This document shows positions 1 through 64,000 of a stretch of DNA of 64,000 nucleotides, in pieces; positions within the stretch are counted from its first letter, which is position 1, and the number at the start of each line of letters is the position of its first letter. The notes under the pieces were generated by a model. The model was not told the origin of the DNA and made no database searches. It worked only from the letters and a program-made list of their open reading frames with translations. A program made the position numbers and the translations under genes. The stretch is from Kappaphycus alvarezii (lineage: Eukaryota > Rhodophyta > Florideophyceae > Gigartinales > Solieriaceae): positions 310,001 to 374,000 of the forward strand of contig NADL03000641.1 of assembly GCA_002205965.3 (NCBI GenBank). The letters are read 5' to 3'.

Positions 1-2250
1 TTCCGTCATCCCCGGTGTACCCAGTGGCCGGCCTACCCGGTATTCTGCTGGTGAAGCTGGGATAATTATGAGTTAGTACCGATTCTGGGTTTCAAGCAAA
101 AGTATCCGACTTTGTCACCGCCTCCGGAGGGCGGATACCATTCACCTATTCCGGTACAGTGGGGTGAGTAAGTCGTTGCTAGGGGAGGCTTGCTACCAAT
201 GCCGGTCCCGGATTAACTCATTGAGCTGTCCGTGTCGGCACCTCCTCGCACACCATCCTCCGGACCACACTTGTAATCTCGCCCGCCCGGTTCCGATGCG
301 ATGCAACAAGTTGAAGGACCTTTGAAGGATCCTGTGGTTGAAAATGCAGCTCCAGTGAACCCTTTGGGACCCCTCGGAACAATTTGGTAGAGGCTCCTGG
401 TCCTTCGAACGATGGGAACCGTGTGGGTGCAGTACCCATGGAGATCACGGCCGTCCCGTCGGCACCAATTTTTAAGTGTTTCAACGTTCCTTAGTTGCGC
501 AGCGTGCCAATTCCCACCGAGCTCATCCACACTTCTTCGCCTTCGGTGGGTTCCGTCCGAAAGAGTCACTCCGTATAACCCTTGGCCTCTGGTGAGTTTC
601 AAGGTTCACCGCGCGGACAGAAGCTACTACCAGAGCAGGGCCAGGAAACCGGGCTCTGTCCGACACCTGTTACTGTAGTGGGTAATTCCGAACGGCAGGT
701 TCCTCCTCGAAGTGCGGCGACACCGACCGGACACGTTGATAGTCAGGGAGCCGCTATCTCTCTTCAGGGTACCGGTTCCCCTTCCTTTATCTTACCACCG
801 GCTCTTGCTCACCTACCCTCTGGTTAAGATACGGACGGTTCTTCCAAAGCAGACACTTGACTTGTCCAACGCGCGGTAGTTGAACCTATGGGCTCTGTTT
901 CATCCGAAACTGTTTTTCTTCTGCGAGAGTTTCAAGCGGTCTGCCGTCATAATAATCGTGCTTTTCCCGACGCAAGTCTTCTTCAGCTCCCCAAAGCCTA
1001 ATTGAGCTCGACTGTTATCGAGGGATCATTTCTGACCTTAGTGAATCCATCAGTACTCGAGAGACCCCTCTGGACACACTTTCCGAATCGGAAGAGCCGA
1101 GGAGGGGTACCAAGCGTAGGCGCCAGTAGCACTCTCCCTCTACAATAGTTCAATTGAGCATGATTACCGATTCCGTATCGTATAATTACTTGCATGTGAG
1201 CCTGAAAAGTAAAATCATTTTTTTGCGTACTTCTTTCAAGGCCTTGTACTTCCTTGCCTGAACAAAACCCTTTTTCAACCAACTGTTCATTTCCAATCGC
1301 CTATAACTTCCAAAATAGAGTACCGTTTCGGGTTCTCTCAAAACCATAGTGATGGGTTCTTGGTTTAAAATTTCATGTTCAAGGCTTCCCAACTCATGCC
1401 GTTTCGGAGATATCCAACAAACTGTGTCGCGATTTTCCGAAATATAGGTTCCGTGAGGATCCGATTTGGGTCAATAAAGCTCCCGAAAGCCTCCCACTTC
1501 TTCTCTGTGGGAGGAGGATTGGCACTAGACTGTACAGTAATCAATCCAATCGGACAGACCGTTTAACGACAAAGGCGGATTGCTTCAAGACGCATCCAAT
1601 CAGGTGGCCCTCACCAACTCGTACAGAAAACATACACCCTGTCACATTCCATTCGGGTGTTTACAGTGCACTCATTTAGCCTCCATAGGCTGGTTTTACA
1701 TGATTTCTGGCAGGATTGTACAGTATATCCTTTCTTCTTAATATTGTCGAGCTGATCCTTGTGTATGCCGTTCGGGAAACTCAATAAACTTCATATGTCT
1801 GCCCATGCTGCTCCGGGGCCATTTCACAGTCTTTCCCGCTTGGTTAACCCGTTTGGGACTTCAATACCCTCCTAGGGAGACTATGTCCGATTTTGGCGAA
1901 ACTGACGTCTCTTACCCCCTCTTTAGCGCGGCGGCTCCGTCAACGCCAATAGTGTCGTATGTAGTTTTTCGGTAAATCCGCCAGCGGGTTCAAATATATC
2001 TTCCCACGGGCTGTAACCAAATCAACGAACTCAGTACTAGATGCTAATCGGTTTTTTGCGGTGTGTCACGATTTTTTCAACGACAATTTTTTCATTGTCC
2101 GTATCGCAAGGTAGTACAGATGATTCCGGGTGCTGTGATAAACTAGGGATAGAAATAGGGCCATCCGACTGGCGAGTCTGAACTTTATCTATTGATGAAG
2201 ACCTTGAAACAGGGAGGCGGCCGCTCGGGACCTTAGTTACTAGATCGATA
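1..2250 (-). mobile_element. unresolved degenerate element remains
   Basis: No intact gene is visible here. On the minus strand around 480-600 a short stretch (SDGT...VDELGG.WHAAQLR) resembles the C-terminal tail of Ty3/Gypsy integrases, which commonly end with a similar HxxxLR pattern. The rest, about 700-2250, gives only short frames in all six readings and I recognise no domain. It lies downstream of the integrase of the neighbouring minus-strand Gypsy element, so it may be that element's 3' part or another older copy. No terminal repeat pair was found by eye. Assignment to Gypsy is an inference from a short motif. Confidence 0.35.
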
Positions 2251-2299
2251 CTGACCGGGATTTATAAACCATCCTGATAAATATAGACGACCGACTCGG

Positions 2300-5200
2300 T
2301 AACGGACTTCACCTCATAGGGCCCTTTCATACGAGGTAAAAGCTTTTTACGTCCCTCATTGAGTCCAGTTTCTTCATCCTCCGTTTGTCTCGTAAATTTA
2401 TCCCGTTCGGCACGTTGTGCAGGACGTAGAGCCCTGAAGGGTGGTCAACAAAGACTTGATCCCCGGAACGTAGAACCGGTCGGAACCTAACCTTGCGTTC
2501 GAAGTCCTCTTTGTCCCTCTCCTGTGCAGCGCTCATCTTCAAATTTGCTTTTTGCAAAGCGTAGCTAAGTCTATGCATCGTAGGAATTGTTAGCTACACA
2601 GGCGCCAGCCGTTCGTCCGTGGCGGAATCCGAGACTCGTTCAGTTGCTCCTGTGATGGTCAAACTCGGAGTATGCCTGGTCAGAACTAGATAAAATGGAT
2701 TAGTTCTCGTAACTCGGTGCACCTGCATTTTTATGCATAGGTTGGAGTTTGTAAATAAAAAACCCAGCGTGTTTTATGCTCCCCGAATTAATGGCGAAGT
2801 CGCTGCACTATAGTATTTTTAAACAGTTCGCTTTGTCCATTTGTTTGCGGATGGTAAGCCGAGGTTTAAAAATGACAGAAGCCCGGCATACTGCAAACTG
2901 AGTCGAAGAACTTGGTAGTAAAATGCTTCCCGTTGTCTGCTAGAACGTATAGGGGCGCCCCATACGAATAAACCCAGTGGTCTAAGAATGGTGAAGCTAG
3001 TACCGAAGCGATAATAGTTTGCAATGTAATGCAGCTATTGAGCTTAGAGAGGCGGTCGTTGATTACGAGAAAAAGACGAATCCACGAGTAGTTTTCCTTA
3101 GCGGACCGAGTATATCCATGGCGACGAACTCTAGAGGACCGCTTACTGGAAACAGTTTCATAAACGGCTGTAACTTCCATACAAGGCCCTGATTACGTGC
3201 ACAGCTATCACAGTCCCGGACGGTCGTGAATACATCATTACCCATTTGCGGCCAGTAGTGTTCTCTGCAAAGAGAATACTACACCCTAATACCGCCTGGA
3301 GGACCGGCCAATCTTGGATAGTGTTTCGTATGCCACAACACAACCGAGCGCGGAGAGACTGCGGAAAAACCCTCTTTACAGCTCCAAATAGTTGTTACTT
3401 TCGAATCAGAATACCAGAATACCGTACCAGTCATAGTCATATTGAGACCCACGGTGACCGCCTTGGCTTTCTATCGACAAAAGTCGTCTTTAGCCAGATC
3501 AATCTGAAACTCCTCGACCGTAAACGTGTTTGGCGGTGCTTTTCTATCCGCCACAGCCATGACTTCATGAATACCAATTATCCTAGACTCACAGAATTCG
3601 GAATTCCAAAAGACGACAACAGCACCATGATGATCCAGAATACTGTCATGTCGTGCGTTTCCCGGATCTACATTGCTTTCAATAATAAAACATGGTATCT
3701 CGTAGTCGATATCCGTGTCGCATTCACCTTCTGTTCGGAGTTGCGATACACCATCAGCAAGTTGATGCTCTATAACCTGACGTTATTCCACATCATATTC
3801 GTACTCCACTAAACGTAGACGCCATGGTGCTAACCGTCCGTATGCATCCGCGAAATTTAGAATATAGCGTACGGCATTGTTATCCGTTCGGAGAGTAAAC
3901 TCGTCACCATAAAGATACGTGCATAGTGTAATAATTACCCAGAATAAAGCTAGGCATTCCTTCTCATTTGTATATTAGTGTTTTCCCGAACTGTTTAAAC
4001 TTCTACTCCAGTATCCAAGGAGTTGTTTATCTCCGTTCGGTTTTTCTTGTAATAGCGTGCATTCAACTTGGTATTCACAAGCGTCTGTTTCCAACGTGTG
4101 GTGACAACTGAGACGGGGTAGAGATAGAATCGGAGGCGAGATTGGTTCCTCCTTTACATCAATAAAGGATTGATATTCTTCATTAGTTAGTACCTAGAAT
4201 GGCATCGACGGCTAAGTTTGCAATCACCAGGAAACGAACTCTTGTTTTAAATTTGCCGAGGCTGAAATTGAACAGAAGAGTACCTAAGCACCGCATAAGT
4301 TATTTAGAAGCATCCAGCATAGAAATAGTGGAAACCGGACGGATTGAGGATCTCCATGAGTTGTAGAGTACCCTAAAATTGATAATATAGGGGCCCACAC
4401 CGGTATCTAGTACATTAATGGGAAGCATCACCAACGAATAATTAATTCCGGCTATCATCGAAGCCTTATAATTCCTTTCCCTGAATAAACATACAGGATC
4501 ACCAATATCGGTATTGAAATACTGAAGAGTTTCATCCAAGAGGGGAAAGGACAGCCGTTTCTTCGTCCACAGGAAGTTTTGGGAATTCCAAAGCGGAAAC
4601 GAAGACTCCTCTACAAGTTTACGTGGTCGCTTTACATGGTGACTCCTTCTACCTGATCTGGTACGAGTAGTTTATCTCAATACTGGGTCTCCACGATATT
4701 CATTGAACTCTTTTGTCCAGACTGAGTATTACCGCGAGGGGTGGCTATATTTGGATCGTTGCTATTCATTACGAAGCGACGGTAGTTCTGCGAACGAATT
4801 TGTATCAACTTCGACCTGTCGGACTCTTTCAAGTACGGGCCCACACTGTGCCCCGGGTCCAAGCGAAGACGACAGTAAGGAGGACGCGTTCGTTTCTGAA
4901 TACCGGACACAGGACTTGAGTATTGCTTGAAGTACTATGCGGTGTCGGCTTTCGCGCTTGTTGTCGAGAGGTGGATGCCATTGGGGATGCAGGAATCGAC
5001 GGGTAAAAACCAGATGGTGGGGATGAGTAAGTAGTTTCACTTGCCCCCCGCTGTTCACTAGTTGTCGGTGCCAGTACCTCCAGGTCTTCATCCCGCTCGG
5101 TGACAGATAAATTTCATCTCTTAACGAGTACTCGATAATTAATGCTTTCACCGGTCGGTCGCGGGGTTGAAAACGAATCTTCTTCCGAATCGGGTATGCT

Positions 5201-6600
5201 GTCGCGGCAATTGATGGTTTTGATACGACTGCTCTCTCCCCAAACAGTTGCATGATTAACCACCGTTGGGTAGTCCGCACCAGGATGCGTAGCAAGGTAC
5301 AAACGGACTTGTTTTCATGTAGATGGTAACAGTCCATCCACAAAGAGCGACTTCAATCTCCGATCGGAAAACACAGTACCTCAATGGGGAGCTTTATCCC
5401 ATAATATCCGAGAATTTCCCTCTTTGGTCATTAAAAAACTCTGTAAGAAGTTTACGACGTCCGAATAGGCCACAGGTATTCCCTTATCGGTCTTTCAAGT
5501 CTGTGACATTAATTGGACTACTTCTTCGTAGCTCCTTAACAACTCATGCTGGTGCTTGTCGATAGCCATAGAACTGCCAGTCATTCTTATTTGCAAGAGC
5601 CGTTCTTCCTTTCCGGTCAGACAGAATTAGAAGCACCACATTGCAGCCGGTTCCGGAACTCTGTTGTTGTTAAAAGTGTCCTTGAACTTATAAAGAAAGT
5701 TCAAAACCGCTATCGGGTCGGGTCTAGAGAAGACGTGAAGCTTCATCTGTACGTCCAGTTTCTTTCCAAACTTGGTCATACTTTTTGACAGACTATGGTA
5801 ATCCGCCGTTCGGAGCTGCAACCGTTAGCTCTGGAAGTCCACCGCCTTGTTGAACAATTCTTTCAACGGTTTCAGCGACTTGGTAGTACGCTGACCTTTT
5901 TTTACGGCGACTGTAGATGTCCGAATTGGTTAAGAATGAGCTAGATGAGCTCAAGGACTCCGAACCGGATGAAGAGTCGTCATTTGTGTCGTGAAGACGC
6001 CTCCTGCACGACCCCTTCTTATCCTTCTTCCTCGAGCTACCGCTTCGGCTCTTCTTCCTGCGCCTTTCAAAACTGTCAGAATCTGAGTCGTAACTTGAAT
6101 CAGATTCTGACCGAAGGTGTTTCGAACGAAGTTTCGATTTGTGTTTCTTTTTACCGCCACGGAAATGGGGGTGATCATCATCACATTCACTGCGTCCACG
6201 ACAGTCTGCATGGGAACTTGACCCCTCATCATCAGAGCCTCGTCCACCAACCGGTGTAACCGAAGGAGATGGTTATACATCCATGGTGTCCCCATCTCCT
6301 CCCGTGGGATTGGTACTTTTCCAGTTTCGGTCAATAGTACTTGGGAATGCCCTGACGTGCTTCGTAAACTCCTGTCACTATGTCCCATATCGTGACTACT
6401 TGTGTTTTCTTTGTCCGGCATGTTGGCGAAGCGCCTCATCAGTTCTGTCTTCTCCTCCCTTAGGTATGTCATAACCAATGATTCTGCCCACTCGGCCATA
6501 ATATTGTAAACCCTTGGGGGCATATGTGTCTCCATTACCGAACCGATATGATCTTTCACCTCTTGCGTCACCTCTCCTTGTACTTATGCCTGCAATTCCG
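2300..6600 (-). mobile_element. Ty3/Gypsy LTR retrotransposon, old and broken (copy A)
   Basis: Parts recognised on the minus strand, from 5' to 3': a gag-like region (about 5950-6570, charged and helical), an aspartic protease tail ending in AVDAILGTN (about 4200-4540), an RNase H domain with the Gypsy motif FTLRTDNNAVRYIL followed by GRLAPWRLRLVEYEYDV (about 3760-4110), an integrase zinc finger and core (CDSCARNQ; FVAMDILGPL; LADNGKHF) between about 2870 and 3245, and an integrase tail at about 2330-2580. The order fits Ty3/Gypsy (PR-RT-RH-IN). It is a fossil with many breaks, at least ten, and not all parts were found. No LTR pair was identified, so its true ends and age cannot be set beyond 'old'. 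Confidence 0.8.
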
Positions 6601-7698
6601 AACGGATCTTTTCCTCCATTTCAAGCCTCACCGCCTCGAATTCCATACGTATTTGCCGACCTGCGATATCCATCACGCGGGGAAGACCTCGCTGTTTATC
6701 CAGTGGGTCCTCCCCGACTTTACCGGCGGGGTAGCAAACAAAGAATATCGGGCAGGAGTACTCGGCATTACTGCACTGGATGTAGCCGGTTCCCGAGACG
6801 TATCTTTCAAATACCGTTCAGGTTCCTCGAGTGGCTTCATCAATGCGGAAGGAGCACTGCGCATGCTGTAGGAAGACTGAGAGCCTTCCGTATGGTCAAC
6901 AGGGATTGATATATTGGAACTCAGTCTCTTTTCTTGAAAATACTAGACGGGAAAAGTGATTTTCAACTCAACCTTCTCTTATTTTCCGATAGAGTCTCTT
7001 CCCGATGGCTAGAAACGAACGGGATAACCCAAACAGCTTCCGGGTCGGGAGAAAAAGATGAGTTATAATACCGGTAGGTTCACCTGTACTACTTCGCAGA
7101 CGTCTCCGGTCGGTAGAACAAGGGTCTCAGTAGCGTGATAGAGCTTGGGATGTCAAGGCCTCAACCTAGGAAAACACCCGTTTTACTGATGCTATAAAGT
7201 TACTGTACCAGATCTTGACAGTAGTTGAAGTTAACTGAGAGTAAAGTTATACTGTAAAGATGTTAGATTGTTCACAGTGTTGACCTGTTTGAGGCCACGT
7301 GTCACGGTTGGCACTGTTACACGTAGGTGTGTCGTCCATTTAAACGTGTATCCCGATGGGTCCCGGTGGTCCACCTTAGCCGTAGGAAAGGTGTCCGTGG
7401 GTTGATTGGCCATTCTAGAGCTTCAAAAAATATAACAGTTAAGCTCCCCAGTCCACCCTCTAAAAACAATATCAAAACAGGGTGGCCAGCGCCATCAAAC
7501 CTGGGAACCCCCCTCGAGACCGAGGCGCCCCGAAAATGTTAACCGGGTACGTACTGTACGTCTCGGCCTGGTTCCAAAATTTATTGGCCGTTGAAACGCA
7601 GCCAGGGTGGGTAGCGCGTCATATGTCCGTGCACCCAGCATCGCTTGATCTCAAATTTTCCACCCTGTCCGCTCCCCCTCCCTCAAAATATATCCAAG
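6600..7698. other. non-coding sequence between elements
   Basis: Only short overlapping frames occur and none resembles a known domain. The stretch could include the 5' end of Gypsy copy A, but no long terminal repeat or primer-binding site could be recognised by eye. Confidence 0.4.
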
Positions 7699-7785
7699 AT
7701 TCCATATCTGTCCACTTGGCATTGTCACATAATCATTTCACTGGCCAATAAAAAAATAATCAAGAAAAACTTTGATGTAAAGGTG
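7699..7785 (+). repeat. left arm of a long inverted repeat
   Basis: About 85 bp that pairs with 9123-9210 on the opposite strand. Shared blocks include GGCATTGTCACATAATC, TAATCAAGAAAAA and GATGTAAAGGTG (ATGTAAAGGTG in the partner). A few mismatches and one-base gaps separate the arms, so the pair is old but clear. See the enclosed segment 7699-9210. Confidence 0.75.
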
Positions 7786-8199
7786 GGGGGGGATCCACAG
7801 TAGGCGTTGACACATAACGGGGCAACAAGTACAAATTGCACGGTAAAGTCCTCACGATTACCAGCCGGGTGTGGCCGAGTCTTAAGTAGGCCAGTGCAGT
7901 CACCATACCGGCCCCTACCTCGACATCAACCACCTATCCCGGCCTTTTCATCAACTCTCCCCTCACCTTTCATATCCCGTTTCACCTTCACCTTTTCCTC
8001 TCCCTTATCCCTCCGAGATCATCGCCTCTCCTTCAACATACCGCCCCTATGCACATCTCCCGTCAACTCTCCATCCCCTTCCAGCACTGACAACCTGGAT
8101 AATCTTTTTTATTCTTGTGGCGGCCATCGTGGAATATCTAGGTCGAGTTATGTGCCGCTTTTTGAGTGATTTCTTGTTTTGTTACGGCCATAGGACAAA

Positions 8200-9073
8200 A
8201 TGGCCGATCATGAGCGAGAGGAATACGTCAAGAATTTGCCGGACAGCCCGGACAGATCGAAAAAGCCGATACGCGATACTGTACATTCTTCTGGAGTAGA
8301 CACCGCGAGTAGGAGTCCTTTGTTAGCAGCAAAGGAAATGGTCAAGTCTCGACGGGATTTTCGCACAAGTCGGATGAACACTTCCCGAACCAGAGCCGCG
8401 TTGGTCAAATTTCCTCGTAGCAACTGGCAGTGGTAAAGGATGATGACAGTTCACAGGACTTAGATGCTGTTGCCGATACGATCGCAAAGCGCAAGGGTGG
8501 CAGCGGCCCAGGAGTGGTGCGAATGTCGGCTCTGGGTGCCGCGTCGAAACCAACTGTGGCCGACCCCAGTGACTCAAGCGGTAGCGGTGAGGATAACAAT
8601 GCTTCACAATCCTTAAAGCGTGGCCGTTCGGTGGCTTCAGCTGTTAGTAGTGTTGAAAAATGGAAACCCCTTGAGGGAGGGAAGTTCAAAGGAGGCCAAT
8701 AAGAGAACAGATAACGTTGACTTCAAGTTGTTAAGCGGTCAATACATGGTGTTCAAGCCGTTGAGAGATGATTCAGATTCAAATGCCGAGCTAGAGAAGG
8801 ATTCTGGCCAAAAGAATTCAGTTAGAGCTACGCGCGTGGCTCGTAGCGGTAAAAAGGAAAGTTAAGAGGGTCACGCGAGCTACTGTATTGACAGCACATT
8901 CGGCCGAAGGGAAGCTTTCTCGATCATCAACGGCTCGGCGAGCGAGCGCGATTGCATCAGGCGATGGGAAACCTGGCAAATTGAAGCCTACGGGTCCTCA
9001 GCCAAGCCCTCTATCGTTGGTCATTGCCCATCCATCACAGCAATCAATCAAGTCGGAGCCAGCGGAAGCATGA
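8200..9073 (+). pseudogene. Ser/Lys-rich coding remnant inside the inverted-repeat segment
   Basis: Frames at 8200-8436, 8430-8702, 8620-8865 and 8888-9073 follow one another on the same strand and share a composition rich in Ser, Ala, Lys, Arg and Asp/Glu (for example DSSGSGEDNNASQ, SLKRGRSVASAVS). The first begins with ATG (MADHEREEYVKNLPDSPD). Together they look like one disordered basic protein, broken several times, or the N-terminal part of an element's ORF1. No domain is recognised. It may belong with the tract that starts at about 9330, but the right inverted-repeat arm lies between them. Confidence 0.3.
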
Positions 9074-9122
9074 CGAGGTGATTTTACAAACACGGCTTTG
9101 GTTCTACTGTACATCTCCACCT

Positions 9123-9210
9123 CACCTTTACATGAAAATTTTTTCTTGATTATGTTTTAATTGGTCAGTGACAAGATTATGTGACAATGCCATGTGGCCA
9201 GGTATGGAAT
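9123..9210 (-). repeat. right arm of a long inverted repeat
   Basis: Inverted partner of 7699-7785. It ends in CATGTGGCCAGGTATGGAAT, which pairs with the ATTCCATATCTGTCC start of the left arm. Confidence 0.75.
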
Positions 9211-9329
9211 TGTCGTTTGTCGGGTCGGGTGCAAAGTTATTTGCGTCGCCCTAGAAAGCGGGGGCTAGTTGGTCGTCGACTCCACCGACTCCCCCGAACC
9301 GGTCAGTCGAGATAATAAACTTGATTTAT

Positions 9330-11580
9330 TCCGATGGCGGAGGGAGTCCGCCTTCAAAACTCATGGCCAAAGTTTCTCCAAGTGCTTTTATGGGTTATTG
9401 ATCGGTGTGGCCAGGTAAGAGTGGAAATACTCCAAAATATACTGCACGCGGACCGTTTGCAGAATACTTGGCCAAGCACTCTGAACTGGCACCGCCACCT
9501 CCTGTCAGTTTTCCTCAAGCAAGCACATCGAGTCCCGAATCGCAACAAATGGCACCTTTCGTGTCGGTCGGTCCCAAGCTCTCTCAAAACTCCGGTCAGC
9601 GAACTTGTGAGAATCCTGCAGTGAACCTTCATCAAGATGAACCGTTTTTTAAGGAGCCAGAAGTGGATTTTGAGCATATGGGAACGGATCAGTCTCCCTG
9701 AACATATGGAATCGGGCAGTTCAACCTCGGACGATCGATGTTGGTCCCAACAAGGGTGCTCAGCGTCTAGCGGCATTGTCCAAGTTCTTTCGAACTCCTC
9801 CTGCCGATGGCCGCACAGATATTTTGCCGTTTAACCGTATGATCGGCAGAGCTCTCATCCGTCCTCCAGGGATTCCTGACCAAGATTATCCTGATGTTTT
9901 CAGGACGGGGTTGGCGAGTAATTGGCATGTGACTCCCATGCGAATGACCTTTGACCAAGCTAAGTATTGGCGCTATACGAAGCAAGACGTTCGGCGGTTG
10001 ACAAACGATGATGTGGCAAATGCACTCGCGCGCTTCGAAAAGTACATGGAATGTGCGGGTCCTTTGTATATTATCCCTCAGAACTTCACGTCGGATCGCA
10101 AATTTCTTTTTCACCCGGATCATGCGGCCTTTCTCGAGGCTTGCGTGATATACTTCGCTGGCCAGCACGGTTCAACGATGATCGCTGGCCGATCTTACAA
10201 TCGACCGTTGCCTCGCATGGACAATCACGGTGCTCTGAATCGCGTCTAGACTTTAACTCGAGCGGCCAACCATGCCATGAGCATTATTATGGACGCGTAA
10301 GACTGTATTTCTGTGGCCGACTTTAATGGACGTCCTGGTTGACGTCCGCCCGCAGAAACCATTGACTAAGATATCATCGCGTTGGCCGTCTTTTTAAGGT
10401 CAATATGGCTCGTATTGGGCCTCCAATCTTGACAACCCCTATCGAAGCATTTTTTGGTGTGGGGCCGATAAATTCACTGAAGAAATACGTTAGCAATACC
10501 GGGACGAGCTGAAGTTAGACTTGGACATCAAGATTTTTATGGTCGTTGATTATCACACCCGGTTCTAGAAGTGAATCTACTTCTATCCTTAGAGTTAATT
10601 AGGTCTTTTGACCTCACCAATCGCGTGGTTCTTGATTTCTGTGGCCAATTTGTCGGCCAAGGCATCAAAGCAGGGTTGCACTCTCTCCATGCTTTGTTGG
10701 AAGCGATGTGGGCGTCCAACGCGAGTCCAAAGCACTACTTCAGCAAGTTAATCTTTGGCTAATTATCCGGCGCAGCACTTTACTAGGGCTTTGAGATCCA
10801 GGAGGGCAGCAAATTGCGTCATAATAACTCATTCGGCGCACAGGTGGCCCATCCAAAAACTCTTGTTCCGGCCAACATGCTCCATTCCCTGGACGAGTTG
10901 CCTCGCGTTACAATGTGTCCAGTGTGCATTGAAAATTGTCCTCTAGGCCAACTATTGGCTCGTTTCGATACTGCTCTGGTCAACAAAGAGTCGGCCGTGA
11001 ATAACCATGGTGCTGTGTGTCCGTCGCAAGCCGTGACTGTCGATGACTTTGCTTTTCTGATTGAATAACGACTCAATCGTGAAGAGGTCCTCCTTCGCGA
11101 AACTGATCGGTTTACATCGCCTCTTGTTCTATCTCTAGAAGGTCAAGTGGCGGTCGGGCGTGAGTTTGGCCAAGGTTGCGGTGAATTGAACGCAATCCTC
11201 AATCAGTTGGAAAACGCGTGAAACAACTTGGAGAAGATGGACTCGCTTGGTCGTAGAAAGGAGTAGGATAATGCGCGTTTGCGAAACAAGATACCCCTCA
11301 CGCAGCAGTTCACAGTGTCTGTCGAGGAGCTGGAGCAATACACTGACGCTGTGAGGCGTTTCGAAACGGTCAGGTAAACATCCTCGACTCGAAACGGTCA
11401 AGGCCGTTTCCAGACGCCTCATAATGACCTCGTCAATCAGCTGGCCAAGATCCTCAAACCACGATGGACGGCGGGCGTAAACCGTACGATTCTGAATAGG
11501 TAGCTGTAGGGAGCGTCGTAGGAATGCGGTGGCCAAATTGACTTGATAAAATTTCCTTCTTCCATGTATGTCCATGGCCA
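9330..11580 (+). pseudogene. plus-strand coding tract of unknown family, broken
   Basis: A run of plus-strand frames reads as one protein of perhaps 500-700 residues with several breaks. The best part, 9750-10250, is about 160 residues with an evenly mixed, folded-looking composition (DILPFNRMIGRALIRPPG; DQAKYWRYTKQDVRRLTNDD; FLFHPDHAAFLEACVIYFAG). A second part, about 10570-11070, carries Cys residues that could bind metal (CPVCIENCP, later HGAVC). The last part, about 11090-11400, is Glu/Leu/Asn-rich and could form a coiled coil. I recognise no known domain. Context (transposon-rich, next to a minus-strand Gypsy element lying tail to it) suggests a mobile-element ORF such as a gag-like protein, but no polymerase follows on this strand. 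Confidence 0.4.
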
Positions 11581-11639
11581 TTGATGTTCAGCCAAACTTC
11601 CTTTTTGTCTTCCCCCGTTCAACTCTTTCATGTCTCCGT

Positions 11640-12600
11640 CTTCAATGACTCACAGTAAAAAATCCTCCATATCAAAACTGCAGCAACTTCGGCATCAACA
11701 TCAACTTGTTGAGGGCCAACTAATCAGTTATTCTCAAGTTGGCCGATCTAAAAAGTGTTTGGCACCTTTTTAGTGGTTAAGATCAATACTTAATTAACCT
11801 TATATTACTTTATAGTTAGTATCCTTGTTAGCGATTAGTATCCTTAGGCTAGTACATCAGTAAATAAGAGTCCGATAATCTCACCGACTCTTTGGAATCC
11901 GGTAAATCCGAGGCTGAAAATTTCATATCCAAAATTATTGCGCGTGTAGTGTTCCTTTCTTTCGTTCCACAGTCCAACTTCCAAAAAGGAAGACGGATGC
12001 ACTTATTATGAAAACAATATTGCGTTTTTGACCCCTTTTATCACTTTTTACCGATCATGATAAGGCGGGCCGAAAATTACTCTAACCTATGAACAAACCA
12101 CAGCAATTCAAAACTTATAAATAAAAAACAGAACATGGTGCAACAAAATACAGTGGAACCAATTACACACAAGCAAGGGAAAATGTTTCACACCCACTGT
12201 GGCCATCAATCCCCAAACGTCCACGACGTTGGCCGTTGTTTGCGCACATACCTCCGACACACCTCTTCCCCTCTTGCTCTTCTTTCCATGTCTCTTTCCC
12301 ATTTTAATCGCCCCTTGACAATAGCTACAATCGTTGCCACATGAATTTGTATGTCCAGGGCGTCCAATTACTATCGGAAGGCGAGCTGGGGCGACCCAGC
12401 AAGGAACGAAAAGAAAAAAGGCAAAAAGCTACCCAGTGCCTCCCTTTCTCCTGCGTTGGCGCCCCGCGGACGCTTTCATATGCCTGCTTGGCGTCTGCGA
12501 GCGAGGAAAGCGGACAAAAGATTGTAGGATATAGAGCCGCGCTTCTCCCAGGTGGTTTCATCGTATCTTTACCACTTGATGTGGATATAAATTTGGTCAT
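11640..12600. other. non-coding spacer
   Basis: No frame of substance and no recognised repeat. It separates the plus-strand unknown tract from the 3' end of Gypsy copy B. Part of it could be the 3' terminal region of copy B, but no repeat partner was found near 17.3 kb. Confidence 0.4.
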
Positions 12601-14419
12601 CTTCATCGAGAATGCGATCTACTACCTACTTGTCTCCCAATTTTGCGGTTGCTTCCTCTTCTCTTGTATCGTTGCCAATGTTTGTTGATGGTGTTGCGGC
12701 TTGTACTGATGCCGCGCGAATGCTTGAGAAGGTAACGTGCGTAGGCCGGGGTGTTACGGTGAGTTGATCCGGGTTGACGCGTCCAACCAATCCATCGCTG
12801 TCAAGAATAAGGGTTCGGCCGTCATTCCGCAGAAGTTTGTATAGTCCTTTTGCATTATATTCCATTTTTCCTATGTTATGCTCGGGTTGTCCAATTATAC
12901 TCAATCGCCAGAGCTAACTCTTATTTTGTTCAAGCTTAATCCTTTGTTGAAGTCGCGCAGATAACGCTCTTGCGTCTTCTAAAGGCGTCGGTAGGCCGAA
13001 TTTACAGCTTTGTCAAGCCTCGAAATGAAATCGGTTTTCGATCTTACCTTTAGCCGAGCTCGGCTTGTAACACTGTGATGCAACGAAAGTTTAGGTAGTA
13101 GTCGACTAAGCACCAAGTCGAAAGGATTTTTGCTGGTTGAACTATGGACATGTAAATTGTATACAAACGTCAGTGTGGCCGCATATTGATCCCAGTCCGA
13201 CTGATGTTCGTTCACGTAACCTCGTAACATGGCTGCCAAAGTTCCGTTGTACCTTTTCAATTGACCATTATTTGTGGATGGTAAGTTTTTCTGAACTTTT
13301 TAACTACTTGCAAGTGTCTACACACAGCTTTAAAAAACTTGGCAGAAAACTGCTTTCCATTTTCTCTCAAGATAGTCTCCGGTGGGCCATACTTGAATAC
13401 CCAAAAGGTTGCCGAACGCAACAATCACCTTGTAAGCAGAGATAACATCCAATTGTACTACTTGTGTGAGTTTTGAGAAGAGACAAGTCATGACTAAGAG
13501 AAACTTGTTGCAAAATTCGGTCTCTGGGAGGGGTCCTATCAAGTCCACGGCGACGTACTTTGACTTTTTTGTGGTCCGGAAAAAATTCAGTTAGTTCGTC
13601 TTTTGGCGTAACCTGATGCGATTCTTTTCACAATGGTTGCAGTTCCTTAACGTTGCGTAACAATCAGCTACCATGTCTGGCCAATAATACGTCAAGCGTA
13701 GAGGCTCTCACATTCTCGTCTGGCCAGGATGTCCTGCTAACGAAGCGTGATGCGATGGCTTCGAGACTTGAGCGTGCAATTATTTTGGAAGCACGATCTG
13801 AATTTGGCCATCGATCGGACTTCGCCGTTTCAGGATTCCATCCCTCCTTCAAAGAAAGCAGACAGTTTTAAGCGTCGCGGTTGCTTGGCCAAAACTGTCT
13901 GACAAAAATCATCGTTCTCCTGTTCTTCCACCACTTCATCGTAAGAGGTGGGGCTCGGCAGCTCCTCTGACACAGAGCCAGCTGTCTGCTCTTGCTTGTA
14001 TGCTGCGGTACGGATGTAGTCTGCACATTCAGGTCCCAATGATGAGTGTATCCAAGTCCTCCGGATCCACCATACCCTCATAATCAAACGCTTCGGTGGC
14101 CAACTGTTGTCTACGTAGGCGACGAGTCGTGGGTAATGCAACATGAAAGGATAAAACTTTTATGGCACCACCAATCGGTCGGTCATCATAATCATCTTGA
14201 GGCCGAGTCAAACTTGATAAAGCATCGGGAAGTGGTTTCACTCTTCCCGGCTTCTACACAATAGCGAACTCGTATTCGGCCAAGCGCAGTCTCCAACGAA
14301 TCAATCGATCGAATGTACCTGCCAACCCCATGAGCCATTTGAATGCGTTGTGGTCAGTTCTGATAGTGAATTTGGTTTCTCCGATGTACGATTGACAGTA
14401 TCCTTCTCGGACCTCATCG

Positions 14420-14796
14420 TAAACGCGCCGATCGTGTTGGGATTCTGTGAGACCGAGTTGGAAGGCGTCCTCACGCGTGACCTAGTCACTGACGCAGTGA
14501 ATTACATAGTCCGTAATGTTAGTTCCAAAGAAACCGAGGAACTCCTGGCGCGAAACGCGGTACGGATGACTTCCGCAAGAATCGTTGTGTATGAAGAAGT
14601 GGTTCCACTTCTCCCAACCAAGGCATAGCAGCCTGTTAATGTCGGACCGTTCCGATAAAAGGCATATGAGGTTCGCTCGTGCTACTACAGGGGGTCCCTT
14701 TGCACGGCGGGCGACCCGCGCCGCCTTCGTGGCAATAATCTTGCGAGGGGCACGAACACCTGTGCTCAAACGAGTAAGTTGCTTGGTGCGAGCCAC
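14420..14796 (-). pseudogene. histone H3 pseudogene
   Basis: From 14796 the minus strand reads V-ARTKQLTRLSTGVRAPRK, then IIATKAARVARRAKG, which follows the H3 tail (ARTKQTARKSTGGKAPRK / QLATKAARKSAP) residue for residue over about 30 positions. Further on, LGFFGTNITDYVIH matches the H3 helix region LVGLFEDTNLCAIH, and about 20 residues later VTREDAFQLGL matches VTIMPKDIQLA. The family is 135-136 residues. Here the spacing to the IH pair is about 13 codons short. The initiator is GTG instead of ATG, K9, K14 and K27 are replaced, and a stop follows the IH region, so it cannot encode a working histone. Upstream DNA continues like a normal 5' flank, which argues for a copied genomic gene and not a bare cDNA. 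The tail match is strong; the middle is weak. Confidence 0.78.
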
Positions 14797-15186
14797 CGTT
14801 GCGGGAGAAGAGAAGAACGATTTTCGAAATGCTTTTGAGCGATTGAAGATGTGGGAAGAAGGTAAATGGTTGTTGGACGATGGAGAATGTGGCACCGCTG
14901 GGCGTATACCGCCTGTTTATCAGCACCTCGGTCGTTCGCCCGACGGGGGTTAAGTATATTGATGTGATCTGGTGAATGGTTGACAAGAAGGGTAGAGGAC
15001 GTGGTCTGGGAGTGATTTGGACAGGGAGAGAGTAGACAAGAGGGCCCCTAGATGTGTGGGGGTTGGTGCTGGAGTCCGTTATTTCTTTTGCGGCGCCCGT
15101 GGCCCACAATGAGTGGGGAGGCGCGTCACGCGAGTTTGGTGTCGCGGGACCACTAGCGTTGCAGTCTAATTGGACCGGTTCGCTCG

Positions 15187-15280
15187 CACAGTATACAGTA
15201 CCACTGTACCCTGTACGAGCGGGGAGCGGGCTCATACAGTGTACAGTGGGTAGTGCACACTGTACAGGTACTGTACGAAC
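15187..15280. promoter_or_regulatory. TACAGTA/CTGTAC motif cluster (inside the H3 insert)
   Basis: At least six half-sites (ATACAGTA, ACTGTACC, CTGTACGA, TACAGTGTACAG, ACTGTACAGG, TACTGTAC) within 95 bp. The same motif family clusters upstream of host genes at 28.85, 32.0, 33.1 and 42.7 kb. It lies 390-490 bp upstream of the H3 start, consistent with a transplanted host promoter region (inference). Confidence 0.4.
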
Positions 15281-17249
15281 ATAGAAACCCTGGGCTTGCA
15301 GCCCCTGTAAGAAGGCGAAAGGGCTGCCGGAACCCAAAGAAAGGAGAGGATACGTTCCGCTTGGCCGCAGAAAGAAAGTAAAACAGAAAACAAGCATTTC
15401 AAAAAGGAAATCTATTTGGTTCTTAAATGTTTGAAAGGTGCGGTTCGTCTATCCCCCGGTGTATGCTAGACGTGTTCAGGTTAATGGTTAATGCCACTAG
15501 CGTGCCTAAATGGCTGGATCAAAGTCTGTCAGCAGGCATGATGCATTGGACATCACTGCTGCTGCCGCATTCCTCTGGGTTAAAAGCGCTCGAATCGCCT
15601 CGTATGTCTCCATTGCCCTAACAGCCACGTTCCGCGCCACGTCTGTTAGCACTGCGTACAAAATTCTATTACGGTGAGAAAGTTTACTTTACCACAGACA
15701 TATGCAGGTGCAACATGCAAAGTCCTGAATACTCCACCGTAAAAACCTAAAACAATTAGGTTTGAATAGGGTGGACACTATTATATTCATGGAATTAGAG
15801 GCCCAGGATAATTCACTACTGTATGCCGCAAGTATCTTTGTCGTTACAGTGACTTACAGTATTCGATACAAAAAACCGTCGCAGCCATTGTGGCAGCTCC
15901 GGTCCCGTTGGAGCGAGTAAATACTGCGTCGCTGGGTCGCCGTGCTACCCTCTTTTTTAACGTAATAAAGGTTTAATTTTCGTAGTACTACTGAAGGGTT
16001 GTTATGACCAAAGTACTGCCAAAACACTCCCTTTTTGTGGCCGAGTAATTATACTCAGCGTTGGTCAAAACACGTGACTAATACCCAACAGAAAGATACT
16101 CTCCATCTTCTTGTTCTTGTAACAAGGAGCACCGTACTTGGTAAGCACTTACATCCGTATCCAACATATAGTGACAGCCAAGTATTGGGAAAACCCAGAA
16201 AGGGAGAAATGTTAAAGTCTCCTTCAACTTCAAAGGCTTTCCTTTGGGTGGCCGTGTGGTTTTAAAATTTTCCAGGGCCTCCGTCTTTACGCAACATCAT
16301 CGTGAGTGGTCGAGCAGTCCCAGCGAATCCTTTTACAAACTTTCTGTAGACGTTGCACGCTCCAATGAAAGACCGCAGCTCCGTCAGATTGCGAAGGAAA
16401 ACGTTTTCCGAAACAGCGTTCTTGTTGTTCACGGCCACCTGAAGTTTTCCTGGGTGGACGACATAACCAAGATAATTCATAGAAGACTGGAAAAGAAAGC
16501 ACTTCTTCAGTTTCAAAGAGATACCGGCCGCTGTTAGCAGCCTGAGTACTTGATTTAAATGTCCAATGTTTTCCTTAATGTCCTTTGAGAACACGATAAC
16601 ATCGTCCCAGTATACCAAGCACACTTGCCAGCGTACTCCGGACAAAACGATGTCCAAGGCGCTCTGAAATGTTGCCGGGGCATTCATCAATCCAAATGGC
16701 ATCCGAAGGAAACGAAAAGTTCCTATGTGTGACGTGAGGGCTGTATTTTCACGATCCTTTTTGGCGATGGGTACTTGGCAGTACCCGCAATTGGCATCCA
16801 ATGTGGAGAAGACGGCCGTTTCTCCAGAGCAGTCTATACAGTCATCCATTCTCGGTAAGTGGTATGAATTAGCGATGGTTTTTACGTTCAGTCGGCGGTA
16901 TTCTACGCAAAAGGGCTTCGAAACCTCCGGATTAGGGACCAGTACAATGGTTAATTGGAATTTTTTGTCCTTATTTTAACTTGGCATAGAACGAGAGGTT
17001 CAGAATATGTCCTGTGCTTCTATTCGGGATAACGGGTTCCTTGTGCTCTCTTTTCTTCTATTTGGCAGACGTCTTACTTAAGGTTCTTAAAAGAGACCCA
17101 TTGGCAATGGTCAGAATGCCAGACACGGAAAAAGTAGCTGCGCGTCAACAAGCCTTTGTGTGTAATTATTCGATGATTCGAAAGATTTGTTGCGGAGCGC
17201 ATACTTTAAAGTCATGCCTTGAGCAATCCTGAGACGCAGTTCTACAGAA

Positions 17250-17800
17250 TATGTTAAATAATGGTTAGACCCATGATTATTACGTTGAAAACATGTTCTT
17301 CATTGTACCAAACGGTATCGTTATTGCTTGTACGATTAATGCATGTGGGGCAATACATTATTCTATCATTGCAAAGATGGGTGGTGTTTAAAACAAGCTT
17401 AAAAATGTATTTGATCAACACGGCGGACAGCGTGTCGTAGATTCACCATCTTCAAAACGTAATTTCCCTTTCCGAATCAAACTGTCTCAGAACTGCGTGG
17501 TATAAAGTGACGAAACTGCAGATTCACTGTCAATGCTACGGCAAGCGATATTTATTCGACAAGCCTCGAAATGAGATATGGGAGCGTTTTAAAGGACATA
17601 ACTGTGACTGAAAGACAAATTTACCTACGTAGGAAGGGCGTAAAGGAAGCTCTTTTCAACATTTGTGGTCCTGTTATTCAACTTAAGGTCACGATTAGTG
17701 GTGATTTATCAAATTCTTCATAAATTCATGCCAGACATGAATTAAGAGATAAATCACTTCTTATTACAGTGAAACGGTAAATAATTATGTTCCGTTCTCC
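17250..17800. other. AT-rich non-coding spacer
   Basis: No frame, domain or repeat recognised. It lies just upstream (5' on the minus strand) of Gypsy copy B and may contain its degenerate 5' end. Confidence 0.4.
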
Positions 17801-18480
17801 CGGAACCGTCGCATTCAATATCGACACCACGTTTTCCCAGTAGCAAGCGTCATAAGTTGCATCATCTTATCACTCCTTTGTCGATAATTTTCTCTTCTTT
17901 CCCGTTCTTCAGTTCTTTGCTCTTCACGAAACTTATGTTCTTCTTCTTGCCGTAACCTCTCTTCTTCTCAATCCATCATACGCTGTCATTGCTCCTCATC
18001 ACGTCTCAATTGCTCTTGATGCATTGAAATTATCAAAGCTTCCATAATCGTATTGTCCTCTTGTTTCACATTTGGCGTAGTTCTTCTCCTAACTAGTGGT
18101 CGGGGTAAAAGTGTCACAGTGGCTGTGCTATTACAGACAGCTACCAGAGGGATACTATTTTCTCCTTCCGAAATAGGAAATGACCCATCTGATCCAGTTT
18201 CTTCGTATGACGTAGGTCGCAACGCTATCATTTCGTTGTTAAATTCGTCTGTGTGCTCGTCTCCCGACGCCTCTGCATTTTCGATGTTTGCTCCCTCAGT
18301 CATTTCCTCTCAAATAGCCTTTGTATTAAGAACATCCGGGGAATAGTCGGATCCCCAGTCGGCATATTTGTGCTGCACCTTGCAGAAAATTTTCTAGGGA
18401 GGGGGTCCGCTTTTCGCTTCCGCAAGGATATCTGGTCTCGTGCAGATGAGACACCCTTTCCCATTCATCCTTGCCTAGCG
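17800..18480 (-). pseudogene. Glu-rich coiled-coil protein remnant, possibly a transposon DNA-binding accessory
   Basis: The minus strand reads a lysine/tryptophan-containing stretch (FCKVQHKYADWGSDYSPDVLNT) at about 18330-18400, an acidic linker (17986-18303), then a long E/R/Q-rich helix (EEERLRQEEEHKFREEQR) ending in KMMQLMTLATGK at about 17850. This layout (SANT/Myb-like N-terminus, acidic linker, C-terminal coiled coil) is common in Harbinger-type and Myb/SANT-like transposon accessory proteins. In-frame stops are present, so it is broken. Upstream minus-strand frames to 19080 are Ser/Thr/Pro-rich and could be its N-terminal part. The family assignment is a guess from layout only. Confidence 0.3.
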
Positions 18481-18499
18481 GAAGATGCTCTATAAGTGA

Positions 18500-19630
18500 A
18501 TCAAGCCAATTGTCTGTCTCGCCCTGAGAAAAACATTTCGTCGACGATTCGTCTGACGTGTCTTGCCCTTCATGATTTTTGCCTCAGCGGGAAGCCGTGT
18601 TGCGGTTGTTTTGTAGAGAGGTATAGTGGTTGGTCTTGTAGTTCTCATGTGCATGCCGATAGAATTTGAATGTACAGCAGCGTTTTCAGGGAGTGATGCG
18701 GTAGCCAAAGGAGAGGCAGAACGGGAAGACGAAACCTGCGGAGTTTGGCTTTATTGTTGGTCAAAGGTCGCTGGTGTTCTGTCATTAGCTGCTGATGCTC
18801 CGCAATTGTTTAATGCGGACGGTTGTCCGGTTATCGAAAGCGGAGGAAGCACGTCAAGACTCGTGGTATTAGGCGGTGGAGAGCTCATTTTGCAAACGAA
18901 TATACGCAGGCGCGGATGGGATGGATTCTCAGATGTTGACAGACGGGATGCGTGTAGGTGTGAAGGCACGAAACTCGTACTGGCAGGAAAATTGGGATTT
19001 ACTACCGACGCTGAGATGCTGGAGATGGTTAAGGGCATGGTAGAAATTGTCGATTTGTGTTGCATCGAATGTAGCAAACGGAGTGCTTTGATTACAAATT
19101 GCGCTGTAAATTGTGATTTGCGATTTTAGGATACATCCAATGAGCGCGACTTTCTACGGGCTTCCAAAGTACCAAAAAAAAACACTCTTTTGTTCAGCAG
19201 CCAGTAAGCCGCGCTGGGCCTCTCAAGCTTCAGGTCATGAGCGAACCAAGGCGCGGCAAGTGACGGCACCGGACGTGAGTCGGAGGACGAGGGGCGTCCG
19301 GGTGTTGACTGAACGGTCGTGCTGGTCGGAGGGGGTGGTGCAGCGGAGTACTGCGGAGGAGGCGCCACTTGCGGGGGCATCTCGCACGGGTGTACGGATT
19401 GCACCGTTCGTGTCGAGCACAAGAGTTGGGCACGTACAGTATCCTAGGCCATAGTTCATTGTAGTGCGAAGTTTTGTAGGTTTCCAGAACAACATGGGCT
19501 AAGGCACTGATGCTGCATTTCTGTAGTGAGTGGTTGCGGAGTTACTTTTGGCGGCATCATTTCCTAGTTTGCGATATCAGTGGTCCCGTCAGCAGAGGTG
19601 TGTGACTCGAGTTGATCATGCCTCAGTCAT
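18500..19630. other. no clear gene; ambiguous low-complexity frames on both strands
   Basis: A 167-codon plus frame (18626-19129) and several minus frames (18751-19077, 19126-19422) overlap. None has a recognisable domain, and the minus frames are Ser/Thr/Pro/Ala-rich. No gene is called. Confidence 0.35.
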
Positions 19631-19634
19631 CATA

Positions 19635-21352
19635 TCAACGGGGGAAATGGTGACCTTCTAATGTCAAGTTGTGAAATGGGGACAGAGAGTATCTGGACCA
19701 GCCGTAGGCATTACTTCTGAGAGCTGTCGCTAGTGATACGTATTTTGCGATGATCGTCATAACAGCCGTGTACTGGAGGACGAACAATGAGACACGTGTA
19801 CATAAGGAATGAAACTCAGAATGACGGTGTCTACCACGCCTCTCAGCCATACAGTTGCTAAGGTCTTGGAGAGCCTTGAGACTACAATTTCCAATGTGTC
19901 CATTGATGTCAATGACAAGGGGGATGAGTCGTAAGCCTTCTTGGTCGCAAGCCGCAGAATAGTATGCTACTTTCTTCTTCTCGGCACGGTCAGGAGTAGA
20001 TGCACCATTGTCAGCTAAGTTGCGGTATGGGGCAAAGTGGGGGCTGACAATGGTGACATCCAAGGCCATAGGAGATGGGGCGAACAGGGAATCCTCAATG
20101 ACGAAGTCGAGGGCTCGCCGCTCATTGGGCCTCTTGTGCAGATCTGCTGCGAGGACACGCTCCCGTTTGACGGAAAGGGAAATGGCGGGGTGCGAGATTT
20201 CGTAGTATAACAGGTCGCGCAGGCGGTTGTGCCGGCGTACCTCCCCGATACCACCCTTGCATATAGCCGCGTGATGTCCGAGCTCGTCAAGGTCAGGGGG
20301 AACGTCGGAGTGGCCGGAGAGGCATGTGGGGCAGGGATCCGAGCCGCGGAAGACCTGAGCTCCGAGGCGTGCAGAGACCATCGTGCGCCAGATCTCGCCA
20401 TGTGTATACAGGCCATTGGAGGGAGGGGCAGGGTGGAGAAAGTGGCTGAGTCGGTGGAGGACTGCACCGAGAGAAGCCGCGAGCAATGATGGTTGTGGTG
20501 GTGTGCGGAGAAAGATTGGCGCAACTTCACCAGGTGGGATTGGTGCAAATGCTCAGTAATAGCGTGTTGTAAGGAGCGAGAGGTCGTTGTGTCCAATCGG
20601 GGGATGGCCTCAAGCAGTGCCTCTATTCGGAGTTCCAAGGGTAAGTCCAGGTCTGCGGAGAGTCTGTCGTAAGCGGGAGCGAGGAGACATGCTGTACGAG
20701 CATACGGAGTTGCTAGCAGTCGATTAACGAGGTTGAAGCTTGAAAGGAAGGAGGTGGTGAAGGCGATGATGTTAACAATCTTTGATGGGGTGAGTCCTAG
20801 GCCGCCAAATCGGAACGGTAGGGACGCCTGGAGCCACTGATTGTCGTCGACTTTGCGATGAGTCCGCTCGAAAGCCCTTCGCATCCCCTTGTCAAAAGAT
20901 TTGACAAGAGGATTAGTAATTTGCGGCGGGGCAGTTCGAAACAAGAACATCACGAGGGAGCACGATGCGTAGTAGCGAAGGATTTGGAACGAAATTTGCG
21001 GATCGTTGAGGAGGGCGAGAGAGGACCACAAGGCTTGCGCGTTCACAAGAGCTTGGCGAGCGAGGGTGATAGAGGCAGATGTGGTGCCTACCGGGCTTCC
21101 CAGGACTGTAGTGGCATCCGAGGTGATGACGTCGCATGGAAAGCCAGGGAGGGAGGCGTTGGGGTGAAGAGAGGGCCACCATGGTGATTTCTTGTTAGGG
21201 TTGAAGTTAACGTTAAGTCCGTGTTGTGGGCCGTGCTGCTGGAGGTAGAGCAGGATTTGCTTAGAGCAACGGGGGCCTAATATCAAAGTACTGCATAAAT
21301 TTTCAGCCAGTACAACGGCTATCGTCTGGTCCAACAGTCTGCAGGCTGACAT
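19635..21352 (-). mobile_element. 5'-truncated non-LTR retrotransposon (RT C-terminus + restriction-like endonuclease)
   Basis: The minus strand reads a reverse-transcriptase C-terminal half (20500-21352): it begins at a degenerate catalytic box (RLLDQTIAVV, where YLDD would be expected), then GLNVNFNPNKK, VLGSPVG and WLQASLPFRFGGLGL, the usual thumb/connection landmarks of LINE-type RTs in algae and oomycetes. One frameshift near 20490 moves the reading to 19635-20486, which carries a CPTC...H...C zinc motif (about 20250-20335) and a PD-(D/E)XK-like endonuclease pattern: RRHNRLRD, RRALDFVIED, ALDVTIVSP, KKKVAYY, LIPLVIDINGHIG. This matches the C-terminal restriction-like endonuclease arrangement of R2/CRE-like lineages. 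Everything upstream of the RT catalytic box is missing, the usual result of incomplete target-primed reverse transcription. No poly(A) end was seen. Confidence 0.8.
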
Positions 21353-21657
21353 ATTCGACCGATCAAGTCTACGCGTATGAGAGCACTTTTGTACGTTACT
21401 TTGGATCGCTCACTGAACATCAGCGCTCGAATCAATACGCCTGGTGTTGCTCTTTTTTCCGTCTCCAACTGGAATGCTGTTTTCTTTGGGAACAGAAACG
21501 TATCTTCTCCAGGAAGACCATGTGCCCAAGTCTTGCATTGCAGTACACGAGTATGAATTGTTAAGGTTTACTGGACCTTTAAATCTTTACTTGTTACTTA
21601 ACGACCATGCTACACTCTTTCCGTCCTAGAATAAGATGGATTCCTCATTCAATTGCT

Positions 21658-23705
21658 CTAGAATCCCTCACGTAGCCCATCCATTGAGTATAATAGTAGC
21701 TGCGTCGCGTCATCTGAGCTTACCTTTCCAATGACTCTCTGCGGCTCATTAAATAAAAGGGGGGATTTGCGTATATTAATTGTTTTGCTTGCTGGATTTC
21801 CGTTCCCGCTCATGGGGTTGTTACTAAACAGGGCCATTCGAACCCCCGACCTCCGTAAACCTTTGATGAATCGCCATGATTTCCGAATGCCCCAGTTTTG
21901 CATTCCCATCCAACTCACAACAAGGTCAAGGTTATTGGGTATGGCGCTCTCGATGTCCTCCGGTGAAGACTGAATGAACCCTCCTGAAATGTCTCCAAAC
22001 GCCTCTTTCAGGTCATCGTTAGAGGCCCCTGCCTCATCCATATCTACACAGTAAAACTGCAGACCAGGCAATTCAACCTCTAGCCGCATCACAACCTCTG
22101 GCATCCAAGAGGACACTTCTCGGCAAGGAGCCGCTGCCAGTGAGAATACTTTCTCGGTTTTGGCGATCTTGTATACCATTGAAGACAATTGCGTCGTGTT
22201 GTGGCCGTTAACGATACCCTTCTTACTCCCAGTATACTTTGTACCAGGTTTCTGTACTTCATTTTCGGTGCTTGGTACTGATTCTGCAACTGTTGCTTCT
22301 TCTTGAGTCCCGTTGTTCCTTTCATCACCAAGGTTCCACTTGCCCCTATCTTGTCGATCATCTCCGCTTTTTAACTCTGCATTGTTTCCACTGCTATTGT
22401 TAATCTCCGATTCGGACTCTTCGTGAGACTCGCCTACGGCTGTTCCTGTTGCATTTTCATTATAATGATGAGAGGAGCTTGCATCTTGATCACGAACAAC
22501 TTCTCTTGGATATGATCGCGATTGTATCCCCTCTCCACCCCTTCTCCATTCATTTCATTTTGGAGTATTCCACCTGGCAACGGGCCTTGCGCCATGCTAT
22601 GGTCATAATCGCTGCGCTTTCCTTCTCCGTGCAAAGATTCATGAACATCTGGTCCCGAGTCAGAGCTGTCCATCGGTTTTCCAACGCCATTAATTTGCTC
22701 TGCAACTGCAGTTTCTTCCTCCTCCTGATCTTCCTCCGAGTATTCCTCTTCATCTTGTACAGACTCTGCAAAGCTCGGAGCGATTGAAAATTTGTCACCA
22801 CCCTCCTCTGGCTTGAAACCTTTAATCAGATCTTCAGCGTTAGCCGGCATTCTGTGGAAAGTCGAGTCTCCGTCAGATGATTCATCACCAGATCCTGCTG
22901 TTATCTCTGCTCTTACGGTTTGGTTCTCTGAGTCAATTCTGTGCTTGGCGATGGGTGAATCTCTTTCAAACTCTTCTTCTGCCTCATCAAGTACATCTGC
23001 CGCGAGCTTGGAAATGGCGGAGTCAAGCGAGCCTGTTATGTATCGAAACAGTCTCACATGCCACGTCGAATGATCAATTGCTCTCTCAACAAATTGAAGG
23101 TATTGAGACTCAATGGTTTGCTCCGGAATTCTCCTAGCTGCCTGAGAAGCGAGAAAGTCGAGGGTTTTTCTTCGTAGCGAGTTTAGAAACTCTCTTGCTT
23201 TTTGCCTCACACGATCACTAGTTTGCTCAGCAAACTCGGTGTTTGGATATCGCTTAACGATTCATTGCCAGGCATAACGTTCACCGAAGAATCTTTGAAT
23301 AATTTGTTTTCCTCGGAAACATGGATGCTGCTAGGCCCACCTGCGGTAGACTGCTTTCCAAGGGAATCATCAGTGGAGTGTTTGTTAACAGTCTGTTTCC
23401 TAGGCGAACTTGCATGAGATGACCTGCGAGTGGATGACATGTTTCTGTTCCGGCTGCGAACAAATGTGCTGCTGGAGGACTTGTTACGGACACCGTTGTC
23501 ATGTGTGAAATTAGTCCTGGGAGAGATCTTCACGCGATGGGTCATGCTGGACCTTTTTTTCTTGCGGAAATTTCTGAAGATGAGTTATTTCTGAACGACC
23601 TAGGAAGAGTTTGGGAGGTTTCGTGAAGAGGAACAACGCTACTTCTTGACTTGAGAAAGAGCAAAATAAAAATTGATGAATGGAAGAGAAAGGCAAAAGA
23701 CTTCA
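21658..23705 (-). CDS. putative secretory protein with a class I methyltransferase-like domain
   Basis: The start at 23705 is ATG followed by a convincing signal peptide or type II anchor (MKSFAFLFHSSIFILLFLK). Next comes a long Ser/Asn-rich then Asp/Glu-rich disordered region (about 22200-23540) with a helical stretch at 23050-23200 (RQKAREFLNSLRRKTLDFLA). The C-terminal about 170 residues (21658-22188) look like a Rossmann methyltransferase fold: VFSLAAAPCREVSSWMP (SAM-loop position), FYCVDMDEA (acidic end of strand 2), DLVVSWMGMQNWG, SWRFIKGLRRSGVRMALFSNN, INIRKSPLLF, QLLLYSM. Similar uncharacterised proteins exist, to my recollection, in red algae and oomycetes. The reading needs three +1 corrections: an A7 run at 23,551-23,557, near 23,225, and a G4 run near 22,530. 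All look like missing single bases, so the gene is either mis-sequenced or newly decayed. Substrate unknown; secretory-pathway location is inferred. Confidence 0.6.
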
Positions 23706-24250
23706 TAATGGAAGGCTCGCCCTTCCACTAGAGACGCGGCATAAAGTTTCGTCAGCGACTAAGCTGCGTACGGATTGAAGGCTGTGGCGTGGATACTGGC
23801 TTCTTGTTTACGCGGGATAGTTATGGATTAGACCAAAGATCCTTCAGTTGTGCGTTGTACAGGGCCGCGGAAATATCAAAGCGAAGAATCCAATGCCGCG
23901 AGGAGAAGAGGCTCTATCATTTTCATTGGAGATATAATTATGCAGAAAAGGTGTGGCCAGACCGAAGATTGCCAGAGGAGGCTCGAATATGAGATACATG
24001 AAAGGGGCGGCAGCTGTGGGATAAGTACTTTGGAGACAAAAGCAAATGATTCGCGATGAATTCGAAGTGGAATACCGAGCAGGAGCGCTCTGTCTGCACG
24101 TTACGATGGATAAGACGGACTGGTGGGGCCGCTGGGACGTGCTCTGTTAAATTAAAACTCCATCGCAAAGGGTGCGACAAGAGCGACAAACTGTCGCCTT
24201 TGGCAAAAACAAACTGCACGGCACCAAAGCTTGTAACCTTTTAATTCTCA
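23706..24250. other. intergenic; no gene seen
   Basis: Upstream region of the methyltransferase-like gene. Only short frames occur, and no motif cluster of the TACTGTA type was noticed. Confidence 0.4.
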
Positions 24251-24503
24251 CCTCATGGGGCTTCAAACTCAACATCTACGGGGTCCACGTTTGAAGCGAT
24301 GGATTTCCAGAGGCATGCCAATCCAATCCAACGCAACGCGTCCCACCCTTCCAAATCCACCCCCACCGAGCCATACACCTCCCAAACAAAGCATCACTAG
24401 ATTTTCCGCAAGCCATAATCGAGCAACCCCCCCCCTGTCGACATCCTACCTCTATCGTCCGTCGCACACCTATTCTAAGCGCCTTACCAACCGCTCCAAA
24501 TCA

Positions 24504-25480
24504 TCAACGGGACAGCAACTTTCCCCTCCGAAACAACGACTTTTTAAGCCTCCCCCCCGTACCCGCGGACGCCCCCCCAGCGCCTGAATAACTCTTACCT
24601 CTTTTCACTCTCTTCTCCCCCACAAACGGGTGCACATTTTCAGCGCCACTTCTGACACACGGGATAGCCAACTTTCCCGTCTCTGTCCAAACACGGCGGG
24701 TAGCAACATTGGCAGAGCTACTAGACAACAAGTCTGGTTTATGTCCCGAGATCTTTGTAACAGGAACTTGAGAATAAGCGAGGGAGCCATAGAGATTGCA
24801 ATTGGCCTGCCCCTCGTTAGCCGAGACCCTGACAGCCTCTATGGTACGACAGAAACGGCCCGTAGACAAGGGCGGGGGACGTACCGAAGCGGGCCTAGTG
24901 ACTGGTAATGGGGGCGGTGCGAGGATGGAAGGTGCGTCGAGTCGGACGGGTAGGTTGTTGTTGTTGTTGTGTTGGTTGGGACGTGGAGGTCGTCATCGGA
25001 GCTAGCAAAGGAGGAGGCGGAGTAACGATTGGAGTTGGGGTTTGGTTGACGGAGACTGGAGGGTCGTGTGCTGTAGGTACCCTCGGAGTAGACACGGTTG
25101 AAGATCTGGCGGTTGTGAAGGAGGGGTGGTTTGTGTTCGAGGATGCGCTCTGGGCGGGAGGCGATGGAGCGTTCTTGAGGGGGACGGAGTTGGAAGATGT
25201 CTCCGTCGTAGCGGTATCCGTTGTGGACAAAGTAGTTGAGGGTTGTCGGGGAGGTTGGGTCGTGATCGGGGTCGGGGTCTGGGTTGGAGAGGTCGGAGTG
25301 GTCGTCGAGATCGGAGGAGGAGTTTGAGGCAAAGTCAGTGGGGTGGATTTCGGGGGAGGAGGGAAAGTCGAGAGTTGGTGGGAGGGTGAGGGAGAGTGGG
25401 TTTGGGGAGGGGAGGGTGGAGCGGGTTGGGATGGGTTGTATGGTTGGTCGGGGAGTGACATGGTGGCGGGGAGAGAGGAA
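24504..25480 (-). CDS. hypothetical Ser/Pro/Asp-rich protein (uncertain frame)
   Basis: Not recognised. The best coding evidence is the minus frame 24839-25380, which has balanced charge and few low-complexity stretches: SSDLDDHSDLSNPDPD, LNYFVHNGYRYDGDIFQL, RPPQERSIASRPERILEH, IFNRVYSEGTYSTR, SSFASSDDDLHV. A poly-Thr run (six residues) follows. A plausible ATG (MSLPDQPYNPSQP, about 25462) lies in the neighbouring frame. A further minus frame (24504-24869) continues past the first stop with VRVSANEGQANCNLYGSLAY. If the single-base losses seen elsewhere in this island occurred here too, these could be one protein, but that is a guess. The upstream part, to 25920, is pyrimidine-rich low-complexity DNA and probably not coding. 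Confidence 0.35.
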
Positions 25481-25679
25481 AAAAGGGGAGGGAAAGGTGG
25501 GAATGTGAAGAAGAGGGAGGATAAAGTCAGGACGGTGAGGGGTGGTGAGGGGTAGGTAAGGGGTGTGAGGTTGTTGCAAGAGGAGAGGGGGTGAGTTGTA
25601 GGTGGTGTGTGGAAGGCAGTTGGTTGGATTAGGATTAGAGGGTGTCGGTGGGAGAGAAATTGTGTTGGGGTGAACAGGA

Positions 25680-25730
25680 TGGAGGGAGGGAGGGAGGAGG
25701 GAGGGAGGGATGGGATGGGATGGATTGATA
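25680..25730 (+). repeat. G-rich GGGA tract with quadruplex potential
   Basis: Nine or so runs of three Gs separated by A, AGGA or AT, in about 45 bases. It sits in a strongly purine-biased plus strand (about 24.9-25.9 kb). Confidence 0.6.
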
Positions 25731-25994
25731 ACGAGAGGATGATATGAACGTGTGCGGTGAGGGGCAATGCGGGGCATATTAACGGTAGTGTTATGAAGCG
25801 GGACGTTGACGGCTCGTCGACGGCTAGATGGCTCGGTGGCTCGGTGGCTCGATTGTTGCAATAGGTCAACAGAGGACAGTCGACAGCTGCAGTGCAGCTT
25901 TTGACAGGTGCGCATGAATAATTGAATAAATTTTGGCGTTTTGCGACTGTTTATGAAACACACATTGCAACTCGACTAGAAACGGATCGAATGA

Positions 25995-26210
25995 GCTCCA
26001 GTACAGTACAATGTACTAGACCATTGGAGGCCAGTAAAAATGCCGCGCCAACTGAGCCCGTAACGGTAGGATCAAGCGCATCATGAACCACTCTGCATTT
26101 CATTCAACACTCTTCAACAATTATATCCGTTACCATTCTACATTACAGTATTTCCACACTTTATTTACTGTAATGAACCTAAGTTCATCGTACAGTACAG
26201 TATTCCTAGT
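25995..26210. promoter_or_regulatory. TACAGTA motif cluster
   Basis: CCAGTACAGTACAATGTAC (about 26000), TTACAGTAT (26145), TTACTGTAAT (26167) and GTACAGTACAGTATT (about 26192). It lies 5' of the hypothetical minus-strand gene ending at 24504. The regulatory role is inferred from the same motif upstream of other genes. Confidence 0.35.
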
Positions 26211-26339
26211 AAATGCCACGGATTTTCAATTACTTTCTTCCTTTTTTTGAATATCGGCCCCTCACGAGTCTCAGTCTATTTATGAAATCATTACGTCATT
26301 GTGCTCTACACACACAACAGCTTTTTGATTCTTTTTTTA

Positions 26340-27300
26340 TTACTATCGGTTTTTTCCCGCCAGCCACTTCTTCCACCAAAAATGCAGCACAACTGCGTTA
26401 CTAGCCCAAACACATCTGCGGCGCCAGCAATCAAGCGCTCTTGTGCAGTGAGCCCAGTGACACTCATCACTACGGTACTTGTTCACTCTTCTCGCAAAAT
26501 GCCAACACCTGTCCTCTGCAAGCGCAAAATTCCCGATTCGGAGCAGTGGCTTGTACCTACATAAATCCAACTTGTAAAAAAATACAACTCGCTCTTTGTT
26601 TAAAAATTTAAACAGATCATTCAGCTCATTTAGACACTGCTCCACACTTACAACTGGTGCGTCATCTGTCCCCAAAACAGTCCACACTCTACACATAAAG
26701 TCCACAACTTCATGTCTGCAATTCCTCGTCCACCCGTCTATTCCCAACAAGTCCTAACATGTTTGCCGTCGCGAGATTGTCCCATCCAATTCCTTACTAC
26801 CCTACGCCCAAGCGCCCCTTTGAATTTAAACCCACCAAATCCATCTGCTGCGCGGCGCTTGTACTCGCACCCTAACCTACATGTCAATAATCTTCCCCCT
26901 TTGTAAACACTCCACGTTCCGCCTTTACCCCTGACCTCAGTCTCACTACGCACCACGTCATCAACGAAAATTTTCGCATGCGAGGCACTCTGGTCCACAT
27001 GGTCCGGATGTAAGCATGCAATGGGCGGCCAACGCAATGCTGCTGATGCCAGCACCGAATCACAGATTGGACTCCACTCAGTGCCACTGTCCCCGCCCAT
27101 TTTGCAACGGGTCTATTTTCTACCACCACACTCTGTAACACTGCACCGTTGAACGAATACCTGCAGGGCTTGTAGGGTATGTCCCTTCTCCCGCACTGCA
27201 TCGCAACCGCTCTCTACCTCTCAAAAACTCACACCAAAATACCCAAACATTCATTACAGTAAAGTGCTGTAATGTTTCCATTGTATACTTTAAAATTGAC
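26340..27300 (-). other. weak coding-like minus-strand frames; no gene called
   Basis: Frames at 26884-27201 (ATG start, MQCGRRDIPYKPCRY), 26738-27100 and 26343-26750 follow each other on the minus strand with plausible amino-acid composition but no recognisable domain. They could be one short hypothetical gene with frame errors, or chance. They lie downstream of rsmH on the same strand. Confidence 0.2.
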
Positions 27301-27630
27301 AAGACTGCAAAAAAAACATCTGTTTGGCTTGGCTCGCCTCAACCTTTTCCACCCGTTTCTCTCCCCGAGCAATGGTGCCTTGCTCTCCCCGCCAGAGTGC
27401 CACAGTTAAACAGTCACCGCATGCCACGTCAATCCTCACTGAAAATGACCGCTTCACCATGTGCCACATTGTGGTTCTTCGCCTAAACACAACAAAACGG
27501 CCACATCTTATGCATCAACCCCGCCACACTGCCTACCTCGCAAGCGTCTCTATCGCCAGCACAGCAAACGCTCTTTACACCCCGTACACCTCTCAACCCT
27601 TGAAACCACTCTACCAACCCCACCCACACT

Positions 27631-28714
27631 TTACGCACTCTCCTTAAACTTTGCATACTTGTTAACTTTCCGTCCCCAAGGTTCCTCCTCCCTCCCCAGC
27701 TTCTGCACCACCCTCAACTTTGCACTCCGGCATCTCACATTCGCCTGCACTTCCCCATCCCCAGCCACAATCGGTTTCTTATTCAAAATCCCCACCCCAC
27801 CCTTCCTCATCGCCCACCCCCTAAAACACCGCTTCACAACACGGTCCTCCAAAGAATGAAAGCTAATCACCCCAAATCTCCCCCCTCCCTCAACAACTCC
27901 AACACCACAGGCAACCCAATCTCCAAAGCCTGCAACTCTGAATTCACCGCCATTCTCAACGCCTGAAACACCAGCGTCGCAGGATGCACTCCCGTTTTCT
28001 TCCGCCATCCCTTCACCCCGACCACCGCATCCGCCAATTCCGCCGTACTTTCAAACGCCCCGACACTCTCCCTCCGTTTGACCAACGCACGTGCAATACG
28101 CATCCCATCCCTCTCTTCCCCATATTCACGGAAGATTCTCCCCAGCGTTGCCACGCTCGCATGGTTCACGATATGCGCCGCGGACACGGTGTCCATACAC
28201 GATGCACTAGGATCCATCCGCATGTCCAACGGACCGTCGCGTAGAAAGCTGAAGCCTCTTTGTGCCGTATCCAACTGCATGGAAGAGACACCTGCATCTA
28301 ACATTGCGGCGTCGATGCAGTGCGGATGGATGGAATGACGTTGTAACAAGGCCGGGAGTTGACGAAAGTCGCCATGGATGAACGTGACGTTAGGGAATGG
28401 GGAGAGGGTTGTTCTAGCGATTGCCAGCGCGTGCGGGTCTTTATCGACGGCGATGTAATGAGTGATGGGCAGATGTGAGAGGAGATGGTGCGCGTGGCCG
28501 CCCGCGCCCACGGTGAGGTCGAGGAAGGTGTGGATGGGGTACGGGGTTGGGAAAAGGAGTTTAGGAGGGGGGTGAGGAGTACAGGCGTGTGTGGCAGTGC
28601 CAGAGGTGGGGAGAGCGTGCAGACGGTGTGGTGATGGGGGCGGAGGCTGTGGGGGCGGCGGACGTGGGGGCGTGCCAGTGGTCGCAACGGAGGAATGAAG
28701 GCGCTGCGCTTCAT
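27631..28714 (-). CDS. rsmH: 16S rRNA (cytosine-N4)-methyltransferase, RsmH/MraW family, organellar
   Basis: RsmH transfers a methyl group from SAM to N4 of cytosine 1402 (E. coli numbering) in small-subunit rRNA. A eukaryotic copy would act in plastid or mitochondrion. Start ATG at 28714 gives a basic, Ser/Pro-rich leader ([20 protein letters not shown]) that looks like an organelle transit peptide. Motifs in order: [22 protein letters not shown] (SAM loop), [92 protein letters not shown]. About 360 residues, slightly longer than bacterial RsmH because of the leader. Two frame changes are needed, each explained by one missing base: a G6 run at 27880-27885 (plus-strand C6) and a short C run near 28535. 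All signature motifs are intact, so sequence error is likelier than decay. It is divergent from the DUF2301 gene at 29427. Confidence 0.9.
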
Positions 28715-28845
28715 ACGAGTGAGGAGAAGCGGTGGTCTGCGCTGATGCTCGCCTTGGACAAGGTGTGTAGAAGAGGACTTTGTACCTGCAGAGTATTGAT
28801 CTTGTCTGAAAAGTGGAGAACAAGAGGCAACTAGCTCTACACTAC

Positions 28846-29030
28846 TACTGTACTGTACATGTACTGTACTGTACACATAGTACAGTATCACCATGTACTG
28901 TACACATACAGTAGTACAGTATCACCAGGGGACATAAGATCTGAAAACCGTACAGCTTACAGTAATTTATAAAGAGTCTTGGTACTGTGACATTACAGTA
29001 TTGTACAGTATTGAAGAATAAAGTACAGTT
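28846..29030. promoter_or_regulatory. TACTGTA/TACAGTA cluster between divergent genes
   Basis: At least nine overlapping half-sites: TACTGTACTGTACATG, TACTGTACTGTACACA, TAGTACAGTATC, GTACTGTACACATACAG, TAGTACAGTATC, TTACAGTAA, GTACTGTG, TTACAGTATTGTACAGTATTG, AGTACAGTT. The cluster lies 130-320 bp upstream of rsmH (minus) and about 400-580 bp upstream of the DUF2301 gene (plus), so it may serve both. Confidence 0.45.
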
Positions 29031-29426
29031 CGTTCCGACTGTAAGGAGGGTAAATACACGAGTTGAGATATTTTATTGGCACAACATCCAATCAGCTGTG
29101 GTCATTGCTCAAAACCCCTTTTGCATCTCATCCTCTTTCAGCACTTGGATGCCCTTTCAGAATGAAATGAACCCTGTCCATGTCGTGTCCATCACCTACA
29201 TCTCCCCCACCCACTGTCTTACTGAATTTGTCACTGCCCTACGTAAAACACCATCTACCCCGCAACTCTTTCCAAAATCTTTTCAAAAGCCGCCTGGCGC
29301 TTCTCAAACTCTGCAACAGACCACTTGAGCCGGCCTTGAACCAGCCAAGGGCACCCGATCCGCTTCAACATCCGCTTCAAACCTAACCAACCTCCCCGCT
29401 CCGCATCACGCCCCAGTACCTCCGCC

Positions 29427-30259
29427 ATGTACCCCGCCTTTCTCCCCTGCGCCCCATTGACAGCGCCCTCCAAGTCACCCATCCGGAGTTCCACCTTCCA
29501 TCTCTCCCGCTCTCCCACCACATCGCCGCTCCCCACAATCTCCCATCCCCCCCGCTCCATCCTCCCTCACCATTACCCGCCCCCCCCACGCATGTCCCTC
29601 TCCTCTGACACCGCAACCAACAAAATCCTACAAGGTCCTCTCGACGGCCGCTACGGCCCATGGTATTTTCGTCAATCCGATGCTAATGACGTCCTCACTT
29701 ACCGTCTCTCCCTTGGCGCCATGGCTCTCACCACCACCTCCTCACTCGCCCTCGCCCTCACAAACCACACCGCCCCGCTCCTTCATGATTCGCTATACTT
29801 TGCCACCCTTGCTTTCTTCGGCCTGGCACTCAACAAGATCCACATTTATATGAAACCGATGCATGATCTGCTCAAGACACTCTGGTTACTGGGCTTACTC
29901 GGCTCGCTTGCCCTCTCTGTCTCGCCTCTAACCGGTGCTCAGGGTCTTGTACACGCTATAATGTCTCATCCCGCCCTTCTCCTCGCCTCCGGTTGGTGGT
30001 TTGTCGCGTTGACTGGCTTGTTTGTCAAGGAGGCTGCATGTTTTGGCAGACTTGAGGCCATCGCCCTTATCGCTCTGGTCCCGGCCTTGACGGGGGCCAT
30101 TTTATAAGCCTTTTGTCACATGAGGCAGAGGTATATGGTGCTGCGCTGTTTTCTGCCGTGTTTATCTTCTTTTCTATCCGCAAGTTGCTGCAGGATACAC
30201 TCGATGATGTTGGGGACATGAGCGTGTTTGAGCACCTTGCGAAAGGCGGCGAGTTGTGA
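29427..30259 (+). CDS. DUF2301 family integral membrane protein, probably plastid
   Basis: DUF2301 proteins are small multi-pass membrane proteins of cyanobacteria and plastid-bearing eukaryotes with no known function. ATG at 29427 opens a Ser/Pro/Thr-rich leader of about 55 residues (a likely plastid transit peptide; the next ATG is at 29592). The mature part starts with GPLDGRYGPWYFRQSDANDVLTYR, then about six hydrophobic helices, with landmarks NKIHIYMKPMH, ALTGLFVKEAACFGRLEA and LVPALTG. In-frame reading stops at 30108, but adding one G to the G5 run at 30092-30096 continues as GGHFISLLSHEAEVYGAAL, a further helix, and a natural end DMSVFEHLAKGGEL at 30259, about 277 residues. The family call rests on the KEAxCFxRLE box and helix pattern from memory. 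It diverges from rsmH across a shared motif-rich region. Confidence 0.78.
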
Positions 30260-31047
30260 AGAGTACCTGTTTGGCGATGTGGACTCGCTCGCTGTACGGT
30301 GCGATCCATTGTGTGTGGGGAGCGCTCAAGTGCGCCAGGCGTGTGGGTAGTGGTAATGGAGAAAGAATGCATAGGGGATCAGGTATTGAATATTGAGCAG
30401 TAAGAAACGCAGGACTTTGAAGAAGGCATGCGAGGCCTTGACAGGGAGTATCTCTCGCGCAGTGGGTAGGGCGCAGTAGGGAAACGCGAGATCTACGTTG
30501 TATAGGTTGAGTTTGGGAAGCGTACTGTGAAAAGGGCGTGAACCAGTGCGTGATGCCTTGTAATAGTAGCTGCAAAACAGGGATGGGTGTAAACTTGCAT
30601 TTTAGAGAAGGGTGAAGGGCCATATCAAATCTCATATGCAAATTCCAAACGTATCAACCACCATCGATTACTCTCAACCCGACCGTTGGACACACTTGCA
30701 TGCCCTCTTGTATGACGGGCAAAACACGGGACGCGTACACATTACGCGGCCACAGGGCCATGCCGCGAATACAAAACAAGAAGAGCACACAAACCGAAAC
30801 AAGAAACGACAGGCTACTGCTCAGCATCCCGCGATTGAAGATCAACGCAATCACACAACAGCTAGTCCCACCGGATCATAGTGCTGTCAAGGCGAGTCCA
30901 GCAAACGGAGTCGTTTAAGAAAAACACTCTCTACAGCAGCGTGCAACACACAGGACGCACTTATCGGAGAGGAAGCAAGAAGAGGATGGGTGCACAAGGC
31001 CAATAACCGGGAGACCGAGGGGCGGCGGATAGGCGTCATGGTGCAAA
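30260..31047. other. intergenic between tail-to-tail genes; no gene seen
   Basis: The 3' regions of the DUF2301 gene and MPV17. Only short frames (for example 30612-30881 plus) without a recognisable domain. No motif cluster. Confidence 0.5.
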
Positions 31048-31818
31048 TTACGTGGACTTGTCCTTACCCGAGGCCTGCATGGTGGAGAGAAAGGCGTTGT
31101 AGCCGACCTGAATCGTATTAATATACAAGATGCGCTGCGAGGATGGGATAAAACGAAAGTTGATCACATGCGCCAAGGGCCAGCTACACGCGGCAACACG
31201 CACAATTCACAAACAAAACAACAAGTTACCAAAGTCAGTGCCCCAGACAAGGCGCGGTCGTCAGCGCGGCCCATGAAACAAGCGCGACAACTTACACCGT
31301 CCAATTGACCTTCATGGTGGGCCACAATTTTTCGGTAACCTCGCCTGCAATTTCATCGGGTTTGCCATCCATAATCTTCATACTTCCAAAAAACACGGAT
31401 GTAAAGATGGGTGCCCAAAGGACCTGATCGATAGCAGTTTTTGTGGCGACTGCGGCGGCGCTTTTCGGCGCGGCGGTCATGACGGTACGATCCAAGAACC
31501 CGTACCAATAATGGCCGATTGGGCCATGCAAGGCGAGGCCAAAGGCGCCCATTTTTGCGGTTCGTTTCGCATCCCATTGTTTACCTTTTGAGATTTCGGG
31601 GGCTTGTGCGACGAGATCGCCGAGTACGAAACCGGTGAGGGACTTTAACAAGGGTGAAGGTGCAGGTGGGGGAGGAATGGGGGGGGTTAGTGGGATGGTT
31701 GTGATGGAGGGCGGGAGGTTGGGGACGGGTGGGGGGGAGCAGCGCTTACGGTCATAGTCTTTGTTTGAAGCGGCTTGGCCGCGAGTGCGGCGTTGTAGCG
31801 GGCCCAGATGCCGGACAT
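31048..31818 (-). CDS. MPV17: Mpv17/PMP22 family membrane protein, three exons
   Basis: Small four-helix proteins of the mitochondrial inner or peroxisomal membrane, thought to form channels. Exons on the minus strand: 31818-31750, 31642-31296 and 31183-31048. Exon 1 begins with ATG and reads MSGIWARYNAALAAKPLQTK. Exon 2 opens SLTGFVLGDLVAQ (the family's GD..Q) and holds GPIGHYWYGFLDR, a family signature, then DQVLWAPIF and WPTMKVNWT. Exon 3 gives VWPLAHVINFRFIPSSQRI, the conserved W..W....NF..vP..R motif, ending QASGKDKST. Introns start GTAAGC and GTAAGT and end AAAG and GTAG, 107 and 112 bp long. The protein is 183 residues, the normal size, with no defect. The 5' side carries the TACAGTA cluster from 32011. 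Exact substrate and organelle cannot be told from sequence. Confidence 0.93.
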
Positions 31819-32010
31819 TGTGGAGGGTTTGGTGTGATGGGTGGGTTTGGGGTTGGTGAGGGAGGTTGGGCGGGAGGATTGGGGCTGGTGGGGGCTGCGA
31901 GGTTGGTCGGTGGGAGGTATCGGGTGGTGGATGATAAGGTTGTGGCTTGCAGATGAGGTTTACTTGGCACTTGGCAAAGTGATGGGTGATCTTTGGTTCT
32001 TGCCGTGGTT

Positions 32011-32280
32011 GTACAGTACTGTGGTTGTACAGTACAGTACAATATGCGCTGTACAGTACAGTAGCGGTGCAGTACAGCCGAGTACAGTAGTAGGGCAGGA
32101 CTGAATCGATTGATTTGAGGGGTGGGTGTCAGGACCGTAGACTATAGAAGAAAAAGAACGTTGCAAAACGAGACAGTTTGGGGGGCACCATGGAGATCGG
32201 CTCTTCTACTGTACAGTACTGTGCAACTGCTGCTGCCAGACAGTGATGCCCCCTGTATAGCGCACTAGTACAGTACAGTA
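32011..32280. promoter_or_regulatory. TACTGTACAGTA cluster upstream of MPV17
   Basis: Repeated GTACAGTAC units at 32011-32095 (GTACAGTACTGTGG, GTACAGTACAGTAC, TGTACAGTACAGTAG, GAGTACAGTAG), one full 12-base palindrome at 32207-32218, and GTACAGTACAGTATT at about 32270. It starts about 190 bp upstream of the MPV17 start. Confidence 0.45.
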
Positions 32281-32289
32281 TTACAAGAT

Positions 32290-33090
32290 GCAAGTGGATC
32301 GTAAAACAAAAACGGCCAATACCCTATGGCAAATGTCGAGGCTGGTGGCTATGGTATGCGTGACCGAATGGAAGGTGCAGCGCTTGTGACGGTTCGCAGA
32401 CGAACCGACGCAATGTGTGAATGAGAACATTTCGTTGGTTGAGTCTTGGCCGTTTGAAAGAGTGCGGCACAACGAGCTTGATATCACTGGTTGATTCCTC
32501 ACGAGTCTGAATTTCTGAAACTTTTGACGGTAAGTCGGAGTGAGAGGACTGTGTTTGTGCAAAAACGTTCGAATTACGATCAAGCACTTGGCGGTACAAG
32601 ATTGGTTGGAAAGGAAGAGAGGGTTTTGAGCTCCAATTTATTGAATACTGTAAATAATTGTTGTTCTAGCTACCAGCCATGCTCTCAGTAATTGTCCAGA
32701 GTGCCCGAAATATGATCAACGCAACGTGCACACTTGTACACGAATTACACCGCTTTCCTGCAATCTTCAACAAAATCTACTCGTACTGTAGGAGGTTACC
32801 CTCAGGTTACCCTCACCTCTTGCCGGCCGCCGTCAGCAGACATTCTTTCTGTCATCACTTCACAAAGTCGATCAAACTGCAGCTGGAAAATGGACAAAGA
32901 GAAAAAGAAACTTATTTCAGAGATAAAAAAAAAAATTGCAAAGGTCGTAAGCAGCGTAAAGTCCGGTTGATCCGAGTTGTCCGTAGATATCAATGGCGAT
33001 GGGTAAAGGGTCACTACGGTACATACGGTATGTATGCTACCCTCGGCATGACACGGTATCCCTTCTCTTTCCGCCGTTCGGCCAAGGTTG
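32290..33090. other. intergenic; no supported gene
   Basis: Short frames on both strands overlap, and none shows a domain. A 10-A run occurs at about 32925. Confidence 0.4.
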
Positions 33091-33095
33091 GACAG

Positions 33096-33520
33096 TACTG
33101 TACAGTACAGTACTATGGAATGTCCACAGCGAAAGATAACACACTACTGTACAGTATGATACAGCTGTACGAGGGAAAGGAGAAAACTCGAAATATAATC
33201 GTTTTCATTATAATTTTCCGGCTACGAGATCTGCACAATGAAAGTAGAGTACAGTAGTAATATTTAGTGCTACCCCGTCGAGAACATGGACGATGGCACT
33301 ATACTGAGGAAAGCCTTGTACAGTATCAAACTGTTGCGCATTGGATCAGCAGTGCATGCCTCGCGAATTGGCGGTGTTGATTCTCGAGATTCCCAAAGAT
33401 TATTAAAAAGTCGAATGTTAAAATTGCATCCATAGCACTATTTCTTGGCCTATACAATATGATCGCGCCGTAAACCTCCTCACTACAGAAACAAAGTACG
33501 GAACAGTACAGTCCCAGGGC
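33096..33520. promoter_or_regulatory. TACTGTACAGTA cluster upstream of KMO
   Basis: Two exact copies of the palindrome (33096-33107 and 33145-33156) plus GATACAGCTG, GAGTACAGTAG (33247), TTGTACAGTATC (about 33317) and GGAACAGTACAGTCC (about 33502). It lies 180-600 bp upstream of the KMO start. Confidence 0.45.
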
Positions 33521-33699
33521 AAAATGGTATCCTGTCCCGAATTTATTTCAACCCAAACTGGATCATACTGTGCGAAAATTTTGATCTATCCGAATCCACC
33601 CAAGTTCGTACCTCTTCCCCACCCCCCGAGTGCTACATCAACTCCAACCCCTCCCCCGACCTCAACACTCCCCAACATCCCATCTCTCCTCCAAACACC

Positions 33700-35120
33700 A
33701 TGACCTCATCTACCCAAACCCCCGATCCCGACGTCATCATCATAGGCGCCGGCCCTGCCGGCTGCCTCCTCGCCCTCCTCCTCTGCGACACCGCCAATTC
33801 CATCCACATCTACGACTACCGTCCCGACCCCCGTCTCCCCCCCCCACAACCCACCAATCAACCCCCCGTTCCATCAACCTCGCCCTCTCCACCCGCGGCC
33901 TCACCGCCCTCTCCGCCGCCTCCCTCGCAGATCTCGTCGTCGCCGCCGCAATCCCCATGCACGGCCGCTGCATTCACACACCTCATCAGCCGCTTCACTA
34001 CCATCCTTACGGTCAGCAAGGCCAACATTTACATAGCGTATCCCGCGATAGGTTGAACCGCCTGCTACTTGAGCACTGTGCAAAACGTCAGGAAATTACC
34101 CTCCGTTTCAGCACCCGTTGTCTTGATGTTGACCTTGATGCCCCGTCCGTAACCCTCCAGTCCGTCGATCATACCGCCGGTTCGAGTACCCGTTCCGATG
34201 AGCATGCCGCATCTTCTACTGCCCGCGTTGTGCGTGCCAAGTTGGTCGTCGGTGCCGACGGCGCTTACTCGCGCGTTCGCGCATGCATGATGCGTCGTGC
34301 CCGCTTTGACTTTTCGCAGACTTATGTCAAGGCCGTTTATAAGGAGCTTAGTATGACCGTTAGTGACGATCAGGCAAAAAAGTTTCCGTCCGAGTGGCTC
34401 CATATTTGGCCTCGTCATCGCTTTATGCTGATTGCGTTGCCTAATCACGGAGGGCAATTTACGTGTACTTTGTTTATGGATAAGGACGATATGGACCGTT
34501 TGCAGACGCGTGACCAGATCGAGTCGTTTTTCTCAAAGCATTTTCCGGATGTCCTCGACGTTATGCCTTGCTTGGTCGACGATTTTCAACACGCTCCGGC
34601 CCCGCCGTTGTTGACTGTTAAATGTAAGCCGTACAATTATGAGGGGAATGTCGTCTTGGTGGGAGACGCTGCACATGCTATTGTGCCATTTTATGGCCAG
34701 GGTTGTAATGCGGCCTTTGAGGATTGTCGTCTCTTGGCGGACAAGATTCGAGCGGTTGGTTGGGGCGATTTACAACGAGCTTTGACAGAGTATTCTCAAC
34801 AGAGAAAGGTTAACGCCGATGCCATAGCCGATTTGGCTATCGACCACTACGAGGATATGTCGTCCCGATCAGCGAAACCGTACTTTGTGTTGCGCAGGAG
34901 GCTCGAGATTATGCTCAACCGCTTTTTCCCGCAGTCATTCCTCCCGCTTTACACTATGGTTTCTTTCTCAAATATCCCCTATGCCGAAGCTGTGCAGAAA
35001 GCTCTCGAACAGGACCGCCGAATTTCAGCATTCCTAGCCACACTGGGTATCGCCACTCTTTCGGCCACCGCTCTGGCAGCTGGGCGCGCCAAGTGGGCTC
35101 GGTTGACGGCAAGAAACTGA
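33700..35120 (+). CDS. KMO: kynurenine 3-monooxygenase
   Basis: A flavin enzyme that hydroxylates L-kynurenine to 3-hydroxykynurenine with NADPH and O2, on the way from tryptophan to quinolinate and NAD; usually anchored in the mitochondrial outer membrane. ATG at 33700. FAD-binding fold DVIIIGAGPAGCLLALLL near the N-terminus; then RSINLALSTRGL, PMHGRCIH, VSRDRLNRLLLE, GADGAYSRVR (the second FAD motif), HIWPRHRFMLIALPN, FTCTLFM, and VVLVGDAAHAIVPFYGQGCNAAFEDC (the DG-type FAD site). The region after it, ADAIADLAIDHYEDM and LPLYTMVSFSNIPY, is specific to KMO among UbiH-like hydroxylases. A C-terminal hydrophobic helix (FLATLGIATLSATALAAG) fits a membrane anchor. About 473 residues, normal. One frame change, one C missing from the run at 33862-33867 before RSINLAL, probably a sequence error. 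Convergent with SEC1. Confidence 0.93.
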
Positions 35121-35362
35121 TGCTTAGTAGCATGGATGAAAGGGGCACGTTCGCTCGTGGGAATGCCTGCAAACCGCTGTGCAGCTGCAGAGAATCGCAT
35201 ACTCTTCTCATCCTTTAAACAAGACAGACTTAGAAGAGGACAGAACGTTTCTTACTCTGTAAACCATTCTAACCCCAGCTCCACTATACGTACTTTGCCT
35301 TGATATTAGTTTCGGACTGTTAACGCTGCTACGACATTAGTGCTTGACTAGTTGAACTCTAG

Positions 35363-37813
35363 TTACTTCTTAAGGCGCCCGAACAGCCGCTTCGCACGGC
35401 TCTTCTTTGAGTACCCAACGATAACCTCCACATTCGCATTGTCCCGCTCGTCGTCCTCTAGATTTTCAATCTCTGCACGTTCGCTGGTTTGCCTTTGCCC
35501 CTCACTTTTGGCACCACTAGTACCCCCGCGCTTCGCCGCTGCCGCCGCTGCCGCCGCCTGCTTGGCCCTGCCGGCCTCTATGGCCTTTTCTCTGGCAACC
35601 CTGGACATGGCGAGTTCAATTGGCAGAGGCGGTAGCATCACACGGATACGTAACACAGAGTCTTCTACAGAACCGAGAAACTCCATGACGGTGTTGGGTG
35701 TCAGGATATGGGAGCCACCAAGCAGTAAATTCGCATCCCTTTTGATACAAACTTCGTACATTGATTTCACTTCCGAATAGCATATCCCTCCCAACACAAA
35801 TACCATGTAGAGATGATCGCTTTCGGCAAGGCGGAACCGACCGTCGTCGTCTGAAGTTTTGGACTGTCCAGAGTCAGACTTTCCAAAGGATTTCACCATC
35901 TCAGTAACTGCTCCAGAGTGTTGTCGCATATTTTCTAACCCGTGGCGCAAAAATTCCTTTTCATGCACACGATTTGACTTTTCGTCCTTGGAACTCCCAA
36001 GCGTGGCAGAGGTTCCCAAAGATGCAATAATCGAGTCGACAGACACAGTGCCAGTAGTCGGGAATTCCGCATTGTCCAATTCATCGTCAATGAGATCCAT
36101 CATGACGCTGCGAAGAGGTGGATGATACCTGGCAACATCATACTCAAGAGAACCTTCCTCCTGCAGCCCATGGCGTCTTCTTCGCACAGCACTGTCTTTC
36201 AAATGCTGTTTTTTTGCCTGCCTATGTGCATACTTTTGCCGTAACCTTCCAGTGACCGTATCAGCATCTTCTGCTTCTTGTGCTTTGGGATTACGGTGGG
36301 ACTCAAAGTTGTGAAACCCAGCCTTTGCCACTTCCAAAACTTGTCGTAAACCTTTCAGAGCTGATGCGGCTGCTGGATCGCTTGCCACATATGCATCAAG
36401 CTGGGCACGCCTAACTCGAGACCGAAAGGAGGCAGAATAGGCTAGATTAGAATTCTCTCCGCCCAAACCCGGTAAACCTCCGGCAACAACCTGAGCGATC
36501 ATCACTAGTCTCGCGCGATGCATGACTGGGATGGATTCATCTCCCACAATCTCTAGCAATGTTTCCATCATAAACTCCGGACGGATTTTGCTCCCATCTG
36601 GCTGCGTGCCCGTTATGAGGTCTTGCTCTACAAGCGCTAGACTTTGTAAGTTATCTCGCTGACAAATTTCTAGGCATTCTCGGGCTGCCTTGATATGCAT
36701 TGCAAACTTATCTGCTTTCAGCTGTGAATTCGGTAGCGACCGCACCGCAGCACCCATATCCTTGATATCGACTTCTCCAGCACCTTTTCCGCGTATCTTA
36801 AACGCGGCATCATTTTCCAAAAAATCTCGAAACGCGGCCTGAGCCTTTTGCAACGCTTCCTCGACAAAGAGCGAGCGAATTTCTCCCCACACAGGATCCT
36901 TTTCCTCATCATCCAACTGTACACTTTTTGTTTTGTCTGGGTTTTTCTCATCAGGCATCTCCACATGCGCGCCGCCAGGTTTTCGGTAATTCAACGAAAG
37001 CAAGTCATGGGCCATGGCCTGATACGAAAATTCGTGGACAAGAGGGCTGACCAAGTCCGCGGCGCGATCCACGATCAACAAAGTGGCTTTGTTTACACGA
37101 CGGTGGTCCTCCTCGTTAGTGTGCTCGGCAGCTGCAGGGTCTGGAGGGTCATTATCATTGGCATCCCGCTGAATTCGGGCTGCATCAAGTTGCTCCTTGA
37201 CAAGAGCAGCCACGGTCCTGGCGGCACTAGACTTTGCATCACTTCGAACGGCCCAATCAAGTCGCGGGGCAACAATCTGACAGGTGTCTGTCAATAACTC
37301 GGACACAGCAGCCAGTTCATCCTTTGGTTGAGCCTCCTCGGCATACATCTGCGGGATGGATGAAGCGGGCCTCCCCAGACTAAAGACACGAGATTCAAGA
37401 GCGAGAAACGAAACATCAAGCTCGACCAAGGCGCGCACTCGTCTCAGTAGTGGTGCATTTCCCCTGAGGATCTCCATCTGAAAGTCCGGAAGTCGACTTG
37501 AGAAAAACAAGTGAAACTCCTTGTACTGAGCCGGGTTTTCCGAGGCAAGTTGCTGTACAGACTCTGCACTAGGGGTAATAAAATAAAGAGCTGGAAGACG
37601 AGGGAGGGGTTCGCGGCGCATATCTAGCATTTCAACGATTGTGATGCCTTCGTTGACGAGATCGTTGACGGGAAGTGCGGCGGCAAGGATGCGGAGTGAT
37701 TCGCGGTCAACGACGAGAACCTTCCATTTCTGGGCTGGAGATCCGACCTTGCGAATCATGGCGTCCAGAAGACGGGTTTGAAGAGCTTTGCGGAGGCTGC
37801 CGGGAGGAGGCAT
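35363..37813 (-). CDS. SEC1: Sec1/Munc18 family vesicle-fusion regulator (SEC1/KEULE type)
   Basis: SM proteins bind syntaxins and SNARE bundles to drive membrane fusion; the SEC1/Munc18 branch acts in exocytosis at the plasma membrane. A single uninterrupted 816-codon frame starts with ATG at 37813. Domain 1: WKVLVVDRESLRILAAAL, ITIVEMLDMRREPLPRLPALYFITPS. Domain 2/3: ATLLIVDRAADLVSPLVHEFSYQAM, the strongest family signature; then ELMxTLL-like EFMMETLLEIVGDES. The C-terminal part has VFVLGGICYSEVKSMYEV and GGSHILTPNTVMEFL, normal for the family. It is longer than yeast Sec1 or Munc18 (about 600-720) because of insertions: an acidic loop near 220-240, a basic loop around residues 510-545, and an Ala8 tract with charged tail after residue 745. 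The tail ends in basic residues (SRAKRLFGRLKK). VPS45 or SLY1 cannot be excluded by eye, but domain 1 favours SEC1. Confidence 0.9.
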   Translation of the reverse strand: MPPPGSLRKALQTRLLDAMIRKVGSPAQKWKVLVVDRESLRILAAALPVNDLVNEGITIVEMLDMRREPLPRLPALYFITPSAESVQQLASENPAQYKEFHLFFSSRLPDFQMEILRGNAPLLRRVRALVELDVSFLALESRVFSLGRPASSIPQMYAEEAQPKDELAAVSELLTDTCQIVAPRLDWAVRSDAKSSAARTVAALVKEQLDAARIQRDANDNDPPDPAAAEHTNEEDHRRVNKATLLIVDRAADLVSPLVHEFSYQAMAHDLLSLNYRKPGGAHVEMPDEKNPDKTKSVQLDDEEKDPVWGEIRSLFVEEALQKAQAAFRDFLENDAAFKIRGKGAGEVDIKDMGAAVRSLPNSQLKADKFAMHIKAARECLEICQRDNLQSLALVEQDLITGTQPDGSKIRPEFMMETLLEIVGDESIPVMHRARLVMIAQVVAGGLPGLGGENSNLAYSASFRSRVRRAQLDAYVASDPAAASALKGLRQVLEVAKAGFHNFESHRNPKAQEAEDADTVTGRLRQKYAHRQAKKQHLKDSAVRRRRHGLQEEGSLEYDVARYHPPLRSVMMDLIDDELDNAEFPTTGTVSVDSIIASLGTSATLGSSKDEKSNRVHEKEFLRHGLENMRQHSGAVTEMVKSFGKSDSGQSKTSDDDGRFRLAESDHLYMVFVLGGICYSEVKSMYEVCIKRDANLLLGGSHILTPNTVMEFLGSVEDSVLRIRVMLPPLPIELAMSRVAREKAIEAGRAKQAAAAAAAAKRGGTSGAKSEGQRQTSERAEIENLEDDERDNANVEVIVGYSKKSRAKRLFGRLKK

Positions 37814-38415
37814 ACTGGTGATGTGGTTAAGAGAAGAGGTTGGAGAGCTTTGGGGTCATTGACATGGGCGGTGGAGCTTTTAGAGGAGGCCAGCAGGGGG
37901 CAGCATTCGGTATTACCAACAAAAGCTGTAATGGCAAAATGTCACTCTGACACGTTGGTTCCAACTTGGTGAGCAGTGTACCGTAAATTGCTGGGCCCTT
38001 GGTAACACTATTTACAACTGCAATATTCAGTTCCAGATCCTACTTACAGATGCTTACAGTTGCTTGATTTCTCTGCAACTCAATTCCTATTGCACAATAA
38101 CTGTGTAATCACAAGCTGTCACTTTTGGGGTGTTCAAAACTGCCAACAAAAATGCCAGAGAAGAGGATTCGCTTCTCTGAAACCGCACTGGACCTCATTC
38201 GTCGGTTCTGCGGCTTCGCCATAATCTAGACTATGTGGAAACATCGTCCAAGCTGTGATTTCTCAAAGCCTTATGACGAGTAGAATCATCTCACTGCTTT
38301 AGCTCTCTTTTCACTACCAAAACTGATATTCCGATTAACCGCACACACCCCACCCCACCCTACTCTGTCAGGTTGCGACAACACAACCTCACTCTCCCTC
38401 CGCAACCGTCACTTG
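37814..38415. other. intergenic between SEC1 and hemH
   Basis: About 600 bp upstream of SEC1 and downstream of hemH. Only weak, scattered matches to the TACAGTA motif (for example CTTACAGTTGC near 38055), no cluster and no gene. Confidence 0.5.
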
Positions 38416-39692
38416 TCAATCAAAGGTCTCCATCGGGCACGAATCCTTCAAAATCTCTACCATAGCATTCGCCCACACATCGCTGGCATTCAAGCATGGA
38501 ATTAGCTCCAAGCTCTCCCCACCTGCCTCAATAAAGTCCTCCTTCCCTCGAATGCCAATCTCCTCCAGCGTCTCCAAGCAATCCGCTGTAAAACTCGGCA
38601 CCACCACCGCTAATCTCTTCACTCCCGCTTTTGCCAAATTGACCAACTCATAATCCGTATACGGCTGGATCCACACCGGCCCCGCAGCCGACAATCTCGA
38701 CTGAAACGCAATAGAATACTTGCCCTCCTCAATTCCGCATGCCTCCGCAATTCTCCTAGCCGTCGCAAAGCTCTGCGCGCGATAACAATTCCTATTCGCC
38801 TGAACAATACTCGCGCAGCAATTCTCCTGTCGATTACACAACAGCCCCGTTTCATCCGTCTTTTCACAATGCGTTTGCGGTACCCCATGGAACGACATGA
38901 GCAAATGATCATACTTTGCGCAACCCTGTCCAATAACACCACGGATAATGTGCGCATAAGCATTAATGTACGCTGGATGGTCATAAAACGCAGGCACGGT
39001 GTGCAAATACGGCGTGGAATACACACGTGCAGCCGCCTTGTATACAATCTCAACAGCCGCACCAGTAGCACTAGACGCATACTGCGGATACATCGGCACA
39101 ACAATCATCCGATCCACACCACGCGCACGCATCTGCTCCATCACCGTATAAACATTCGGCTCACAATACTGCATCCCCACAGCCACATCATACTTTTCAC
39201 CCAACAAACCGCCCAGCTTGTCAGCAAGATCCTCGGAATGAAACAACAGCGGACTGCCACGCTCTGGATCCCAGATATTGCTGTAAGCCTCGGCACTCTC
39301 TTTGGGACGCGAAGGGAGGATGAAAAAATTGAGTACAAACCACTTGATAAAAGGGTTTAAGTCAACAACACGGGAGTCACCAAGAAACTGGCGGAGGTAC
39401 TCGCGTACGTCCGAGACTGCAAGAGAGGCCGGGGTTCCAATGTTGACCAGCATGATGCCTGTGCGGCCTCGAAACGGGGGTGAGCCTCTGGGGACAGCTC
39501 TGCTTGTGGTTTCACAGGCGTTGTTGTAGTTGGAGTAGCTGCGGCGGTGGCGCGTGGAGTGTGACGGGTGGGATCATGGACGCGGGTGGATCGACGGGGG
39601 GAGGTGAAAGAGGGACGGGAAGGGTGGAGGGAGGAAGGTGGGGAGGAGGTGAAGCGGGTAGTCACGGGTGGTGCGTTTAGAAAGGCAGCCAT
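38416..39692 (-). CDS. hemH: ferrochelatase, plastid-targeted
   Basis: Inserts Fe2+ into protoporphyrin IX, the last step of heme synthesis. ATG at 39692 opens a Ser/Thr/Pro/Arg-rich leader of about 70 residues without acidic residues (MAAFLNAPPVTTRFTSS), a good plastid transit peptide. The catalytic part runs from GIMLVNIGTPASLAVSDVREYL through RVVDLNPFIKWF, RPKESAEAYSNIW, GSPLLFHSE, VPMYPQYASSATGAA, LLMSFHGVPQTHCEKTDE (catalytic His in SFHG), AFQSRLSAAGPVWIQPYTD, VVVPSFTADCLETLEE (catalytic Glu) to the end at 38416. Features such as SRPKESAEAY..IW..E.GSPL resemble proteobacterial ferrochelatases more than cyanobacterial ones (from memory). One frame change joins leader and body, explained by one C missing from the C5 run near 39475-39480. 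The length matches the family. It is followed on the same strand by SEC1. Confidence 0.92.
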
Positions 39693-40344
39693 GGTGGACG
39701 CGTGGTGGGTGATAGTGCTGTGATTGGGTTGTGGAGGGAGGAAAGTTGCCGTCGAGGATGAGGGAACGGTCGGCGAAAAGGTCACGATAAAGGATAATAA
39801 TAAAGGCAGGGAGGGTCTCTGATCAGACGATTCGAGCCAATCTGCGGCGAGTGACGGTTTGCGGTGATCTTGCGGCCTTCCGACCTTCCGACCTGTGAAA
39901 CGGTATTTTTCAAGAGCGACTGGTCACAATCAAGTTAGATTAAAAGTGCTATAAATCAGTTGAAAAAGTAGCCCAATTGCCAACAAGGATCTCGCAATCT
40001 CGGAGCCTCTGATATTTACATCCCCATGGTGGCTTACAGCAATAATATTCTAATTATTTTACTAAAAAATGGTGTAATTGGCCTCGTAGGTATGCATTTC
40101 CGCATATCGCAAAATCTCAAGAATATCCTCAATTTTAAACCCTCTCCTTTTTCAAGGGTTTACGATAAATCTCACTCGTCAACTCTCTCTGCAACATGCA
40201 AAAGTTCCCTCTATCATGAATACCGTTTTATTACACATACCTCCTGACCCCAATCCAATCCAATCCAATCCAATCCATCTAGCGCCAGTCGCATCCCTCA
40301 CTGCCTCTATTCTTCTCCTCACGACAGCCCATACCAAATATCCT
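39693..40344. other. intergenic between hemH and CNDP2-like gene
   Basis: The 5' side of hemH and 3' side of the dipeptidase gene. Contains a short CCAAT pentanucleotide array (40250-40277). No gene; a possible small plus frame at 40026-40247 has no recognisable features. Confidence 0.45.
40250..40277 (+). repeat. (CCAAT)n pentanucleotide array
   Basis: Five to six tandem CCAAT units. It lies just past the end of the dipeptidase coding region and about 560 bp from the hemH start. CCAAT is a known promoter element, but tandem arrays like this are usually simple slippage repeats. Confidence 0.7.
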
Positions 40345-41894
40345 TCAAACGTCCGAAAGCTCCACGCTTCTCAATCCGCTCAGCCCCGCCCTCCTACCCC
40401 GCTCCGCATGTACCCTTGCAATCTCAGTCAGCAGTGAAAACAGCACCTGCACCCCTTGCAAATAGTTTTTCCGACTGATCTTTTCATTATTAGAGTGCGC
40501 CCCATCATCCGACTGTCCCAACGGCAACAGCATCGTCTCAACTCCAATCTTCTCTTGTAACAACTCAGTGATTGGAATACTCCCCCCTCCCGTGTCAAGT
40601 CTGGCCGAACTCCGTACACTTTCAGCAATGCCGCAGCCCCAGCCTGATACAACGCACTTCTCGGGTTAGCCAGCCACGGTTTGGAGCTTGAGCTTGTGAT
40701 CCGCAGCTCGTTCGGCGAGTCCATTTCCGCAAACCTCTGCTCCAGTACCTTTGTCACTACCTCCTCCACACCCTTTGGATCCTGTCCTGGCACCAACCGG
40801 ATCGAAAACTTGCCGGTCACACTCCCCGGGATTACCGTCTTAAACCCGCTTCCAGAATACGCCCCTTCAATCCCATGAATCGACAACGCTGGATACCTCC
40901 ATCGATTCATCAGCACTTCTACTGCACTCTTTCCCACCAGTTTTCCGACTCCTCCAGCCTCCTTCTTCAAGGTTTCCGTGTCAAACGTGATTCCCCGGTA
41001 TAACTCCTCCTCCTCCTCTGTCACTTCTACACTCGAGTCCTTTCCGCACCCTGCAATGCCAATATCCCCATGTCCCATCGCGCTCACTGCTGCAAGTAAT
41101 TGCACCAGATCTGTCATTGGTTCCGCAATACACCCACCGTACACCCCTGAATGCAGCATCTGACTCCCTCCCCTAACCTCACATTCGAATGTGGCCAAGC
41201 CTCTCAATCCATACGTCAGGCAGGGTTTCTCTTTGGTAATCCAATAGTTGTCGGTGATCACCACATAATCAACGTCACACAAAAACCCTCCTCTTTTTGT
41301 TTCCCTCTCCAACAAGTCCCCCAAACACTCACTATTCGACTCTTCCATTCCTTCGAAACAAATCTTCAAGTTAACCGGCAGCTCCACCCCCAGTTCACGA
41401 TACACATCCACCGCCCACAACCAAGCCAACGCAGGGCCCTTATCATCCGTGCTCCCCCTGCCACACAAATTCCCATCCACTTCAGTCAGCTTAAACGGCT
41501 CCGTCTCCCACCCATCACCCTCCTCTGCCGGTTGCACATCGTAATGACCATACACTAACACCGTGGGCTTACTCACACGACTCGGCTGTGTAAACTCACC
41601 CAAAATAACCGGCGGCAAATCAAACCGAATGCCATCATCCAGCTCTTGAAATCCAACAAGCACCTTCTCAGCACTGCCGCCAATGTCCTCGATCCAACGG
41701 TGCAAGAGATCGGCCATTGCAAAGCAATCATCACGACGCGCTAGGTCGGTGGAGACAGAAGGGATGGCAACGGCTTCGGAGAGACGGTCGACGTAGACTT
41801 GCTCATTGGCGGATATCAGCTTGCGCGCTTCTAGCAGGAGGTGCTGTTTTGACGACGGGTCGTCGTTTGATTGGTCTGCTATGTTCTGAACCAT
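40345..41894 (-). CDS. CNDP2: cytosolic non-specific dipeptidase, M20 family (CNDP2-like)
   Basis: A di-metal M20 peptidase that splits dipeptides such as Cys-Gly in the cytosol. ATG at 41894 with no obvious targeting signal. Metal and catalytic landmarks: VYGHYDVQPAEEGDGW (metal His and general Asp), CGRGSTDDKGPALAW (bridging Asp), EGMEESNSE (catalytic and metal Glu), VITDNYW (metal Asp), LTYGLRG, LHSGVYGG (dimer-lid His), MNRWRYPALSIHGIEGAYSGSG, KTVIPGSVTGKFSIRLVPGQDP, PDLTREGG. After TREGG the frame must change by one base (one G missing from the G6 run at 40580-40586), then continues SIPITELLQ, LPLGQSDDGAHSNNEK (last metal His), ending at 40345. About 516 residues, near the CNDP2 norm of about 475. 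The 5' side has the TACTGTACAGTA sites at 42.7 kb, though about 800 bp away. Confidence 0.94.
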
Positions 41895-42222
41895 TGCGGG
41901 GGACAGGATGTGAGGGATGGGGGGAGAGGGTGGGGAAAGGTTGCGGTAAGGCGGGAGTGTCGGTGACGAACGTTGTTGTGGTTGGTGGCGCGGATTTCAG
42001 ACAAATAGGATGGAACCGTACGAGTGTATGCCACGAGAGCGAAAAAGATTTTGGGACAGTGGTTTACTATATCCAGACAAATATACCATACAGTGTATGC
42101 ATTGCACATTGCACACCCCGTGATGCGACGAAAATGCAACGAAATTGATACAGTGGAATGCAGTATGTTATTATTGGGTATATTTTGCAGAGCATGTTTT
42201 TAAACGAGTTGAGCGAGTTGGA

Positions 42223-42588
42223 ATGCACCGAAGCAAGTGTATGGACGCTGCAGTTGGCTTTGGTGATGGCGATAAATGCGGCATGAATGACGGCATTTGC
42301 AACCGCTGGATGAAATTAGGACTTAAGCTAGAAGCCCCAGAATTTTCTTCCACGTACCGAGGGACACGGATCATTGAGATTGTCGTTATGCTGTGTTCTC
42401 TAGTTTGCGTGTCAAGTGCTGACAGAGTAGAAGGCGACTTGTGGCGAAGTGCGCAGCAATACTTTGGCAATCGGACATCGAGCTTGTATACAAAGTTTGG
42501 CACCGCAACTTGTGGAGTATCTATCGTTCTAACGTATCTTCGAACGGACTACAGTTGCATCAACAAACATCTCTTGTTTGAGTCTTAA
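42223..42588 (+). CDS. possible small hypothetical protein
   Basis: An open frame of 121 codons from ATG at 42223, divergent from the dipeptidase gene. It is Cys-rich in its first half (MHRSKCMDAAVGFGDGDKC) and has one hydrophobic segment (IIEIVVMLCSLVCV). No domain or homologue is recognised, and no signal peptide. Its length is only modestly above chance, so it is a weak call. Confidence 0.2.
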   Translation: MHRSKCMDAAVGFGDGDKCGMNDGICNRWMKLGLKLEAPEFSSTYRGTRIIEIVVMLCSLVCVSSADRVEGDLWRSAQQYFGNRTSSLYTKFGTATCGVSIVLTYLRTDYSCINKHLLFES

Positions 42589-42685
42589 ACTAGCGACTTT
42601 TGGCTCCAAGGACATATCATGTTGTAGCGCCGAAATTAGACAAGCACTGTGCGCAGAAATGAACAGCTGGAGCTTTACTGCATTG

Positions 42686-42790
42686 TACTGTACAGTACTT
42701 TACAGTACAGTACACTGAAGTTCCAGCAGGTCACAGTATGGTGATTTTCGCAGCAAAAATCCAAAACGCCAAGCACGGTACTGTACAGTA
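42686..42790. promoter_or_regulatory. TACTGTACAGTA pair
   Basis: Two exact 12-base palindromes (42686-42697 and 42779-42790) with TTTACAGTACAGTACAC between them. It lies at the right edge of the host gene island. Confidence 0.45.
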
Positions 42791-43029
42791 CACTATTGTA
42801 TGTATTAGGTACCGACCTCAGCGCAGCCGCAAGGCATCTCTCTATTGAATCACGGTCGCACGCGTAACAAGACTAGGCCATATATTGGTGGTACGGGCGC
42901 TGCCGGCGGCAACCACTTACTTTGATGTAACTTTCGAGAATCCGCTGGCCCCTTCTCATCTCAGAATGAGAACCTCAACCCCCTTCCGAGCTCAAAAACA
43001 GCCCACGCAGACAAGCTACGAAAATACCA

Positions 43030-43250
43030 GGGGATAAGAGCCGGATTTCATGGTGGGAACAGGCTCATCCCAGTTCCCATCTCCACGCTCGGCGGGTGGC
43101 ATCCCGATGCGTTTTCTTACATCCCGATGCGTTCTCTTACATCAGAAAGGTAGCCCGATCGGTCGCCAGCCGAGCCTTGGACCAATAATCCAGGTTGAGT
43201 CCTTCAACGGCCACGCGGCCTTGACGGTCACCGCCAACGCGGCCTGCTTA
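43030..43250 (+). mobile_element. non-LTR retrotransposon 3' fragment (A)
   Basis: The plus strand reads GNRLIPVPISTLGGWHPDAF at about 43050-43112, the landmark (Y.FIPL..STLGGWHP.A) seen near the C-terminus of restriction-like-endonuclease LINE proteins, followed by ARSVASRALDQ in a shifted frame. It contains a 20 bp tandem duplication (43101-43140). Severely 5'-truncated and decayed. Confidence 0.6.
43101..43140 (+). repeat. 20 bp tandem duplication
   Basis: Two copies of ATCCCGATGCGTTTTCTTAC with one difference, followed by a third ATC. It lies inside LINE fragment A just after the GGWHPDA codons, and is likely a local slippage duplication. Confidence 0.8.
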
Positions 43251-43476
43251 TTGACCGGACTATCAGCGATTTTCCGGTTGGTCAACACGCTCCTTTATTT
43301 GTATTGCTCATCCTGCCACATGGTTTGAATTGAGTTTCATAGGACTAACGACATTTGCACCATTTGCAGTAAACCAACCCCCTATCCCCACAACCCGGCC
43401 ATGCAGTTCGCCCGGACATCAAGGCGCTTGGAGAGAACGGGGGCACGGAATATTATGACGTAACTGTCATCCATCC

Positions 43477-43797
43477 TTGAACCCCGCCCGCCTCCCCTCC
43501 CTGGCGCGATGCCCTCTCAAGCCCCTCAACCATGCTCGCCTTGGTAAGGACACCCGCTTTGCCGAGTTGATACCTTCCAAGGGTCCTGGGTATCGATTCA
43601 TTGCCCTTCCACTCTCCACGTTGGGGGGCTGGCACCCTACCGCTCGGGACTTTGCCAACCGCGTTGCGACTGGCATTACCGCACGGGCAGCCGTTCCGAT
43701 TGCTGATGCCCAGCGAACATTGTTCGCTCGTCACGCGACGAGACTCGTCCAGAATAACCCCAGTTGTTTGTTGGAAGGAGTTTTGAGCGTCACTTAG
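43477..43797 (+). mobile_element. non-LTR retrotransposon 3' fragment (B)
   Basis: An open 106-codon frame without an ATG at its head, reading KDTRFAELIPSKGPGYRF, IALPLSTLGGWHPTARDFA, RTLFARHATRLVQNNPSCLL and a natural stop at 43797. It is homologous in DNA and protein to fragments A and C, and similar in design to the endonuclease end of the element at 19.6-21.4 kb. It is the most intact of the three and retains only the last 100 residues or so. Confidence 0.7.
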
Positions 43798-43799
43798 AC

Positions 43800-44520
43800 C
43801 ACAACTTGAAATTGTGTATATTCCAGAGAACCTCCGTTCTCGGGGTATGTACAGTAAGTGGTTACCCTACTTACAGTAGTCCTAGTCAGCGATTGCTCTT
43901 ACCGTAGCAGGAAAATTAAGTACTGTATACTGTACCAACACATTCAAGTAAACCCCAGTAACCCCCTATCCCCTAAACCCCTAAAATCCGTAACTAACCT
44001 CCGTTCTCAGGGTATATAAATGGCTACCCAAATTAGGCCTCGTCTACGATTGCTGTTATCAGGAAATTTAAGTAAACCACCCCATTGAACCGGCCGCTGT
44101 CGCAACCCACAGCGAATGTTCGACGGGGAGAGTGAAGACTCGGCTTTATCAGCGGCCTAATTATGCGATTTGGTCCACGTGTGCCGCGTCTGTAATATGT
44201 TGCGCCTCACAACACGTAGAGTTTGTGCAATCATCTTTACTTAATGATAAAGAGGATAACTGTACATTTCGCCACCCTTTTCAAAACTGTAACTCTCAGG
44301 TTTGTTACAGTAGGGTATCCAGGACTTTCATGTTGCACCTGTATATTTCTGTGAAGTAATCGAAAATCCCCCTTTGATCCCTTATCCGCGTAAGAAAACC
44401 CCATTAAACCCCTTACGATATCCCCTCTTACCCAAACATTTACGTAAACCACCCAATTTAACCCCTTATCCCGAAATTAAGTAAGTCTTCCCATTTGACC
44501 CCTTCTCCCTAATACTTTAT
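43800..44520 (+). repeat. 3' tail with repeated C-rich units after LINE fragment B
   Basis: Two copies of a tail block, CTCCGTTCTCGGGGTATGT at about 43832 and CTCCGTTCTCAGGGTATATA at about 43998, then several imperfect units of the form GTAAACC-(5-15 nt)-CCCCTTATCCC (about 43949, 44069, 44430, 44475). A related unit precedes fragment B at about 43372. The same tail block follows fragment C at about 48560. No gene here; the 75-codon frame at 44132-44359 has no recognisable feature. Confidence 0.5.
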
Positions 44521-45440
44521 TTAATGAACGATATGTCGTACATTAATTTTTACACACCCTCGTTCTGCACGGCGGCATTATTCTCATTTCAGCGACTTTA
44601 GCGAAGCATTAAGGCATCCGTGTACACAAATGAAGATCACAGTCCGAGCATCGAAAGCGCGATCTGTAATCGCGAAATCCCCACCCGAGACGCGGTTCAT
44701 TCCACATGTAGTAGAAGTAATGCACGGAAACCAGTTTGGAACTGGTGTTAGTATTTGAGTTTCGATTCGAATGTTTGAGTCCAATCAAGCTCAAACATTT
44801 GCGAAAGGTCGTGACTGCCAACTTGTAGTCAATCAAACTAGGAAAAGGGTAGTTCAACTCCGGAGAGGAAGCCTGCGAGAGTGATCGGTATCTGTTGTTG
44901 ATTAAGTAAAGCATCAGTAATAGCCTATTATTACTCCATGGAGAGAGCACCAACGCTCAGTCCTCACCTGCTTCTGGCAATGGCCAAGTACTTTGAGCAT
45001 CAGATTGATTTTATCATCAATACTTAAAGAATTATTAAATAACTGTATCTTTATACGCTTTTTTCGTTTAGAAAATACTCATAAACTTCTCAGTTCCTCC
45101 CTTTGAAGTTAGTTTCATTCTGCTCACTAATATTAGGGGCTTATATTTCACGGCATGCATTGGAATCTGCATACCGCAGTAGATTAACAGAAGCGCCAGT
45201 AAAAAAGTCGGCCAAAGATTCGATGTTATTTAAAGCGCCTAGGAATGAATTCAAAATCTGAAAGCGCTCGCCATGGACCACGAGATTCATTTTGTCCACA
45301 AGCCCCCTACCTATAAAATCGTTGACGAACAACTTTTTGATAGTCTGACTTACCACTTTTTGCTCTCGTTTCTATAGCGAAATGTAGGGTGCGCATTTGT
45401 TCTAGTCTGAGTACAGAATCCCGTCAAACCAAGAGAAAAT
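44520..45440. other. AT-rich non-coding sequence
   Basis: Start of the AT-rich right-hand block. Short frames only. Confidence 0.4.
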
Positions 45441-45529
45441 CAACAGACAAACCAAGACTCACAGGGTGTTCGCTATCCCTCTTTCTCATTAAGCAACCTG
45501 TGATGCAGTAGCAAAACTCACCGACGGCG

Positions 45530-45870
45530 AGGAGAAGTTGAGGTGGTAGAGATGGGGTGATTCCTTGGATGGCTGGACGGTATGCTTGTCCTCCGGGCCG
45601 TAAGGCCGAACCGAGATCCGCGGAATGGTAGAACCTTGAGATTAATCGAGTCCACAGAACAGTAGACACCAGAGGTGCAATATTGGACAAAAAAGATGTA
45701 CTAGTGAGTCATCAGGGCTGAATATCTCCTTTGGAGACAACATTATTATCTCCTTTGGAGATAATAATGTTGTCACTAACGACAACTGTGAAGTTCCTAT
45801 TTGTATATGGACGTCCAAGTCCGGGGCGCCAAGTGTGAGTAAATAGCACAGAGGGTCAATGAAATGGGTG
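45530..45870 (+). repeat. dispersed repeat, copy 1 (partner at 61.74-62.02 kb)
   Basis: Shares with 61740-62020 the blocks GGTATGCTTGTCCTCC, AAGGCCGAACCGAGATCCGCGG (AAGACCGGGCCCTAAACCGTGG in the partner), a run ending GAGTCCACAGAACAG..., and GCGCCAAGTGTGAGTAAATA (GGCTCCAAATGTGAGTAAATA). Both are in the same orientation, strongly diverged. The nature is unknown: LTR or untranslated part of an old retroelement is possible. Confidence 0.5.
45736..45774. repeat. perfect 18-bp hairpin with TTT loop
   Basis: An arm of 18 bases starting GACAACATTATTATCTCC, a TTT loop, and its exact reverse complement ending GTTGTC. Preceded by a further copy of ATCTCCTTTGGAGA at 45724-45737, itself a small palindrome. 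It lies within dispersed repeat copy 1. Confidence 0.9.
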
Positions 45871-48300
45871 GTAAAATATGGTTTATAGAGGGTACACTAG
45901 AAGGAGAACCAGAATGAATAAAAGTGGCTATAGCCAAAGTTGTCTTTGGCAAGATTGCGGCAAAGGCGGAAGCCGGGAGTCAAGTTCATAGCTAATATTG
46001 GGGTAGCTGTTTATTCTGGGGCTCTAGTGGCCAGGTGGGTATAAATACCAGTTGCCTAGGTTAGGGTTATCTACGATGGCGAGGTAAGTAAAGTCAAGGT
46101 CAGCCAAGTAATGGAAATCCAAGTTAGAGATTAGTAAAGTCGACAATTGTCCCAATAGGTGCCTTTCAACTGCGAAAATATCAGGTACAAGTTGGGGGCT
46201 GAGTGGTCCGGAATGCATGTCTTGGGGCCCATTCGGGTGGATATACAGCATCACGACCGATAGTGGTCGGCAGTCGACATAATTGCCGTTAATGTACATT
46301 AAAGTACACCTGCGGAATGTTTGGGCATCAAAAAAGGAAGGGAGGTACGAGTAATCTTCATGTGCCAATGCAAAAAGCAGTCCAACTTTTGTTTAAAGCG
46401 AAGTGTGGAAGACTTGCAAAAGGAATTCCGCAACATGAATAATAGTGCAAGATATCAGAGCTGACTCTGAAAAAGCCACGAAGAGGCAATATATTGTGCT
46501 AGTAATATCCATCTGCTGCATCAACTGCCCGAAGTCCTCTCTGGGAACACGCTGCTTGAAAATTTCATCTCAAATCTTACCACAGACAAAGTCAGTACGT
46601 GCGTTCATTAGCGGCCGCGATGGATAAGATGGAGCCACCCTTTTCTTCATCTCAATGCATGAAATCTTTGCAAAGTGTTCTGTCGGAGTTTATTAGTCAA
46701 TAGGGGCCCTTCGCAGATCAATAAAATCAATTATGTATGGGGAAAATGCCATCCAGGGGTGCTCTTTATCAGCTATAATTCCACATTTGCACAATTTCCC
46801 AATATTCACAGCCCTTGAATTATGCATAAATTCTCGTATTCTCTGTCCGTTATTACTAGAAAGCCGGTCATGGACTGTTCTCTACATGTCCCTAACAGTG
46901 GCACAAAGAGTTCCCGACGTTCACATATTGTTATTCACCACGTAGACGAAATATCATCATTAACGTTGTTCGAAATAATGCATGAGCGATAGCTTCCAAA
47001 TTGCACCCTTCCTTATCGTCTTTTCGTGCGCTTAAAGTTTTGACGTTATTTTCATTTGCTCTTGTGCCGTGAAGATCATGGAGAGGTGTGTCAAAAGTGC
47101 TTCTTGGGATGATAAAACTCTACACGAAATCCAATAGGCGGTCTGCCCAGAATCAGCTCAAAAAATGGTTTTTCCGATTGCAAGTTCTAAAAAACTTCAT
47201 CATGATCCCCTCTTCCCGTCGCAGAGAATTCTAAACGTTGGAACCTTTAAATCAAAACAACTCTACTGTAAGAATTAAGAAGTCTAATTTGTTCAATAAA
47301 AGAAGAATCTTAAAGAGATTTAAATCAGAATACTGCGAGAAAACAAATACAATCAGAACAAGAATCATGTCTGACATTTGCGGAGAACGCACGCTCATTT
47401 GATTCAGCACAGTACTTTCATTCGTCCACGCTAAACATTTTTGCCGCAAGGAGTCACGGAACAGAACATTTTAACTTGCTCTATAGTACATTAAACGACT
47501 GAAAGTATCTCTGTTTCAATAGCGATCCAAGGCAGATCTATAGAATAGAAAAGCACAACACGTGAGTATTTCTGAATGAATTCGTTGTCCATCTTGATTC
47601 CTCCTGAGGGAAACATGCGTTGTGGTACTTGCTCGCACTGTTGAGGCACGTGCGCGACTCTGTCTATGACCCATACTCGTCCGCGTATTCTTCTCCACGC
47701 AAACGTTTGCGGTTTAATTCGATAGAGAGTTGTGCTATTGTGAATGAAAGACTTTGGCGCTTCTATATTGATTTGGTAGGTCGTAAGGACTTTCGACGGT
47801 CAAACGTGGATTTTTTGTTGAAGGAGGAGATCCGTTAGCGGTGCCGCATTATGACTGCGCTTCAGCCAGTAGAGTGGATTTCAGCGCTTATGCTATTGGT
47901 AAAGGGAATATTATGTGCTTGCGAAGGATGCAGGAGGCGGAGGCGGGATTCTGGTGGAGCTGATAGCCCGGAGCGCACCAAAAACATGATGCAAGATTCA
48001 AATGACCCGAAACGAGCTTCCTGTGGTCATTTCTAGGTTATTACTAGAAATGAAGACGTAGAATATTCTTCAAAGCCCATTTGTTACGGTGGAAGACTTT
48101 GAGATGGAATTAGAATACTTGTTCCCAAGTAATGGCACATTTAATACTCTGCTAAATAGGGGCTTTATACATAAGCGGATCCGTGAAATGAGGGGTTTGA
48201 AAAATATATACGATACATAGGACATAAAAAGTGCTAGGGTTATTTCGTCTCCGTAATCTATAGCTGAACAGTGCCTACTGAACCATTAATAATTGACAAT
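45870..48300. other. AT-rich sequence without a recognisable gene
   Basis: Frames up to 114 codons occur (46024-46368 minus) but start without ATG and show no domain. Probably decayed transposon DNA. Confidence 0.4.
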
Positions 48301-48620
48301 ATAATCTCTTTATTTCGAGCAAAGGGTTCTGGAAATCGTTTCATTGTCCTTCCGCTCTCCACATTGGGGCTGGCATCTAGATGCTCGGGACCTCGCCGAC
48401 CGGGTTGCGATTGAAATTTATGCACATGCAGCTTTTCTGATTGCTGAGGCGCGGTGAACAATATTCTACCCTCACCAGGTGAGTTAGAATAACGCCAGCT
48501 GTCTTTTGGAGCTAATTTGGGGGAATTTTAAACCTACAGTAAGTTGGTTCCAGAGAATAACCGTTCCCTGGGTATATAAATCGCTACGAAAATTAAGCCT
48601 TTTGTCCGTTTTTTATAGCC
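48300..48620 (+). mobile_element. non-LTR retrotransposon 3' fragment (C)
   Basis: DNA-level homologue of fragment B: GGTTCTGGAAATCGTTTCAT, then CTTCCGCTCTCCACATTGGG and GATTGCTGAGGCGCGGTGAA correspond to 43583-43720. It is followed by the family's tail block (CCAGAGAATAACCGTTCC, GGGTATATAAATCGCTACG, 48550-48595). More decayed than B; no open frame. Confidence 0.6.
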
Positions 48621-51600
48621 CAAACCGACCTACGCTACCGTTGATCTTTCAAAACAAAAAAAAACATTAACCATAGGCATATACAGTAGAGCGTAATATT
48701 ATGCTGCGAAACAAACACAGAGAGTTTTGAGTCTACTGTACTGAACGGTGAGACTTTAGAAGTCTTCAATGGTTGTAGAGAGAAGTAAGGTGCTGTTGGT
48801 GTTCAAGAGATTGTAGGAGGAGTTAAGGATCTGACAGATGATCAACTAGTGAAGAAACGTCGCGATCCGTGTAGTTGACACTCTGCTTAATCATTCATTA
48901 CAAAGGGAAAATGCGGGCGTGGTATTCATCTATCGTGATGTAAGTGCCACCTGAAACACACAGAATGAGGAAAAACGCAACGCACAGGTCAATACTGCAG
49001 AAATTGAACACCAGAAAGAATCAACCAGGAAGTTGATATGATGCTATCCAGAAGGCAAACCGCTTTGCAGATTTCTGCCAGCGCCGAGAGTCACTGCAGA
49101 TGAATGCCTCGAATCTTCTAAATTAGCTCCTTGCGCGACTGGAAAAGGTTATCGTGAGCACTGGGACGACAGAAAACTCTTCCGTATGCCGCTTGCCAAG
49201 AATTGAGATCTGGACAGGAACTAGCCTGCTTCTCCGAGGCAAGTAATGTAAGAAAACGCAGTATATCTTTAGCTTCTCCGACTCGCCTGCCAACAGTTGA
49301 GTTGTGTGAGTGAAACTACTGCAAAAAAGTACAAATCAGCAATCGCACTGATATAATGCTATCTTTTTCTATATACATCTAATTCCTAACAAACGCCCCT
49401 AGTTCTCAGCCTTTCGAGCTTCCAAACTATATTCACCCCTTACATTCCTTTCTATATTTTTCTCTGTGAAAATTATTGCCAATTATTAACTTTAAAGTCA
49501 GGTAATTCTACCGGCCTTGTCTTTATGGCGTTTACGGTACCCCCGATGGAACAGCACGGGGCGAAAAATTCTACGAATAATGCAATGGTGGTCGGAGCGT
49601 AGTCTGAACTCCATTGAGCCAAGGTAACAGTCTTTCCCATAGATGAATACCTTGCTCAGAAACAGTAACTGGCATAGATACGATTTAAATTAATAATTAA
49701 AATAAAGAGCGAATAAGGAACTCATAGGATATACTAAAGCCTTCACAATAAAACGGAAGTAAAAAGGCGGCACCAGGAAGTACATTAAATAGATTGAGAT
49801 GAAGGGGTTTTCGTTTCTTTAATTTTTGCAATCTATATAATCTTAACTCACATGATGGGCCCTGGTGGGGTAAAACTGGCGTCATCGAAAAGTAACCACC
49901 AACGACCCTAGATGAGAGTTTTTACAAGCGACTGAAGTGGTACAGTAGACCTAACTGGAGGAATAGGAGTGAATCGGGAAAAGGGGTCAATGCTCTAGTA
50001 ACAAATCCTTAGTTGAATGCTTTTTTACCTTGCCTATAGGCTAGAGAGCTGATTATAGATATTTATTCGACGTTGAAGACTAACTTTTCTTCCCTCCCTT
50101 GGATTCGGCATTTTAAAAGGCTTGAATAGACTATTCTATTAACTAATTATTGCCATTGAACCACTCAAAGCATCATAAATTTCGTAGTACGATTTTTTTT
50201 CGAACGAGAAAGTTTCAACTTAAAATGAGTAACATATACCAAAATTATGTACTCCCACAATACCCATTCTCTAGATAAGACCCTAAAAATTACTACAAAT
50301 TACCCATATAGTCTCTACATACACATTTGAACAGCTCATAGCTGTCTATTTACTCCCGTAACAAGTCAAGCTCAACCAGTTTCTTTCTGATCTTTTCCAT
50401 GGTTAGTAACCCTTGGTTCATCCAATTCTATCCTCATCCTCCCGGGAAACCGAATTAGACAACTCTTCCCCGAGTTCGTCGGCCTCCTCATCTACTTCCG
50501 CCAGCACCTCGACCTCTTCTTCGTCACCTCGTAGACGAGTTCCAGGGCAAAACTCTCCTCTACAGATTTCCCACCCTCTCTATTCTCCTTCTCTGAGTCC
50601 CCTCCCATGCACCCTGATCCACCAAATGTCAGGTGATAAGTTCCGCTAGTTTCGTTTCGGTTTCATAATGTAAGCAGTCGTCCACATCTGTTGAGCCTAA
50701 GGAAAACAACGGGGAGAAGGTAAGGTGACGAGAGGGTTGAGATTTGGACATGAAGTGGGAAGGGCTAAGTTGGTCCACAAATTTGATAATGGATTGAAAT
50801 ATGTTCTTCTGTTGTTTTTGGACGGAAGAAAAAGTTCGGCGGGTACTTGATGGTGCTTAATACTGCCGGAACTTCGAACAGTAATTATCAAAGCAAGTGC
50901 AAATTGATTCTTTATCTCGCGTGAAAAGCAGTGGCACTCATGGAGGCGAATCGGTCAAATAAACAAAGGTATAAATATTGATCATAACTACAAATATTCG
51001 GGCCGAAAAAGGTGACATTTACTGCTAATATTTTTGCAAAAATACTGATAAAAACTAAAGGGATTGTGAACTTCCTCCGTAGATATAAAGATAAAAAACT
51101 GAATAGTAAAGGGTAAAGAGAAGCAGGGAACTTCTCTCGCGGAAAATGTAGCAGAAAATGAAGAAAACAGGAGAGAAACGATTTTTTTCTTCACGAAAGA
51201 TAGATATCATCCTTTTTGACATTACAGGTGCCATTAATTTCTGATGCCACCAGTCTTGAAGTATGTGATTGCAAGAGAACGGAAGAATAGGGGTATATTC
51301 AACCTCTAGATAGGTCGATACAAATTGTCTTCAATTCGAAACAACCAATATTGTATTTATATACCCGTTACATCTGCCTAAAAGATTCCAATACCACCAA
51401 ACTTCTATATTATACTCAGAATCGCCTGCATTGCATTAATCTAATCCATCATGACGTCGCATCACTTAATTTTTCCTATTTTTCTTGAGCATATTGTAAA
51501 ATATATATCCTGAAAACCGTTGGACTTCCATCTGCAGATGGATCCGATGATCCTCAGGCGAAATAAGATGCAGATTATGAGTTCTACGTAGAAACTCTTC

Positions 51601-54600
51601 ATGAAACGTATTACACTCTGATGTATCACGCGAGAAACATGGTTTTACGTTGCTCCCGATAGATCTGCACCATTATCAACAGCGCGAGCGAAACTGAATG
51701 CCGTGAAGCCAGAAACACTCTCCGAATTAGAAGGTGGATGAAGAGATTATATTACTGGGAAAATTTTGATAATCATAATCCGTCCTTGAAGACATTTGAA
51801 ACCTAGCGGGGACATAGAATAATCCAAGTATACAACCATACATTTCAAATGAATCGAGTTCAAGCGCCATTGCATGAAGAAGTTAAAAGAAATTCGTTAC
51901 TTTTGAACTCATTCAAACACCGTCCGCTATGGTACAGACTAAGTTGATGCACAAGCCCCTCTTTGCGGAACGGTTCTTGAGACACCGTCCAAAGTTCATA
52001 GTCACGCATGAAACCAAATACATACCTAAGGCTATAGAGGTATCATAATATGGTCAGATTTATGTGTTTGATTGCACCTCATTGGAAAAGTTATCATAGA
52101 TCATTAAATTTTAATGCTAAGATTGACCTCCTTAAATATCCGCTAGCCAGCTGTATCCGCAGTGACTATGGGGGTTCATCAATCATCTCTTAGCTATGTA
52201 TAGCCAGTCTCTCGGTGCTTCTATATGATATGTACGCCTTGGTATTGTTGTTAAGGAAACCACTTGAACAAAGGGAATATGGTATCAATTTAATGGATAA
52301 AACTACCTCCTACAGTAGCTTGTACTCTGGTAGTCGTAGTCAAAACCCATAGTACGTGTCCCTACTTAGGTAATTGTTTTTGAATATACATTAGGTATGT
52401 TTAATATGGTAGTAAAGAAAATGGAAGGTTAATTGCACCAAACTAGTTAACATAAAAATCCTTCTCATGACTCCGAGAAGCCACCGAGATAATGGAATTA
52501 CTTTCTCCTAGTCGTTTACCAATCTCCTCGTTAGGCCCATCATCCTCTTTTTGTTCCGTTGGATCTACAACATCCTTTAAGGATATATATCTACCATTGT
52601 TTTTGCCCTGTTTTGCCAGGCTAAGTTAGTAAAAAACCAAATATCCCTTTTTGATTGCAATGGTAGGAAATTGAAAGGACTAATTTCTAATTTGAAGAGA
52701 CAATATATGATTTGCACTGCATGAAATAGAACTGTGACTTGAATGGTAATCATACCATTTAGATTGGCTCGACGCACAATGGAGCCACACAAATAATGAA
52801 TACGGTCTGAATCCAATAATCCACTGCGCTCCTTATGGAATGAGATTATGGCCAGTGCACCGCTGTCATAGCTTTTCAGAACGCTGGACGCACTAATGGA
52901 AAAATGCACAGATTGCATATCTTTTTTAGTAGTTTTCCCGAACTATTGATGAATGAAATGTGTTTATTCTGTGCTAAGTGTGTTGCACTGTTTGAAATAT
53001 ATTTTTGTCTTAGTAACTGACTCCTAATGGTACATTAGAAAGGAATAGAATAGTAGCCCTCTTCCAATAGAGAAAATTTAACCTTCGACTGGTGCGGAAT
53101 ACGTAACCTACCTTTCACTTATCCGATGGAATCTAAAAAAGCCAATAAAGAAAGGATCAGTTGCTATCTGATACAAAAAAGGAAACATTTATACAGTGTT
53201 GTGTGGTGAAATTTGTAGATTAGGATCCTGGATGCAGCTTAGCGAAAGTGAATTAAGCAGTAAACAAGGGCGGATAAAACAAGAAGGGCTTTATATGGAT
53301 CTTTTATTACCCTTTTCCATTAAATATAATTCCACTGCAGTAGCACAGAGGATTTTGAGTTTGAGGGAGGCGGGAAGCAATAGTATAGAGAAAAAATGCA
53401 GTCAATACACTGATCCACGGAAAAAATCTCTGGGTTTTAAGTCGTATCGAGTTCCTTGCGATCATATTGTCCCCTATACATAGAAGGGCTTCATAAAAAA
53501 GGACATGGTGATCTTATGTGTAACAAATATCACCAAGGTTGGAGCTCAGTTGCGAAGGTTAGCAAAGAAAAATAAGAACAAGCGGGTATTCTCTATGTCG
53601 AAGTATATCAAATATCGCATGTGACCCAAAAGTGGAGAATAAACTTATATATAAACTCCAGTATCTGGGGTGCCAAGAGGAGGATCACTTCTAACTCGGA
53701 GAGACTAAAAAAGAAATAAAAAGGGTTTAGTGGTAATAAAAAAGAGAAGAAACAATCCGGAGGGCGGAAAGTTCATCCCTAAAACAGTAGAATATACGGT
53801 CGCCCCTGTATGGATATAATTATCAACAGTCATACAAAATAGAGGAAGATTGGTAATCTTCACGACCAAAAAAAGGGACCAAGTCCAGAGCCAACATCAG
53901 AGTTAGCTTTCTTTACTGATACCATGACTGAACTGAAGCTTTTGGTTGTATTTCGCAAATTTACACGTCAGTAGAACGTACCTGATCGAAAATGTGATTG
54001 AGTGAAACAAGTTTGGAATTTAGAGCAATACTGGTAATTTACGGTTTTAAAAGCGCCTTGGTTGATTTAAAACTTGCATTCAAAGGATACAGATATTTAT
54101 AGCAGACCAGCAAAGTGGCTTCATTATTCATAAAAATAAGATAGGAATACCCGGAAATCGAATAAATTGCATCCAAGTGGTCTAATTTATCAACGATTGA
54201 ATTATGATTGGCTCATTGTGCGGTACACCTTGAGCTCTTGATGACAGAACGGTTCCCTTCTGTGAAATGGTAGGTTTTTAATTGCATTAATTGGGAAAAT
54301 TACTATATCATGTTAGGTTAATTATGACAGGGTCAAGCTTGTAGCAATATCAGTGATGTAAAAGCCAGATTGGGAGGAGAAAAAACCAACGCATGAATTT
54401 TTGCATGCTTTTGTGTTGTTGGTATTAAATTCTCAAGTAGGTCAATGTGGAAATGGATGGAAGTGAAAAATTATGACTGATACTGCATCGTAAGCTATAC
54501 CGAAAATTAGAGGCGAGATTAAATTTATCTTTAAAGTTTTCATTTCAAGATTCATACTTTTATCAACATCCCTGAATTCTTGGAAGAATCCATCAGTATT

Positions 54601-55466
54601 CGGCACATAAAAAAGGGGATCATATTTCATCGATTCCACAAGTAAGTACTCTCAGTAGATAGAATCAAAGGTTAAAATTCATGGATAAACTGCCAACGCG
54701 TTGGAAAAACTATTTCAGAAGTACTTTTCCGAGTTAGCCTGGCTATGCCCTTCGGGCATGACACTGGGGTTCAGTATGATTATCCGGGTTACCATTTGTA
54801 GTGGTCTGAACTTATATTCGTCTATCAATTCCACTTTCATCCTTGTAAGCTTCAAGCATACCAACTCTTTTTTTCCTTCAATTGGCGATAATCTACGTCT
54901 TTTCTAGTTATTTTGACTTCTATTTGTTATTCTTGGGACTTTTTGCGAGTAAATTCTGGTAGAAATACTCTAGGTGTTCGTCTGCGAATAATCCATAGAA
55001 AAATATGCCTACTGTGTGTGAGAAAGAACATATCAGGATTACAATGAGTCATGGTTGTGGAGAATAGATAGTACAGAATTTATTTGGTGTAATTAAAGGT
55101 CTCATTCTACGTTGAAGTGAATTTCTTACCCAAAAAGACGTCAAAAATGGCGGACAGAAGTGAATTATCAGGTTGGTGCCTAGAATGTTCTGCAGAGGAA
55201 AAGAAACACAAAGTTTGTTTACTGAGAAGTGCTGAGGCTATGAAACCCTGTAAGGCAATCGAAGAACTTCTCAGTGCCACCATAATGTATAATACAGTAT
55301 CATGACGCGCAGCACTTAGACTACGGATAACGACAAGCCTCACCTCTCTTGGCATCTAAAATCACCAGAGAGAAGTTTAAGGAGATTTCAATGGTCTTTT
55401 GTTGCATAATACCGTACTTTATTACTTTTCTTCAAGCAAAATTATATTTCTTTATCGTCTGTAAAT

Positions 55467-55483
55467 GATAGATAGATAGATAG
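55467..55483 (+). repeat. (GATA)4 microsatellite
   Basis: Four tandem GATA units. Confidence 0.8.
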
Positions 55484-56274
55484 GGTAAATTAGACGGTTT
55501 TTTTTGAAATTTTAATGGACTTTTGAGCTCAAAAAACAAGCGGATAAAATTTTCGGAGCTGTTAAAAACTTCTCTCTATAGATTATTGCCATAGATTATT
55601 GTTCACGAGTGAGGGTGGACGATTCGCAGGTAGACATCTTATTCGTTTGTGCATACGTTTCTGTGTTGAGCATTATGTTAGCACTGACTGTATTACTGTT
55701 GCATTCCACAGGTTCAACTTCCTGCATGAAGTGTTATTTCACGGTTTTTACAGCTTTACACGAATTTATTGCATGTACTGTATATTCAAACCACCGTAAC
55801 ATCATGACCAGGGCCACTAGGCACTTTGCTGTCATCACACTTTTCCCTACAGTTCTCTAAACAACGTTTGACCCATTGATACACTTGGAATAGTTACGAA
55901 CGAGCTGTAGAAAGATATGTTTTATCATTGCTTTACCAATCAGAAGTTGCCTTGCTATCTCGTGCTACTTTGACTGATGTCTGTTTTACATGTTGTCAGA
56001 GCGTATCAATCGTCCAAGTTCCTACAGCGCTTCTTACGATACTGTCAGAGCTGTTTTACTGGAAAACCTTTGCATATGCTATCATTCGACTACATTTCCT
56101 TTCGGCAATTATCTATCCACAGTTATACAAAAATCCTGGTTTTGAGCTGCCGGCATAACCCAGCAAGCCTCAACCAAGGTTTCAATGAAAATTTCAAGCC
56201 TGATCTGCTCTTGAGCGCTCAACTTCAGCTGAAAAAACCACAATTACAGTGCATACTGATACTTTCGTTTTCTA

Positions 56275-56334
56275 AGTTCAGCGTGCAAGCACAGTTCAGC
56301 GTGCAAGCACAGTTCAGCGTGCAAGCACAGTTCA
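56275..56334 (+). repeat. three tandem 18 bp units
   Basis: AGTTCAGCGTGCAAGCAC three times without a difference, then a partial AGTTCA. In the plus frame 55977-56369 (ATG start, 130 codons) it would encode FSVQAQ three times. Identical units in an otherwise decayed region point to a recent local expansion. Confidence 0.9.
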
Positions 56335-59300
56335 TGCACCAGTTTATATTGATAAAAAAGTATGCTTAGAGCTGAAAAATGGGTTTTAAGGCAGTAGACA
56401 AAAGTTTTCAGTGATTCATGGGAATTCGGATTAGATTTTCGAAAGAAGAACAGGCTAAAAGGAAATCAGCAATATGCTGAAGGAAACGGAAATTCCAGGT
56501 TAAAAGAAGGAATTTCATACAAAGGAATATCATACCGTGGCAAATCTATGTAGCAAAATCAGTTTGTTGCAAATAAATACCGGAGCAGGTGGCTGAAGAA
56601 AAGCGGAAAGAGGTGGGAATGACTTGGAATACCATAATTGAATCAAGTCGAGACATAGACACACCCCGGAGCACCAGTTCCGGAGGGTAAGGAATATATC
56701 AGTGCAGCAGTGAATTGAGAAAAACATCTCAAAATAATGCTACCTTTTCTTTACAGCTCTCAGAGAACGGCTAATGGACCATCATCGGGAGTACGCCTCT
56801 CAATTGCCATAAACGAGAGACAAGATCACACCACGTAGCCCCCATAACCAGAAGTTTTAGCACATGGAGCTTATTGCGTAACCATACATACCTGACAGGC
56901 GCACAGTAGGTTGATTATATGGTGCGAAAGGGGCAACTATAAAAAGGAGAGATAGACTCCGCCAGTCGCCCAGCAAATCAGCGAGGACCCGTATGAGAGC
57001 GAGGACAAATATGAGGACAGGGAGAAATATGGAGATGAGGATGAAATACATGAGTACGGAAAGGTAAAAAATGAGGAAAAATTCGAAAGGATATAATGCA
57101 GTAAATATTTTTAAGGACAGTAATGGAAAAGGTCAGATAGTTTTCTACTGGCTCTACTATGTAAAAAAGAGTTGAAGAGTCAGTAGTTTCAGTTTCTTCG
57201 CAAATGTTGGTATCAAAGGGACGTTATCAAAGGGAAGAAAACTGCAACGGACCTTCAACATATCACCAGATTGACGAATTTTCAAAAAGATACCCAACGG
57301 CGCGAGGGATATTTTTATTTTGAAATATTTACTCTATTAAATAGAATATACGGAGTCCCACTGGTTTTTGCAACGTCGGTTAGAATCCGAGAGACAAAAA
57401 AAGCATGGATAGAGTATCTAAGAGTGAATTTCATTAAAGCCGTTTCTAATGGAAATTCCCCAGGGAAGCTTTGCTATTTGGTGGTCCCGGTTCTCATTAA
57501 AATCAACAAAAGTTGCTCATGTACACATTCCGCTGTATGAATGGATTTTACCTATCCGCCATGCAGCTGAAATATGCCTCAGCTTCCCTAATCAACCGAA
57601 TAAGTTATACTATGCGTTTAATTGATGCAGCGCTGACAGTAGAGCCCTTTTAAAGTTCATTTTCACAATCGCATACAGGTTGGTATAATATTACTCAATT
57701 TTGGTACTTGATTGGGTCTTTAAAAGCCACTTAAACGTTTTATTTAGCACTAATTGCGGTACGGGTGATAATTTTTTCGTGATGTAGAGATTCTTCAATA
57801 GCATCTAGATTTTTTGCTTCGTTATAAAATTTAAATCTCGAGATGACCAATACGTTCCCGTCAACTCTCATCTCATATTTTTTTGCACTTTTAAGAATTC
57901 TTTCCGCTTTTTCCTTCTCTGTGGTCATTAAGATTGTTTTCTATTATGATTCTTCCGAGAATTTATAGTCAGTCGCGGTGTTAGTACTTACTATCTGTTA
58001 AAACATTATATTCTTAAGTTCCTTCTTTTTGCGGATTATAGATTAATCTAATTTTATGTAAAGCTGACTATTCATGCCGATCTTTCTCAGAAAAGACGGA
58101 CCTATAGGATTTATGAGCGCATCGGCAACACCACTGATACCCATAACAAGAATAGATTCCGCATCCACAAAACTCTAATAAGTTCTCCTCCAACGTTTTG
58201 TATCACATACCGATGCTCGTTAGCTTAAATTGCCCCTTTGATGAACTATAACTCTCTTCTGCAGCAGATTACTTTATTCAGGCTCTGGACGTACAAAGAT
58301 TCTCAAAAAAGCGTTATCTATTTGAATCAACATTTCAGCCTACAGTGATGCCACCTCTGTATTCGGCGCGTGCTAGAGCTTCCCTATTTAAAATATATTT
58401 AAGGAACACCAAAAATTTATCCATCAACTCCTGATGCGAAGAGAAATCAGAGAACTTTGTCGGTTTGGGAACAGCGACAACATTTACGACACATTAAATG
58501 ATCCTCCGTTTGCCTGAGACACAAACACAAGTTTACAAGACTTGTTGGAGTAGAGGAAGTTGGAAATGGATATTCGAACATGTGCCTATTCCACTGATCC
58601 TTTCCATACCCCTTGATCAGGGCCATCATTCAATTAGCAAATTGAATATCATTCCAGTGTATTCTCATACTAAGAACCCATCTTTACGCTCTAAATCCAC
58701 TATCTATCCATTTAGTGTGTAAATAAAGATTTTGAGAGATTTTTGCAGTCTCAGATGTCTAACTTCCATGCGTAAGCATGCAGCAGCTTGCATCTTTTGG
58801 CTCTTGAAGGGTGTGATATCAAGTGAAAAAAGCTTCCAATCATTATGAAGAGAGTAACTGTAAATAACCTTAACGGAAAAGGGCTTCCAAGCACTTCTAC
58901 AGAATTTCTTTCATTTCTGTAAGAGTTTTTGAACTATGACGCCTTTAACAGATTTTGCGTTCCTCTTTGTAATCATATTGTTGATATTGTGACGAAATTG
59001 AATCCTGATACATAGTTCTGAACCATTTCCAAACTTTGAGCAGAATGAAATCTGCATAACAACTACGTCAGTTCACGGGACAATCTGTGGCCTATTGGTC
59101 AAGATTGAATATATGCAGTTTTATATGGGAAGTATTGAAGGCCAATAATTGTAGTAGAAGCGTTAGAAAAAAGTTAAGGCAAGTAGAGCCTTCAGATAAC
59201 CAATGCACGAACTTTCTAAGGAACTATAGATAAGTACTTGTCCCCACTGACTTCTTTCCCCCTCGTTCAATAATAATTTTACCTTTTCTCACTATCCATC

Positions 59301-59379
59301 TTGTTGCTACGTAACATTTATTAGAAAAGACGCAACAGAGGCTTTAAATTTCGTTATTAAATTTGAAGGCAAACCTGGA

Positions 59380-62300
59380 GAGTAATTTAATATCTGTGAG
59401 GCACGCATTGAAGCGCCACTAAAGCAGGAGGAGGTTTTTATGTCTTCGTAAACGATTTTGTGGGAGAGGGAAAGAGAGAACTCAGTAATGACATCAAATT
59501 GAAGAAGAAAAAGCCACGTGCAACCACCATGATTGTACTCGGGAGGAAAGCAGATGAATTTGGTACTGCCTCACAAAAAGAGCTAGTTTAAGATGTGGAA
59601 ATTTTTTAGAAAAAGATATGCGGTTATTAATCTGTCCGCGAAAGTTCAATTGCATTCGAAGCTGGTAAAACTCATGTCCTCAGGGAAACTAATCCAAGAT
59701 TACGTCTCCAGTCTCAGTTAAATCTTCAATCTCTTTGAAGCTGTGCAGTTCATATGGAGGAATACATGGAGGTGATCACTTTGTTGGAGTCCTTCTTAGT
59801 GAAGGACAATTTAAAGGTTGACCACGCGATTGAATCTATGCGATTATCATCAGAAAATAAAAATTCGAAAAGATCTAATGCCTCCTGGTTACAGTAATAT
59901 GATGGACAAACTTGAATTTAAGTACGACTTTGAGAAATGGTGACATCCCATAAAAATGCCTAAATTCTTGAACGCACAAAAATGCAATGAGGATAACAAA
60001 GACAATTAGGATAACATGTAGTGGGAAAATCATAGATGTTTCCAGTGTGGCAAGAAAGGGAATAGAGAAGTGTTAGAACAATAGTGAGGGCTCAGTGAAG
60101 AATGAGACTGATAAGAAAACACAGGAAATCCCTTCAATTCGCCATGCAGATATGCGTCTATGGGCTGAAAGGACTTGGCACGCAATACTTTAGATAGCCT
60201 ATTCAGGAGTAACATACTATATGATCAATAACTTGGAAATTTTCTCTCATTTGAAAGCAATAAATATCTCCAAAGCTATAAAGATAAGAGCTGGTTCCAA
60301 TATGTATGCAGCGAATTTCAAATGGCGAAAGTCGTTCATTTTGTCAATAATTCCTTCCGTCTAGCCTGAGGAGGACCAAAATGTGGTGTTGTTGATCATT
60401 CACACGTTGGAATGACAAAGCATGGGTTTTTATGGCTTTTAAAAATGGGGGCCGCAACAATAATTAGGATTAGAAAGCTTCCACATTGTGATCACTTTAT
60501 TGAATTGGATTTTATCAGAGCAGGTACTTATACTAATGAGTTTGATGGTTATCAGTTTAAAAAGCAGCAAAATATTTTTAAATTTCGAGAATTGATTGCG
60601 AGGTCAACCAAAGTCGGCGAATTGATTCACAGAGATTTTTCAGTTCGGACGAAGAATAATTCCCTAGATGACTCAAAAAACTTTTCCAAATTCATTGAAA
60701 AGTGCTCAGGGTACATTGTAGTAGTATCCCTTACAAAAAAATTAGTTTAGAATTTAGTTTCTAATCTGAACGTAAATATGATTACGCCATCACAAAACTT
60801 TATTGTCATAAAGAAAGTTAGTATATAGCGCTAAAGATTACTTTTATGCGAAGGGAATCGAGATGCAAGAAAATCAATTACACTGTCATGAACTAACTAG
60901 AACGGCTGAGAGCACTGACCGCATTTTAATAGAGGTTACAAATTCAATGCTGTCTCATGCTATAATTCCAATTAGTTCGGAACCCGTAATACACTCCGCT
61001 GTAATTTGCAATAGTTTTCTATGTTCTGGAGCCAAGGAGACTGCCTCTGAGGTCCTAGAGGGGAGGAAGCTCAGAGTAGAATACCTCAAGTAAATTGGAA
61101 TAATTGTGTAGCCCCAAATAATAAAAGAAAAATTAATAAGAAATTTTAATTGGATGCCACTATAATAACAAGTACAAATTTGGTTCTTTCCTGGTAAAGG
61201 GCGTGTGAAAATCAAGGCTTCTTCATTTCCTCCAGAATTATTCTAAATCTCAGGCATGGTTAGGTATTTGAGACCCCAAGAGTAACTCGGCTGTTGAGTA
61301 TCTCAAATCAGAGGGGGAAAGTTATTCTAGTGTAGCTCAGGCCGAAACTGAGGATATGGAATCACTGCTGACACCTTTACTGCCGATGATCACAATACGC
61401 ACAATTTCTGTCGCTGAATCTTTTCAACCAACGACTCAGTTACCGATAACAGGCCATTTAGATAGCATTGATAACATAGAAGCAGTAAATAATGCAAAGA
61501 CCCCGAAAATTGAGAAAAAGAAGGTTTACTTTCAGAACCAAACAAAGTGGATACATATGTAGCAAGTCCCATAAGTCTTTACTTTGGTTCAATTTGCCGT
61601 GATTATTTGTTACCTTCGAGCTACTTAATCTCTTCAGGCGATGAGAAAACCAATACACACATGCCAAGACTTTCAGAATGTTCGTTGTCCATGTTTCTCT
61701 TCTAAGCCCCCTGCGATGCAATGGCACGACTCGAAAATTTCGACGTTAAGGTGGTTTAATAGAGCAAGAGTAATAAATTAGGCGACTTGAAGGTATGCTT
61801 GTCCTCCTCCGGATTGCAAGACCGGGCCCTAAACCGTGGAAAGCTAAAACCATGCGAAGAATCGGATCAAAAGAACCGAGTAAACCAGTGGCACGAAACT
61901 AGATTACAATCGAGATATTTTTTTTAATCAAATCAGTAGCTCTGATAAGAAGATGCCGGAGCCCATGGCTCCAAATGTGAGTAAATATCATGGGATAATA
62001 ACAAAAGGGATAATATAAGATGTAAAAGGGAGGTAAAACGGGGAAACCTTGACAAATAAACTTGCCTGTTGTCAATTTTTGGGTTGCCATGGTGTTTCGG
62101 AGGCAAAAGTTGGGAGCCAAGATCAAAGAAAACAAAGGGAGCCTGTTTTTTTTCTGAGGCTGTAGTTGTCAGTTAGATGTAAATGCCAGTCCGATACTAT
62201 ATTATTATCATAGGTAAATTGACTAGTTAAGAGTACTGAGTAGTTTTAGAAGGAGACGAAGTATTATATTCTGCAAAAAGATGTCATAATCGCGCTTCTG

Positions 62301-62830
62301 TGCGAAAAAATCTGTAGTTAATGCTTATGATTCCCTCTCTAATGTCTCTTTAATTACATTTTGCATATACGGACCTCATAAAGAATATGTTGTTTCACAG
62401 ATTGAAGTACTATCCGCGTTTTTAGTACAAAAAGTGGACTGAAGTGATGGAAAGGCTCGTTTTTAATGAGTAAAGGGCTGATCAGTGCATTTTTTAGAAT
62501 GATGCACTCCCTATTTCGATTCTGTTGTATTTTGATGATGTGAAAATGATGAGTTCATTTATTAATGAGGTCAATATTTTGAAGTATTGGTTAAGAAAAG
62601 GGCTCGATATGACTCTTTTTGGGCGCCTCAGAGATTTTATTGGTGCAATTTTAGTACATGATTCAGAAGAGCCATCTTCAACCCCACAAAAATACGCCAA
62701 AAATGTTCAAGATGGATTCGGATTGAAAAATTGCGGACCAGTCGTAGCCATGCCTATTATTGAGAACAAATATACTTCAATGTGGTCAAAATATGAACAG
62801 GTGCACAAGATATAATATAAAAAACGTGGG
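59380..62830 (+). mobile_element. Ty1/Copia LTR retrotransposon remains
   Basis: Plus-strand parts in Copia order: gag (about 59360-59990; KFEGKPGE, LLESFLVKDNLKVDHAIESMR), a zinc knuckle (CFQCGKKGN, about 60035), integrase start (VGELIHRDF...NNSLDDSKNFSKFIEKCSGY, 60380-60750), and reverse transcriptase C-terminal part (NILKYWLRKGLDMTLFGRLRDFIGAIL, 62525-62815). The order gag-IN-RT identifies Copia and excludes Gypsy. It is a fossil with many breaks. A dispersed repeat (61740-62020) lies between IN and RT and may be a later insertion. LTRs not identified. Confidence 0.65.
61740..62020 (+). repeat. dispersed repeat, copy 2
   Basis: Partner of 45530-45870, same orientation, about 16 kb away. 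See that entry. Confidence 0.5.
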
Positions 62831-63099
62831 TGTTCCATTCCATCTGTTCAATCACCCCCGACAAGAATATCTCCGCAGCAGCGAAATTGATTTTTTGTTC
62901 CATGTAATGAGCCAAGTCAGTCTGATCTAGTACCAGGTCAATTCCTTCTCCGCCGCCAGAATAATAATGAGAAACATGGAGTAATGGTCTGATTGTAAAA
63001 AGTTCCTTGCTGTGCTAAAGCGACAGTGACTGGGAAGATGATGGGAAACATCGCATGTATACAACCAATATGCTGTTTCAGTTATTACGGACAAGTATG

Positions 63100-63440
63100 A
63101 ATCGGTAGACTTCCAATAAGACCTTCGTCTCTTTATCATGTACTATCGCGTAACATAAGTCCATATGTTATGTTGTGAAGTTTATCAGTTGGTTCAGAAC
63201 CCTTTTCCTGGAGAGTGATGAGAAGGAAAGGGCTATGATTTTTCTAAAGGAAGAAAGTCAGGAATATATCAAGTAGACCACAGATTATGCGCATATTGTG
63301 AAGCATATATCTAGTTGTCGCAATTTTCTCAAAGATGAGTTAGACCTTAGGAAATGACAGGTACATTACTGATCAACTTTAACCATGATGGCAGAGGCTC
63401 TAACAAATTCTCTTCGTTTAATCGCTTTATAATATAAACG
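63100..63440 (+). mobile_element. second Copia gag fragment
   Basis: Plus-strand reading shows gag-like pieces (YDFSKGRKS, DYAHIVKHISSCRNFLKDELDLRK) resembling the UBN2-type gag of Copia elements. It is short and broken. The rest of 62830-64000 shows nothing recognisable. Confidence 0.4.
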
Positions 63441-64000
63441 ATAATCAATAGGAGTCAAGTAACTAGACACTTTTCAGTCCAAGATGGGTTTATAGACGTA
63501 GATTGTAAGTACCCTTCACAGAGACGAGCGTCAACGCATGGTCACAGAATTACTTTCATGCATTTCAGACTTTTTTTGAAGTAACATTCCATGTAAAGAA
63601 TTTCAACTTCCTAGTTGTGATAACTTTATGGGTGTTTGACGAATCCGAATTGTAATACATGATGTGTAACTATGTTCATAATGTGAGTCTCATAAAATCT
63701 GCATGGAATCCACAACAAGTCATGAAAGACCTACCGAAACTATTGTGAACAATGACGAGATATTGTTTCGCGTGATACATCCACAAGGTCTAGAATTTTA
63801 ATGGAAGCGATAATCAATGAAAAAAATCAGTAATGATAAAAACACTTCATGAATTGGCTCCAGTTATGTTTGCGGATTTTTCCCCAGCCTTGCCGCTGGT
63901 CATATTGAGTAAATGAGTCAGTACTTAAGACTAACAGATACCCCATTTCTACGGGCTAGAGGAAGTCAAAGTTAAATCAAATATTCCTTATTGTAACATG

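Follow-up and report, generated by a model that had tools for sequence, protein, structure and literature searches.

A histone H3 tail relic lies between the two halves of a Gypsy RNase H domain in a red alga

Ordinary pseudogenes of histone genes are disabled H3-derived sequences. In the fungus Pseudocercospora fijiensis, most of the H3 copies borne by hAT elements are truncated; such elements have 20-bp inverted repeats and 8-bp duplications, the H3-like sequence is present in hundreds of copies, and transduplications are said to be without promoter sequences (PMC6710886). In dinoflagellates, H3 variants occur with K9 replaced or absent and usually with K4 kept (PMC4751559). In chlorarachniophyte nucleomorphs, much of the H3 tail from residue 10 to residue 38 is missing, and the context of K4 is lost (PMC4822330).

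The locus described here contains an H3 tail match between the two halves of a Gypsy RNase H domain. Like ordinary histone pseudogenes, it is disabled H3-derived sequence; unlike them, it has an H3 match that breaks off inside the tail or shortly past it, and upstream DNA is attached. As in the Dothideomycete transposon-captured H3, an incomplete H3 coding sequence is located in mobile, decayed DNA, whereas here, in contrast to those elements (PMC6710886), there is one copy in one window, with the tail only, with upstream DNA, and with no inverted repeat. As in the dinoflagellate and nucleomorph H3 variants without K9 or K27, the tail is H3-like and K9 is replaced or absent; those variants are described as H3 proteins (PMC4751559, PMC4822330), whereas no core is detectable and no start codon exists here. 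A literature search for an H3 pseudogene with gypsy in a red alga found no paper.

The window, i.e., the whole stretch of DNA analysed, is 64 kb of eukaryotic sequence with 46% G+C and several long, apparently intronless genes. A decayed Gypsy element is situated on the minus strand at approximately 13–17 kb of the window. Its parts, and the segment that separates them, are as follows.

16262–16975, minus strand: Gypsy reverse transcriptase, 237 codons open (Pfam RVT_1, E 7.4e-24).
15964–16230, minus strand: first half of the Gypsy RNase H, RT_RNaseH_2 profile 11–99 (Pfam; coordinates worked out from the reading frame).
14272–14397, minus strand: second half of the Gypsy RNase H, RT_RNaseH profile 64–105 (Pfam; coordinates worked out from the reading frame).
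14396–15984, no strand assigned: non-Gypsy segment of 1,589 bp between the RNase H halves, its edges uncertain by about 30 bp (Pfam ranges and edge words).
14386–14395, plus strand: candidate target-site duplication, left copy GTACGATTGA (word comparison).
15985–15994, plus strand: candidate target-site duplication, right copy GTACTACTGA (word comparison).

The Ty3/Gypsy order of reverse transcriptase followed by RNase H is present by Pfam, with RVT_1 and both RNase H halves. The right half matches RT_RNaseH_2 at E 1.1e-12 and RT_RNaseH at E 5.9e-12 (profile 6–74), and the left half matches RT_RNaseH at E 9.1e-7 (profile 64–105), which bears out the first-pass annotation in its claim that RNase H halves flank about 1.6 kb. 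A PDB search returns one weak match for the right half (E 0.47) and none for the left half. Two ORFs, 12979–13299 and 13330–13590, are integrase-like by eye and without a Pfam match at E 1. Viral contigs scanned with the Gypsy reverse transcriptase contain no confirmed relative.

At the edges of the segment, the two 10-base words agree at eight of ten positions. Both words occupy the same register of the RNase H profile (64–67, derived from the Pfam ranges), as a target-site duplication would give. In-register comparison over 33 bases yields 17 agreements, with no clear agreement beyond the 10-base word, and when the two 60-base edges are aligned locally without a fixed register, the score is at the level of random pairs (as high in 0.50 of 3000). 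The 10-base duplication hinted at earlier stands on word agreement and shared register and falls to random level in this open alignment; from the sequence, a short target-site duplication at the insert edges is likely, and the segment may have arrived in a single insertion event. The last seven or so residues of the first RNase H half overlap the proposed insert edge and a weak repeat match (below). No terminal inverted repeat is seen at the proposed insert ends, the best local score being 5.

Inside the segment, the H3-like part has the minus-strand reading VARTKQLTRLSTGVRAPRKIIATKAAR and is divided as follows.

14794–14796, minus strand: GTG in place of the H3 ATG start (sequence).
14716–14793, minus strand: H3 tail codons 1–26, ARTKQLTRLSTGVRAPRKIIATKAAR, 19/26 identical to H3.
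14692–14715, minus strand: codons 27–34 in the same frame as the tail; 2/8 agree with H3 (A31 and G33), and the stretch may already be non-H3 (intron or break).
14400–14691, minus strand: stretch 3′ of the tail without detectable H3 core, in which the tail frame stops at 14484–14482 (alignment, PDB, Pfam, and decay simulation).

The tail match is real. With human H3 as the reference in place of the host H3 gene, 21 of the 34 residues aligned at 14796–14695 on the minus strand (the start codon position and codons 1–33) are those of H3. In a frameshift-aware alignment, the tail scores 93, against a mean of 24.4 and a maximum of 43 for dinucleotide shuffles (n = 300), and the best of the window tiles (n = 108) besides the H3 tail scores 42. 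Searched by phmmer against PDB chains, the tail frame matches 124 sequences at E ≤ 1; the best 60 of the 124 are H3 chains, peptides, and H3 chimeras, from E 4.8e-5, the best value, to 1.5e-3. Both the claim of an H3-tail match and the call for an H3 match above background in 14400–14800 are thereby borne out. Viral contigs scanned with the tail frame contain no confirmed relative. Compared with a functional H3 gene, the N-terminal ARTKQ..ATKAAR tail is present (19 of 26 residues), and the ATG start is absent. R2, K4, R8, K18, and K23 are kept, K9 is changed to L, and K14 to R. Regarding the earlier statement that K4 was kept and K9, K14, and K27 were lost, the first three residues are as stated, but the ‘loss’ of K27 may mean that the match is already over, with two of eight residues agreeing in codons 27–34. 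Where the agreement with H3 fades past codon 26, GT comes next, resembling a splice donor, which is a guess.

Of an H3-type gene, nothing beyond the 5′ end can be detected. With a frameshift penalty of 9, the H3 core reaches 27, whereas the shuffles average 26.9 and 135 of 300 score as high; the N-half of the core scores 21 (201/300) and the C-half 23 (126/300). With a penalty of 14, the shuffles as high are 97/300 for the core, 213/300 for the N-half, and 105/300 for the C-half. The 103 residues after the tail have no PDB or Pfam match even at E 10. The matches to the H3 C-terminal helices reported in the first-pass annotation are at chance level. A Pfam search of the tail frame likewise gives no match, as expected if the similarity is limited to the tail. 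An alignment with whole H3 does extend to 14532 via three frameshifts, with 34/90 identical, and its score of 95 is two points above that of the tail alone.

Simulated decay of back-translated whole H3 genes (eight divergences by two indel rates, i.e., 16 settings with 60 runs each, 960 runs in total) leaves a core score of 27 or less in three of the 960 runs, all at 0.35–0.40 divergence with the higher indel rate. In the runs with a tail score of 93 ± 15, the lowest core score is 60; decay alone would therefore not hide the core while the tail scores about 93. The host-codon score per codon, which also mirrors amino-acid make-up, is +0.228 in the tail frame and −0.20 to −0.25 in the three frames of 14482–14691, below the homology-supported Gypsy frames (−0.02 to −0.09). 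Reading on from the GTG, the tail frame meets its stop after 104 codons. Of 18,226 stretches of 70 codons in the window, 1,904 are open, hence the open frame after the tail is unremarkable. Separately, the idea that this 104-codon frame hides a histone fold was considered and rejected; AlphaFold2 run without an alignment gives a mean pLDDT of 39.1, which is no support and weak evidence against such a fold.

The H3 positions 1–26 are nearly universal. With the human H3 tail taken as the ancestor, codons 1–26 require at least 13 base changes, and 19 codons require none; K14 and Q19 account for three changes apiece, T6 and K9 for two apiece. Among simulations with 12–14 changes, at least 19 of 26 codons stay unchanged in 3 of 26,030 under host codon use and in 6 of 26,093 under uniform use. 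Over codons 1–34, with 23 changes and 21 codons unchanged, 2 of 12,390 simulations under host codon use are as extreme. By a milder clustering measure, four or more codons that each take at least two changes, 770 of 26,030 simulations are as extreme; both measures, as well as the cut at codon 26, were picked after the data were seen. Because the changes are concentrated in few codons, which is rare under simulated neutral substitution, plain drift is improbable, and the earlier description of the tail changes ‘as expected of drift’ is doubtful. The pattern suggests that most of the tail differences date from a time when the sequence was still coding for a tail, or that the sequence stems from a divergent H3 variant.

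Meanwhile, the Gypsy element gives its own estimate of age. Its cleanly read frames contain two stops in about 418 codons, corresponding to a neutral divergence of 0.046 (95% range 0.006–0.167), or 0.069 (0.014–0.202) when the stop at the insert edge is counted as a third. The count was made by eye and covers the reverse transcriptase (237 codons) and two RNase H stretches; the integrase side (12979–13830, broken over several frames) and at least one frameshift are left out, so that the Gypsy may be older than the stop count says. At least 13 tail changes are reached in 0 of 4000 simulations at a divergence of 0.05, in 380 of 4000 at 0.16, and in 1224 of 4000 at 0.20. The tail changes probably exceed what the stop codons of the Gypsy predict, and the tail is likely to have diverged from H3 before insertion. 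With three stops, the upper age bound is 0.202, and with 1224 of 4000 simulations at 0.20 reaching the observed changes, decay after insertion is compatible with the Gypsy age.

Upstream of the tail, the segment carries the following host-like features.

15190–15289, no strand assigned: TACWGTA-type cluster, 400–500 bp upstream of tail codon 1, resembling clusters near local host genes (motif count).
15684–15774, plus strand: dispersed repeat, second copy at 44359–44272 (78% over 92 aligned bases, E 3e-13).
15959–15985, plus strand: weak repeat match at the right edge, copy at 48610–48584 (85% over 27 bp, E 0.024).

The cluster contains six TACWGTA sites with at most one mismatch, two of them exact, a level reached by 0.5% of 100-nt windows, and the TACAGTA cluster placed upstream by the first-pass annotation is therefore confirmed. 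In the window, 70 exact TACWGTA sites are observed against 5.0 expected, and clusters exist near host ORFs matching MraW, DUF2301, FAD-binding monooxygenase, and, below the Pfam cut-off, Mpv17. The DUF2301 match is a hint of a photosynthetic lineage. Nothing relevant to the motif is found among the literature matches listed. The motif cluster and the repeats point to host genomic DNA rather than reverse-transcribed mRNA, in favour of the earlier claim that genomic DNA had moved. The features of a processed H3 retropseudogene are missing; no A run is visible by eye at the 14400 edge, and more than 1 kb of upstream DNA with the dispersed repeat is attached.

Elsewhere in the 64-kb window, no second copy of the H3 part is found. 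DNA profiles from back-translated histones give nothing convincing; two H3 matches fall in the tail at E 1 and 1.2, and chance matches elsewhere rank higher. A second histone gene in the insert was considered and rejected, as the best scores for H4, H2A, and H2B (38, 34, and 44) are equalled or exceeded elsewhere in the window; of the 82 other window tiles scored for each histone, 13 come to at least 38 for H4 and three to at least 44 for H2B, and H2A reaches 49 elsewhere. Rfam at gathering scores gives no match, no tRNAs are found, and the ferrochelatase frame has no PDB match at 1e-20.

On balance, we favour, with modest confidence, the reading that a piece of host DNA with the already diverged 5′ end of an H3-type gene was inserted in the Gypsy RNase H. 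A host genomic piece of 1.6 kb would have landed in the RNase H region, carrying a leader, approximately 26 H3 tail codons, the upstream motif cluster, and part of the dispersed repeat, with no detectable histone fold. The piece had probably diverged from H3 on arrival, as the differences are concentrated in few codons, in the manner of drift under amino-acid constraint. The most likely reason for the end of the H3 match is that the piece comprised no more than exon 1 and part of an intron, which would place an exon boundary near codon 26, or that the gene had been broken at this point. An unlikely further proposal is that what survives here is the tail of a divergent H3 variant shaped in this lineage by amino-acid constraint, with R2, K4, R8, K18, and K23 retained and without possible K9 methylation, the 5′ end and promoter of which were later trapped in the Gypsy.

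Capture of an H3 fragment by a non-autonomous DNA transposon (transduplication), which then jumped into the Gypsy, is unlikely; the hAT elements of Pseudocercospora fijiensis supply a precedent (PMC6710886), the candidate duplication is short, and a stretch of the insert has a second copy elsewhere in the window, but the proposed ends carry no terminal inverted repeat, the H3 part occurs once in the window, and the repeat common to 44.3 kb spans only 92 bp. Quite unlikely is the view of the first-pass annotation, in which an entire H3 gene came in together with its promoter and afterwards decayed by neutral change where it had landed. This view agrees with the tail match and the upstream cluster, the frame, with one stop, has roughly the expected length as far as the Gypsy edge, and the whole-H3 alignment reaches 14532, albeit for a gain of two points; yet the core and both its halves are at chance level where simulated decay leaves a detectable core, the codon changes are clustered, and the tail divergence is above the Gypsy stop-count estimate. 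As the fold-encoding part is undetectable, the claim of a whole decayed gene is not upheld. Least likely is that two separate Gypsy fragments flank host DNA and that nothing was inserted, the element having been rearranged around an old H3 relic, since both RNase H halves are on one strand and join at almost identical profile positions (64–74), even though the region is decayed, with frameshifts, and the duplication is not significant by itself.

Returning to the favoured insertion of a diverged host piece, no histone would be made from it, given the GTG start, the missing fold, and the stop 104 codons on; the H3 tail relic is most likely a genomic fossil that does nothing. An H3 tail in a Gypsy element is an ordinary relic of a known type. 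The fossil suggests that, in this genome, a retrotransposon can come to harbour host DNA that bears the 5′ end of a gene. Should the tail derive from a divergent H3 variant, lost or living, a comparison with the host H3 genes would show a tail without K9, which would bear on the marking of silent chromatin in the lineage.

Several repeats and open frames were mapped in the window, as follows.

Repeats, open frames and motif clusters in the window
7699-7803 and 9104-9210: arms of an inverted repeat, 85% identity over 107 aligned bases
19635-21409: pair of long minus-strand open frames
28846-29010 and 32012-32280: examples of TACWGTA clusters, from the site count in the window
43579-43775 and 48322-48510: diverged direct repeat pair, 72% identity
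44001-44040 and 48561-48600: diverged direct repeat pair, 85% identity

The arms of the inverted repeat are separated by about 1.3 kb, and could represent the ends of a small transposon. By eye, the minus-strand open frames resemble the end of the reverse transcriptase of a non-LTR element, and their comparison with Pfam at an E-value of 0.01 returned no match. Many GGGGTTTA-like words were seen by eye in the region of the direct repeats.

In the M20 peptidase ORF (40428-41996), the peptidase appears on visual reading to resume in a different frame past a one-base shift at about 40.6 kb, which suggests that the gene is broken or that the assembly has an indel here. Within the insert that splits the Gypsy RNase H domain, a plus-strand AATAAA (15964-15969), located about 15 bp inward from the right edge, resembles a polyadenylation signal for a plus-strand transcript and is probably a chance occurrence.

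Across the whole 64-kb window, the TACWGTA motif is present at 70 sites, compared with 5.0 expected, and forms clusters in stretches between host genes. No description of the motif was found among the literature matches listed. TACWGTA is likely a promoter or repeat signature of the K. alvarezii genome.
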